Source: Glandiceps talaboti
Lineage: Eukaryota; Hemichordata; Enteropneusta; Spengelidae
Direction: 5' to 3'
Assembly: GCF_964340395.1 (NCBI RefSeq)
Contig: NC_135569.1
Span: 8,116,040 to 8,180,039 of the forward strand
DNA: 64,000 bases
This document shows, one piece after another, positions 1 to 64,000 of the stretch (within the stretch, counting starts at the first letter, position 1; every line of letters begins with the position of its first letter). Under the pieces are notes generated by a model that searched no databases, was not told the origin of the DNA, and worked only from the letters and a program-made list of their open reading frames with translations. Both the position numbers and the translations under genes were made by a program.

Positions 1-72
1 ACTGTCCATAGACTTGTGTCATGAACATTAGATGCAATTGCTTCCGGCGCTCTGCATCTGATTGGCTTTACG

Positions 73-188
73 GCTAATTTGTCACTATCATTGAGGAGGT
101 AGAACTTTGATCAGGGTACGAGGATATAATGCTAATTTGCCCCTATCATTGAGAAGGTAGAACCTTGGGCAGGGTACGAGGATTGTAC
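73..188. repeat. Two-copy 58 bp tandem duplication
   Basis: Units start at 73 and 131 (GCTAATTTG, CTATCATTGAG, GGTAGAAC, CAGGGTACGAGGAT shared) with a few mismatches. Confidence 0.85.
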
Positions 189-712
189 GCTACAAGTCAA
201 GATTCTCCGGAGAATAACCGTCTTGCCTGGGATCAATTTCTCTTTCTCTCGAATGATGACCTGTATGTTAAAGAGAATACATTACACGCTAGAGAATACA
301 GTCTTTAGGGAAGTACATTTTATATAAAGAGTTATAAGCCGATGAGTTGGAAAGGTATTGAAAAATCACCATTTATCATGTACAGAGATTGATGATGTCG
401 TCTGGGAATAATACCCCGGATGTGCATTAATGAAGATACACTGGCATACATAATACACTTAGCATTTGATAATGTTCACTAATTGAAATGTGTGAGACTC
501 ACAACTGAATAATCAATTTGAGAAATTGCTCGTTAGATAATTTATTTCAGAAAGTGGTAACTTTGTTGAGATTTAGGTTTTAAACCGTCCTGTACAAATT
601 TGGTTAATGCCAAGGTCATGAAAACTTCTTATAAGAAAAAATTATGATTTACATCCTTGCAGGTCTTTTTTAAATAAGGGGACACTGTCTGTAATTGTGT
701 AATTGTGTCCGT

Positions 713-768
713 GACTGTTCGCGGTCAACCTATTTCCAAAATCTGAAATAGGTTGGCCGCGATCAGTT
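713..768. repeat. Imperfect palindrome, possible hairpin
   Basis: Arms 713-736 and 745-768 around an 8-base loop; the inner 17 bases pair with one mismatch (CGCGGTCAACCTATTTC). Nothing else is seen in 200-1600. Confidence 0.7.
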
Positions 769-1614
769 ATGGACCTAGTTCAATAGCGATTTCTGTGTCA
801 TATGTATGACATGCATAAATTTGTATTTAAATGACATGATGTACAAAAAACTTTTTCCTGAAGTGAACTCTGGAGTCACTCAACGAAAGCCAAATTCAAT
901 GGTGATCGGAACACCGTATGGGTAAGAGTTGACATAGTAATCACAAGGTGAGGCAGCATGTTCATCAACAACGCAAACTACGCCATTCGGACATGCGTAT
1001 TAGACGACCGATGAACTTTAAAGTTTGCCTGTGTGCATGGCGCTATTAAGAAAATGTATGTCGATATCCTGTTTGAACGACTGTGCCACAGAAATCAGCA
1101 AATGCTGAGCACAGATTAAGTTACTCAGGTAGAACCAAATAAGTGCCTTGCAAAATAAGAAATTCCAATAAGATGTGTGAGATCTACATACGTCTTGGGA
1201 TTTAGAATGGATACATGATACGTTTACTATGTATGATCACCCTTTTAGCTGATGGAACCTGAATTTCATGGACGAAATGAGAGGATTGTGTCTTGTCAAT
1301 CTTATATAATTCCTTGGATTAGAGTGATGTATATATGAAGTACCTAAACCTATTCACAGCTCGTTGTGAATACTAAAACGACCAGACATGTCCTTGTCGA
1401 AATGTCAGTCAATAGGCCAGCGTCCAATTTGCACATCTGTTAAACTTTCATATCCCATACTTATACCATTGACGGTGGGGGTTAAATGTCTTTTCTGCAG
1501 TGATTGAAATTTTCGAGAAATACCTGTCACTCTCAACCTACCCCCATCCCCAGCAGTGCAACAGAGGGACAGACAGGCAGACAAGGGCACACACACAGAG
1601 GGAAACAGCAAGAC

Positions 1615-1616
<2 letters not shown>

Positions 1617-1682
<66 letters not shown>
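1617..1682. repeat. (GA)n microsatellite
   Basis: About 33 GA units followed by a G-rich patch. It creates spurious RE-repeat reading frames. Confidence 0.98.
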
Positions 1683-1688
<6 letters not shown>

Positions 1689-1969
1689 AGGGGGGTCAAA
1701 CCCAATCACGATTCAACAAATTTATAAAATACTGACAAACAATTAAATTGACAGGTGTAACTCATTAACGGTTGTTTGCACACAAATAACCGGCAAATAC
1801 AGTAATATCAATGAATGGTAAAGAAGTCATTCATTTAAGCAACTGGAACGTGTTTTAAAGTTGTTAGTTAGACATGACGATTTAATTGTAATATCGTAAC
1901 CCTGAACAGTGAATCACCTGTGTGTAAATATATTTGTGCAGCTTTACACAGTGTGGTAAACTATGTCCA

Positions 1970-2156
1970 ATCAATTTGATTTTTGGGCCCGCACCTAAAA
2001 ATCACGATCACGATTTCAACCTGTTGCTGTATTACTTAGGCACATAATCGAAACCTTATTAACATGTACAATGTCTAATTATTGGTATTTTAACAATTAT
2101 CAGTGAATACATTGTTGGATATCTGTTCGAAAAAATAACACTCATCCACAGTTACA
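1970..2156. repeat. Dispersed repeat, copy 1
   Basis: About 185 bp matching 4626-4815 in the same orientation: shared GATTTTGGG, CACGATTTCAAC, TTAACATG, TGGTATTTTAACAATT and CAGTGAATA blocks. The copies are diverged, and no terminal repeats are recognised. Confidence 0.75.
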
Positions 2157-2737
2157 GCTAGTGCAACTTTATGCGAACCATTTCATTCAAAGTTTATACA
2201 ACGCTTAAATATTAACGAATATAGAGAAGAGCTATTACTACTAGGGATTAGGGAAAATGATGATTGCTTCTATGGGGAGCAGTTACCTTCAATAAAATAC
2301 TAAATGTTTGCTCTTACACTACATCTCCTTATCTTTAATGTATGAATCTCAGAACTGAATGTTTCATATCTTCGGTCTATCAATTTATAACGTTATCTAA
2401 ACAGAGAGAGTTTATCTCTCACAAATGTGGACAATAATGCTAGCTACAGGAGGCAATGGCATAGAACACATAAATCAGAAGTTCCCAAACTTGAAAGGTT
2501 GCTCAGAAGAGATCTGTAACCCATGGAAACAGTAGTGTTTATTCGTATTTATTGTTATTATTGATTATGGTTGCTTTAACCTCATACAGCTGAACCTTGT
2601 AGTGTTTGAATATTTCATTTCAGTATTTTTCTCTATCGAAAGGTTTTCAAGACATTCCAAATACAATACGAGAGTTGAAATTTATAATTATCGTGTAGTT
2701 AAACCCCCATCACTCTGTCTGTCTCTCTGTCTTTTTC

Positions 2738-2951
<214 letters not shown>

Positions 2952-4149
2952 AAGTACCAAACGATAAACCCCGTTTGGGTAAGCCAAAGATGAATTCGGA
3001 AGAGATTGCAGACAACAATCACAAGCCTTTCGTCGATCACATTTTAATTAAATTTATATCATATACTATTACCGAATACCTCTTATCATGTACACTGATA
3101 TTAGATACCACCGACAGTAGGATATAACTTGTGTGCCGAAAACGTCCAATAGCACCCCTTGCAATATCTCAGTTGCACATTGCTCCTGATTTGACATCAG
3201 TGATGGTATTCTTAAGGGCCAACGCACATGAACAGGACCTGCTTTAGGCCTAAATGCCATCCTCCATCCGGTGCACATTTGGGATTTGAATTATTTATAA
3301 GTTACAAAATAGCCCAGAGGCAAACATATAAACATCCTTTCCATCAGTGTCATCGCATTACATTAATGTATAAACTGAGCGGCAACCTTTGACCATCCAG
3401 TTATAGGGAACTGTTTAATGTCTGACCTTATCATCATTAAGTGCTACGTTTAAGAACTCCAACGAGGTATTAATGTATTTAAGTATATAACAAGAAGTTT
3501 AAACAGCATATTCCTTTCACAAACTATGATTATCTGGAGCATTCTAAAGGTTAACCATTCAAAACAAATTATCCTACTAAAATGTAAGTTTTCCCAGACT
3601 TGTAAATTCTACTTTGTCAAGACTATGTGCTGGTCTTCTTACAAAGATTGAGTGGGTGCATCAGCAGTAAATCAATCAGTCTCCGTGCAGTACAACTTGT
3701 ATAGTGTTTTGTTGTCTATTCATCACTTACTTGATTAAAACCACTTATGGCGATTGCATGTAATGGCTATCATGTAACCCTCATTTTAAACACCAATTAA
3801 GTACAACTGGTCAGTGTTAACTAAACTAAAGTCTGCCTGTCACCATTGCATATAGTATACGACGAACAGGGTTCAATACACAGAATGTCAGACATATCAC
3901 AACTAATAGCTTAGACAGTGAGGTCAAAAGATGTGGGCATGATTTCATAGGATTCTGCTATTTTTTCAAATGTTTTGCGATTCATTTCCCCAAATAAGAA
4001 TTTACGAATTCTTTGACAATATTTCTTTGTGTCTCTTGAAATGTCTGCTTAAATGAAACGGAACTTTCAACAGTGACGTCACTTAGTGAAACGGTCTCAT
4101 TGAGAGTGTGTTGACCTTTAAGCTAGTGCTTTGGTATGGAAATTTGACA

Positions 4150-4551
4150 GTAAAGAATGTATGCTAAGCTTTCTCGCATCGCCCACACTGCTGAGAAAGT
4201 TATCGGTATACGTAGCAAGTTATCTTCTCTCTGTCACTTACATCAGTTGACAGCTAAAAAGAAAGGCACTAAATATAGTGAACGACCATATACATCCAGT
4301 ACATACTCATTTCCACAAGCTTCCCTCTGGACGTCGTTATAGGGTTTCATTTACAAGAAGAATGTCTTTTTAAAAAGCCCTTCCTGCCATCAGCAGTAGC
4401 TATTGTGAATGCAGCTATGTAATAAGTCACCATCCTACTGTTATGCTATCTGTATTTTTTCATATATATCAGTTATGCGGAGTATATATTCATCATTCTG
4501 TTGACAGTTTTCTTTTGTTTTAAAATGAAAAAAATAAAGATTTTGAATTTA
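4150..4551 (+). mobile_element. Decayed 3' end of a non-LTR retrotransposon (LINE)
   Basis: Plus-strand translation from 4163 gives KLSRIAHTAEKVIGIR, then a frame change, HxHFHKLPSGRRYRV, another frame change, and FLPSAVAIVN before a stop. The order IAHTAEKVIG / H-x-L-PSGRRYR / F-PSAI-x-x-N is the C-terminal signature of many LINE polymerase ORFs. The A-rich AAAAAATAAAGATTTTGAATT (about 4529-4549) is a plausible 3' tail. At least two frameshifts make it a dead fragment. Confidence 0.8.
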
Positions 4552-4625
4552 ATTTGAGTATTGAATCAGCCAAGGGGGAAAGTATTTTGTGTCGCTTTAT
4601 ACATGATATGGCACAATAAATTAAA

Positions 4626-4815
4626 TTAAATCGATTTTGGGTCAACACCCAAAAATCAGCGCCCTCAACGGTGTTCACGATTTCAACGTGTTACTGCAAT
4701 ACTTATGGATAAGATCAACCACTGATTAACATGCACAGTGTCTAACTAAATGGTATTTTAACAATTTTCAGTGAATATATTGTGGCTGTCTCATCGAAAA
4801 GGGCACTGCAGTTAC
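4626..4815. repeat. Dispersed repeat, copy 2
   Basis: Partner of 1970-2156, starting directly after the LINE tail. The copy carries an extra ~14 bp (GCGCCCTCAACGGT) absent from copy 1. Confidence 0.75.
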
Positions 4816-7640
4816 AAACTTGGTTTCAACATGGCGACAGATTCAAAACTAAGCTTTTGTTCAAGATTTAAACTTGTCGCTACACCACCTACGGGTAATA
4901 TTGACCATTTAATTTTAACAGTCTTTGTCATAAGTAACTGACCATTTTTGTTGTATTCACAAAAGCCGAACCGATGCCTTAATCTCCTGCAAGAGTGGAT
5001 TGACTGAAAAGAAATGTGTCTATTGATATGTTGCAACAACAAAAATTAAGAAATACTGAAATAGCTTTAATATTCGAGATACATCTAACCCCCCTTCTCC
5101 CCCCCCCCCCCTTATACTAAGTCGATCCTCTTTCAAATAAGGTCAGTTTGTAAAATGTAGGTGTACCAAAAGTGCAGAACTTTGCATGATTGAAACCGAC
5201 GGAGTAATATACATAGGATGGATCGATTGATAGTTAGAGGAGACCTCATCCATTTCAACACTTTAATTTTCATATCCTAGCATATGGTGGAATCCCTTAG
5301 GTAAATTTCCATCTGTTGAATAATAGTACTCGCTTGTCAACGATATGTCAGATATCAAATACGGATGGATGAACAATCAGTCCAGTGTATTGTGTAAACA
5401 GAATCGTGTGGCGTGGTATCTATATGTTCATAAATATCGGATATATATAAACATATGATAGCATTCAATGTCGAAACAGAAAAAAATAAATCACGATGGA
5501 AAAAAAACATAAAATGGTTTGAAATGAATACTGTGTGACTGGTGTATTGCTGTTCTGTAGATTACACAGAGTGTCATATTAATAGTAACTCCGATGCTTG
5601 GGAGATTAACAAGATCTGTGTTGATATCACTCAGCGAAATGATTAAAAAATTATTACATTTTTCCAAGAGTCCCATTACGATATCTATCTTGTGATTGAA
5701 TGTTGCAACTTGACGCCAATCTCTAATCACCAATCCGTAGCAGTGTTTATCTATTCTCACAAAATACTCCTGATTTATTGAAATATTCAAGATTAAACAG
5801 ATAACTTGTTGCATTCACACGTACGCACACGTCTCAAATGGTGTGGGCTGTGAAAACACTTAAAGGCAACGTTTCTCATCATGTATTACCATGGCAACGT
5901 ATGTTTGCGAAATCAATCCATCAAACTGTATGAAACCTTACGAGACTCTCCGTTAGAGTATTTCATGTCGAATATGTTGTAGTGTCATAAAAAGTAATTC
6001 ATGTCAAAGCAATATGATAGTTTCCCATTCTTGATAATTGGAGAAAATGATAACTTTGAGTTGGCGTCTCAGTTACTGCATGAAATTGCAGTTCTGCGTG
6101 TTGACCTTTGACCTCCAATTGATTGCTTTTCGCCATCAATCTAAAATCATACCGTGACCAATGGGACCATTCGGGTACCGTATTCTAACTACAGAAGTAT
6201 CTGATGAGATCAAGCAGATATCGATTTCAAAACTTTTCACGCTTCCAAAACTTTGCATACTTGAAGTATAATTTCAACGACGAGTCAAAGAATTTTCCCA
6301 TGCTCCTCGACATTACATGGCATTGCATTTGCAGTATCTGTCTGTGTGTATTGGAGGGGCATTGTCTATATTAAACTTTTACCAATGGTTCTAGTGATTA
6401 TATAAATATTTATTTCATACTGAGTTTGCTTTATTCCAACACATATATGTCTACCTCTGTTTGCAGAGCTCATCAGGTTTTCAAACATGGTATAAATCAT
6501 GCCTTCATTACACCATGAGTCATGACGTAATTTATTTAGTAGTTATCAATAAATTCAAAAAACACCAGTCTTTAGAAGTCTCTTTGACTTTGTGCAAATA
6601 GAACCATCTCTTTCAGATTGTGTAGATTGAAAATTTGCCTTAAACTAAGTGCATTGTGTAACTGCCTTTAGCTGAAAATGGTTCTACAGTTACGTTATAC
6701 CGATTGTGCCTCTTTTACAGGCCCACTCTGAAATAGGTTTACACATATATCTGACAAAGTTAGCCAAGAACAAAAACTAAGCCTATGTAATGCTCTTGGC
6801 TCCACTGATAAGACAACACTGATGCGAGAACCTGGGATTGAAACCCTGGCCTTTAATAGGCTGTATATTTAAGTATTACTGAACTTAAATGATAATGTTT
6901 GCCGTTTCACCTTGACGCCAGGTTCTCATATTCTCTATATACGGTGTAACGACTAGTCACACATCAAAGTTCCCGTTGTCTGCTTGTAAAGACACCGCGT
7001 GTTTGATTTCCATACGTTATCACACTGCGTTTGTGCAGCCATGCATAGCTTGTCTGTATTAGGCAAGTCGCTTTAATATTGAATTAAACACTTTAATGTA
7101 AACATGTACGATACTATATCTAAATATAGCATATTTCAATCATGTAACTAGGGTAATATTTAATCCCTAAGTCAAAGTCACCCTGAATGGATTATATTCT
7201 ATTTTTCACATCATCCGATTTGTTTTACTGTGAACATACGGGTATGTTTTATCATGAAGGACAAGGAAGGGTAGAACAAGATGAGTTACATATATACACA
7301 CTGAGGCACGTTATTGTTGTCAGGGTCAACGTTGTATTTTTCCCTGGGTCTTTTACCTCAGGGCGGTATTTTTTAGTTTTTATGTTGCTCATGGACCGAT
7401 CCTAATTTTAAAAAATTACGCCATCTATGTCAGGATCAGAAGAAGATTACAACGTCATCGTTAGTAAGATGGCGTCACAATAAGTGCATACTTTGAGGAA
7501 AATACTGATTTATCGCTGACACCTTGGGCATCTCATAAGGCAAATGATTCATAGCTACCTATTGACTTTCTCATTTCTAAGGTTCTAAGGCATCAAGTCT
7601 GTTAAAAAATACAATTATGAATTGAGAACATTATCAACAT
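4816..7640. other. Gene-free stretch
   Basis: AT-rich with scattered short ORFs that have no family resemblance. There is a poly-C tract at about 5099-5111. No coding exon, RNA gene or mobile element is recognised. Confidence 0.5.
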
Positions 7641-7642
7641 GT

Positions 7643-7643
7643 A

Positions 7644-7701
<58 letters not shown>
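7643..7701. repeat. (CA)n microsatellite
   Basis: About 29 CA units. Confidence 0.98.
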
Positions 7702-7705
<4 letters not shown>

Positions 7706-8109
7706 TGTCTCTTTATTTCCACCGACTAATCAATCCACCAATTTTAAGGTGTTACGAATGTGAACCATTTCAAAATGAAAGAGGTCGCCCTTGTCACTTG
7801 TTGACAATTTATGCATTTTTTCAACAAAAATGTCGCATGAACTCGAGATAAGGTCACGAAATCTCTAGATCATCTTATCTAGAACTGACATTAAAGGTCA
7901 AAAATGACGTAGAGAGTATGAACCTCTATATAGTAGTTTCATCAAACCGTTAAAGTCACTCAAAACTTCATGAATTATTCTGGAAACAGCTGAGAAGAAA
8001 ATCTCAGATGTCATTAATTGAAGCTGTCAATCAAATTTCATTTTTGAGCATACATTGGTTGCCATGCATAGAAACTTAGCAATGCCCTCTGTTAACCCTT
8101 TGAACCCTG

Positions 8110-10200
8110 AGCCCCTGAGAGGGTATAAATTGGGTTCAAGTATCATGTAACATAACCCCTGGTGTCCAAACTGACCAAGGATGACCCAAGAAAACTATAT
8201 ATTTATGGAATCTATATATATCATAGTTCCCAAAAATATGCAAATTTTGTCACGTGACCTCATTAAATATTCAAAATGGCCGCCAAACCAGTAAAGTTAT
8301 GAAGTATTTTTCACATTTTTATAATTTGTATTGGTGAAAGTACAGAATTCTCAGTTTTTTATAGCATTTTAGCCCTAAATATTACCAGCCTGTGGAATAA
8401 TATAGAAATATTACATAATATGTAAATATTTATGTATAAAATTTTGATTTTCACCCTGGTAAACAAGTGGTAACTCGTTATTTTTGTATGCAATTCAAGG
8501 AGTGGAAGTACCATATTGCAGGATTGTTTGAGTCCATACTGACCAATAATGATGTGGTGAAACCATATATTTTTGAACTGGTCATAAAAAAAGCATCCCA
8601 AAAATATGCAAATATTGATCATGTGACCTCATTATATATTCAAAATGGCCGCCTTTACAATAAAATTATTGAATTCTCTGCCTTTTTTACAATTTGTATG
8701 GGTAAGAGTATAATATTTTCAATTTGTTATTGCATTTTAGCCCTCAATGTTACAAGGCTGTGGAATAATATGGAAATATTACATCATATGTAAGGATTTA
8801 GGAGCAAAACTCTGATTTTCACCCCATACAACATATGGTGAACATATAGTAATTTGGTACTCTTGAACGGTGATTCCGAGAGAGACAGTGCCATATTACA
8901 GGATCATTTAAGTCTAACCTGACCATATTTGACCATGCATAACCAAGTATTTTTGGAATTACCAAAAGATAGTGGTCCCAAAAATATGTAAATATCAGTC
9001 ATGTGACCTCATTAAATATTCAAAATGGCTGCCATTACAGTCAAGTTATGCAATTTTATGCACATTTTTCAATTTGTATAAGTCAGAGTACAATATTTTC
9101 AATTTTTTATTGTAATTTTAGACCTCAGTGTTGCAAGGCTGTGGAATAATATGAAAATATGACATCAGATGTAAAGATATGGTTTTAGTCATTATGTACT
9201 AGGCAAACATACAGTAATTTGATATGTTCGGCATACCATTCAACAAGTGAAATAGTCATATTACATGGGTGCCTGAGTCCAAACTGACCATGTTTTACCA
9301 TACCTAACCAAGTATTTTTGGATACATACAAAGACAGTGGTCCTAAAAATATGCAAATATGGTCATGTGACCTCATTAAATATTCAAAATGGCTGCCATC
9401 ACAGTCAAGTTATTGAATTTTTCACAAATTCTTCAATTGCTATTGGTGAAACCTGAAACATTCTTCATTTTTCATTGCACTTTGTTGTTCAATGTCATAA
9501 GCATGCAGAATTATATGCAAATATTTTATAATATGTAAATATTTGGACACCAAATCTTTGTTTTTAGTCATCATGTACTGGGTAAACATATGATATATCT
9601 GTGTGACATGATGTAAAATATGTAAATATCATATTACAATACAAGTGTGCTGGAATCCAAACTGGCCAAGTGTCATCTGGTATAACCATATATTTGTGGA
9701 ATCAAAATGCAACATGGATCCCAAAAATATGCAAATTTTTGTCTCATGACATCATTAAATATTCAAAATGGCCTCCAATACACAAATCATAGTTTTCTTG
9801 ATATATTTCTTTCTGTATTTTGCAGGTGAACATAAGACTCTAGACTTTTCATATCATTCTATTGCTCATTATCACATGGTTGTGCCTTAGCATGCAAATA
9901 TACAACAACAAACAATATCTATAACATAAAAATGATCTTTAATATTCATCAAGTGCTGAATGCAGGTGGACTGTGGTAAATCTGAAACGTCATCCAAGAA
10001 TTCAAAAAGGAGGAGTATCATATCACTAGGGTCCTAGGCCCCAGGCCCTCGGACGAATGTGATTTCTCTTTCTCTAATATTACTATACACTTTTCAACTC
10101 AGTGTGACATAGAGGACCCAAAAATAAATAACTTGGTCACATAACTTCACTGCTATTTCAAAAATAGCTGACAGTCTCTAACTGATATCAACAATATTTT
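8110..10200. repeat. Six-copy tandem array of ~375 bp units
   Basis: Each unit carries CCCAAAAATATGCAAAT, GTGACCTCATTAAATATTC and AAAATGGC. The AAAATGGC ends fall at 8280, 8649, 9029, 9393 and 9772, and a sixth degenerate copy lies near 10168, so spacing is 364-396 bp. Divergence rises to the right. Reading frames are not conserved between units, so it is satellite-like rather than coding. Confidence 0.9.
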
Positions 10201-11765
10201 CGGTTGTGTTCATCAGAAGTGTTGATGATTGAACTTATGATGGGCAACACATGTAACAATAAACTTACATGAATTTAAAAAAAAAGTATTTTACAATGTA
10301 CATGTACTGTTGACCTCGTTGGCATGTATCACATTGTGGTATCTAAACTATCTAGATGCGTACATAAACCTACATTACTTCATTTGTGAACTACATGTAA
10401 AACTGTAAAACCAAGTTGATACTGGAAGATAACAAACAACAAGACACTAACAACATCTTGTATGATGCCCTCAAATAAACTAGTGATACAGCATACAAAT
10501 GTTAGAATTTGAGCTACAAACAACTATACAACACTATTTGCAATATAAATATGTAGATGATAAAATAAGGTACAAATCTTAGACTAATATTGTCATGAAA
10601 ATGAGTGCATGTAGGTTTTTTTTTCCATTTTGAGAATATACATGTAGTACCACTGTCAATGTTCATCCTTATTTCTTGAGTGTGTGAGAAGTTGTAGCTC
10701 ACTGTTCAATCAAGTAATGCCTCTTCCTTGTACACTCTGTTGGGTATGAAACTTGTCCATACACAGCTCATCATCACTATTGAGTAGAATCTTCAAAATA
10801 TTAATTTCAATAGGTGCAGGCTTATCCCAGGTTTATTGTATTCTTTTCCTGAAATTCAATAATAAGAATGACAAGGTTTATTATTCTCAATATTTCTTTT
10901 GAATGTTGACTCTGGCTGATGTCAAAATTGCAAATCATACAATGCACTAAGAACAAAACACTTGAACTGAAAATAAAAATTGCAATGAGGAAAAAATGAA
11001 AATAATTTTCATTGTACAGTGGCATGCCGACATGTTTGTATGCATGTCTACATTTTCACAATTATTCAACATTGCTAGAGTTCAAACATACATGTACATG
11101 TAGAACAATAAATGAACTATGTGTATCTTGCTATTATTTCAATGAAACATGTACATAAATGTCCACCTCTGAGATACACTTCACACATAACATTACATAA
11201 GCAGATGACTTATCTCGATAGTTCAATAGTTTATGTAAATACTCATGAAATTCAGTTGAACACTTGTCAAGAAAAGTTACAATTTGTTTATATAATTTAT
11301 TATATCTTTACTTTGATCTGAACTGATTGATATGTGTAACCTGACTCGGACATACAAATGAAGCATCACAAATAGTATTGCTTGTTTTGAGATAATAACC
11401 ATGACATACTAAAAATCTGACACTCTAAAAAAAATGGAAATTAGAAATACATGGTCACCTAATTCTAGTAGTTTCAAAATTCATTTCAGACTGTTTTGAA
11501 CAGAGTACACGAATACATTTCATTCATAATACAATACATGGCAAATTCTGAACATATTCATATTTACCTTGATTGTGTTGAAGTCTTCCAAAGTGCTCCC
11601 AATTTTATCTGCTTGCCTTCAAGGGCAAAACTGCTGCGCACTATTTCTGTCACCTGGCATCAACACATGTCTGTGTTGACATCCCAAGTCCTGTTGCATT
11701 CTATGTATAGCATTCAGATTTGCGATGTCAAATATGTTGACATTGTTATCATTCAGATAATTACT
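10200..11765. other. Gene-free AT-rich stretch
   Basis: No supported coding exon except the weak splice-site pair near 11655-11695 mentioned under the small-protein candidate. It could be untranslated sequence of a leftward gene. Confidence 0.4.
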
Positions 11766-11885
11766 TTACAACGAACAGTTTGTTTGATTGCCGTACACCA
11801 CAGTGTTTATCGATACCATGCCCACGCTGACGATCATAAATACAGCAATGCCTATCATAATTTCGGAGCGTCGCCATTTTGACAT
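11766..11885 (-). CDS. Candidate small membrane protein (39 codons) or first exon of one
   Basis: ATG at 11885 opens MSKWRRSEIMIGIAVFMIVS and continues to a TAA after 39 codons. The layout is a short basic head followed by one hydrophobic helix, as in many small mitochondrial or ER membrane proteins, but I cannot match it to any. ATGGCG-type motifs and several CpGs cluster at 11860-12130, as at promoters. A donor within the ORF (ACTGTG|GTGTAC) and an acceptor at CAACAG before GACTTGG (near 11695) could extend it in phase. This rests on composition and context only and may be chance. Confidence 0.22.
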   Translation of the reverse strand: MSKWRRSEIMIGIAVFMIVSVGMVSINTVVYGNQTNCSL

Positions 11886-12704
11886 CGTAGTATTACGATT
11901 AGCTGACCTTACACTTCTTCGATGACACGACACTGGCCATTTTACGACTGAGGTTCGATTTGTTGACACTACAATCTCCAATATGGCGGACCTTGATCCC
12001 ATGTGTGCCTATACACAGTTCTGACGTCTTGAACACTGATTTTCAACAACAAAAACATCAAAAATAGCCTAGAAACTCCCCCATCCTGCTGCGGATCTGT
12101 GCGTAATGGTCGCGTTCTCGCCATTTTTAAAAACTCGTACAAATTGTGCCCAAAATTCATGTAAAAATCACGGTTTTCAAACACGGTCAAACGTACATAC
12201 TATAACAGAATGGGTGTATGGTTCCCTAGCTTACTCATATCTGATAGCTGGCCCCTCAGCAATGTCTTTAAAGGCGCAAAATCTTGTACGACGTTGGGGG
12301 TATTACAAACAGGCCTGTTATAACGCATGCGCGTTTAGCATATTACCGAGCCGAGTAAAAAGGGTTAATGCACTATACATATCGTAGTTCTTTAAGTGAC
12401 ACACTACATTGTAGTTGAGAATGTTAGATATTTGAAACAAATATTTATTCTCTCCATTGTCTATTTCAGATTTAAGAATCATACTCATTACACGTTGCCT
12501 CTTTCCATTGTCTATTTCAGATTCATGTCGTGTACATATGTACATGTTAATATCTCGCTGTGTTTATTTGACCGATTTGTTGAGGTCACTGCCCTGGATA
12601 CGAAGACGCTTTATAAATATAAACAACTTAAAGGGGTGGCGACAATAGACATATCTCCAGACAGATCTTCAGTTTTATGTCTAAAGCACTTCCAAATCAT
12701 GAAA

Positions 12705-12722
12705 CGTCTGTCTGTCTGTCAA

Positions 12723-12796
<74 letters not shown>

Positions 12797-12797
12797 C
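12705..12797. repeat. (CTGT)n microsatellite
   Basis: About 22 units with one CAAT interruption and CCGT variants at the right end. Confidence 0.97.
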
Positions 12798-12888
12798 GTC
12801 CATCAGTCCGTCATGAGCAGTAATCATAAAAGGCTCTTTTATAGTTCAGAATGAGTGGCGATTGCCCATTGTAAGTTAATACCAGTAT

Positions 12889-13193
12889 ACATTATACCAT
12901 GCACGAGCCGAGTTGAACAAAAAATATGGCATATATAATCTGGTCATTCTACGTCACGACAACGCGCGTCTATGTCATGACAACGAGTGTCTACGTCACT
13001 GCTTCGAAAGATGAATCAAAACGTTCAATACTGTCATTACTTTCCCCGATTTTTCTTTTATATTACTGGCGCTGATATAATTATGTTATTCTCCAACATT
13101 TTTCTTCATTCAGCCAGAAAATACTCGTGAACTAAGAGTTATCACTACGAGTCAGGCCACCTTGGTCACTCGTATTGTCCTTGGCTGATAGTC
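12889..13193 (+). repeat. ~340 bp composite repeat, copy 1
   Basis: Starts with ATTATACCATGCACGAGCC, then a TATGGCATATATA block, and ends in a palindromic segment (CAGCCAGAAAATACTCGTGA with an inverted partner). Other copies are at 20987-21328, 22781-23124 and, inverted, 35032-35367. Confidence 0.8.
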
Positions 13194-13823
13194 CAGTCAA
13201 TCTAGCGGAAAAAATGGCCGAACCCAAACATAATTGCAACAGAAATAATTTTTAGTGCATCTTGCTCAGAATTTTATTCTGAATAACATATCAAAAGTCT
13301 AGAAAAATCTAAGTGGTGGAACATGGTCAAAAATGACGTTTCTTAATTAGCATAATTAGTGAAATAATAATATTCATGAGATATCATTTGTTCAAAAAAC
13401 CTATGCAAGTAACATGTCTATGGGTAGTTCTGAAGGTGAGTAATTACTTAGGAGTCACTTTATGATCGTGCAACCATTCCCATAGAATTAATATGTGTAT
13501 TTTTAATTACTTTAATTAAGGACACTGATTACTTGTAACGTACAATAACTATACATTTTTTGAACGCCCCTGTTAGTTGTATGTCTCTCATTAGGTATTG
13601 GAATATTTGAATCCCTTACTCTCATTATTAAATAACTCCTCCCTTGTTGGATAAATATGCATGCTAAACAACTGTTAATTAGTGTAATTAAGATGTAAAA
13701 CAATACATTAGTAAGCATACGTGATATTTTTTGTTCAATAGTTATTGACGCTTGATTTTGAGTGAACATAACTTTTCATTCATCAAACCACTCCAAGTTA
13801 AGCTAAAGAATAGTTAAAGTTTC

Positions 13824-13866
13824 CTAATTAATTGATTAATTAATTAATTAATTAATTAATTAATTA
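13824..13866. repeat. (TTAA)n microsatellite
   Basis: About ten TTAA units inside the inverted-repeat element. Confidence 0.95.
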
Positions 13867-15443
13867 TTGCAAAGATGTTGAGAAGTTTTTTCGATTTAAA
13901 GTATGCAAGTAATATGTCTTTCGATAGGTCTTGACCTTAAAAGTCAGATGAACATCATTATCAAATTGTCAAACCTGAGTACCATTCATGGGTTGTTGGT
14001 TTTATAAATACATGTATTCAACCTATTAGACATTGTGTAAGGAGAAGATTCTGTTTTCATTATGTGATTTTATATCACCGTGTGTCCAGATGAGCGTTCA
14101 AAAATGATGTAGCTACACCATAATTATACAACCTTGACGCTGGCAGTATCTGAGATGCTGTACTCCTAGACCTTTTTGTCTTCTTCCCGATAGTTTTGAT
14201 ATCTCTCAGAGAAAGAAATGCCCCTTGATTCTATCAATATTCCGTCACTGTTTGTTTACATAGGACCGTCTCCATATCTATAAATATGTCTTCTTTGGGT
14301 GGGTTTACCAGTGCTGCCCTTTGTCTTTCAATTAAGGCAGCACTGATTGACTTGTTTCTAGATCCTGTTTTACCACATACGTGCTATTATTAGTGGTACC
14401 GGTTTAGGAATAAGTTGTGATTATCTGCTTATCACAATTGGGTATTTTTGTAGTTTTCTTTATTTTCAGTCACTCTAAATGAACATATACTATATTTAAA
14501 AAGTACAATTTGTGTAGTATCAGTGTTTGTTATTTCTTGCGTTGTTGATACCTGGTCTTTATGTTCAATTTGTTTAAAACTGAAAAAAACATGTTCACAT
14601 TCTGTTCTGTCTCAAAACCTGCCAGTTGAAACTTTAATTTCTAACTATGAACTATGACATCCTATGAGTTATTGCATTACATTTTACAATTAAGTTTGGC
14701 TTTACTAGTTATTACTTGGCATGTTCTACCCTTTATATTTCGTTTAAAGCTCGATTACTGACAACATGATCTTCAGTTTGTACATTGAACTGTACCTTGT
14801 TTTTAGTAAAAGATATCTTTTCATATCTAGATATAAATAAGCTTAAACTTGAATCTTTTGAATTCCGCGCTATGTAACACGGACACATATTACTCCTACA
14901 GACAAGTATTCAGATGAGTATTATACATTTGTAGATTTTGTTACATCCCTTTGTGAATTGTTTGAATTCAGCTGTGTTTTTATTTCAATGTTACAAAAAT
15001 ATAGATATCATCTTTGAAATGACATGAAAGGCAGCATTATAGGTCCATTTTTTTGCACATTACATATATTATTACCACTGTACGAAACATAAGACGATTT
15101 TAGGTGATACAGGACATTAATAATTTATTTGGATGGGGCCCTTCCTCTATTATCTTCTTTGTTTTATTTCTGTACCATTACCAGTCATCTCACAGTTAAA
15201 TATCATTTTGAGTGCAAATCTCACTTCATCTTTAAAATTAATTTATTTAATATTTGGATATGTTACGACCACAAACTAATTTTATCTTTGACCTGGAAAA
15301 GTCATTTTTACTAATTCTGCATACTGCGACATCTTAAATATAGTTAATAAAAAAATGGCAAATTTGGCTCAGAAGATGCCTTCTGTACAATGAGACAAGG
15401 AATTCTTGGAAACAAACAAACTTTGGAGCTCCAAATCTATTTA

Positions 15444-15738
15444 CGGGTGATCGCACGATGTCACAAAAGCTCAATAAAGTATAACTTCGTTCGTTTGGGT
15501 CTGGCATCAATGCGATTGCTGAACTTCATTCTTGCACTTCTAACCAAAGTTCGAAAACTTTCACAATCACGCCTTCAATGATAACTTCTATATTTATACT
15601 AAGATGTTCATAAGTTGATTAAAATTTACTTCTTATGTGATATACAACTGCTAGATTTCCAATATAATATTTAATGTGTTGTCTTAAATGGACAAAGTTC
15701 ATTTATTGAGCTTGTGGGATATTTTATGCGATTGTCCT
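15444..15738. mobile_element. Harbinger-like MITE, copy A
   Basis: 295 bp flanked by TTA on both sides (15441-15443, 15739-15741). The left end CGGGTGATCGCACGATGTCA and right end ATGCGATTGTCCT are inverted repeats shared with copies at 35464-35895 and 47991-48355. A TTA target and GGG/CCC ends are typical of PIF/Harbinger. It is nested in the larger inverted-repeat element. Confidence 0.82.
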
Positions 15739-17830
15739 TTAATCCTTGTACAAACAATGCTGATGATATCGTTTTAACAGATTTTTAACTCCTATTTTGT
15801 GTTTGAAAATGACCTCTTCTATAAAGTTCTAAGCTTTCCATGATTGTATAACTCTATAAGGGGTCGTGTGATGCAGAATACTATAGGCAAAACGTAGACC
15901 AAAGCTAATTGTAAGCAAAATAAAACATAGCTACAATAAATCGCCTTTGTAATATTAATAGTCTGGCTGATAATGACTTATAATTATTTCATTTTTCTTT
16001 TATTAGTTTTATCATCTAACTTTATTCATATTTTCTGTGTTTGTGTTTACATTGTTACATAATAATCACAACCGGGAACCTTTGTTCTAATTCCAGATGA
16101 CAATGCTAATTCTTACGAAATGATATTTAAAATTATCAATACTTTTGTTTGGATATCAGGGGCTGGTAAATGTTGCGAAGTACTTTAGCTTCCCTCATTT
16201 TTTTTTTCAATTTCTACAAAAATATATGGTATATTTGTTTAGATTTCATTTGATTAATTTTTATTCAATTTTGATTCCATTTTGTGAGGGTGATTTAATC
16301 ATTTTTTATTTTATAATTTCTTATTCCCCGTAAAACACTTGCACAAGAACTAAGCATTTATCAACCATGCAGTGCCTGTTTTTTAAATGAAAATTATTTG
16401 GTTCCCATAGAATCATTGAGAATTTAAATCCTTTTAAAGTTTTGCCATTCAATTTTATGACAGGATTTTAAAAATGAAACAACTGAATTTGATAGCCTTC
16501 TTGACATGTCATTTGTTTCGAACAGAATTTTTACCGTATGTAATTCCTGTTATATCAGGCTAACCATTAAGTTTGACTAATTATTTGAGTCACTACATAA
16601 ATGATTGCGGGCTAGATTGAATTGGAAGGCGATTGTCATGTCATTGTGGTAAATTGACACAAACAAGTGACTGATGATGTTACTTTCAAATTATATCAGT
16701 GTTGAAGGGGTTGTTTAATTAATTTATCTTTCTGCACTGTTAATAATAATATTTGTAGAATTGAATCAGAAAGTTTGAAGATGGAAATGTGTTAAAAAAA
16801 GAACAATATGATAAGAAAGAGATTGGCTGTTTAGTTTAGTTTAGTGATGAGAATGATGAGGGGAATGGACATCCCATAATACTTTCATGTCCTTGTCGAC
16901 TCTCCGTATAAGTACATCTTGATCTTGTGTTCCTCCTAAGTTAACAACTTGATATCAGTGCGGTATGCGAGAACAATATGTACACATTAGTATACAGCGA
17001 TACATTGGTATTAGAAGTACACAATGATCCAGTGATATAAGTAGTAACTTTTGCAACATTGTTGGTTAGATGCATAAAGATCATTATACCTATACTATTG
17101 GGTGGAAGTTTCAGGCAAGATGCAATTGTTAACATTTATTGCCTTGATTACTCTGTTGCATAACTACAAAACAGAAATATGAGTTATCAGACTGTCTTTG
17201 ATGATATTAAAAGGTCCATTGTAGCCTATGTAATTTGTAATTTCAAGACCTTCCCAAAGACATATTACTTGCATGGGAGATTGATAAACCGTGTATATGC
17301 TAATTATGCTAATTACTAATTAATTAAGAATCTTTGATACATTTTATATTAAAAGTGTTTGATGATGACAAGCACGCTAAATTTATTTCCCACTGTACTG
17401 CAAATCAAATGATATATAACCTGCATACATTTGTGTTAAAATGTTATCAAATTTGAATATGCTGATTATAATTTTTCATAATTTACATATTAATTATGCT
17501 GATGAGATGTTGAATCATCATATGATGGTCCTAGTATGCTTTTTCACCCTTAGACCTATCCATAGACATGTTACTTGCCAGGTTTTATTGCGAAAACAGC
17601 ATTTTAAGAATATAATATTCTCGCTAATTATGCTAATTAATAAAAACCTTATTTTCACCATGTTCCACCACTTAGATTTTTCTAGACTTTTGATATGTTG
17701 TTCAGCACAAAATTCTGAACAAGATGCACTAAAAATTATTTCTGTTGCAATTATGTTTGGGTCAAACCTTATTTTGACTGGACTATGAATGAAGAAAAAT
17801 ATTGGAGAATAATATCTACATATGAGTATG

Positions 17831-19740
17831 ACCTTTGACCATTTCTGACTATTTCGACTTAAAATCAAATCGATTCATATGTGAAGCGCTCGATCGACAG
17901 GCTTCGACAAGAACAAATCCCATAAATTTTAAATTTCATATAAAACTGTCAATATAACTCCACCGATATCTCTCTAATCCATTGTGCCAAATTTGAAAAT
18001 AACCCCGAACAAAACCCTAACTTAATATCAAATGTGTGATCCAGGTATTCGTATGATCATTGCAAAATAAGCTATAATCATCATATGTTCTGATACTGAG
18101 AGTTGATAAGAGTGATAATTGAAATAAGGACGGATTTTCGTTTGTCTAACACAGCTTTATATATCCTTTGATTAAATCAGAGGATACCACACTAATAGTT
18201 ACCATGGTTACAGGGTCAGAAGACTTTGATAACACTGAGAATGATGAACGTACGCATTTCAAGCCATCGTCTCAATAAGACATGATGATTATTCATTTCA
18301 AGCATTGACCCATTGCGTATACTTCAATTGCTGAGAGTATATTCAGAGAATGCCCACTTTTCACTGGGAGGGGTGGGGGATTTCGGATGATTTTCAGTGG
18401 GATCGTGAATTTTCATAAAGAAAATTAAGAGAGGGGTACTACCAATTATTTCATATCAATTTTAATAATATGAAGGGAAAGGGCCCATGAGAAAAACCTA
18501 TTAAAATCTTAATATGGCACAAAATGACTTATAACCCTCTGTAGTGCATACATGTACAGCTTCACTATTCCCATCACTAGAGGTTCCATCTGCGCGTTCA
18601 CTCTCAGCTGTAATCAACTCTAAGTGATGTGGTGGTGCACTGCGTATAAAATACTGACATGTGCAGAGTTTAATGATTGACCGTTTCAATATAATTTGTG
18701 TGCGTTCATATAACTTTTACAGGGTTTCAATAATTCGTTTGATGATTAAACAAGTGCCGGAGTTTCTTATAATTTTTACAAAATGCATTTATGAACTCAA
18801 AATTCTATCCATTTCTGTATTTTACGGTGAAACCACCTGTAAGTGATACGGAAGTAGTCGTCCTTGTCAGCGCCCTCAACGACGAATCTTTCTGTCGTTG
18901 CTATCCCTATCCGACGGCATTATTCCGACATTTTCCAAGAAGTTCAACAAACCACAGACAAGTAAGAATTACTTGTCTGTGAACAAAGTTTACTGAGTCG
19001 GCCGTCTGGTCAGGAAATGTCAACAGTATTGATATCAAACAAAAATATCACAAGACTATCTATGGTTAGAATTGCAAACAATTAATATGAACGGACATGA
19101 AATATGAGCTTAAAAAGCAGACTTTACTACTGTAACAATACTAAAACTAATGAAGAAATACGAGAAAAGCGGATCCAAACGGAAACACTTTGTTTACATC
19201 TTTATGTTTACATCAATATTCTAATAAATGAGTACAAAACTTCAGACTTGTTTCTGTCATTTATTGCCAACTTTGAAATACTACAAACAAGGACCTTGTT
19301 GTGTCCGTGTCTGTCTGTCTGTGTGTGTCTACATGGGTGTGTGCGTGCCCCCGTGTGTGTGTGTGTGTGTTTGTTTGTTTGTTTGTTTTATGTATCTTAA
19401 TAAAATTGAACAAAAAACTGTCCTTTTCGCGTTAACACCCGTGACATCATTTTTGGAATATTCGTAAATACCATAAATTATATTGCAAATGACCATTCGC
19501 ATTGAATATTACTTTCCAAGTGACTGTGGTAAGAATTGTTTCCCAAACTCTTTTGGAATGATGGGTACATACTACATTGATTCGTTGGCTTCACCTGAAT
19601 ACTACGGTTCGATAGACCCGCATAATACTCATTTACATTACCAGCACTGACGCGATACAATGATAATATTACGGTATATGCTCCCGATACTTATCAATGA
19701 ATAAAGTCAACGTATGAGTTGAGAGGTCACATTTAGGTCA
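17831..19740. other. Gene-free stretch
   Basis: No coding exon recognised. It contains the 29-base palindrome at 18952-18980 and a (GT)n tract at 19311-19370 followed by (TTTG)n. Confidence 0.45.
18952..18980. repeat. Palindrome ACAGACAAGTAA / TTACTTGTCTGT
   Basis: Perfect 13-base arms around a 3-base centre. The same arms, with a shorter centre, occur twice at about 43385-43410 and 43488-43514 as inserts in an intron repeat. Confidence 0.85.
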
Positions 19741-20682
19741 CGACGCATGCGTTTAATGTGATCAACAATATGGCGAAGAGTTGGAGTTAATTTCCGGTAA
19801 GCTATCGTCAAATTTAAAATATATTGACTTGATTATGTGTTTTCGCGTAATTATTTACTAATAATAGACTTTACGGTCAAAGTAGGTATCCGAATATTTG
19901 TTACAGTACCCTTCTTGTCGGCGTAATTTACAGATTTACGTTCACTGTGACATTCAACGTTAGATCATGGATGATCAGGGGAGATCGCGACATCCATGGT
20001 TAGATTTACACTGGTACTCGCGGCACTGGTCAATCCATATGCAATCTCTCAGTGGTACAGTCACCTGTGAGCTAATGTTCTATTCAAGGGTGGTCATAAT
20101 AAAAACATAATGACGTCATTGGGTATTTACGAATATTCAAAAAATACCGTCACCTGTGTTTGCACTAAAATGCAGCGGTATTTTTTGCATCCTTGAGTAG
20201 AATATTATTATTAACTCACAAGTGGCAATGCTTCGTGTCTAAATTTTAACGAATATGTTAATTAAATGTAATACCCGCCAATAGTGTGCGAAGAGTGGTT
20301 TGTGGTCGTTCAATTTATCTACAAAATCCAGGATAGGAAGTGAAACTGTTGACATTCAAAACAACATCAAGTCACGTCCAGTAGGATAGATTATAATTAT
20401 ATTACTTCTTTATCAATACCAGAAATAGACAAATGTATTTAGGCATCAAAGACATGCATTGACATTAATATTATACAAGAATAGTTAAATCGAGGTTTTT
20501 ATGTAAATATTTAGACTTTAGTAAAAAAGCTTATAAACTCAGCTGGTGCCACTTGACAATGATACTCTTGTGTATGTGTTATGTCATTGGTTATGGCATA
20601 GACAGTGGAGGGGTCTATGGTTATGGAGTGAATGCCTATGTCAGACTATTACTCCAGGTTGAATGAGGAAAACATCTGACTG

Positions 20683-20852
20683 CAGTGTGCCCTCTAAGTC
20701 AATTTGACGTGCCACTGATGTACACAATTTCAAGTGACGCACCAAAATTTGGTGTTCCTCTATTTCTTACTATGTGTGGACTCACAAGAAATCCCAGTTT
20801 TCTCATTTTGACTCACCACAACAAAATTTGGCTATCATTAGAGGGCACACTG
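20683..20852. mobile_element. hAT-like MITE
   Basis: 170 bp with perfect 15-base terminal inverted repeats, CAGTGTGCCCTCTAA and TTAGAGGGCACACTG. The flanking octamers TCTGACTG (20675-20682) and GCTGTCTG (20853-20860) agree at six of eight positions, fitting an aged 8 bp target duplication. CAGTG ends and 8 bp targets are typical of hAT. Confidence 0.78.
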
Positions 20853-20986
20853 GCTGTCTGGTGGAGCTAAAGAAAAACATTATTTGGTCAAAGAAATGGT
20901 CCTACTTAATCCCTATGATTGCACTGTTAAGACAGTACTAGTGCATGAACCTGGGACTGAATCATGGGTCTTTAATTAAAAGATAC

Positions 20987-21328
20987 CATTATACCATGCA
21001 CAAGCCAAGTTCAACAAAAAAATATGGAATTTACTCCCTGGTCATTCTATGTTATGACAATGTGTCTATGTCACGACATATTAGTCAAAACGTTCAAAAT
21101 TGCCATTACCTTCCCAAATTTTTCTTTTGTATTACTGGTGCTGGTAATAGGTATAATTATGTTATTCTCTAATATTTTCCCTCATTCAGCTGGAAAATAT
21201 GAGTAACCTAAGGGTTTTGTCACTACTTGTCTAGTAACTTACATGTCTACTAATAGTGACAAAGCCCCCTTAGGTCACTCATATTTTTCTTGGTTGTATG
21301 AAGAAAAATATTGGGGAATAAAATCTCA
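20987..21328 (+). repeat. ~340 bp composite repeat, copy 2
   Basis: Same parts as the copy at 12889. The palindromic end is well kept (ATTCAGCTGGAAAATATGAG with its inverted partner, then AAATATTGGGGAATA). Confidence 0.85.
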
Positions 21329-22571
21329 TAGTACCATCCTCATCCTGCCTTCACATCCACAGACGATGGAAAGCCATACTATGACATGACACAATAACAA
21401 AGTAATTGACACAGTCACAGCGTGTACATTTTGTACTTGATACATGTGTACTAATGGTGACATCACCCGCTGCACAAATTTAAAACTTCACAAGATCAAC
21501 ACCAGTAGAGGTTTGCTAAACACACACACACATGCCAAATACTGTCAATCTTTTGACAACTACAAGGGTATAATCCTGGTGACAGCTTGGTAAAATCACA
21601 TTATGTAACACTACACATATGTGCAATATGTTATCATGCCCTCAAAGTGTTTGTATATAAACTCTTCCCAGTGATGGTATGTATCAAACTGCCAATGTTC
21701 GTGAAAGCATGTAGAATAATGTAAACATTAACAACATTAAGATGTCGTTTAATTATTTTTCTGCTAATTATTAGAAGAATGATATTCACTTCCATGTTCT
21801 TTCCTCCTCTACTGTAATGTGAAATGTTTTGTGCAATGGGCTGAGGCCTTAGCATTTGAAATATTTATTTATTTATTATTTATTTATTTAAACATTTGCA
21901 ACAGAGGCAAAATTTTGCTTATATTTTATGAAGCAGAGAAAACTGTTTTTTTGATTACCAGATTGAATAATATGCCAAATTTAACCTCCATAAATCAGTT
22001 TATGATAAATAATTCTCAAAATTTTTCAGTAAGGAAAATAAAAATAAATTAGAACTATATATCTGAGAGGTATATGTAAATAATAAGCACTCATGAATAT
22101 TTATTTTAATGTACATCTAATAAATTTAAATGTTTATAGACTCCCATGAGGCAACACAGGATTGACTGTTATTAAGACAGTCAGAAAACGCTGCTTGTAG
22201 TGTTCTCTGCTGTCATACTTTCACAAGCACAGCAAGTGAAAGTGCAGCAGAAAACAATGCAAGTACGAGTGCAAATACCCTGAGTACCAACACTTGAACT
22301 CACACAGGATGTAGTTCTGTTAATCATTACATATATTTATCCGAAACAGCAAATTTCCATGGAAATGTGATCATCACTTTCATGTTCAATGAGTGATTTT
22401 GCTCTCATTTACATATCATTTACATACAGGTATGCAATGATGTTTTCAGTGGTGCACTGCAGTGCAAATACCATGAGCATTAGCAACAGTGCAAGTAATC
22501 TCTGGTCCATACATGTATGTAATAATGGTTTGTAATATGTCATACATTTACAGATTGACTGCAGTTTAGAC

Positions 22572-25500
22572 ATGGATACAAGGGATGTAATGGAGCAATC
22601 TGATGAAAGGATAGATGAAGCTTTAAACTGCTCCAAACCAATTCAAGATTATTTTCATCAATGTGTAGAGAATACAGTGCAATATGTTGGATTCTGTGTT
22701 GGATTGTCTTCCATTGTTATTTGGTTAATAGCCCATATATTGTAAGTATACATGTAGTGTTGTAAAGTATATATTGTATATTTTACCATACTCAAGCCAC
22801 TTTATTGTCTTTGAACAGAATCTATGCATTGTGTATTCAGGTCGTTCTATGCCACAACAACCCGTTTCTATGTCACTCGTTTTGAGATGCTTAAAATATG
22901 AGTTGAAACATTCAAAATCACGATTATTTTTCCCGATTTTTCATAAATTATACTTTTAGGAGGTATAATTATATCATTCCCAATATCTTACTTCATTCAG
23001 ATGGAAAATACTCATGGTGTGAGGGCTTGTCACTACGAGTCTAGTGACTCGTAGTGACAAGCCCCCTTAGGTCACTCATATTCTTCTCAGGTGAACGAAG
23101 AAAAATATTGGGGAATAATATCTAATTGTAAGTGTCATATGGTAAACCATATATTCAGGGATGTAGATAAGGGCCAGTAGTTGGCAAAAACAACTGTCAA
23201 CAGTGCAGTGTTTTGCTATAGACCCTTTCATGTAGGGTCTTTGGTTGGCTACTTTCTCGGAATGTGTTAAAAATTTTGTTTCAACTAGTATATTTCCATC
23301 ATTGGGCAGATTTACGAGTCTCACTAGAAAATAACCTGTGCTCGATACATCATGTTGCTCCAACACCCTCATGTCACTGGCCTTTTCTGTAAAGGGAGTT
23401 GACCAATGTGAGAGGGCGCCCCATCACATTGCACAATACAAACTTAACTATTAAATTAAAATTGTCTCAGTTTTGTATGCTTATCAATTGTATTTAACAC
23501 TCAATTTAATTCAATCATAATTTTTTTTATAGATTATTTAAAATACGACAGAGTGAAGCCAATGTCAATGTTAAATCATTCCTATATCTTGTACATATAT
23601 GTGTAGCCGATTTGTGTAATCTAGTTGGTGCTTTGTATACTGGTCAATTAGGAACACAGGTATGTTAAATTCTTTACGACAATGAATTCATGGGTTTGTA
23701 AATTTTTTACAAAAATGAGTTCATGGACTCTTGATTTCATAGATACTACTAACTGAAAATTTCGACTCAGGGAGTCAAAATATTTCTTGGTTGCTAAGAA
23801 ACACCAAATTGAAACTTGTTCACCTGTATTGGATTTTCAGTGATACACCTTTGCCACGAGGTCTTGATAGACATATTATTACAAGACATATTCACGAGCA
23901 GACTATTTATCTGAAGGAAATAAGCTCTTGAGAGTCATGAATATTCAGTGTTCATCTAATCCATATTCATATCTGCTAAGACCCACGAAACAGTGTTGGA
24001 TCTGTGTGAGAACAATAGGTGAAAAATAGTTTCAAAATGCACAAAATTTATGTGATTTCAAATGATGAAATGACTCTCCAGAACCAAAAGTTTATGACAA
24101 TACCTTTTATTTCCTGGTGTGACTTTCCCCTGTTTCTTTGTTTTCTTTGACAGATCCTAACTGTGAGTTTCTTTGTATTTATGGATGCAATATTCATCAT
24201 TCAGTATTTTTGTATGAAGTTTGCATGTTGCCGCGATCATTACAAACATTTCCAAAATTCATGTGGTAAGTAATAAACTTCAAATATTTGAATTTTAGAC
24301 CTGATAGTAACAGTGTATAATAACCTTTGTGGTTGTAATTGGTAGCAATTTTTCAAATATTTTTTCAGAACTTTTTCAGACGTATTGTAATATGATTGAT
24401 CTATGATCAAAGTTTACCTGCTGGTTTTGTATGCCAGTCACTCATAATCTTTAGTATCCTGATTGTATGGTAGTATTCCCTTCATACATGTTACAGGGCC
24501 AACATAGCTGGATTGTTACTACGATTGATATTGTTCCCTTCTTACATGTTACAGGGCCAACATAGCTGTAGTATTACACTTTAATTGGTAGTATTCACTT
24601 CATACATGTTACAGGGCCAACATAGCTGTAGTATTACCTTCATACATGTTACAGGGCCAACATAGTTGTATTATTACTCCGATTGATAGTGTTCCCTTCT
24701 TACATGTTACAGGGCCAACATAGCTGTAGTATTACACTTTAATTGGTAGTATTCACTCCATACATGTTACAGGGCCAACATTGCTGTAATACCTTCATAC
24801 ATGCTACAGGGCCAACATAGCTGTAGTATTACACTTTAATTGGTAGTATTCACTTCATACATGTTACAGGGCCAACATAGCTGTAGTATTACCTTCATAC
24901 ATGTTACAGGGCCAACATAGTTGTATTATTACTCCGATTGATAGTGTTCCCTTCTTACATGTTACAGGGCCAACATAGCTGTAGTATTACACTTTAATTG
25001 GTAGTATTCACTCCATACATGTTACAGGGCCAACATTGCTGTAATACCTTCATACATGCTACAGGGCCAACATAGCTGTAGTATTACACTTTAATTGGTA
25101 GTATTCACTTCATACATGTTACAGGGCCAACATAGCTGTAGTATTACTCTGTATGGTAGTATTCCCTTTATACATGTTACAGGGCCAACATAGCTGTAGT
25201 ATTACTCTGTATGGTAGTATTCCCTTCATACATGTTACAGGGCCAACATTGCTGTAGTATTACTCCAGCAATGTGCATATTCCAAGCCAACCACTCTAAC
25301 CATTCAACCATCATGACTCTACAACCAGCAATGTGCATATTCCAAGTATTCCAAGCCAGGCACTCTAACCATTCAACCATCATGACTCCATGACTTTACA
25401 CTGTTTTTTCATGAAGAGGACACATCATTATTATAATTCCTATTGGTATTGGTATTAAAAGTTTGACATACACACCATGACACAACAGTATCAATCCACT

Positions 25501-27686
25501 TATTATAGTCTGTGTTTCTCCTCTTTCAGCCGAAAGCTTGTGGAAAAGACGCCGGAGGCAAGAAAGTGAACAAGTGTATTGTTTTGTTATTCCATGGATA
25601 GTGTGTGGTGTTTATTTCATAAGTAATTATAACCCAGAGTACAGTACTAATCATTACAACTCAATCAAAACAGGCCGAGTTTTACTTGCCATTATGGAGG
25701 TAAGTTCTAAAATTACACCAAATATTTTCAGGGTGTTTTGCCAAGATTTGGGAATCTTGGTAACAGAGGGAGACTGTTTCTACCAGCAAGGGTATGTGTG
25801 TGCACACAGAAACCTACAAGTTGAGAGAAACAGGATGAAATTTTATATATTTCCATACCTTGTACCAGAATGTGGTGATGAATTTGATTTGGGAACCTAG
25901 GTAGACATAGGTATACAGTTATACAGGTACATTTCTGATTTTTAGGCCTCTGACATCAGATCTGAATAAACGATAGTCTTATCAGTGTGTATGCTTACAT
26001 AGTCTGCATTTTATATTTCATTTGCAAGGCCTTCCCAGTGTCTGTCTAAACGTCACTCAAAAGTGTACACATTTTGTGCATCCACCACATAATTGGGAAG
26101 ACTATTCCAGTGGTTTATACTTCTATGTACAAAAGAGAATTTCCTGATATCCAGCCTTGTATGGACTTTGAACAATTTATATTGATGCCCTCTAGTGTCA
26201 CAATGTCTGATCTTAACAAAATCAGTCAATAGACGATCTGTCACAGTTTCTATTCATGAAACTACCTGCTGCTCCTTCTTTGGAGTCAAAACATACATGT
26301 ATTAGAAACAAGGATAAGGTAGATGATGACTTATACACAAGTTCTCTTCTTCCATTTTTGGATTGACAAACAGATGTGTTTCAAACAAATCACGTCTTTT
26401 GTCAGTGCCTATCTGGACAGAATGATCTAAATTTCAATACCTCCAGGTAATTTGGATCATACTGTCAGATCCAGTCAGATACTGATGAAGGGTAAATGAT
26501 TTGTTCAAAACATGTCTGTTTCTCAATGAAGTGTGGAAGAAGAGAACTCGTGTATGAATCTTTAGTGCTTCCATGATAAACATACAGTGTTTGTAGGTAT
26601 TGATGTGTGTAAGTGTACAGAACTGTACTTTGTATTGGAAAAAATGCTTATCAATTTATCGACTGATTGATTGTTTTTAATCAATTTATATTGTCTAGGG
26701 TGAAAATGGTAAGATTGGATATTCACTTGGAATTTGTGCCAGCATATTTTACTGGTTATCCAGGTTTCCCACTATATGTGATATCGTAAGTACAAGTTTA
26801 CACCAGGGTTTTGTCTTTAAATGATACTTAGGTTTGGGAAAGCCAAAGATAAGTTGGGAAAAAGACGACCACCCACTGCCAATGGTTAAGGGTGCCCATA
26901 CTTACACTTGGGAAAGCCAAATATAAGTTGGAAAAAAGACGACCACTCACTGCCAATGGTTAAGGGTGTCCATACTTACACTTGGGAAAGCCAAATATAA
27001 GTTGGGAAAAAGACGACCACTCACTGCCAATGGTTAAGGGTGTCCATACTTACACTTGGGAAAGCCAAATATAAGTTAGGAAAAAGAGGACCACTCACTG
27101 CCAATGTTTAAGGGTGCCCATACAGCCAAAGATAAGTTGGGGAAAAGACGACCACTCACTACCAATGTTAAGGGTACCAATACTTTTACTTTTTTTATCT
27201 CATCGTAATACCTTAAGAATTATGGGTTGGTCGCCACACTTGCACTCACATGTTATGGGGTTCGTCTAGTTTTATTTACACTCACTTATTTATTTCTCTG
27301 TTTTACTTTCAGTATGCTAGTGTGTCACTGCCAAGTTGGAAAAAAGTTTTCTTCCATTTATTTTGTGTGTTAGGTGGTCTTACTTACAGTATAGCAATAG
27401 TCACTCAAAGTTTACAACTAGAATTTATCATTCATGCATTACCATGGTTACTAGGAAGGTAAGACTTAGCATTGTTTTATTAATAGCACAACTGAAAGTT
27501 GGGCCATTAGCATATAGTGAAATATGGGTGTTTCTGTGTGTGTGTGTGTGTGTGTGTGTATTTGTATATGTTCTGTGTGTGTGTATTTATATATGTATGT
27601 ATTTGTATATGTGTGTATGTATGTATATATATGTATGTATATGTATGTATGTATGCATGCATGTGTGTTTGCCTGTCTGTATATGA

Positions 27687-27743
<57 letters not shown>

Positions 27744-30700
27744 ATAATATTCCATTGCATTGTTATTGGTAAAACCAAAATAATGTTCTTAGTTTATCTT
27801 GTCTTTCAGTCTTGGTCTTGCTGGCTTGGATTTAGGTGTATCCTTTACTTATATATTAATCTACATACTGATTTGACTTTTGACTTTTATTCCCTGTACA
27901 TGAAATGCACCTCAGAAATACAATATTTAATCATATACTTTGTTCAAGAAAACTTAAACCTATTCTCAAGAAACAAATTAGGTGTCATTGTACAAAGGTC
28001 AATATGGTTATCAAAATTAACCATTTTAGAATCAATATGGCCACTGAATACTCTATGGGAAAAGAAAAGATTGATGATTTCCTTGAAAACAAGATGACAT
28101 GGCTTGAAATTAACTTTTTCCTTGGTAGCCCCAGTGGGTTACCAATTTCAGAAATTGGTAGCTCAAGGATTGTGACCAATATTCTCATATTCCTGAACTG
28201 AAAACAGAGCTCCTCTATTGCAAATACATGTGTTATTAAAATAATGTCCCTAAATCTTGAAACCATGCATAATCAATGGTAGCCTGAGTGGACTACCAGC
28301 TGCAAATTATGGTAGCCCCTTGATAAGAATTGGTAGACTGTGGACACGGGACGACTATTAATTTCGAGCCCTGGATGATGGACCCATAAATTTCCATCAT
28401 TATTTCAAAAAGGACGAGAAGCAAACTTCCATAAGTTTGACAAGATTTTAAGAACTTTGACAACCAGCACATTTGACCCTAACCAATTTAAACTAGATAA
28501 TGATACAAATGATTGTAAATAGGAAAACAGATGGTAAAAATACAGTAAGTAATGTGATCTCATTATTAAGAGAAGACGAAGTAGAGAATGATGCTCCTAC
28601 CGATGAGGTGAACTCAGAATGGATTGCCATCAAACCAATGAACAATAAATATCTCAAACAAGCCACCAAATCTGGCCAAAATTTAGAAGAGTTGGAAACT
28701 CTACAGAAGAAAACCAGAGATAAAAAGGTTTGTTGTGTCATTATTATGCTGTCCTCTTACTTTATATTTTAAAAAACAACATTTCAATGTGACATGTGAT
28801 ACACATAACATTTTTCTATATTAGGATGTATTCATTTCAATGTATTGCCATAGTAGGATGTATTCATTTCAATGTATTGCCATATTAGGAGGTATTCATT
28901 TCAATGTATTACCATATTACGAGGTATTCATTTCAATGTATTGCCATATTAGGATGTATTCATTTCAATGTATTGCCATATTAGGATGTATTCATTTCAA
29001 TGTATTGCCATATTAGGATGTATTCATTTCAATGTATTACCATATTAGGATGTATTCATTTCAATGCATTGCCATATTAGGATGTATTCATTTCAATAAT
29101 AATAATAATAATGTTGGGTTCTTATATAGCGCTTTCCCACACCGTGCTCAAAGCGCTTTACAATTTATTACCCCTGGCTCGGATCAGAACGGCACAACGG
29201 CCCTTTAGTCTTCCTCAACTCCCCGGGGAGCATACAATCCATTGCAGCCATTTCAGCGCATAGGATTAAAGCCTTCACATTGCAACCTACATCCTACCAG
29301 GTCCCCAATTATACAGCTGGGTTGACTGAAGCACAGTCGTGGTTCAAATCTTGCCCAAGGACTTTAGCCACTCAGAAACAAACAGCAGGCAGCGACAGGG
29401 CTCGAACCTGCAAACTGTAGATTCCAAGCCGGTCACGCTAACCATTCACCCATCATGACTCCACTTCAATGTATACCATATTAGGATGTGTATTCATTTC
29501 AGTGCATTACCATATTAGGATGTAATCATATCAATGTATTGCCGTATTAGGAGGTATTCAAACAGTATGTCACAATGTAAGGAGCTACTCATTCAACATA
29601 TCCATATTAGGAGGTACTCATTTAAATACAACACCATATTAGGAGCTACTCATTTCAATATATTACCATATTATGACATCCATTTCAATGTCTTGGCACC
29701 TCTCTGATCACATTGACTTTGGACTGAGAATTAGATAGTATATTTGTTCTTGTCTCTAGACTGGTTTACTGGTTGATGTTGGTCATGATGATGGATATTT
29801 GGCAGAGAGAGAAGACTCAGAAGATGATGAAACTGTTCATTTTCAGTTACATGAGGATCCTGCATCTACTCCACCAAGGGTAATCATTAAAGATACTCTA
29901 GATAAATGTGATGCATCTGATTCTGACTTAGAGGTGTGTATTGTCATCATGGTTGCTTGGTGGTTATTATTTGATGGTGGTGGTGGTAGTGGTGGTGGTG
30001 GTGGTGGGTTTTGTCACTTTGGCATTTTGATTTGCTTGATGGCTAAAATGTGATGTCCGTTGTGTTAACATCTTGTAGTCATTTCTATGGTTATACTGGA
30101 CATACTCCACCTTTATATTTAAATGTTGAAACTGTATGCCTTAAAAAAAAAATGATTCTGTCAACATAGAATTTTTTTGTAGATGAAGGCCATAGTAAAT
30201 GGCACTCGAGTGGACGTATGTTCGGTGGGATTTTATTGGGGGGGGGGGGGGGGTTAAACGTTCCCTGTCAATGTACAATTGATTATGAAAATATCCAAAT
30301 TGTCCATGTCAAAATGAGCAGTCATTTTTGGTACTCACCCTCAATAATGATTGACAATCAAAATATGATGATGGAATTGAACATATGAATTAACTCGACT
30401 AGGATGAGCATTGAATTTTTTTATGGCTAAGAAAGTATTTTTCCTTCAGTAAGGTCATAGAGTGCAGCCATACAAGATGTTATATACAAGTAATGGTGAT
30501 GGGATATAACTATGGAATAGACATTGGCATGTAACATATCTTTGATAATTTGGAGTTACCAGCATGTTTTCATATATATATACAAAGAACTGGGTGTTAC
30601 ATCATAATATTGACAGTTAGTTAGATCTTTTGAGGAGGAGCCTAGATTTGGGAACCAAGATTGATTGAATGGAAAATGCACCTAACCTGTACAGTGTGCA

Positions 30701-33700
30701 TAAACTGTAGACTTATTTGAACAGTCTGTATTAACAAATCGTAAAAGTTTAATATTTATCTTGTAGGAGGTTAAAATCAGTGAGGAAATAATATCTTCCA
30801 TCAGACATTCTTGAAATGATAAACTAACTTATTTAAGTAAACAAAACCAGGACATATTGTTTACTACTTTCATATTACTAATATTTTCATACAATTTTAA
30901 TAGAAAACAGCTTGTACAAAATATATCTCTAAAACTGAAATAGTGAGTGAACCCAAACCTGCACATCAGTTGATACTTGTAAACGTTTACTCGAGCATAG
31001 TCCATATATTTGGACAAAGTGTATTCCATATTTGGACAGAGTATATTCCTTATCTGGATGGAGTGCATTCCATATTTGGATACTGTATTCCATATTTGGG
31101 TTAATGTATACCATATTTGGACACAGCATATTCCCTATTTGGATCTAGTCTAGTAGTGTATTCCTTATTTGGATATAGTTTGTCAAGGCATGAACCATGA
31201 CTTTGACATGTTAATTTGCATAATGGACACACAGATAAGTGACTCTGTGTGATATACTGTAAATCTGAAACACTTCTTCTCAGACAAATAAATATCAATT
31301 TGCCTCAGGTCTGTGCTCAATTCAAATAACAGATTTGTGCATTGGGTGTAGTTAACATAAATGAATGCTGCAGTACACTGGCCTCAATATTTGTCTACTA
31401 TGTTAAGTTCAACAAGACTAGTAGAGATTTGCCTCAGATTATGCACACTATTGACCAGCCAGTTTTGTGTCTTAGATGTAATTAGCATAAATAAAATGAA
31501 TATTGATTTACCCCAGATCTCACACTTAGTGCAGTCATGTGGTTATAGGTTTGACAGTCATTAAAATAACAATGTCATTATCACAGAAGCTAAATTCTGT
31601 GTTAAAGTGATGATGTATACCAGTTACAACACTAAATATGAGTTATGTGGTTGCATGTGGGTACAAGCATGATAGCTATGTAGTGTAATGTAGATAACGT
31701 TTAGTTTTAACCCATTTTCTGTAGCTCTGTACCACCGAAAGAAATACCAATAACACAACAGTTTCTATGGTTCATGCCATCTTATTTACTAGTCTAAGCA
31801 GCCGCAAACAACTTATCACTATCAGAAATGAAATATGGTGGCTACTGATGGCAGAGAGATACTTGGATGGGTATCAGAGGATGGGAGTTTGGACTTGACT
31901 CTCTCACAGTCAGCATGCTTCATTCAGTTGTTGTTGTTTATATTGACTGATCAAATACTTAGTTTTGGGATTAGATAATGTCATGAAAATTGTCGGTAAT
32001 GATGCATGTGTCCTCATGAGATATATAAGACAAACTGCTCACTGTGTTGCCTGACTACATCACGATCTGTGACTTGGTTAACTGTTTGTAATACAAGTAG
32101 CATCAACATGTTAGTTTAGCCATGCCCCCAATTGCTGTTATCAACATTTCTGTTTATGGAATAGGCAACTTGCAAACCTGCCATGTTGAATGTTGCATCA
32201 TGGGAAATGTGATAATAAATACTAATCAAATAGTATTGTATACAATAATGTGACAATGTTTGTTACCACAAATAATCAATTCATAGTCACCCTGACCATT
32301 GTGGAAGGTTTATTTTATCGGTAGCTCCAAATAAGGTATTACGATAACCACAGATAATCCCATAGTCCTTTGTGTCTGAGCATGCTCAGTCTGGTTTGCA
32401 AGTTCCCTATTATCCAATATGTAAATTATGTCACTGTCAACTCATGTGTTCATCTTAGTAATGAATGTACATTTACAAAATGACTTCATTTGAATATAGT
32501 TATATTCTGATACACCATTATTACTATTGCGACCAATCAGTTGAGCACATTACTTTCAAACTACAATAATGGCTTCATGCTGATGGTATCATGAGTTGTA
32601 AGTTAGTCTATAAGGTATGCCGTGGCAGAGCACCTTCACACATCAGTCAACCCCTCTCAGAGAGAGAGGAGGCTGGTGATTGTGAGGGTGGAGCAAAATG
32701 ACATATCTTACAGTCTAGCGTTAGAAGTGAGAAGGAAAGTAAAATCACAGATTGTGATGTAAACAACAGTAAACAAGCTGAGAGTCTAGGATAACACCTG
32801 ATGTATATGTTTTTACATCATAATTGCCAACGTTTTCACATTCTTAACACAAACATAGTGACAGAAAAACGGACTACCACTAGTACCGTAAACAGGCTAT
32901 TGGGGCAGTAGATATTTAGAGAATAAATTAAGTTAAAGTTTGTACTTTTAGTTTAAGCATGAAAACTTCACTTGCACATGGTATATCATAGTATGTGGTG
33001 AGGGATGTATATTGTGTTTACATGAATTTGAACTTGATGTTATATATGACCAAAACGCAGGATGCAGATGATAAGAAGACTGACGACAGCTACAACCCTT
33101 TCGGTGACTTCCTGTAGATTTCTCCAACATGGGTAACGCAAATGATTTACCATTTTAGTGTAGATATTTCAACTTTCTTTGTTATAGATTCAGTTTATTT
33201 TACAAGAATGAACAAAACCAGATACTGTTTCACCAGTACCAACAAAAATATGTGACACAATCTCCTTATATGGTATAATGATATCCAAAAATGGAACTAG
33301 AACAGTGTCCTTATATGGTAGAAAGGTCTTTGATATTGTACAAAGATCTCCTAATATGGTACAATGATATCCAAATATGGAACAAGAACAAAAGTGTCCT
33401 TATATGGTAGAAAGGTCTTTGATATTGTACAAAGATTACCTAATATGGTACAATGATATCCAAATATGGAAAAAGAACAAAGGTGTCCTCGTATGGTAGA
33501 AAGGTCTTTGATATTGAACAAAGATCTCTCCTAAGGCCTAACAAAAAAAAATGTTTTGTTCTGGTTACCAGACCCACCTAGTATTTCACATCGACCCTAA
33601 ACATTTTTTACGTATTCAAGAAAAAAATAATACAATTGTGAAGTCTAACAAGAAATAGTGGATGCGGAAACTGACTTCAACTTAAAAAGACAATATAAAA

Positions 33701-34212
33701 CTGTTCTTCCCATCTGTAATGGCTGTACATCTGATGGGAAGAAACCAATAACACAGAGACTACCATATATGGAAAACAACAGAAAACATAACTACCTGAA
33801 GTAGACACTCGCATATGAAAGAATAAAATTGAATTAAAAAATCTACCAAATACCACCCCACCCCACGTATTCAAGATTGGAGATTTTGACAAAACTTTGA
33901 TTTTAATGGAAATGTGCCATTGAGCCATATTCTACTTTAAAACATAAAAGTAACAAAATCCGCATGAAAGGAAGACAAATTGTAATGCTTATATTTAATT
34001 TCAATTGATATATTATACTATTTGTCTAGTGGGAAGACTTCAAGGGTGCTCCAGCTACACTGACAGTGGAATCAACCACGAAGGATACCAAGAAATGGAG
34101 TAGTGATGATTTACAGGTTTCTGAGTTTGGTGCTAGTAGCAATGTGGAAGCAGAGAAGAAATGGTTTGATGATGAATGGAGGTCAAAACCAGAGGCCGAT
34201 TGGGACTTTTAA
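22572..34212 (+). CDS. TMEM44: TMEM44-like seven-helix PQ-loop-type membrane protein, 10 coding exons
   Basis: Coding exons joined by AG/GT sites and phase: 22572-22741, 23533-23659, 24154-24265, 25530-25699, 26699-26785, 27313-27458, 27810-27837, 28497-28727, 29760-29933, 34030-34212. They total 1428 nt, giving 475 residues and a TAA stop; from memory human TMEM44 is also 475 residues. Helices lie at about 36-59, 71-91, 99-120, 152-168, 198-215, 235-255 and 260-288. Residues 212-222 (YWLSRFPTICD) resemble a PQ-loop motif, and NCS at residue 19 is a possible glycosylation site before helix 1. The 185-residue tail is acidic and hydrophilic; its SDSDLE-W and WFDDEW motifs echo the human C-terminus. 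The start is the first ATG of the exon whose acceptor ends at 22553. A noncoding 5' exon ending at a GTAAGC donor (19797) after AACAATATGGCG is possible. TMEM44 has no firmly known activity. The weakest join is the 28 nt exon, whose donor GGT|GTATCC was chosen because it preserves phase. Confidence 0.88.
22781..23124 (+). repeat. ~340 bp composite repeat, copy 3
   Basis: In TMEM44 intron 1, beginning about 40 bp after the donor of the first coding exon. Centre palindrome GTCACTACGAGTCTAGTGAC. Confidence 0.85.
23925..24095. repeat. Dispersed repeat shared with 54707-54890
   Basis: Shares AGTCATGAATATTCAGTGTT, CATATTCATATCTGCTAA-like, GTGAAAAA and GAAATGAC..TCCAGAACC blocks in the same order. 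Lies in TMEM44 intron 2. Confidence 0.7.
24466..25265. repeat. Intronic minisatellite (TMEM44 intron 3)
   Basis: About 17 copies of a 36-75 bp unit built on CATACATGTTACAGGGCCAA and CATAGCTGTAGTATTAC, with a higher-order repeat of roughly 280 bp. It ends in two truncated SINE tRNA-like heads at 25265-25390 (CTCTAACCATTCAACCATCA). Confidence 0.92.
25998..26260 (-). mobile_element. LINE 3' relic in TMEM44 intron 5
   Basis: The minus-strand frame reads LLTDFVKIRHCDTRGHQYKL, RLDIRKFSF, INHWNSLPNYVVDA and, after an in-frame stop, RLDRHWEGLANEI. DIR-x-F/FS-x-R/S-INHWNSLP-x-VV is the C-terminal signature of CR1/jockey-type polymerase ORFs. Truncated at the 5' side, with at least one stop. Confidence 0.85.
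26334..26556. repeat. Foldback element in TMEM44 intron 5
   Basis: Arms of about 58 bp, 26334-26393 and 26497-26556 (ACAAGTTCTCTTCTTCCA pairs with TGGAAGAAGAGAACTCGT). An inner pair around TGGACAGAATGATC and GGATCATACTGTCA extends the stem. MITE-like. Confidence 0.85.
26832..27185. repeat. Minisatellite, ~76 bp unit, TMEM44 intron 6
   Basis: Four to five copies of a unit with GGGAAAGCCAAAGATAAGTTG, AGACGACCACTCACTGCCAA and GGTTAAGGGTG. Starts about 45 bp after the exon donor. Confidence 0.93.
27534..27743. repeat. (TG)n / (TATG)n microsatellite
   Basis: In TMEM44 intron 7. Source of long C/V and H/T reading frames on both strands. Confidence 0.97.
28820..29700. repeat. Minisatellite, ~32 bp unit, TMEM44 intron 9, split by a SINE
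   Basis: Repeats of ATTAGGATGTATTCATTTCA plus ATGTATTGCCAT run from 28820 to 29095 and resume at 29463. The SINE sits between. Confidence 0.93.
29096..29462 (-). mobile_element. tRNA-derived SINE
   Basis: Read on the minus strand, the head has an A-box-like TGGTTAGCGTGACC and a B-box GGTTCGAGCCC at tRNA spacing, and the 3' end is AAAGCGCTATATAAGAACCC followed by (ATT)n. Length 366 bp. TTCAAT flanks both sides, matching the host minisatellite. The head is also seen truncated at 25265-25390. Confidence 0.88.
30005..34029. repeat. TMEM44 last intron with three minisatellite tracts
   Basis: Holds a G tract (30238-30253), an array of CATATTTGGA-type ~23 bp units (31005-31185) and a ~110 bp unit array built on TCCTTATATGGT, AAAGGTCTTTGATATTGTAC (33250-33540). 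No further coding exon is seen in its 4 kb. Confidence 0.75.
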
Positions 34213-34950
34213 CAAGGCATCACTTTACAAAAGTTGTGTCACTGTACATGTTCAACTTTGGAGTTGATGTAATTTGACCTGGTCTTGTCACTGTTTACAT
34301 GTATGTTCAACTTTGAATTCAGTATAGTTTTGACCAGGTCAGCTTGTTGTTTATGTTCAACTCTGAACTTGATCCATGGCCAGGTCATCTCACTATCTAC
34401 ATTCAATTTTAGCTCAGTGTAGTTTGACCAGGTCATTCTCATAGACTATCAAACTCTGAACTGAACAGAGATATTTCAACCAGAACATCTCACACTCGGC
34501 CATTACATTATTATTAACTCAGCACTCGACCAAAATATTTCAACCAGAACATCTCACAGGCAGACTTCATCTAACTCAGAGCTCAACCAAAATATTTCAA
34601 CCAGAACGATGACCAGCTGTCCAATTCCGCCCTCAACTCTGCTGTCCTCAACCACTGTGTCTCACCGTACCAGCTGTCCAATTCTGCCCTCAACTTTGCT
34701 GTCCTCAACCACTGTGTCTCACCGTACCAGCTGTCCAATTCTGCCCTCAACTTTGCTGTCCTCAACCACTGTGTCTCACCGTACCAGCTGTCCAATTCTG
34801 CCCTCAACTCTGCTGTCCTCAACCACTGTGTCTCACTGTACCAGCTATTCAACTTTGCTCTCCTCAACCACTGTGTCTCACTGTACCAGCTATTCAACTT
34901 TGCTGTCCTCAACCACTGTGTCTCACTGTACCAGCTATTCAACTTGAAAC
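34213..34950. repeat. Repeat-rich 3' flank / 3' UTR of TMEM44
   Basis: First a ~65 bp unit with TTCAACTTTGAA and GACCAGGTCA (34230-34440), then four 57 bp units (CCAGCTGTCCAATTCTGCCC, CCTCAACCACTGTGTCTCAC) and three 45 bp derivatives (34608-34950). Unit lengths divisible by three keep both strands open, which explains the long frames here; there is no other sign of coding. Confidence 0.85.
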
Positions 34951-35031
34951 TCAACTGAAATTATTTGATTTGAACTGAGCATCTCATGACCTTTAGACAT
35001 TTTAGAAGCTATGTATCTTATTTGTACACTT

Positions 35032-35367
35032 TAGATGTTATCCCCAATATTTTTCTTTGTTCAGCCATGGAAAATACTCATGACCTAAGGGGTCTTTGTC
35101 ACCACAAGTCGCTAGACAAGTAGTGACAACCCTTACGTCATGAGTATTTTCTGGCTGAGTGAAGGAAAATATTGGGGATAACATAATTATACCAGCGCCA
35201 GTAATACCAAAGAAAAATCGGGGAAAGTAATGGCAATTTTGAACATTTTGACTCGCATTTTGAACTCAACAGAACCAGTGACAAAGACAGATGTTGTCGT
35301 GATGTAGAACAACCAGACTATATATTCCATATTTTTTGTTCAACTTGGCTTGTGCATGGTATAATGG
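35032..35367 (-). repeat. ~340 bp composite repeat, copy 4 (inverted)
   Basis: Here the palindrome comes first (TTATCCCCAATATTTTTCTT to GAAAATATTGGGGATAA) and the CATGGTATAAT end last. Confidence 0.87.
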
Positions 35368-35463
35368 ACATTATCAAACCCAATATTAATTCTGAAGAGC
35401 TACTTAAGAATATAAGACATTGATTTCAAAACTAATATCATGTAAGTTGCATGAGTACTCTTT

Positions 35464-35895
35464 GGGACGATCGTACAATGTTGCACAAGCTCAGTAAATA
35501 AACTTCGTTCATTTAGGCCATTCCCCCCCCCCCCCCCAAAAAAAGAACATTCACAAGTGCGACACCGACTCGTTTATATATTATGTAAACCATGGTGAAA
35601 ATTGCAGCGATCACACCACTATGATCAATGCAATGCAAGCATGATGGTACGGTAAACACATTAAAATATTACCAGAAACCCAAAATTGTATATCACATTA
35701 GCAGTAAGTTTTAATTAACTTCTGAATATCTCGGTTGGAAATACAGAACCTGTTATAATTTAAAGTTTGAAAGTTTCAGAAATTTGGTTAGAAGTGTGAA
35801 AATGAAGTTCAGCAATCACATTGACACTAGATCCCCTCCCCCTATAATGAACTAAGTTCACTTATTGAGCTTGAGTGACATTGTGCGATCGTCCC
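35464..35895. mobile_element. Harbinger-like MITE, copy B
   Basis: 432 bp, ends GGGACGATCGTACAATGTTG and TGTGCGATCGTCCC, flanked by TTT and TAA (decayed TWA target). Inner sequence TTAGAAGTGTGAAAATGAAG is shared with copy C. Confidence 0.85.
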
Positions 35896-36329
35896 TAACC
35901 ATGTACACATACAAGAAACAACTATCAAGTACTTGACAGATATATATATAGTGAATAGACAGACTTGGGTGTCTGAGAAACCAAAACTGTACGTAAACTT
36001 ACTGTTCTACAGTGGTTAACTATTCTCTATATGTTGTACATAGATTTTATATTTAGAAGTGTAGAATGATGTACTAATATAGTATAATAAATATATAGAA
36101 ATGTAGATTGTATACGTAGCTGATTTTAGGGGTGATGTGAATAGATCAATCTAGGATAACAAATTGAATTTTTTTAGTTGGGGAGGGGTTTGAACCATTT
36201 TAGTTCATTTTTATGGAATCTGTTTTATACACCATATATATCCAACATTTATTTATTTTCTATAGCACCCTGTCTATTATGAAAAAATAGTCAAAAGCAC
36301 TGAACTATAACAAAAATTAAAAGCATTGG

Positions 36330-36700
36330 GAAATGAAATAAAATAAAATAAAATACAGATATTTGATTAAAATTTCAGATCGAGAAGTGGAAGAATTGTT
36401 GCTATAGTAATGCATGGCACTAAAATGAGCTATTTTTTACTCACTACATACTACATGCTAATGTTAAATTGATCGTGGTTTCTGAAACAATTTTCAATTT
36501 GGGGCAATTAAGTTATGATCGCTATGATAAATACATGGCACTAAAATAAAGTATAGTGTCAACATAGAACTTTTTCCACACATACTGGTTTCACAGTATA
36601 TTCATAGCACTACATACTAGTACATATTGATTTGAAATTGATTGTGCTCTCTGAAACAATTTTCAATTTTGGTCAATTAAGTTAGATGGGGAAAGGGGGT
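36330..36700. repeat. Short tandem and ~185 bp direct duplication
   Basis: (AAATA)n at 36330-36356, then two copies of a block with ATGGCACTAAAAT, CACTACATACTA and CTGAAACAATTTTCAATTT. Confidence 0.7.
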
Positions 36701-36884
36701 TTCAAGGTCTATAACTAAAAGAACTTAGTTTTTTATCCTACATTGAACTATTGATTTGCCTCTAATAGAATTTATATAAATTGTATTGATTGTGTTAGTC
36801 ATTAATTTTGTCATGTGATTGTTAACTGTGCAAGGCAGTATTTTAATACCAATGGAGATCTTTTATTGATAAAAAGTAAGTGTA

Positions 36885-37245
36885 TAGTAGTCTTTGATTG
36901 ATCCAAATAACAGTGTATATAAATCATTGATTGGTCAAAGTGGCAGTATACTGATAGTAGTGTTTGATTGGTCAAAGTGGCAGTGTATCATTTTCATTGA
37001 TTGGCCAAAGTGGTAGTATATTTATAGTCGTGTATCATTGGTACGCAGTGTATTCATGCCTTTGATTGGTCAAAATGACAGAGTATCCATCTCTTTGATT
37101 AGTCAAAGTGGCTGTGTATTCTTGTCTATTATTGGCCAAAATGGCTAATGTATCCATGGATATGATTTGCCAAAGTGGCATGGTTTCCATGTCTCTGATT
37201 GGTCAAATGTCAGTGTATCCTTGTCTTTGATTGGTCAATACAAAA
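36885..37245. repeat. Degenerate ~35 bp array of inverted CCAAT boxes
   Basis: About eleven units of the form TTGATTGGTCAAAGTGGCAG plus TGTATC. ATTGG (CCAAT on the other strand) is intact in eight of them while the rest of the unit drifts. Confidence 0.85.
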
Positions 37246-37434
37246 CATATTGCATAAAAGTTGTATGTTTTGAATAGTACGGTTAATTTTCTAACTCTTT
37301 GACTGTCTTCCATTGTTTGGTTGTGCTTCCAATACATAACCATTGTCAAAGTAATGTCATATCAAAAGGTGTAGTTTTAAAGTGGCAATTTCAGTTGACA
37401 CACTGAAGTCCACTCCATGAGCTACAAATATGCA

Positions 37435-37755
37435 TTGCTATATGGTGCTATGCGAGAATAAGACAACCTTGTTGTTCTAACTCTCGGTTGACCATCTAGC
37501 ATGACATGAAACAAGGCTGCAGGTACCTAGAATTCTTAGTACCTGAACTAGAATATTACCGACTAGGTGCATCATAAAAAAAATAACGAACATTTAATTT
37601 CTTGGTTGACACCATAACTTCAGCTTCGCATGCATTACTTACTCTAGGTGTGCATGAGCATAAGTCAACCTTCTTGTTCTATTTTGACCCTCTAGCATGA
37701 GATAAAATGCTAGTGCCGGTACTGAGAATTGAGTGACTCAGACAGGTTATAGACA
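37435..37755. repeat. Two-copy diverged duplication
   Basis: Blocks ATAAGACAACCTTGTTGTTCT / ACCATCTAGCATGA at 37460-37510 recur as ATAAGTCAACCTTCTTGTTCT / ACCCTCTAGCATGA at 37660-37705. Confidence 0.7.
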
Positions 37756-38206
37756 CTTTTCATAAATTGTTTTGATTTATTCTGCTGACTGTGGCTCTCT
37801 GTTATGAAACTGTTTGATCACAAAGCAGGTACACATATTTATAAATGCTGTATTAACCAAAGTGTATTTAAAAAATCTATGGTAACAAATCATTTAAGAG
37901 AAAGTAGTTGTGAAAGCCCAGAAAGAGGTTTGCTCAGAACAACTGACCACGGTTACTACATTCTATGTTCATGGCATGTCTACATATATTGAAGTTGTGC
38001 AATAAATGCGGAAAAACTTTTAGCATGTATTCAAAAAGACCCTTTTCTGTCAATAAATTGTATTTCCATTTTGCAAAGCTTATTTATTAAAAAAAATTCT
38101 GAATGAAGAAGTCATAAACTTGTAATGCGTTTAATTTCTGAATGAGTCTGGGGACAAATTTCCCTGAAAACCAAAGTTTATCAATTCTCTCTGAACTTTG
38201 TGTGTG

Positions 38207-38250
38207 CCTGTGTGTCTGTGTCTGTCTGTCTGTCAGTCTGTCTGTCTGTC

Positions 38251-38285
<35 letters not shown>
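38207..38285. repeat. (TGTC)n / (TG)n microsatellite
   Basis: TGTC and TG units, about 80 bp. Confidence 0.95.
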
Positions 38286-39213
38286 CTATATATGCCCATT
38301 GGTTGACTACTCAAATGATGTAAGTGTTGACTATGCACACTCCCAAGTGGGGTTCAAACCCAAAATCTTCTGATCCATAGTTACACATTAAACACTACCC
38401 ACAAGGAGTTGGTGATTATTTTGAGTATGTAAATCCTTTTTATCTTCTCAAGTTCTTAAACGTACCACCCCAGATGTCATGGAGTTCAATGCTATCACAG
38501 TTGTGATGCTACATTCACTGTAAGTGGCTGACTTTCTCTCAACTGCCAGCATTGTTTACCAATCTGCTATATCAGAAAGGCCACAAGCTATGCTTGTAAT
38601 TATGAAAGTATGATTTCATACTTGACAACTTAGCTATGAGTAAGGCACACTTGGGAATTGCATTACTTGAGTGTTACAGGTTGTATATCATCTTTATATT
38701 TATTTCAAAACTTTAAGTCTGACAAATTTGTCTGATACATATTCTTCCTCTCTCTAGTTTATATGGTACACCTGAAAAACAAAAAAAACAACACGATGTC
38801 AAAACTTTGTAGGCAAACATGGCATTGTTATCAAACTATCAGGTACGGGTGCCACCAGAAGGATGTTTGTGGAAAGGATTCTCTTGCTGGAATGAAACAC
38901 CGGATGTACAAATATGAATGTTTTAAATTGGTCGAAAAGTTAATAGCCCACAAAGAAAAAAGATTGGCAGACATAATATACCAGACTGACATTGCATATG
39001 TTAATTTATAATATACCTAGTGACAATGCTGTGCCATCATTCGCTAGAATCAGTCACGTGATAGGAAAATAGATTGACTATTTCCCTAGGGAAATAGTTC
39101 CATCAACTATACATGGTCACGTGACCACCGTGCCTTGACAGCAGGTCAAAAGAACGATGTCGTCTGCCAACCTCAAGAGAAGAGGGCAAGATTTTCATGA
39201 GGTATATTATAAA

Positions 39214-39404
39214 ACACATTTTGTCTGGCTTATATTTGGGCTATAGCACTCGTTTATTGCCCCCTCGTGACTGTGAGCTACCAGAATTACAACCTATTTC
39301 CCTCGGCCTTCGGCCTCGTGAAATAGCATGTGATTCTGGTAACTCACAGTCCCTCGGGTGTAATAAACGGGTGCTATAGCCCTCATGGCCAGGCAATATG
39401 TGTT
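39214..39404. repeat. 191 bp palindromic element
   Basis: Arms from ACACATT at 39214 and AATATGTGT at 39404 pair over about 85 bp (GGGCTATAGCACTCGTTTAT with ATAAACGGGTGCTATAGCCC; GACTGTGAGCTACCAGAAT with its partner). The centre CTCGGCCTTCGGCCTCG is itself palindromic. Foldback MITE-like. Confidence 0.88.
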
Positions 39405-39627
39405 CAATATTCAATAACCCATGACCTCTATAATGCTAATGCTCATGTCCATTATCACATGATGATAACAAATTACTAACTATTATGTCATCAGTTTATG
39501 GTAATTGTGAGTTTGATGAGTGTGTAGACATTGTCATTCACACATTTTAGCTAAGGCATTGGTGGTTACTTTTACAAGCCCCTCCTTAAGCTGTATGCAT
39601 GAAAAAAATTAGCCTTTGTCCTCTGTA

Positions 39628-42094
39628 TAACATTTCTGATTCAACTGTTACAACCCAATGAGGTACGTTTCTGATTCAACTGTTACAACCCAATGAGGTA
39701 CATTTCTGATTCAACTGTTACAACCCAATGAGGTACAACATTTCTGATTCAACTGTTACAACCCAATGAGGTACGTTTCTGATTCAACTGTTACAACCCA
39801 ATGAGGTACAACATTTCTGATTCAACTGTTACAACCCAATGAGGTACAACATTTCTAACTCAACTGTTAACCCAATGTGGTACAACATTTCTGACTCAAC
39901 TGTTACAACCCAATGAGGTACAACATTTCTGATTCAACTGTTACAACCCGATGAGGTACAATGTTTCTGACTCAACTGTTACAATTCAATGAGGTACAAT
40001 GTTTCTGATTCAACTGTTACAACCCAATGAGGTACAACATTTCTGATTCAACTGTTACAATCCAATGAGGTACAACATTTCTGATTCAACTGTTACAACC
40101 CAATGAGGTACAACATTTCTGATTCAACTGTTACAACCCAATGAGGTACAACATTTCTGATTCAACTGTTACAACCCAATGAGGTACAACATTTCTGATT
40201 CAACTGTTACAACCCAATGAGGTACAACATTTCTGATTCAACTGTTACAATCCAATGAGGTACAACATTTCTGATTCAACTGTTACAACCCAATGAGGTA
40301 CAACATTTCTGATTCAACTGTTACAACCCAATGAGGTACATTTCTGATTCAACTGTTACAATTCAATGAGGTACAACATTTCTGATTCAACTGTTACAAT
40401 CCAATGAGGTATAACATTTCTGATTCAACTGTTACAACCCAATGAGGTACAATATTTCTGACTCAACTGTTACAACCCAATGAGGTACATTTCTGATTCA
40501 ACTGTTACAACCCAATGAGGTACAACATTTCTGACTCAACTGTTACAATCCAATGAGGTATAACATTTCTGACTCAACTGTTACAACCCAATGAGGTACA
40601 ACATTTCTAACTCAACTGTTACAACCCGATGAGGTACAACATTTCTGACTCAACTGTTACAACCCAATGAGGTACAACATTTCTAACTCAACTGTTACAA
40701 CCCAATGAGGTACAACATTTCTAACTCAACTGTTACAACCCAATGAGGTACAACATTTCTGATTCAACTCTTACAACCCAATGAGGTACGTTTCTGATTC
40801 AACTGTTACAACCCAATGAGGTACAACATTTCTGATTCAACTGTTACAACCCAATGAGGTACGTTTCTGATTCAACTGTTACAACCCAATGAGGTACAAC
40901 ATTTCTGATTCAACTGTTACAATGAGGTACAACATTTCTAACTCAACTGTTACAACCCGATGAGGTACAACATTTCTGACTCAACTGTTACAACCCAATG
41001 AGGTACAACATTTCTGATTCAACTGTTACAACCCAATGAGGTACATTTCTGATTCAACTGTTACAACCCAATGAGGTACGTTTCTGATTCAACTGTTACA
41101 ACCCAATGAGGTACAACGTTTCTGACTCAACTGTTACATCCCTATGAGGTACAACATTTCTGACTCAACTGTTACAACCCAATGAGGTACAACATTTCTA
41201 ACTCAACTGTTACAACCCAATGAGGTACAACATTTCTAACTCAACTGTTACAACCCAATGAGGTACAACATTTCTGACTCAACTGTTACAACCCAATGAG
41301 GTACAACATTTCTAACTCAACTGTTACAACCCAATGAGGTACAACGTTTCTGACTCAACTGTTACATCCCTATGAGGTACAACATTTCTGACTCAACTGT
41401 TACAACCCAATGAGGTACAACATTTCTAACTCAACTGTTACAACCCAATGAGGTACAACATTTCTAACTCAACTGTTACAACCCAATGAGGTACAACATT
41501 TCTAACTCAACTGTTACAACCCAATGAGGTACAACATTTCTGATTCAACTGTTACAACCCAATGAGGTACAACATTTCTGACTCAACTGTTACAACCCAA
41601 TGAGGTACATTTCTGATTCAACTGTTACAACCCAATGAGTTACATTTCTAACTCAACTGTTACAACCCAATGAGGTACATTTCTGATTCAACTGTTACAA
41701 CCCAATGAGGTACAACATTTCTGACTCAATTGTTACAACCCAATGAGGTACAACATTTCTAACTCAACTGTTACAACCCAATGAGATAACATTTCTGACT
41801 CAACTGTTACAATCCAATGAGGTACAACATTTCTGATTCAACTGTTACAACTCAATGAGGTACATTTCTGATTCAACTGTTACAACCCGATGAGGTACAT
41901 TTCTGATTCAACTGTTACAACCCAATGAGGTACATTTCTGATTCAACTGTTACAACCCAATGAGGTACATTTCTGATTCAACTGTTACAACCCAATGAGG
42001 TACATTTCTGATTCAACTGTTACAACCCAATGAGGTACATTTCTGATTCAACTGTTACAACCCATGGCAATGAGGTACAACGTTTCTAATTCAA
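39628..42094. repeat. Satellite of ~66 monomers, 35 and 38 bp
   Basis: Monomers read CATTTCTGATTCAACTGTTA plus CAACCCAATGAGGTA, with or without an extra ACA, giving 38 and 35 bp lengths. GATTC/GACTC/TAACTC variants are intermixed, and the right end is an almost pure run of 35-mers. It lies just beyond the last located PGGHG exon, possibly in its last intron. Confidence 0.97.
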
Positions 42095-42442
42095 CTGGCT
42101 CAGATCTATGGAATGATATTACAGATTTTGCTGAATACAAACTACATTTTCAAGTATGTTTTATAGCTGTGAAATGACAACTGTAACGATAACTCGTGTG
42201 TACAAGTCTCTGGTCTACATTTCAAACCCATACACTGTACATAATGCTAACATTCTAAGGCTAGTCAAACCTGACCAAGCTGTATGTTTGATATTGGTCA
42301 GTGAATTTACACACGATTTACTAGTGAATGGTGAACTACATTAATATTTGGGAACGTGAATTGATATCTTGACATACAGGTGAATGGGGAATTAGAGCTT
42401 TTACTTCCTGGTGAATGGTAATCTAGGAGGGGTATAATCACA

Positions 42443-42464
42443 CCCCCCCCCCCCCCCCCCCCCC
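42443..42464. repeat. Poly-C tract
   Basis: About 22 C, close to the donor of the last located PGGHG exon (G-run on the transcript strand). Confidence 0.95.
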
Positions 42465-42483
42465 ATGACTGTTATTTACTTAC

Positions 42484-45400
42484 CTTCAAGTATATCTTCT
42501 GGTTTCTCCTTGACAACTAGTGTCAGCTTAGGGGCAAATTTGGTTCTGGTTGTCATGGTAATGGTCATATCCGTTTCTTTAACCACTACATTAAAACTTG
42601 ATCCAAGATATTGTATTCCAGTAAAACTAAGTTCATTTGTTGTCAATGGAAGTACCGGATTCAATTCAAGCAAGTCAGGATGGATCCGTATTCCTCCGTA
42701 TCCGAACACAATAGTCTGGAGAAATCCCCCCATTCCGGTGATAAAATTGTATGCACCACTACCATCTGCTATTTCTGTCCAAGTCTATACAGTACAAATA
42801 AAAAAGATGTCATAAAATGGTTACTGTGAAGAGTTGATTATTATGTGGCAAAAATGTGTGAAAATATGTCATTTTGTTTAGTAAGATACAAGTCGTCAGG
42901 CTCAAAATGGTGAATAGAAACACTTTACTTGAAGTTTCGGTCAAGACCTATGGTGTCTTCTGTGCAAGAAATAAAGTGTATTTTATATTCACCAAATTGA
43001 GTCTGACGATTTATATTTCACCAAACTAGTCATCTAAGTTCAAGTCTTGGCTTCCCACTTGGGTCAATCAACAACTACAAAGTATTAATAATGTAACTGC
43101 AGTTGGACTGACCAAGTACGTACCCTGTTACAAACTTGTTATTTTGTTTATTACTATCTTATCAGTGGATTATTAGTACTCATAGGGATTTCATAGGATT
43201 CTCTAGTAAATAACTGTTTACACCAAAAATCTATACTTTCAAAACACAACGTAAATGTGGAGACGTCACATGACAGTGGAAACCAAGTTATCAGCTAACT
43301 AAGATAGCCAAGAACTAAAACTATTGTTGTGACATGTTGATATACTACTCTGTCAATTGAGGTCTCGTTTTACTAAGATAGACCACAGACAAGTACTTGT
43401 CTGTGGATAGACACAAACTGAAACTATTGTTGTGACATGTTGATAAACTACTCTGTCAATTGAGGTCTCGTTTTACTAAGATAGACCACAGACAAGTACT
43501 TGTCTGTGCATAGACACAAACTGAAACTATTGTTGTGACATGTTGATATACTACTCTGGCAACCGAGGTATTAGTTTACTAAGATAGACACAAACTGAAA
43601 CGATTGTTGTGACATGTTGATATACTACTCTGGCAACCGAAGTCTTGGTTTACTAAGATAGACACAAACTGAAACTATTGTTGCGACATGTTGATATAAA
43701 TTAAGCTATTGAATGGACATTGGTTTAATTGTACTCACAGTAGGGTAGCATTTCTGATGACTTCAAGTTCCATGATCTTACAGTGTACATTTTTGGGAAC
43801 TTCCAGTGTTTACACTATCTTGATTCTAGGGTGATTATATCTGTACAACTAATGCACTGATATCACCAACTTGTGTATCTACCACAATGATCAAACTACA
43901 ATAGTTTTAGTTTGTGCTTCTTTTATTTTCTGCAGTAATAAAATACCTTGAATGGTTGTTGTATATTTGCATAACATCTCTGAAAGACATCATGTGCTTT
44001 CTGATACTGTGCTAGTTCTAACCAACCAATGGTAAACATGCTCCAAGTCATTGCAGGACCCCATTGGTCAGTTACGTTGTCGTAGTTACTGAGATCATTG
44101 TGTCTAACTTCAGGTGTCATTGGGTACATTAAAGGATATCCCAGTAGAATCACATCAGCTTGTTTTACTGTAGTTTCTGAAAAATTAGAAAAATTAACAT
44201 TTTTAAGAATCACTCAAGGAAAAAACAAACAGTAATTATTGAGTTTGAATAAAAGGACAAGTCCAAGTCTGGTTAAAACTTCTGCTTTATTTAAATAACT
44301 CAAGTTATGCCATATTCAAGTCCATCTGTGTTGAAAAGTTTATCGTACCATATCACTGTAGTTGGACTGATACTTGTTTGTACTACGAACTCAGTAATTA
44401 TTGTATATGACATAACAAGTTTTTTGTTCTGGTTTTGTTCCATCAACATACCTTTTTTTTTTGTGACATGAAATGGTACAGCTGCCAACATCAGACCGCT
44501 GCTACCAAAGGGAAAGTAAACAAATGAATTGGATTAATAACACTTGGGTCAGCATGTTGGAACAGCAGAGACTTGTACAATATATTACATTTCATGGTTT
44601 GATAAGAACAGTTTTATGGCCTCTTTATGTGTGCATGAAATACCAGGGGAACTTCTAATTTGTTTGTGAATATGAATTATTATGTAAAGAGGCCATAAAA
44701 CTGTTCTTATCAAACCATGAAATGTAATACAAGTCTCTGTATTTCCAACATGCTGAGCCAAGTGTTATTAATCCAATTCAGGTGTTTACTTTCCCTGTTT
44801 GTAACGGGTTCTGTTTGTCAACAGTCTGACGTCGACACTTGTAACATATTCTAAGCCTACCTGGTGTAAATCCATCAAATTCAGGGTGGTATTGGTTGGT
44901 TTCATCAAATGGTATGTATAATTTATTAGCTATATCTATCCATTGTGATGACACCTTATCTATCTGTCCAACCAGTTTACCAGCAAACAATGGCAGATTT
45001 AGGCTGATCCTAGCTACCACATTGGTATACACTGAGTTGTCAACATATCGGTGGTATTCATCAGGGGGCATCACTCCTAGACACAAAAATGTTAGAGAGT
45101 AAATACAGAGTTGTCATAATATCTATTACATGTATATTCATCAGGGGGCATCACTCCTAGACATATACAATTATAAAGACTATATAGCAATGTCAAGATT
45201 ATTATTCATCAGGGGACATCGCTCCTAGACACAAAATAAAGTAAAGCATACACTAATTTGTTATCATATCTGTGGGCTTCATCAGGGGACATAACTCTTA
45301 GATACATAAAATGATAAAGACTAGATAGCATCAAAATTACATTCATCAGGGGTCATCACTCCTATAAACACAAGCTAATTCATAATATACACTAATTTGT

Positions 45401-48400
45401 TTTCACATCTATGGTATTCATCAGGGGGCACCACTCTTAAACACATAAAATAATTTGAAATATTTGAAAATGAATGGAAACCCTTTTCCTGAAACAAACA
45501 AATCAATTTACTATTGTGACATTTTAAATACCTTTGATGACATATTTCTCCTTCATATCGTCCCACTCCACACGACTTGCCCAGAATTCAGCAATATTGA
45601 TGACCAAGTCCCATCCACCATCTTGGAGTAAAAAGTCCTTATCTCCAGTAACATATAAATATTGCTGTATAGCCAATGCTATATCACCAGTAATGTGTTG
45701 TTCATAGTCAGCATAGACACGGCCTGGACATACTTCATGTCCTGTTGTACACCAATAAATACATCAAAATTTAGTTACCATTTTCGACCAACGAATACTG
45801 TTCAAATTTTGGGGCTAGTTTTCCACACAAATGCATCAAATTTGTTTTATAACAACTACTTGAATTTATATTGTAATACGCTTGCCATTATACATGAAAT
45901 TTGATTGGTCAATAAGCTAGGATATATTTTGCCACATCCATACATGTACATGTATATGAAATATCGCCTCTTGACAGGCCCTGCAATATGGGTTCATGTA
46001 CCGAAGTCTACAACATTCTGTCATAATTTACTCTTCAAAGAGCTGTTGCAATACTTTCCTGCTATATTTAGTTTACACAATGGCTGCATCATCAAGTTTG
46101 AAAGATTTAAGTCTAATCCCTTCACATTTGTACAAATTGCATGCAAAATTATGCTAACAAAATCTCCGCTTGCTAGGTCATTTTTGTGGCATACATGCAA
46201 ATTTTATCTTTCGGGTGTATATCTACAAACAGAACCCTCATCAAAACCCCCAAAAACATTTTTTATGGCAATGGCAAAGTAATCAATACCCTATTTGAAG
46301 TCATTTGATTTTTTACATTACCTGTTCATGGGTTCTACCCAGTCACATCAAAGTGCTGGACAGTCATACTTATTAACAACTGTTTGAATTGAGTAGTTGA
46401 CTGGATATTAAGTGTTTGTATTTTAAGCATTATTTGAAAGTCTGATGACCCATTCCAGCCAATATTGGGATAACCCTGACTAATACACTGAACATACCTG
46501 AATATGCACTTTCCCATGGAAACATAGCACCCTTGTAACCATGGCGAGTTGCATTTTCCTTGGCTGCATCTAGATTCCGAACTCTGTATAGTAACATCTT
46601 CCTTGCTAATGACGGAAAGAACACCAGGATCGGTGGATACATCCAGGTTTCCATATCCCAAAATACATGACCATTATAATCATCATCATGTGTTCTACCT
46701 CCGGTTGCTAAGCTACCAGGACTCAGACCAAAGAACTGAAAATCCTTTCCCGAGACAATAAGAGGAGGTAATGAACTCAGAATATAATACATGCTAGCAT
46801 AAATAGCCTTTGATAAGTCAAGACTGCCCTTAATGTTGATACAACCCACTTTCCATTTTTCTTCCCAGGCTTCGACATGACAGTCATAAAGTCCATTTCC
46901 ACTGTGTGCTAAGTCCATAGCAATGTCATAAAGTTTCACAGCTTGTGATTTGGTATGTGATATCGAGGTTACAAAAAACCATGATCTGTTCATTTGACTT
47001 CCTTGTAAAGTTAAGGTCTGTGGGTAAAGTGTGTTGTACATATGGATTTCTGGCCGACCACTGTTGTCTGTTTCTGCTTCTTTCACTCTACCATGCATGT
47101 ACCTGTTTATGGTAAAAAAATAATAGTCAGTTCTAGACATAACTTGTAGCTAAAACAAGGAGTGTTCACCAGAAAACTGTACATACTTTAGCCTATACAT
47201 TTACAGCTAAAACAGGGAGCGTTGCCAGGTGACTATACATAACATATATACACTTGCAGCTAAAACAAGGAGTGTCATTTTTCTTCTTTTAAATGTCATG
47301 ATTTATATCAAAGTTCATATAACTATAAACTAATTGTTCCGTTTTTCTTTGGGTACTTGCAGGGAAAAAAGTCAATAAATTTAGTACCGACAAACTTGGA
47401 AAACAAAGTCGTCTATGGCCTTCTGAACAGAAGATGCCAAAGCGCACATGCACATTTCACAGCCTTTCAAGTTTGTGTTCTGAACACATAGCTATACACA
47501 ACTTTGTACACATATGCATACGCTTCAGACTTCTAACTTGTATCTAAACCTCTCTATTATCTGAATATACCTGTACATATCGGTAAAACTAACCAAAGAT
47601 TCTCTCTAATGTCTATGAACTAAACAACTTACCTTACATGATCTTCTGTGGATATATAGAGTTCTAGGTCTGTCGTGTTTTCTTTGAAGTTGTCAGTAAG
47701 ATTCACTGTGATAGGTTCATCATGATGACTATTCCTGTGTATACTGATCTCACAGACCAATAGTTGTACATATAACTGATGTGCATAGATGACTTGCTGA
47801 ACAGAGAAATTGGCAGCCTTGATTTGGTGAGTGAATATCCCTGAAAGTTATAAACAAACAAACAACCTTACTTCCTATGCTATCAGAAAGATTGGCCACT
47901 AGCTGGAAAGCAGTTGAAATAAGGGTTAGAATTGTGACAGTAGTGTAGTGTCATTAAATGTATATGTACAACTGCTTATATATATAGTTAGGGACAATCG
48001 CACAATGTCACACAAGCTCGATAACGAACTTTTTTACTTTAGGACAAATCCCCTCCCCCTATTAAAACGAACATTCACAATGTGACATCAACACGCTAGT
48101 AAAAACAGGATGGTCAACACATTAAAAATCGGAAAACCAGCATTGTATATCATTGTATATTAGAAGAAAATTTTAATCAACTTATCAACATCTCAATAGT
48201 AAATACAGAACCTGTTATCATTGAAGGCATGAAAGTTTTCAAAGTTTGGTTAGAAGTGTGAAAATGAAGTTCAGCAATCATATTGGCACCAGACCCCCTC
48301 CCCTAAATGAAGGAAGTTCATTTATTGAGCTTGCGTGACGTTGTGTGATCATCCCTTAGTTGATTCATGATTGTCATGTACTAACCTTTAGTAACATTTA

Positions 48401-49247
48401 ATGCATATGTATGTCTGAAGCCATCTCCATGTCCACCTAGGGGTTCCACTCCTAGCTCAACTCTTACATTACAGGGGGACGGTATCATAGCCCGGTGACT
48501 ATTCCTTCCTTGTCCATTGTATAAACCATTCATATACAGGTTATCACTATAAATAATTGTGCCAAGGTAACCATTGGCAACTGTTGCCATGTGACATTCC
48601 TTGTCAGGTAACCTGGAATAGATACAATTTACTGTTTTTTTAGAATGAAATAAAAGGCAGCCTGGAAACAACCATAAATACTCACAATTTATGTTTTTGT
48701 CTTAACAATACGGTATATGGAGGTATTAGGGGAGGTCTACTGTAATTCTACAAATAGAATTATTAAGTAACTATATCTATAGTTACTCCCACTTATTGGG
48801 TATATAGCGTATATGTGTTTTTTACCATATGGGTTTTTTGCCCTATAGTCTAAAATGGGTACTGTATTTGTAGAAATAAGGAATCTCAAATGGGGTCCAC
48901 TTTATCCACATAATAAATTCTTGACTAGTTCGAAATTTCTCCAGCGAATTCGATGGTTGACATTTTCATTTCGGTGATTATGTATTTTGATCTAATATGA
49001 GGTATTCTATTAAAAAATTGAATAGTCTAAAATGGGGTCTGAGATTGTCAGCATTGGTCGCACACCCCTACCAGACAGACCTGGCCAGTGGATTTTTATT
49101 TATAAAAACATTTATTTTGAGGGCGCTGTTTTTATAAAACTGGACGTGAGGCTTCTCTGAACCCGGAAGTAAGACAAATTTCACTTACTTGTCTGTTTCA
49201 AAGATGGTTGGTTCAAGAGAAATGTCGGTGCACGGTGGTCCATTCAT
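42484..49247 (-). CDS. PGGHG: Protein-glucosylgalactosylhydroxylysine glucosidase (GH65-type), 8 exons found, last exon missing
   Basis: Minus-strand exons: 49247-49189, 48612-48386, 47840-47633, 47102-46498, 45741-45532, 45076-44861, 44176-43947, 42784-42484. All join in phase at GT-AG sites and give about 685 residues; human PGGHG (ATHL1) is about 737. The family removes the glucose of Glc-alpha-1,2-Gal on hydroxylysine of collagen. Visible marks are DYNGHVFWDMETWMYP (Asp about 314), MPPDEYH (Glu about 443), VKQADVILLGYP and a Glu near 589 before GSGAYNFITGMGGFLQ. These match, with a shift of 13-15, the three carboxylates I recall as essential in the human enzyme (301, 430, 574). There is no signal peptide, as in the cytosolic family members. 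The start ATG follows an in-frame upstream stop. The last ~50 residues, the end of the C-terminal beta domain, are not found; the donor at 42483 points to one more exon beyond the satellite or outside my recognition. Confidence 0.94.
43314..43705. repeat. Tandem repeat in PGGHG intron 7, two units with a palindromic insert
   Basis: Five units of ~74 bp (CTATTGTTGTGACATGTTGA, TACTACTCTG, TTTACTAAGATAG). The first two hold an extra ~29 bp, ACCACAGACAAGTACTTGTC plus TGTGGATAG, absent from the others. Confidence 0.92.
44509..44797. repeat. Foldback element in PGGHG intron 6
   Basis: Arms 44509-44627 and 44685-44797 (GGAAAGTAAACA, TTGGATTAATAACACTTGG, GGTTTGATAAGAACAGTTTT and their inverses) around a ~57 bp centre. 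Few mismatches, so fairly young. Confidence 0.92.
45055..45460 (-). repeat. Tandem array of PGGHG exon-6 acceptor copies
   Basis: The plus-strand motif TTCATCAGG-GGG/ACAT-CACTCCTAGA recurs at about 45059 (real exon), 45132, 45204, 45277, 45341 and 45416, ~72 bp apart. On the transcript strand each is an acceptor plus the codons for VMPPDE; the outermost copy extends further (VVPPDEYHRCENKLVY). Confidence 0.9.
47150..47280. repeat. Three ~60 bp units in PGGHG intron 3
   Basis: AGCTAAAACAAGGAGTGTTC-type starts at 47150, 47211 and 47258. Confidence 0.8.
47991..48355. mobile_element. Harbinger-like MITE, copy C
   Basis: 365 bp in PGGHG intron 2, flanked by exact TTA duplications (47988-47990, 48356-48358). 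Ends GGGACAATCGCACAATGTCA and TTGTGTGATCATCCC; terminal inverted repeats run about 50 bp. Confidence 0.9.
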
Positions 49248-49893
49248 AACTATACTTCGCCGTGTACAATCCTGTGTTGTACGATGGATGGAGTCTTAGA
49301 ACAGGACCTGGAAGAAGAGATACAAGTTGAAGTACTCATAGGCTTCAGACACAAATGAATTGTTTACAAACGTCGTGTCATTACACATGTAGCAGTGGCA
49401 CACTGTCCGTAATATCAGTACGGCGTCTCCCTGTACACTCAGTTACGTAGGTATTGATAAAATTTGACTTCACCTTGAAATATTGTCTCACTCCCAGGCA
49501 GATTGAACCCGCCCTACACTGTCAAACTTGAGCTAAACTCAAAGTAAAGTCAAGTAAGCTTAACCTAAACGTTGTCGTTGGTGGCGCTATGTCAATGGAC
49601 CTAAAGTTGAGTTGGTACAAAATTGGCATGGTATAGATATTAGAATCAGATACATAGATATAGATAGGCACTTTTTTAAATGGACATGTAGAAGGACATT
49701 TAGTAGCATAAAATTTCAAACCATACACATTATCGAGTACTTGAAAATAGCAGTCACCGACCTCATCACTCTATATATACAGTAGGCTTTAGACCGCAAG
49801 AAATTTTCAAATACACGTCTTGGTAAACGAAAGGTCGTATCATATACATCGCCCTCATAGCTCAAAAAAACACCCTCTTTTGTTGTTACATAC

Positions 49894-50090
49894 CTGAACT
49901 TTCCACTCCGCAACCCTTTTGACAGTCTGTTGAAGTGTTGTGTAAATTCTCGCCGCGTTGGAGCCAAATTAATGTAATTTATGCCGATATTCGCCGTCTT
50001 ATGGGCTCCAAGCCTAGCGAATGCTTTACGGTAGTCCTTTCCGTACATACTTTGCAATATCTCAGGCACGGTCTTCTCACGTACGTACAC
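49894..50090 (-). CDS. Exon-like ORF, possible upstream exon of the PGGHG transcript or a separate small gene
   Basis: The frame opens with ATG at 50090 and reads 65 codons (MYVREKTVPEILQSMYGKDY and on) to a good donor CAG|GTATGT at 49893. The composition (basic, NxIxYINL, REFTQHF) looks coding, but I recognise no family. If spliced to the acceptor TCTTCCAG just before the PGGHG leader (near 49312), the frame would run about 19 more codons and stop at TAG two bases before the PGGHG ATG. That would make it a long upstream ORF. The block is duplicated at 50981-51674, where this frame has decayed, which argues that the left copy is the one kept, if either is functional. A CRE (TGACGTCA) and a CCAAT box lie 200-245 bp upstream. 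Confidence 0.35.
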
Positions 50091-50287
50091 TCAGAACTTG
50101 ACAGAACACTATTCCACCTTTCAATTCATGAAAAGGGTTTGTACATCTTTTTTGTGTGCCATAGCCGACAAACACCACGATTACGAATTACAAATAAAAA
50201 GGCTAAAATAATTGTAGCAAGGCTGGGAAATGATTGCTGTGATCTCTTAAAAAGTGTCGTCTCCAAGCGCGAGCTCAGTGATTACAG

Positions 50288-50336
50288 TGACGTCAATCGG
50301 TAGCGGTAACTGTCAATCATTTGTCAAGTGACCAAT
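50288..50336 (-). promoter_or_regulatory. CRE plus CCAAT box upstream of the exon-like ORF
   Basis: TGACGTCA at 50288-50295 and CCAAT at 50332-50336. The same CRE is at 51412-51419 in the duplicated block, so both copies may be promoters. A CREB/ATF role follows from the motif only. Confidence 0.5.
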
Positions 50337-50980
50337 GGGATGCATGTCAGAGAACATTTTGATTACATTATTTAATTTTATCTCAATGTTTGTAATTTCT
50401 ACGATTATTTTATATGGTAATGTTAATAATGCACGAGTTGAAATGCTTTATATAACATTTACTAGTATATTAGCTTCCTCAGCTGCAGCGAAACTACTCC
50501 TGCTTGCAGACTTGAAAGTTGTCCCTTTCCTTCTCAGATCCGTGATAATAGATAGAGACATTTTTAGTCCTGTTTGCAGACGGAATAAGTCGGGACTCGA
50601 TTCTGATAATGTCCATCATGTTCATTGTCAGAATCCCGTATAAAGTTTACCAATTCAATCAGAACTACGTTGCCATACATAGTCAAACTGGCCACTGGGT
50701 TCCGTCCTCGCGGTCGGCAAACAGGACTACGAAGGAATACTCCGGATTCCACACGCGCGCACGAGTCTCGCTTCAATACACAGAAAATATGACTACGTGC
50801 ATATTACAACACAGAGACAGGCTGCAAGTCATTCAAGATATCAACACAATATAAATATTAGTTTGCAACGAGTTTTATGGTAGGTGTTTCTTTCCCCAGT
50901 TCTAGTTCAGCACCCGGGGTTCAGCAACTTCAGTTTCAGGTGAAAACGACAAAGCTAAGGGTCATCGGTCAAACAATTTA

Positions 50981-51674
50981 AAGGTCGTATCATATACATC
51001 GCCCTCATAGCTGAAAAAAACACCCTCTTTTGTTGTTACATACCTGAACTTTCCGCTCCGCAACCCCGTTGAAGTGAAGTTGTGGAAATTCCCGTTGCGT
51101 TAATATTCGCCGTCCTATGGACTCCAAGCCTAGCGAATACATTACGGTAGTCCTTCCGTACATACTAAGTAATTTGCAATCTCACGCACGGTCTTCTCAC
51201 ACTCAGAACTTGACAGAAACATTACTCCACCTTTCAACATGAAAAGGGAGTGTACATCTTTCCTATGCGCCATGGCCGACAAATCCCACTATTACGAATT
51301 ACAAATAAAAAGGCTAAAATAATTGTAGCAAGACTGGAAAACGATGGCTGTGATTGCACTGTTAAATCTTCTCTTCAAAAGTGTCGTCTGCTACTGTAAG
51401 TTCATGCTCAGTGACGTCAATCAGTAGTGATAACTGTCAATCATTTGTCAAGTGACCAATAGGATGTCGGAGAACATTTTAGTCTCGGTTACCCAGACTC
51501 TCGCCGCTGGGGGCTCTGCCTACGAGAACTCTCAAGCGAGAAGAGCCACAGCGGTGCGGTGTGAGTCTGGGTAACCGAGACTAAGAACATATTGTTAGAT
51601 TTTGTAATTTTCTCTCAGTGTATGTAATTTCTACGATTGTTTGTATATGGTAATAATAATAATGCACGATTTAC
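50981..51674. repeat. Tandem segmental duplication, right copy
   Basis: Diverged copy of 49831-50435. The ORF is broken by several small indels, while the CRE region is kept. It carries the 102 bp inverted-repeat insert at 51481-51582. Confidence 0.88.
51481..51582. mobile_element. 102 bp MITE-like insert with perfect 20 bp inverted ends
   Basis: AGTCTCGGTTACCCAGACTC at the left and its exact inverse GAGTCTGGGTAACCGAGACT at the right. GC-rich centre. Absent from the left copy of the duplication, so it inserted later. No clear target duplication. Confidence 0.85.
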
Positions 51675-51779
51675 ATGCTTCATAGACATTTATTTTATTT
51701 TTCAGCTGTGATTGGTCAAACTAAAGATCTTCAATGTGCATCTCCCCAGAGGAGGGAGAATACCTGCATCTCCCTGGAA

Positions 51780-52215
51780 ACGACAGTATATAGTATGACT
51801 ATATTTGGCGATCTTGTAGACTTAATGCAGCGAAACTTAGAAAGTTGAACCGGAAGTTGTGTGGGTTGACTATTTGGTCTAGCATGGATACTAGTTTTAG
51901 AGGTAGAATCCTTATTTCAAAGATTTTTGGGATCTCTCAATTCCAACCTTACTTTAATATTCCTCAGGATATCAAACTTACAGCTCAGAAACTTATCAAT
52001 TCTTTCATTTCGAAAAATAAAATACCTACAGTGAAATGGTGTGTACTGTGATTAGTTAACATTTCAGAGGGGGTTTTTCCATGTAAATTGCCATCAGGCC
52101 AGTACTGATAAGGCAATAAAATTGATTTGGCTGAAAAGTCTTTTGGAATCTACTGCATCCTGGACAACAATCCGAACTTCTCTTTTAAGAAAGTTGAAGT
52201 GGTATGAAAATAAAC
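51780..52215 (+). mobile_element. LINE relic (L1/Tx1-like polymerase C-terminal region)
   Basis: The plus frame reads KLRKLNRKLCGLTIW, then FRGRILISKIFGISQFQPY, then AQKLINSFISKNKI. After a frame change come AIKLIWLKSLLE and WTTIRTSLLRKLKW. The W-x-R-x-LS/GRI-L-x-K-x-x-x-IS pattern is that of L1-clade elements beyond the polymerase core. Truncated and frameshifted. Confidence 0.75.
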
Positions 52216-52827
52216 AAGCACAGGTCAAGGTTATATCTTGATGACAAGCAGCGAATAATTGACATGGACAGGTTTATTGAAGAGTCAACATTTTATTTTT
52301 ATTTTCCGACTGGGGTTGTAATCAATGATACATAGTGGAGGGAAAGACAAATAATGCCAAAACAAAGACAAAAGACCTGTATATAAAACAAAGTGATGTA
52401 CAATGTTAACTTGAGACTGTAACAATACACTCCTATGACTTGACTGAGTTTCGGATAATTCACAGCATGCAAATAAAAGTGGCAAAGGAATCCCTTAATT
52501 GACAAGTACACGTGGTGTGTCATGGTTGCAAAAAATTTACACTGTAACAGCTGGCAATTTGATATCAAAGAGACGTAATTTGTAGCTGTGGAGTGATCAC
52601 CGTTAATAGAACTGTGCTGACACTAATTTTCTTATACTGTACATGCACAATATTTACAATAAAAGTTAACTTGTTCAATCACTCATTTGGACATAACTTG
52701 CACATTTCACTGATCTCATCACTTTCATTTCAACAATTTTTCATCTACACACCCTAAGTAATGTCTCCACCAAACACCAAAAGTAAATTGTCTGGTGGTT
52801 TGTGACATCCATTGTTTACATACATGT

Positions 52828-52828
<1 letters not shown>

Positions 52829-52862
<34 letters not shown>

Positions 52863-52979
52863 TGCACACATACATGCACACATACATACATACATACATA
52901 CATACATACATACATACATACATACATACATACATACATACATACATACATACATACATACATACATACACACACACAC
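52829..52979. repeat. (CA)n and (CATA)n microsatellite
   Basis: In the 3' flank of the zinc-finger gene, ending about 45 bp from its stop codon. Confidence 0.97.
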
Positions 52980-53024
52980 TTTGCCATATTTATAGCACAA
53001 CTTCACTACCTCAGTTCAGTTGTG

Positions 53025-54653
53025 CTAAAAATGGATCCTCATGTGTTGCTTCAGATGGCTGCTGTGCTTAAAATCTTTCCCACACTCTTTACATACAAAT
53101 GGTCTTTCATTTGTGTGTCTTCTCATGTGCTTTTTCAGATCAGATCTTTGATTATATCCTTTACCACACTCCAAGCATACAAATGGTTTTTCATTTTTAT
53201 GGATCATCATGTGTGGCTTCAGATAGCTACTTTGCTTAAACCCTTTCCCACACTCTTTACATACAAATGGTCTTTCATTTGCATGGATCCTCATGTGTTC
53301 CTTCAGACGGCTTTTGTGCTTAAACCCTTTACCACAGTCTTTACAAATAAATGGTTTTTCATTTGTGTGTATCATCATGTGCCTTTCCAGCTGAAGACTT
53401 CGATGAAACCCTTTATCACACTCTTTACATACAAATGGTCTTTTGTTTGTGTGTGTCCCTATGTGTCTTTTCAGATCACTGCTTCGATTAAATCCTTCAC
53501 CACATTCTGTACATATGAACGATCTTTCATTTTTATGGATCTGTGTGTGTTGCTTTAGACAACTATTTTGCTTAAACCCTTTCCCACACTCTTTACATAC
53601 ATATGGTCTTTCATTTGTATGGATCTCCACGTGTTGCTTTAAATGACACATTTGCTTAAACCCTTTCCCACAATCTTTACATACAAATGGTCTTTCAGTT
53701 GAGTGCATCCTCATGTGTGTTTTCATATCAGAAGATCGAGTAAACTTTTTATCACATTCTTTACATACAAATGGCCCTTTAGTGGCATGGATCCTCTTGT
53801 GTACACTAAGACGTTTACTGTTATCAAATCCTGCATTACATTCTTTACATACAAATGGTCTGTCATTAGAAATACACTCTTTGGTTGTTTCAGTACTTTT
53901 ACAATTGTATTTCTGGGCATCATATCCATGGTCATCTGCTTCATTTACATCACAAGAAAAACGTACTTGCTGTATCCCCATAGGAAAAGGATTTCCTCCC
54001 CCCTCAATAAAGATTTCGTGAACGCCATTAGACATGCCATATTCTGAGTTTCCCACTGTAGTTAGTTGTTTAGTTTCTCTGTTATCATCAGGGTCTTCCA
54101 CTGTAATTAGTTGTTTAGTTTCCTTGTTATCATCTGAGTTTTCCACTGTGGTTAGTTGTTTAGTTTCCTTGTCAAAATCTTGACAAGCTAATGTCACAGT
54201 TTGGACAGGATAATGAAGTCCATCATTTTGACAGTCTTCACTAGTTACTTTCCAATAATTATGTTCGGTGTCAATGTCATGGCCATCTGTTATCACAGAA
54301 TCTTCTATTTTTATTTGCATATCCTCTTTCACTGTGTCATTGGAAGAGATGTTTTCTGTATCAAAATGTGATTTAGTTTCAACCTTGACTTGATCAGAAT
54401 GATGAAATACAATTGTTGAATCATATTTGATGTTTATGCTTGATTCTTCATCATAATGATCCTGATCAGTCTCAACTTCCTGCTTCACCACCACAACCTT
54501 CTCTCTGTCTTGTCTCTGTTCTTTATCATTCGCTAGGATTTGTTCATCAGAACGATAAAGCAATTCTACCATATCACCTTTAATAAAATTTTCTTGATAG
54601 CTGTAAAGTTGGTTGTTGTCAGAATCTTCTTGCTTGACTATAATCTTCTCCAT
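53025..54653 (-). CDS. C2H2 zinc-finger protein with ten fingers and acidic N-terminal half
   Basis: One uninterrupted 542-residue reading frame. Residues about 1-262 are acidic and low in structure, with SUMO-type motifs (VKQE twice, VKVE, IKIE) and a 15-residue motif (KETKQLTTVENSDDN and variants) three times in a row. Residues about 265-542 are ten C2H2 fingers at the usual 28-residue spacing, joined by TNERP/KNEKP linkers rather than TGEKP. All ten keep C-x2-C and H-x3-H, and fingers run to the last residue. The protein should be a nuclear sequence-specific DNA-binding regulator; its targets cannot be read from the sequence. No KRAB, SCAN, BTB or ZAD domain is seen. A likely splice acceptor (TGATTCTTAG) lies 15 bases before the ATG, so a 5' noncoding exon is expected further right, perhaps beyond the LTR element. 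It probably belongs to a lineage-expanded zinc-finger family; no single vertebrate ortholog is claimed. Confidence 0.93.
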   Translation of the reverse strand: MEKIIVKQEDSDNNQLYSYQENFIKGDMVELLYRSDEQILANDKEQRQDREKVVVVKQEVETDQDHYDEESSINIKYDSTIVFHHSDQVKVETKSHFDTENISSNDTVKEDMQIKIEDSVITDGHDIDTEHNYWKVTSEDCQNDGLHYPVQTVTLACQDFDKETKQLTTVENSDDNKETKQLITVEDPDDNRETKQLTTVGNSEYGMSNGVHEIFIEGGGNPFPMGIQQVRFSCDVNEADDHGYDAQKYNCKSTETTKECISNDRPFVCKECNAGFDNSKRLSVHKRIHATKGPFVCKECDKKFTRSSDMKTHMRMHSTERPFVCKDCGKGFKQMCHLKQHVEIHTNERPYVCKECGKGFKQNSCLKQHTQIHKNERSFICTECGEGFNRSSDLKRHIGTHTNKRPFVCKECDKGFHRSLQLERHMMIHTNEKPFICKDCGKGFKHKSRLKEHMRIHANERPFVCKECGKGFKQSSYLKPHMMIHKNEKPFVCLECGKGYNQRSDLKKHMRRHTNERPFVCKECGKDFKHSSHLKQHMRIHF

Positions 54654-54706
54654 GTCTTGTGTACCATCTAAGAATCAGACTTGTCTTAGATTATTTATCG
54701 GAAGGT

Positions 54707-54890
54707 TATGAGCACTTAGGAGTCATGAATATTCAGTGTTCATCTCATACATATGCCTTCTAAAGTCCCATGAGACAACAGTGGACCAGTACTAGAATAA
54801 TGAAGGTGAAAAAAGAATCAATTTTTTGTTTTTTGGAAATCACCTGAAAATTATATTATGTGAAATCATGAAATGACAGTCCAGAACCCA
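54707..54890. repeat. Dispersed repeat shared with 23925-24095
   Basis: Lies just upstream of the zinc-finger coding exon. The rest of 54890-55757 shows no feature. Confidence 0.7.
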
Positions 54891-55761
54891 TTGTAATTTA
54901 CTGTCTATGGGATAGTACTCTACTGCAAAAGTTCTGGAAAATCTGATAGCACTGTCCAGAGAGTTGCCGTGGTCTTGCTATCTCAAGCAATAGATAGCTA
55001 GATCAAGATTGTAAAACCACAAAAAGGCTAATGTAAAATTAGTTAAAAGCAACTCTGATTACACATCATGTGTATGGACTCAAATTAACTGTAACAAATG
55101 TAGGGTTAGGTTTGATTTTGAGATATTTTTTTTAAGTTTTTTATCATGTCAGGGTTTGCAATCAAAACTAATGCTTACTGTTGCTAGGAGTCAGCTATGT
55201 ATTTGGTCGATATGATCTGACCATGGAAGTCATCCCACTTATACTCCATTACATTTCAGTCAGAACTATCATTGCTTCGGACTAGTGTAGGAGCATGTTC
55301 ATTAGACAAAACACACAGACATTACCAACATTTTGTCCACAATGAACAGTTGTTGTAGTTTTTCATGGGCGAATCTGGAGGACGATTCTTCCTATTGTCA
55401 AACATTAAATGACCTTAGTGTGGCATGCAAAAAAACTGTAATACAAACTTGGTAACTAGTTATTTAAGTATAGAGGACTGCTAGTTTGTACCCAAATTGA
55501 GGCAAATTATCAATTCAAAAGTTCAAATAGATTTTGTGTGATTTCTAGCCCGAAGAAAACCATCTGGAAACCCTCTCAAAACATGAGCTTGTATACCAAA
55601 TTTTCAAAAATTAAATTTGATCTCTGATTTTATGGAGCGCATTTCAGCGTATATAAAGATTTTCAATACTTGTTATAAAATCTGTGTCTGGTCAGTCGAA
55701 CTCTAAATGACAACGGAATTCACACCTCAGAAACTATTAATCTACATCATAATATTGATAT

Positions 55762-56038
55762 TGTTGTAATCAGTGCCGAGGTTATGTTGTCTTACCTGAA
55801 CTGACTAACGTCAGGCTTGACAACTCTGTCTCTGCGATGTGGCTGTGTAGATGCAGGCTTTAGTATACGATTTGGTATGACTTGCATCCACACTTTCTAT
55901 AATCCGTCCTACGGGATTTTCCAGGGTGATACGTTTATATACCAGTCAGTCCTCCATCGTTGATGGCGTCCTGATGGTTTGTTCCATTATTGCTATAGTA
56001 CGGTTTCCAGAGGGGCACTGGAAACCGTTCATACAACA
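55762..56038 (-). repeat. 3' LTR of the retroelement
   Basis: 277 bp, identical by eye to the copy at 61769-62045. On the minus strand it contains TATATAAA near 55934-55941, a probable TATA box, and has TGTTGT/ACAACA ends. The purine-rich tract lies immediately internal to it. Confidence 0.95.
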
Positions 56039-56791
56039 CTCCCCCCAACTTCATTTAAATAGGGCTGGACCCTGAGGGGATCTTGTGGGAGCGAAATAGC
56101 CTAAGAATATCCACCAGGGGCTGTTACTAGGGGAGATGGAAGAGCTACTAGTCTATAAACATAGTGCCTGAAACAATGTCCCATTACCTTGTACAAGGTA
56201 CCAGCGGTTATACTGAGCTAGCTATGTTAAAACAGCTATCCAATTATTTACCTCACCTTTCATGGGGTACAAATAATTACAACTAACTAGTCATCAATTT
56301 ATGGTATAATGACTAACTACCTTGATTTCTTTATCAAGGTATTAATAATGAACATAATACCTTAACTAGGGATTTTAACTGAATGTTTTGGGTCCCCTGG
56401 CTTGATTAGTGCCATCCCTAGCTATTAACTAAAAACATGTTGGGTTAGTATGCGGCCATTGGTTATCTGTTCCACCTAAGAAGATCTCAGGGCCAATGAC
56501 TGTGTACTAACACAGTAATCAGATTTTTGGATATGTATTATGCACCCTTACCCCCGCAGTCCGTCGATATACACTTATTACCTCCAAGAAGGCAAGTGTC
56601 ATGACACACCACAAGTGTAAGTCACATAATGAATCATTTATCATGCATTTTTACCCCCACAGTATGTCAATGTATAACTTTCTTCCTCCAAGAAGGCGCC
56701 AAGTGTCATGACACACCACAGGTGTAAGTTACATAATAAACCTAATTTCCCTTCTTCCCCCTTACCAAACAAAATGGGGGGGACCTATAAT

Positions 56792-57355
56792 TTACAGGAA
56801 GCCATAAAGGGTACGGGTGTTCCTCACCGTGATAGGGAGTAGTTCATGGGGAGTACTGCCCCGAATTGTGGCTATTAAAAACCCAACACTTCCTATATAC
56901 TGGGGAGAGTTTGGTTTAGGACAATTGGGAGGGGGAAAATAGGGTGAGTCTGTCTTCCAGATGAGGCGATCTTCAGGTACTTGTGATATTGTGAATACCT
57001 GAAGGGGCGTGGCATGCCTTACGCTGGCTGTACACCCAAAATAAGTATTTGGAAAGTGGGTCAGCCAGAGTTGAATTTGTGGTGCATCCCCAGAGAAGCA
57101 ATGGAAATGTATGAACTGTTCCCTGGGACAGTACTTACGTACCAGTTGTAATACCTCCTCACCAGGTTTATGACCATAAGAATCTCCATCACCTCCTCGA
57201 ATATGCAGCACTAGGGGCTTTGAGACAGACTGTTCTTGAAGCAGCTGTAGGATTTCTTCTAGAAGTTCCTTCTGTTTTGGCCAAGCAGATTCAGGTGTTG
57301 TGTAATCTAGACCTACTTCACCCACAGCGTCGATATTGCTGGACTCCATCAACAT
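56792..57355 (-). CDS. TatD-family metal-dependent nuclease part of the LTR element
   Basis: A 187-residue frame with the TatD signatures in order: AVGEVGLDY (metal-ligand Glu 13), LVLHIRG (His 51), IHFHCFSG (His 85) and WKTDSPYF (Asp 136). It ends in a P-x-N-x-PQYIG region and N-T-R-x-LYGFL, as in TATDN proteins. The family are Mg-dependent 3'-5' exonucleases and AP endonucleases. The segment lies inside the two LTRs, immediately before the 3' LTR, in the place normally held by pol. It is therefore cargo or an adapted component of the element, not a host gene. Confidence 0.85.
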   Translation of the reverse strand: MLMESSNIDAVGEVGLDYTTPESAWPKQKELLEEILQLLQEQSVSKPLVLHIRGGDGDSYGHKPGEEVLQLVRKYCPREQFIHFHCFSGDAPQIQLWLTHFPNTYFGCTASVRHATPLQVFTISQVPEDRLIWKTDSPYFPPPNCPKPNSPQYIGSVGFLIATIRGSTPHELLPITVRNTRTLYGFL

Positions 57356-57376
57356 ATAGAACGTCTTGAACTGCTT

Positions 57377-58039
57377 TCAAGGTCCTTCTTTCGTTGGGGA
57401 GATCACAGTCCGAGGTCTTTTTCGACTGTGACTCACCTTTTTCTTGCCTTGGTCACCCGGCTGTCTTACTATCTCTGGGGGAGGGGAGGTCAAAGTCTTA
57501 GAAGAACTACCTTGACTTGTTTGCTCACCTTTCAACGGTATTTTCGACAGCCGAATAGTACGGGATTCATATACCTGCCTTACTTTCTCCTGGGGATGAG
57601 AAATCAAAGCCTGAGCATAGCCCCTTCTTTGACTCACTTGTCCCCCTTTCAAAGGTAATTTAGGTTGCAAGGCAGTACCCGACACAGATTTCTTCTTTGC
57701 CATCTTAGGGGTAGGGGTCATCAAAGCCTGAGCATAGCTCCGACCTTGACTTACCTGCCCAACCGTCAATGGTAAATCAGTCTGTGACGATGTACTGCAA
57801 CTGGGTGAGATACGCAGTGGAGGTTGTACCCTCTGCAAAGGTACCGGTGGCACAGCCGGTGTTTGGGATGTGTTACCATCCGTTGCACGATGACTGGTTC
57901 CACCCCTGTGTTGGTCCTTTCCTCTCATTGTTTTCTCTCCCAATTTAGCATCTAGACTTGCAGGGATTGCTGTTCCTGTCCTTGGACATCGTACATAGTC
58001 TTTCTTGGTTGTAGTAAGACTACTGCATTCCCCGCTCAC
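57377..58039 (-). CDS. Basic, proline-rich repeat region of the LTR element
   Basis: A 220-residue frame between the protease-like and TatD-like parts. A motif of the type LPLKGGQVSQRRGYAQALIS recurs about four times at ~40-residue spacing, and the end is strongly basic (KKKVSHSRKRPRTV). I recognise no enzyme here. It could be a linker or nucleic-acid-binding tail. Confidence 0.5.
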   Translation of the reverse strand: MSGECSSLTTTKKDYVRCPRTGTAIPASLDAKLGEKTMRGKDQHRGGTSHRATDGNTSQTPAVPPVPLQRVQPPLRISPSCSTSSQTDLPLTVGQVSQGRSYAQALMTPTPKMAKKKSVSGTALQPKLPLKGGQVSQRRGYAQALISHPQEKVRQVYESRTIRLSKIPLKGEQTSQGSSSKTLTSPPPEIVRQPGDQGKKKVSHSRKRPRTVISPTKEGP

Positions 58040-58175
58040 AGGGTTCGTGTTTTCACAGAACTCTCCCCTCCTTTACCCTTGGACTTTGGTTTCCCTTGCG
58101 AAAGAGATTCCGCAGTCATTGAGGTAGAGGAAGTGACAGTATTCTGTTTCAACTTCTCTCGTTTTTGAGAACCTG

Positions 58176-58463
58176 TCAATCCGGAACTCGTCCCTTTCTG
58201 CCCCTGCGAAGTGGTAGATGGACCAGAACCAAACTGGGAAGTTGTTTGTACACCTCCATTCCCAACCTGATACAGACCGAGCCCACTAAGAAACCTTTCA
58301 TTTTCATTTCACGTCCAGCTGTTGGCATTGTAATCGGTTTAATAGAGGGGGGTTTTGCATCCAATTGGTCATAGAGTTTGTCTGAAATTATAGTTACCTC
58401 TGAGGCGGTATCAATCACTGCCTGTGTTCCATGTCCTTCAATCGTAAGTGACACACTCAGCAT
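58176..58463 (-). CDS. Retropepsin-like aspartic protease part of the LTR element
   Basis: The segment contains AVIDTASEVTIISDKLYDQL, the active-site region of a retropepsin (D-T/S-A/G-x-hydrophobic), preceded by a hydrophobic strand VSLTIEGHGTQ. It lies directly after gag in the reading direction, as in gypsy elements. The family cuts the gag precursor. Confidence 0.7.
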   Translation of the reverse strand: MLSVSLTIEGHGTQAVIDTASEVTIISDKLYDQLDAKPPSIKPITMPTAGREMKMKGFLVGSVCIRLGMEVYKQLPSLVLVHLPLRRGRKGRVPD

Positions 58464-58630
58464 GGAACCAGACTAGTTGGCAGATGACTACTTCCTCATC
58501 AGCATCTATGTACTTAGGGTTCAGTGGGGATTTGACTGATAATTCAGTCAAATGGGGTTGGCCATTTTCAATCGGGGTCAGCCCAGGGCCTACTGAGTTG
58601 ATCCGTGTTTGTTTAGCGAGTCCCCAAAGG

Positions 58631-60484
58631 TCACTCCCGTCCCATGGGGTCTGGGAGAGAGATTGGGCAATCCCTTTTGAAATGGCCTACTTTACCACAC
58701 AGAAAACACTTGTCGGATTTAGGGGATGGTGAACGACTGTATGTCCGTTTTTGAGTGGTGGCCATCATATAACTCTTCATTTCCTTCGCAAAGCTATCAA
58801 ATTTGGAGCTTAAGTTAGCAACATGTAACTCTAGACGTGACATTCTGTCTTCCATTATTTTGTATCCGGAGTCAACTTGAGTGGATGGACGTTTATTTTG
58901 ACTAAAGTTAGGTGGGGGTGGCCCAGTACTAGTGGTAGTAGCTTGCACTGCAACTATGTTATAGTCAGATTCGTCTTCTGGCCTTGTACACCTAACTTGA
59001 GTACGGGCGGGTTTAGTGTCACCAGAGATGGCGGCTGCATTAAATTGGAACCATCTAATTTTATCCATAGCCTCCTCAATATTTGCTGGATGTTGATTAA
59101 TTGCATATTGACTAGCCTTTTTCTCAATGCACCCATGACAAAATCTGATAGCGGCTTGTCTGTCTGTATTTGCCTCCGACCCATAACTGAAGGCGAAAGT
59201 GGCTAGGCCCTGTATTCTATCTGCCCAGTTTTGTAAGCTTTCATCAAGCCGCTGACTACTTTGCCAAAAGTTCATTTGTGCCGTTTCGGGGAGTTCTTGG
59301 TGACCGAATCGTTGTGCAAATCTAGCTATTAGATCGAAATAGTCTATGTCACCATACCTTTCGATTACATTAGCATAATATGTACTGGCTGGTCCCGTGA
59401 GACACCAACACAACTGATTCCTTCTTTCCTTCGAGTTCCACCCTACTTCGTCAGCATATCTTGAGAATTTAATGTGAAATATTCTCCATTCTTCCTCACC
59501 ACTATACATAAGGGTTTTGGGGATATTGTGAGATAAAGAGTAACGCTCACGTCTAGTGTAGGGGGGTGATCTATAGGACTTTTCACGTTCCGGGCTTTGG
59601 TCATACTCGGGTGATAGGGGGGGTTGTGAGGAGAAATGTTCAGGACCCTGGGGTCTATAATAATTTGGTTTACTATAGGTAAGTTCCAGGCTATCCGGTC
59701 TATCCCTAACTTTTCTCACTTCCCGTCTATCCATACCCCCGGCATCCACATTGTCTCGGGTATTACTCAGTTCTATCCTCACTGGTGTTTTTTCCCTATA
59801 TGGTTTACTCATAGGTTTAGGTTGCTGAGGTTGGTATCTGGGGCCATATTTTGGGTTAACCCCCTCCGGTGTATGAAGTAGGCCAAAATCAGCTGCCAAT
59901 TTTCTTTTGGTGCGTGGGGTTTCAATGGAGGGTTCCTCTTTTGCCGCTATTCCATGAGGGACATTTAGACTATGATTATATTGTTCATATTTTGTATCTA
60001 TATATTCCTCAGTGTCAGATCTATGCTTTGTTGACGCTTGTTTGACATATCCACCCTCTATTAAATGGGAAACCCTTTTTATTACCTCATCTGTTGTTCG
60101 TTGGGGTGGAGGTTTTTTGGGAATTGCACCCATTACCTCTGGTTTGGGCTGTCCATACTCTAAGTATTCTCTGTCTGGTAAGTTATCATAGGGGGTTTGG
60201 GTTGCTTGAGTAACTGAAGTTTCCACAGGGTTTGTTGACATCTCTTCCCCATAGCTCAGTCCGATAGCAATATCACTACCATCCTCACTGGGGAGAGGTG
60301 TAAAGCTTACCCTTTCTATAAATTCAGGAAATGACTTCAGATATGGTATTTCCGCTAGGTTCTCTTCTGTTATATTCCCATACTTTTCCCTAAGTTTCAA
60401 TATGGCTTGTGCGGGGTTGGGACCAATCCCAGGAATTTGTTGTAATTCTTCCTCTGTACAATTGTTGATATTAATTGTAGCCAT
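58631..60484 (-). CDS. Gag of the LTR element: N-terminal helix-hairpin-helix, gypsy-type capsid, zinc knuckle
   Basis: A 617-residue frame. Residues 5-48 (INNCTEEELQQIPGIGPNPA and on) match the ComEA/competence-type helix-hairpin-helix pattern, a DNA-binding fold not usual in gag. Residues 60-320 are disordered and rich in P, R and E. Residues about 321-480 have the W-x3-F and tyrosine/tryptophan spacing of gypsy-type capsid. Residues 540-572 could form a short coiled coil. Residues 593-606 are a CX2CX4HX4C zinc knuckle (CFLCGKVGHFKRDC). Its role by family is particle assembly and RNA packaging. The first ATG follows the 5' leader, and no other start is better placed. Confidence 0.88.
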   Translation of the reverse strand: MATININNCTEEELQQIPGIGPNPAQAILKLREKYGNITEENLAEIPYLKSFPEFIERVSFTPLPSEDGSDIAIGLSYGEEMSTNPVETSVTQATQTPYDNLPDREYLEYGQPKPEVMGAIPKKPPPQRTTDEVIKRVSHLIEGGYVKQASTKHRSDTEEYIDTKYEQYNHSLNVPHGIAAKEEPSIETPRTKRKLAADFGLLHTPEGVNPKYGPRYQPQQPKPMSKPYREKTPVRIELSNTRDNVDAGGMDRREVRKVRDRPDSLELTYSKPNYYRPQGPEHFSSQPPLSPEYDQSPEREKSYRSPPYTRRERYSLSHNIPKTLMYSGEEEWRIFHIKFSRYADEVGWNSKERRNQLCWCLTGPASTYYANVIERYGDIDYFDLIARFAQRFGHQELPETAQMNFWQSSQRLDESLQNWADRIQGLATFAFSYGSEANTDRQAAIRFCHGCIEKKASQYAINQHPANIEEAMDKIRWFQFNAAAISGDTKPARTQVRCTRPEDESDYNIVAVQATTTSTGPPPPNFSQNKRPSTQVDSGYKIMEDRMSRLELHVANLSSKFDSFAKEMKSYMMATTQKRTYSRSPSPKSDKCFLCGKVGHFKRDCPISLPDPMGRE

Positions 60485-61017
60485 ATCTCACCTTAGAACT
60501 AATAACTTACCCTGCTTGTGCTATGGTAAGTTAACTGCCTTGTACAACACAACAATAGTTAACAGTAAAACTATCTTCTAGAGTTGAGACGTGTTTAAAC
60601 GTGTACGCGACAATATACAATTAGTATATGGAAATATGCAAGGGTATTTTCTAAGTGGGTACTAATATTCAACAGAGGTACAATAAATACTCTTTCTATC
60701 TCCTACTGTACTCGCAAAATAGAAATTGATATTTCCCAGTGACTTGTGGAATTATAACTTGCACAACTAATACGGAACAGTGTATACAATAACTATTGTG
60801 TCCCCTGTCCCGTACCGAAGATACAACAAATAATCTGGGGTTTTTAATCCAAAGTCAGCAACACCTTGCAGACCTTCAGTCTAGGTTCCTAGCCTTTTTA
60901 TAAGTTATTTGATATTTACTATTTTTCTATTTTGTTTCCACTAGCTGGTGTTCACACTCTAAGTCCTTAACACAAATTTTATCTAACCTAGCTATGCCTA
61001 CACACACGTATTTTACT

Positions 61018-61310
61018 CAAAGGCGTGGTGCGCCCTCGCGTAGGGTGTGCTTTATTTTGTAAAGCTGGCCCACGACTTGGCTGCACCACACAAAAAAAAT
61101 TACTAAACCTACTTTATAAATTGAAGGCGTGGTGTGCTCTCGCGTAGGGGTCGGCCTATTATTTAAGCTCTACCCCACGACTTGGCAACACCACACAAAA
61201 AAAATTGTAGTCCCTAACTAATTCGAACGCGTGGTGCACTTTGTAGGGGCCTGCCCAATTGGTAAGCTCTACCCCACAAATCCGTGTCACCACACAAAAA
61301 AAATTACTAT
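61018..61310 (-). repeat. Three leader repeats in the LTR element
   Basis: Units of about 100 bp at 61018, 61127 and 61228. Each has GCGTGGTG, CGTAGGG and CCCCACGA blocks and ends in CACCACAC plus an A-tract. GTGGTG and CACCAC pair within each unit, so three similar hairpins are expected in the RNA leader between the 5' LTR and gag. Confidence 0.75.
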
Positions 61311-61768
61311 GAACTCTAATTTACAAAACGGTTTCAACGAAAATAAAACTGTCCTATACACCAACTATTTGTAGAATTTTTTAGGACCAAAAAACGAAGA
61401 ACAGATAAGAACTACACAGCGTTAAACTGACTTTGCCCCAATTTTCAGTTTCGTACCCACTAACAGGTGGAACGGACGCTATGCATAAATTGACGACCAC
61501 ATGGAAACTGAAATTGACAAGACACTTTGAAAATCACAAAATACGAGGTCCACTAACAGAAATATACAACACCAAACAATTGTAAATGAAAACTGGTAAT
61601 TCTCTGTGCACTAGTGTGGAGCCACCCGGAGTTTGACTTTTTGTTTGGCCCCTCCTTCAAATGTCAATCAAGATGACGTTCCCACCCCAGTACAAAGAAG
61701 TTTACCACAACTAAAAGTTTGCAAAATTCTGAGTGACCGCTCAGATACGGGAGGCCGACTACGCCAAT

Positions 61769-62045
61769 TGTTGTAATCAGTGCCGAGGTTATGTTGTCTT
61801 ACCTGAACTGACTAACGTCAGGCTTGACAACTCTGTCTCTGCGATGTGGCTGTGTAGATGCAGGCTTTAGTATACGATTTGGTATGACTTGCATCCACAC
61901 TTTCTATAATCCGTCCTACGGGATTTTCCAGGGTGATACGTTTATATACCAGTCAGTCCTCCATCGTTGATGGCGTCCTGATGGTTTGTTCCATTATTGC
62001 TATAGTACGGTTTCCAGAGGGGCACTGGAAACCGTTCATACAACA
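61769..62045 (-). repeat. 5' LTR of the retroelement
   Basis: 277 bp with the same sequence, ends and TATA motif (near 61941) as the other LTR. The primer-binding-like TGGCGTAGTCGG follows it in the reading direction at about 61766. Confidence 0.95.
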
Positions 62046-62353
62046 ATATGGAACTGCTCTAGTTCAGCGGCGTTGTTCAAAAAGAAATAGAAACACAGTC
62101 TTTTAAATCTACAGTTCAAGTTTCTCGACAATCAATGCCACTTAGTTGTCTTATTAACATTCATCTTCCAAGATCTGTACACTTTCCTATGCTTTCCTTC
62201 AAAATCGGAATTCATTTGCCATTGCTTCCCAGTGGCGTAGTGCATGATTGATAGATCGTAATCCCCCTAGGCCCCTCTAGGCTCTAGCTCTCGACGCCAC
62301 CACTTCACCAGGTTATTGTGAAAATGGGAGGTAAATGGTTGCACTGTACGTAC

Positions 62354-62407
62354 CTACAGCCGATTAATCAGATACCATACGTGATCATCAACCAGGTGAC
62401 ATTCACC
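62354..62407 (-). other. Exon-like segment bounded by good splice sites
   Basis: The minus strand has TCTTTGTTGTGTTGCAG before it and a GTACGTAC donor after it. It could be a 5' noncoding exon of the zinc-finger gene, displaced from it by the LTR insertion. The plus strand has a 49-codon ORF (62324-62473, MGGKWLHCTYLQPINQIPYV start) over the same bases, so the assignment is open. Confidence 0.25.
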
Positions 62408-63089
62408 CTGCAACACAACAAAGAGATGGGAGATCTCACGATTCGTGATCATCTGTACGACGAAACATCATAAAGGTCAACTAAAGAGTGCCATCAACGG
62501 TGACCCCTGATCACAACTGGGGCAGACAACTGTGAATCTTGATGAAGTTTCGCATCTATTGTATTTGATAAAATTGTACTGCACACAACACATATACATG
62601 CATGGAATCTGGCAACAATGGACACATTTATGAACATAAGCCAAACTAACATTTGAATAGCTTTATTACCGAATTAACTTCATAAAAACTCATCTTTAAC
62701 TTTTTCTTTTTTTCTTCTTTTTTTTTTTCAAATCATGACAAAGTCTTAACCAAGTATCTTTATTTGAAAAGGCACACATGTATTAGAATGTAGATAAAAT
62801 ACCGAAAAACAATACAATACAGTACAAAGAAGTACTTTGCTTGTGACGAAATTTACAAAATACGAGATGTAAACCCTAACCACTGTACCAAAAAGATTTG
62901 CATACTTTTCCAAATTTCTCAAAACTTTCCAGACATAAAATCTTCAAATAGTTTTTTTCAATCAGTTGTTGATATTGCTCCCATGACAACCAAAAATATC
63001 AAATATATTCCTATTTCATATTTAGTATAAGCTGACAATTTTGATTTTATAGGGACATAGGTTAAGTTGAGACGACAATTTTATATATA

Positions 63090-63475
63090 TTTTAAAGTGG
63101 CCATATGGATGAGGATTTGGTATTTATTTGAAAGTAGCAGTATGAATGATTTGGTTTTTATTTGGATTATCTTGGCTTCCTACTTGAAATATCAATGTGA
63201 AATAACATATGCCAAGTCTGTGTTTGTACTAATTCAACAAATTGCAATAAGATTAATAAATGTGTCAAATCTTTGTTATTGTACATACAATAATAAACTT
63301 TGTACATATTCTTCAGCTTTTTGCAATTTATTGAGTTACAAACACAGACTTGGCATATGTTGTTTCACATCGATTTTTCAAGTAGGAAGCCAAGATAAAA
63401 TTGTTTTACAAAAATGTATAAATCAAAAGTCCAAAATACATACTGAATCCTCATTCATATGGCAAATTTTAAATA
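63090..63475. repeat. Foldback element
   Basis: Arms about 63090-63245 and 63320-63475: CCATATGGATGAGGATTTGG, ATCTTGGCTTCCTACTTGAA and ATATGCCAAGTCTGTGTTTG each have an inverted partner. The left arm has a short internal duplication (TATGAATGATTTGG). The flanks 62480-63090 and 63476-64000 show nothing firm. Confidence 0.88.
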
Positions 63476-64000
63476 CTGACATAAAAATCATATAATATCA
63501 TATTTCTAATGATGCATGTCCTGAAAATAATGAAACAAATCCAAATCAAATCCATATAGATTTGACATGTTTATACATGTGTATTGTTTCTATGATCCTG
63601 GGTCAATGAAACGTTTTTTGACACATCCAAAAAGTACCTCATCAAATCATAATATTTGGTTTGTATGTTTATGATATAGTTCCCATGGTTACTGGTGATG
63701 ATTCAGCATGTTTCAATAAGTATCATAATACGAGTACTTCTTGAAATGAAACAAAAATATCTCTGAAAATATGTCTTGATCTAGCCCATGCCCACTTTAA
63801 TATAGGACCTAGATATGGCCTAAGCATTCTAAGCAAGCTATATCTATGGTAAGTTTCTTGACTGTATATACAATACAAATGTAGGGATAAAAAAACAAAT
63901 GTTTTTCACTAAACAAGCATTAAACTTCCTATGGCTAAACTGTCTGTGTTATGGATCTCTAGCACTGCCCTCACTCTTCAGCATCCACTTGTCTTGGTAT

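Follow-up and report, generated by a model that had tools for sequence, protein, structure and literature searches.

Some Ty3/Gypsy (Metaviridae) elements are known to express an env gene by splicing. Internally deleted, non-autonomous LTR elements of the LARD/TRIM kind are likewise known, as is the transduction of host genes by retroelements; to our knowledge, few LTR retrotransposons have an enzyme where env would stand. The closest precedent for the elements described here is, in the excerpted text of its source, a group of bdelloid-rotifer LTR retrotransposons with a DEDDy-exonuclease ORF3: in Vesta and Juno, ORF3 encodes a DEDDy exonuclease or a GDSL enzyme with intact catalytic residues (PMC5408684). 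The same excerpt describes LTR-element ORF3s as typically expressed from spliced messages, and the intragenomic evolution of bdelloid ORF3 elements as showing no significant departure from neutrality (PMC5408684). TATDN2 is portrayed, in excerpts of two papers, as an RNase that resolves R-loops and degrades the RNA in RNA:DNA hybrids (PMC12709183, PMC10707325).

Here, we analyze an LTR element of 6,284 bp (62045 to 55762, minus strand) within a 64,000-nucleotide stretch of DNA from the hemichordate Glandiceps talaboti, referred to as the window. The original prediction, made from the letters alone, held that a TatD nuclease stands in this element where pol should be. We consider it likely that the element is a deletion derivative of a Ty3/Gypsy family with a TATDN2-related TatD in its ORF3, that this family has kept the nuclease, and that copies such as the one in the window move in trans. 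The order of the complete form is LTR, HHH-Gag, PR-RT-RNaseH-IN-PHD, ORF3 (C2H2 domain, TatD), LTR. Like Vesta and Juno, as excerpted, these elements combine gag, pol and an ORF3 encoding an enzyme, in both cases including a nuclease, but that nuclease is of the DEDDy type there and TatD here.

The window copy retains LTRs and gag but only remnants of pol and ORF3

All the hallmarks of an LTR retroelement were present in the window copy, namely identical TG..CA LTRs, a target-site duplication, a primer-binding site and a polypurine tract (Table 1). Repeat comparison within the window returned direct repeats of 279 nt each (55760-56038 and 61767-62045, 100% identical, spacing 6,007 nt), and tRNA-Ser genes with a 3' end matching the primer-binding site were found in the same genome.

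Table 1 Features of the LTR element in the window, listed from its 5' to its 3' end.
Feature	Position	Strand	Evidence
Target-site duplication ATAT, 5' side, 4 bp	62046..62049	.	sequence flanking LTRs
5' LTR, 277 bp, TGTTG...CAACA	61769..62045	-	repeat comparison and inspection of ends
Primer-binding site, 13 nt, complement of tRNA-Ser(AGA/TGA) 3' end including CCA	61754..61766	-	sequence match
Non-coding leader, imperfect 63-nt repeat x3, spacing ~100 nt	61020..61305	-	repeat analysis
gag ORF, 617 aa, open; N-terminal helix-hairpin-helix, Retrotrans_gag/PNMA core, CCHC zinc knuckle	58631..60484	-	ORF and profile search
5' part of retropepsin, D-T-A motif, cut off by deletion 1	58241..58463	-	profile and protein mapping
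Deletion 1 junction, ~4.96 kb gone relative to L009 (rest of PR, RT, RNaseH, IN, PHD, ORF3 start)	58237..58241	-	alignment to L009
Remnant of ORF3 middle region (linker), frame broken	57380..58237	-	ORF list and protein mapping
Deletion 2 junction, ~0.93 kb gone relative to L009 (ORF3 C2H2 domain, TatD N-terminus with HxH)	57376..57379	-	alignment to L009
TatD fragment without HxH	56792..57376	-	profile search and ligand alignment
Polypurine-rich tract adjoining 3' LTR, AAGTTGGGGGGAG	56039..56051	-	sequence inspection
3' LTR, 277 bp, no mismatch to 5' LTR	55762..56038	-	repeat comparison and inspection of ends
Target-site duplication ATAT, 3' side, 4 bp	55758..55761	.	sequence flanking LTRs

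The LTRs, gag and retropepsin-like part named in the original prediction were all recovered, with the helix-hairpin-helix of gag matching HHH_3 (E = 7e-9) and the protease-like ORF (58176-58463) matching Asp_protease_2 (E = 6.6e-6), although the retropepsin is truncated at the deletion junction 58241/58237. The TatD segment was likewise recovered in part. Its PF01026 match (56792-57355, E = 4.3e-30, above the curated cut-off) includes the predicted Glu, two His and Asp, but covers the profile of 253 positions from position 81 onward (from 71 on taking the entire open frame) and is missing the N-terminal HxH pair, leaving the catalytic metal-ligand set (HxH, Glu, His, His, Asp) incomplete. An AlphaFold model of this fragment, computed without an alignment, was uninformative (mean pLDDT 42, pTM 0.42), and a comparison of the fragment with viral contigs gave six pattern matches and no relatives. 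The predicted lack of RT and integrase also held: tblastn queries with the RT, RNase H, integrase and PHD domains of this family had no match inside the element. With a truncated protease as its sole pol part, the window copy is a derivative rather than an autonomous Ty3/Gypsy member.

Relatives carry pol and a separate ORF3

Comparison with other full-length copies, as suggested alongside the original prediction, uncovered a 12.3-kb relative with gag, pol and a TatD-bearing ORF3 on C19 (12,284 bp from end to end; read separately as L029 and L009), the LTRs of which differ at 1 of 277 positions. Its gag is open (632-aa frame), its pol frame of 1435 aa contains PR, RVT_1, RNaseH, H2C2, rve and PHD, and its ORF3 frame of 1145 aa (1132 from the ATG) is separate from pol and ends in a TatD domain covering profile positions 2-253 of 253; no other copy seen had gag, pol and ORF3 all open. 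The gene order is identical in family B (L014-L016, L030), whose LTRs match at 289 of 289 positions in the two copies checked; every fetched copy of this family is broken (L014 without gag, L015 with ORF3 interrupted, L016 with pol interrupted). The pol ORFs of L009 and L014 follow the protease, RT, RNase H, integrase order of Ty3/Gypsy elements, and in families A and B the enzyme ORF lies downstream of pol and before the 3' LTR. A thin literature search listed no report of a Gypsy integrase with a PHD finger among its matches.

When set against L009 and L029, the LTR, gag, ORF3 remnant and TatD of the window copy align at 90-97%, with two deletions between. A TatD in the pol slot is ruled out: the complete relative has pol, which the window copy has lost by deletion, and downstream of it a separate ORF3 whose 3' end encodes TatD. 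Nor is recruitment of the enzyme in place of pol by a non-autonomous family supported, since its carriers are gag-pol elements. By alignment, the window copy derives from a gag-pol-ORF3 element by internal deletion, and would represent a young, non-autonomous insertion of a Ty3/Gypsy family.

ORF3 lies behind acceptor-like sites and carries TatD as an add-on

All seven families tested had an acceptor-like site 1-36 nt upstream of the ORF3 start at a lax setting, with 5 of 7 and 3 of 7 passing at stricter settings; the test is partly circular, given earlier in-frame ATGs in families B and D and an ATG not identified in C. These sites suggest that ORF3 of the complete form is probably expressed via a spliced mRNA, like env; in the window copy, the ORF3 start and its acceptor-like site are deleted. 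Profile searches of the L009 and L014 ORF3s matched TatD as the sole domain, with no env family and no DEDDy or GDSL domain. The elements resemble env-bearing Ty3/Gypsy elements in PR-RT-RH-IN order, 4-bp target-site duplications, a tRNA primer site and an ORF3 behind a splice-acceptor-like site, but differ in that ORF3 is a C2H2/TatD protein without an env family match. The ORF3 of each of the families A, B and D has a hydrophobic stretch above the usual cut of 1.6, located in the conserved helix of the C2H2 domain, and none was found in those of H or G. Ten C2H2-domain sequences had no Pfam match above cut-off. A Pointed/SAM domain in ORF3 was considered and rejected: the ETV6-chain profile match (E = 3e-4) arises by summing repeated domains, with single-domain E-values of 47-92 in the two ETV6 chains shown.

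Within one Ty3/Gypsy clade, at least seven families have TatD ORF3s, confirming the predicted tie between TatD and an LTR-retroelement lineage, while related families have an ORF3 without TatD, which makes TatD an add-on module. Amongst 13 integrase copies of the clade, TatD lies within 8 kb downstream in 6, C2H2 without TatD in 2 and neither in 5. The C2H2-then-TatD order is common to the element families, with a C2H2 domain within 2.5 kb upstream in 13 of 29 element-type TatD places. TatD may have joined a pre-existing ORF3 or been lost once in a sister lineage. Absence of TatD from other copies, which had been named as evidence against the original prediction, was thus seen in related families, whereas other copies of the window copy's own family have it.

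The element TatD appears to have been kept as a metal-dependent nuclease. Its likeliest job, which we put forward tentatively, would be to process RNA:DNA hybrids or ends while reverse transcription proceeds or after it, or to clear hybrids from host sensing; a role on hybrids is favored by the reported degradation of their RNA by TATDN2. A more specific proposal, which we hold to be rather unlikely as a whole, is that a TATDN2-type nuclease drawn from a host germline genome-maintenance gene, in env position, separately spliced and kept by selection, acts beside RNase H and integrase on element hybrids or on the host response. It is also conceivable, if somewhat doubtful, that ORF3 TatD is no replication enzyme and instead counters the host, by degrading cDNA in the cytosol, RNA:DNA hybrids or the precursors of small RNAs: an env-like position behind acceptor-like sites suits an accessory protein, and related families exist without TatD, but a cDNA-degrading nuclease would harm the element too.

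TatD is constrained in four families

All six metal ligands are intact in L009, L010, L019, L014, L020 and L022, which argues against a TatD kept for binding only with catalysis lost; the replacements in L011 (one ligand), L018 (the last Asp) and L021 (three of six) would fit such a loss, which we judge improbable. The dN/dS of TatD was 0.18 (A-A2) and 0.20 (A-L035), 0.25 and 0.30 in family E, 0.11 in G and 0.33 in B (P ≤ 1.4e-4), showing purifying selection in four families (0.11-0.33 between copies), whereas for the bdelloid elements, as excerpted, neutrality was not rejected. Constraint was not significant in two comparisons of family D (0.65, P = 0.54; 0.58, P = 0.07) or in the E pair L020-L032 (0.51, P = 0.29). 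The dN/dS test proposed with the original prediction therefore gave constraint in several families but not in the pol-less pair window-L046, where TatD yielded 0.89 (P = 0.79, on 5 and 15 changes) and gag 0.32 (P = 5e-6); between the window copy and the complete copy, gag yielded 0.55 (P = 0.029). L046 shares 84% LTR identity with the window copy against ~95% inside and may thus have arisen by recombination, making the window-L046 comparison less reliable. With TatD present in at least seven families, ligands mostly kept and selection in four, what a retroelement gains from a TATDN2-type nuclease is directly testable.

Sibling copies share the deletions

Both deletions are common to four copies (window, C2, C1 and C20), and the window copy differs from L023 by 10 substitutions in 6,284 nt. 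By protein mapping, the deletion 1 junction also occurs in L017, L023, L025, L045 and L046, and deletion 2 in L023, L025 and L045, part of the TatD N-terminus being kept in L017 and L046. Exact 4-bp target-site duplications flank 8 of the 9 copies with both ends seen; those of L025 agree at 3 of 4 bases. As in LARD/TRIM-like elements, the window copy and its siblings have intact LTRs, primer-binding site and polypurine tract, have lost pol and were amplified as a group, but the window gag is open and constrained between copies. These copies would be mobilized in trans by pol from complete copies, while providing the RNA, the LTRs, the primer site and, perhaps, Gag themselves, with their TatD fragment as probable passenger debris.

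That TatD was recruited into the pol position by a non-autonomous family that makes use of it would accord with the recent age of the window copy and its three siblings, which have gag and a TatD fragment but no pol, with the gag and ORF3 arrangement without pol also seen in L020 and L028, and with the constraint on TatD in family E, to which L020 belongs. The complete relative, having both pol and TatD, refutes this for the window family; moreover, the window copy has neither ORF3 start, acceptor-like site nor HxH, its frame is broken, and constraint in the window-L046 pair was detected in gag but not in TatD. We therefore regard this alternative as very improbable.

Element TatDs form one group beside a TATDN2-like host gene

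The tree covered 13 element TatDs, two host genes, E. coli TatD and YcfH, but neither TATDN3 nor full TATDN1. As the original prediction had anticipated, the element copies formed a single group (support 100/99) apart from the host genes, sister to host gene L012 (98/96), which we take to be TATDN2-like; L031, E. coli TatD and YcfH fall outside this grouping. On this sampling, the element TatD would have been captured from host TATDN2 or would share its nearest ancestor with it. The two have the FCDP motif and metal ligands in common, but the element version is intron-less, mobile and placed in ORF3 behind a C2H2 domain. The earlier suggestion of a transduced host gene fares well insofar as element TatDs are nearest TATDN2, as a captured gene would be. 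A recent chance transduction of host TATDN2 mRNA, drifting in one element, is extremely improbable despite TATDN2 being the nearest host gene, since one TatD group with a shared C2H2-then-TatD order spans families whose TatDs are mostly 38-58% identical (A-A2 84%), with synonymous divergence saturated between most of them and dN/dS well below 1 in four.

Across the genome, PF01026 matched 37 rows. We assigned 31 of these, at 29 places, to an element type and 6, from 3 genes, to a host-like type; 27 of the 29 places were fetched, and short ones were assigned purely on similarity. For this genome, the result fits the earlier suggestion that multi-copy TATDN-like predictions in invertebrates could partly be this family, and carries a warning for annotation: most TatD-domain matches in the genome studied look like mobile-element parts, and invertebrate 'TATDN2' gene models may be ORF3. 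No report of TatD in LTR elements was among the matches listed in our search, which covered titles and abstract starts, with Repbase, bioRxiv and most subscription journals outside its scope. What appears to be new here is TatD in the env position of LTR elements, an enzymatic ORF3 as such being already known in bdelloids from the excerpted source. The giant-squid genome paper, in one figure legend, names TATDN2 as a non-Hox gene within the Hox cluster, next to a model of a pogo transposable element, and this listing appears worth re-examining (PMC6962438).

The window element as a deleted copy of a complete retrotransposon

The window LTR element is bounded by mutually identical 277-bp LTRs (TGTTG...CAACA), with ATAT flanking both outer sides. 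Two bases behind the 5′ LTR lies a 13-nt primer site complementary to the tRNA-Ser 3′ end; a 20-nt pattern for this end occurs at 13 genomic positions, two of which were inspected, and ARAGORN assigned both to tRNA-Ser (TGA and AGA). The 3′ LTR is directly adjoined by a purine-rich tract. The open 617-aa gag begins with a helix-hairpin-helix domain (HHH_3, E = 7 × 10−9), to our knowledge an unusual start for Gag, followed by the gag core and one CCHC knuckle, and the protease ORF, with its D-T-A motif, ends at a deletion junction. The TatD part matches PF01026 from profile position 81 to the end (E = 4.3 × 10−30), as well as solved TatD/YcfH chains from about residue 85 onward. With the family's RT, RNase H, integrase and PHD as queries, tblastn gave no match in the window element.

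The original prediction held that TatD stands here where pol should be. Searching the genome from which the window comes (590 Mb in 47 contigs), we obtained 37 PF01026 matches and fetched 10-kb stretches for 20 places (loci, L; contigs, C; family letters A, A2, B, C, D, E, G and H are labels coined here). In a relative on C19 (family A; 5′ part L029, 3′ part L009), pol is one open 1435-aa frame (protease, RVT_1, RNase H, H2C2, rve and, at the C-terminus, a PHD finger). Downstream of pol, ORF3 forms a frame of its own, 1145 aa long (1132 from its ATG), which ends in a complete TatD domain (profile 2–253 of 253). This copy spans 12,284 bp from LTR to LTR, and L029 supplies an open 632-aa HHH-Gag and the 5′ LTR, which matches the 3′ LTR at all but 1 of 277 positions; no other copy inspected has gag, pol and ORF3 all open. 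Family B (C20, C24, C14) has the same order, with a 1427-aa pol, a 931-aa ORF3 with TatD and LTRs identical at 289/289 positions in both copies checked, and every fetched copy is damaged (L014 lacks gag; ORF3 is interrupted in L015, pol in L016). The partial order PHD or integrase, C2H2, TatD recurs in A2 (L019, ORF3 frame-broken), C (L013), D (L026, L042) and G (L022).

Against L009 and L029, the window copy aligns at ~90–97% over LTR, leader, gag, protease start, ORF3 remnant, TatD and 3′ UTR, with jumps at two places. Deletion 1 removes ~4.96 kb from protease interior to ORF3 interior, and the ~0.93 kb lost in deletion 2 include the C2H2 domain of ORF3 and the HxH-bearing N-terminus of TatD. 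Both are present in the window copy, L023, L025 and L045; because L017 and L046 have deletion 1 in common with the window yet keep part of the TatD N-terminus, the losses probably arose stepwise. Family E (L020) and L028 retain HHH-Gag and, with no pol match in the interval, remnants of a C2H2-TatD ORF3, and pol loss with gag and ORF3 retained may thus have occurred more than once.

The window copy differs from L023 by 10 substitutions and no gaps, and from L025 by 13 substitutions and three gaps (1, 1 and 11 nt); each doubly deleted copy occupies its own genomic site. Of the 9 copies for which both ends were available, 8 have an exact target site duplication (window, L023, L045, L046, L047, C19, B on C20 and B on C24), and in L025 it matches at 3 of 4 bases. 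A genome search with the LTR gave 42 matches, with same-strand pairs 5–13 kb apart for the window and on C2, C1, C20, C19, C14 and C6, and wider-spaced pairs on C10 and C18. Since no derivative examined has pol, the natural reading is that these copies were amplified in trans. The ATAT duplication is common to the window, L045 and L046 at different sites, a hint of AT-rich target choice. Family A gag, pol and ORF3 as tblastn queries gave no match in L047, by these searches a coding-free derivative.

Features located in the window and the genome
Feature	Location	Strand	Description
LTR element	window 62045 down to 55762	minus	pol-less copy with TatD fragment
Zinc-finger ORF	window 53025-54653	minus	single-exon C2H2, 542 aa
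Inverted repeat	window 63167-63398		62-nt arms, 95% complementary, 108 nt apart
L021 ORF	L021:3796-7674 (C12)		single 1293-aa ORF: Gag-type HHH N-terminus, KLAKPTNASH repeat region, TatD C-terminus
L043 ORF	C8:10159107		655 aa; long SR-repeat region, ORF3-type C2H2 domain at end
L047	C6:28808270-28813950		LTR element of the window's LTR family; target duplication CTAC

ORF3 with and without TatD

The ORF3 C2H2 domain, whose C, C, H and H are invariant in ten sequences, had 28 matches in the genome, and we fetched five without an obvious TatD (L040, L041, L042, L043 and L044). L040 adjoins an integrase-PHD of this clade, and its 403-aa frame encodes the C2H2 domain but not TatD; no TatD was seen in the stretch fetched for L041, and in the 4 kb fetched for L043 matches to TatD, gag, integrase and PHD were all absent. 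L042 has the beginning of a TatD, and L044 is kin of L022, cut short, with no TatD within 4 kb. The C2H2-domain tree splits three TatD-less rows from nine others at 96/95, where L044 was counted among the TatD families because of its kinship; the branches of L043 and L013 are long. As a query, the L040 ORF3 matched 47 stretches, many in TatD families; its own kind (at least 46% identity) comprises 10 loci, each more than 49 kb from the nearest PF01026 match. Among 120 integrases scored of 459 candidates, 13 were at least 57% identical to family A and the rest at most 43%; TatD lies within 8 kb downstream in 6 of the 13, C2H2 without TatD in two, and neither in five. ORF3 thus probably predates its TatD, and a single gain or a single loss of TatD would suffice to explain the trees.

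Source and possible role of the element TatD

A tree was built from 17 TatD rows, 13 from elements, 2 from the host and 2 from E. coli. A branch at 100/99 sets the element rows apart from the others, and at 98/96 they are joined by host L012, which we take to be TATDN2-like from its family traits and FCDP motif; the other host row, L031, groups with TatD of E. coli. All six metal ligands (HxH pair, Glu, His, His, Asp) are kept in six of the 13 element rows (L009, L010, L019, L014, L020, L022), and replacements affect one His in L011 and three of the six in L021; HxH falls outside the part covered by rows L013, L017, L018, L024 and the window, and L018 also misses the last Asp. The N-terminus of the L021 ORF has a best match, besides itself, of 43% identity, and this ORF is either a domesticated gene or a decayed fusion.

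Host TATDN2 is reported to be an RNase that resolves R-loops, degrading the RNA of RNA:DNA hybrids (PMC12709183, PMC10707325). Because of this kinship, the element TatD may act on RNA:DNA hybrids or nucleic-acid ends from reverse transcription; alternatively, it might blunt host handling of such hybrids or ends. The closest precedent is that of the bdelloid elements Vesta and Juno, in which ORF3 encodes a DEDDy exonuclease or GDSL esterase (PMC5408684). The elements here are like those in having an enzyme in the env position, and differ in its TatD fold and in the constraint measured on it.

Selection on TatD and gag

Pairwise Nei–Gojobori counts indicate that TatD is maintained by selection in several families. 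Between A (L009) and A2 (L019), dN/dS was 0.18 (P = 9 × 10−21; 79.8 changes over 194 synonymous sites and 65.2 over 643 non-synonymous sites), with 0.20 for A–L035 (P = 5 × 10−12) and 0.26 for A2–L035 (P = 3 × 10−7). Constraint was likewise measured in family E (L020–L024, 0.25, P = 1 × 10−12; L020–L037, 0.30, P = 7 × 10−5), G (L022–L033, 0.11, P = 1 × 10−14) and B (L014–L034, 0.33, P = 1.4 × 10−4), and within A against L009 (L011, 0.17; L010, 0.29, P = 8 × 10−4; L046, 0.31, P = 0.003; L017, 0.46, P = 0.035). It was not significant for E L020–L032 (0.51, P = 0.29), family D (0.65, P = 0.54; 0.58, P = 0.07) or L009–window (0.75, 4 and 10 changes, P = 0.75), and pairs from distant families have saturated synonymous sites. 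Elsewhere in A–A2, dN/dS was 0.74 for the ORF3 middle, 0.29 for the C2H2 domain and 0.25 for PHD.

For the pol-less pair window–L046 (the latter on C14), gag gave 0.32 (P = 5 × 10−6), and no constraint was detected on TatD (0.89, P = 0.79; 5 and 15 changes); window gag against complete-copy gag gave 0.55 (P = 0.029). L046 is 84% identical to the window in its LTRs and ~95% in its interior and is possibly a recombinant, and the window–L046 test is therefore only suggestive of a deleted lineage in which gag is maintained and TatD carries no sign of it.

Expression of ORF3

From the pol stop to the ORF3 ATG taken, we counted 42 nt in A, 56 in B and 34 in H, the family with a TatD-less ORF3. A pyrimidine run and AG lie 1–36 nt before the ATG in 7 of 7 families (A, A2, B, C, D, G, H) at 11/16 pyrimidines (chance 0.11–0.28 per 60-nt window), in 5 at 12 (0.05–0.11) and in 3 at 13 (0.04–0.06); A and A2 are related. 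In A, A2, G and H no other ATG of the frame precedes the one used, which makes the test clean there; B and D have further ATGs upstream in frame, of which we chose the one that follows the AG, and C, with no ATG identified, entered at a nominal position. ORF3s of LTR elements are typically expressed from spliced messages, as stated in PMC5408684, and ORF3 is probably expressed here by splicing onto the acceptor-like site. In A, B, D and G, ORF3 is most hydrophobic in the helix of its C2H2 domain, and in A, B and D this stretch exceeds the usual cut of 1.6; this hydrophobicity scan gave no envelope mark and leaves room for a membrane segment.

Other features of the window and genome

The window's zinc-finger ORF has 10 fingers by a strict pattern, with an 84-bp period, and the inverted repeat, ~1.1 kb outside the LTR element, is perhaps a MITE. 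Mitochondrial COX1 lacks AGA, AGG and AAA codons and has 53% G+C; the gene order is ND2, trnN, trnW (called SeC by ARAGORN), trnA, trnY, COX1, trnS. Together these traits look hemichordate-like. COX1 occurs three times on C40, 15,435 bp apart, and this contig is the mitochondrial genome assembled as head-to-tail copies.
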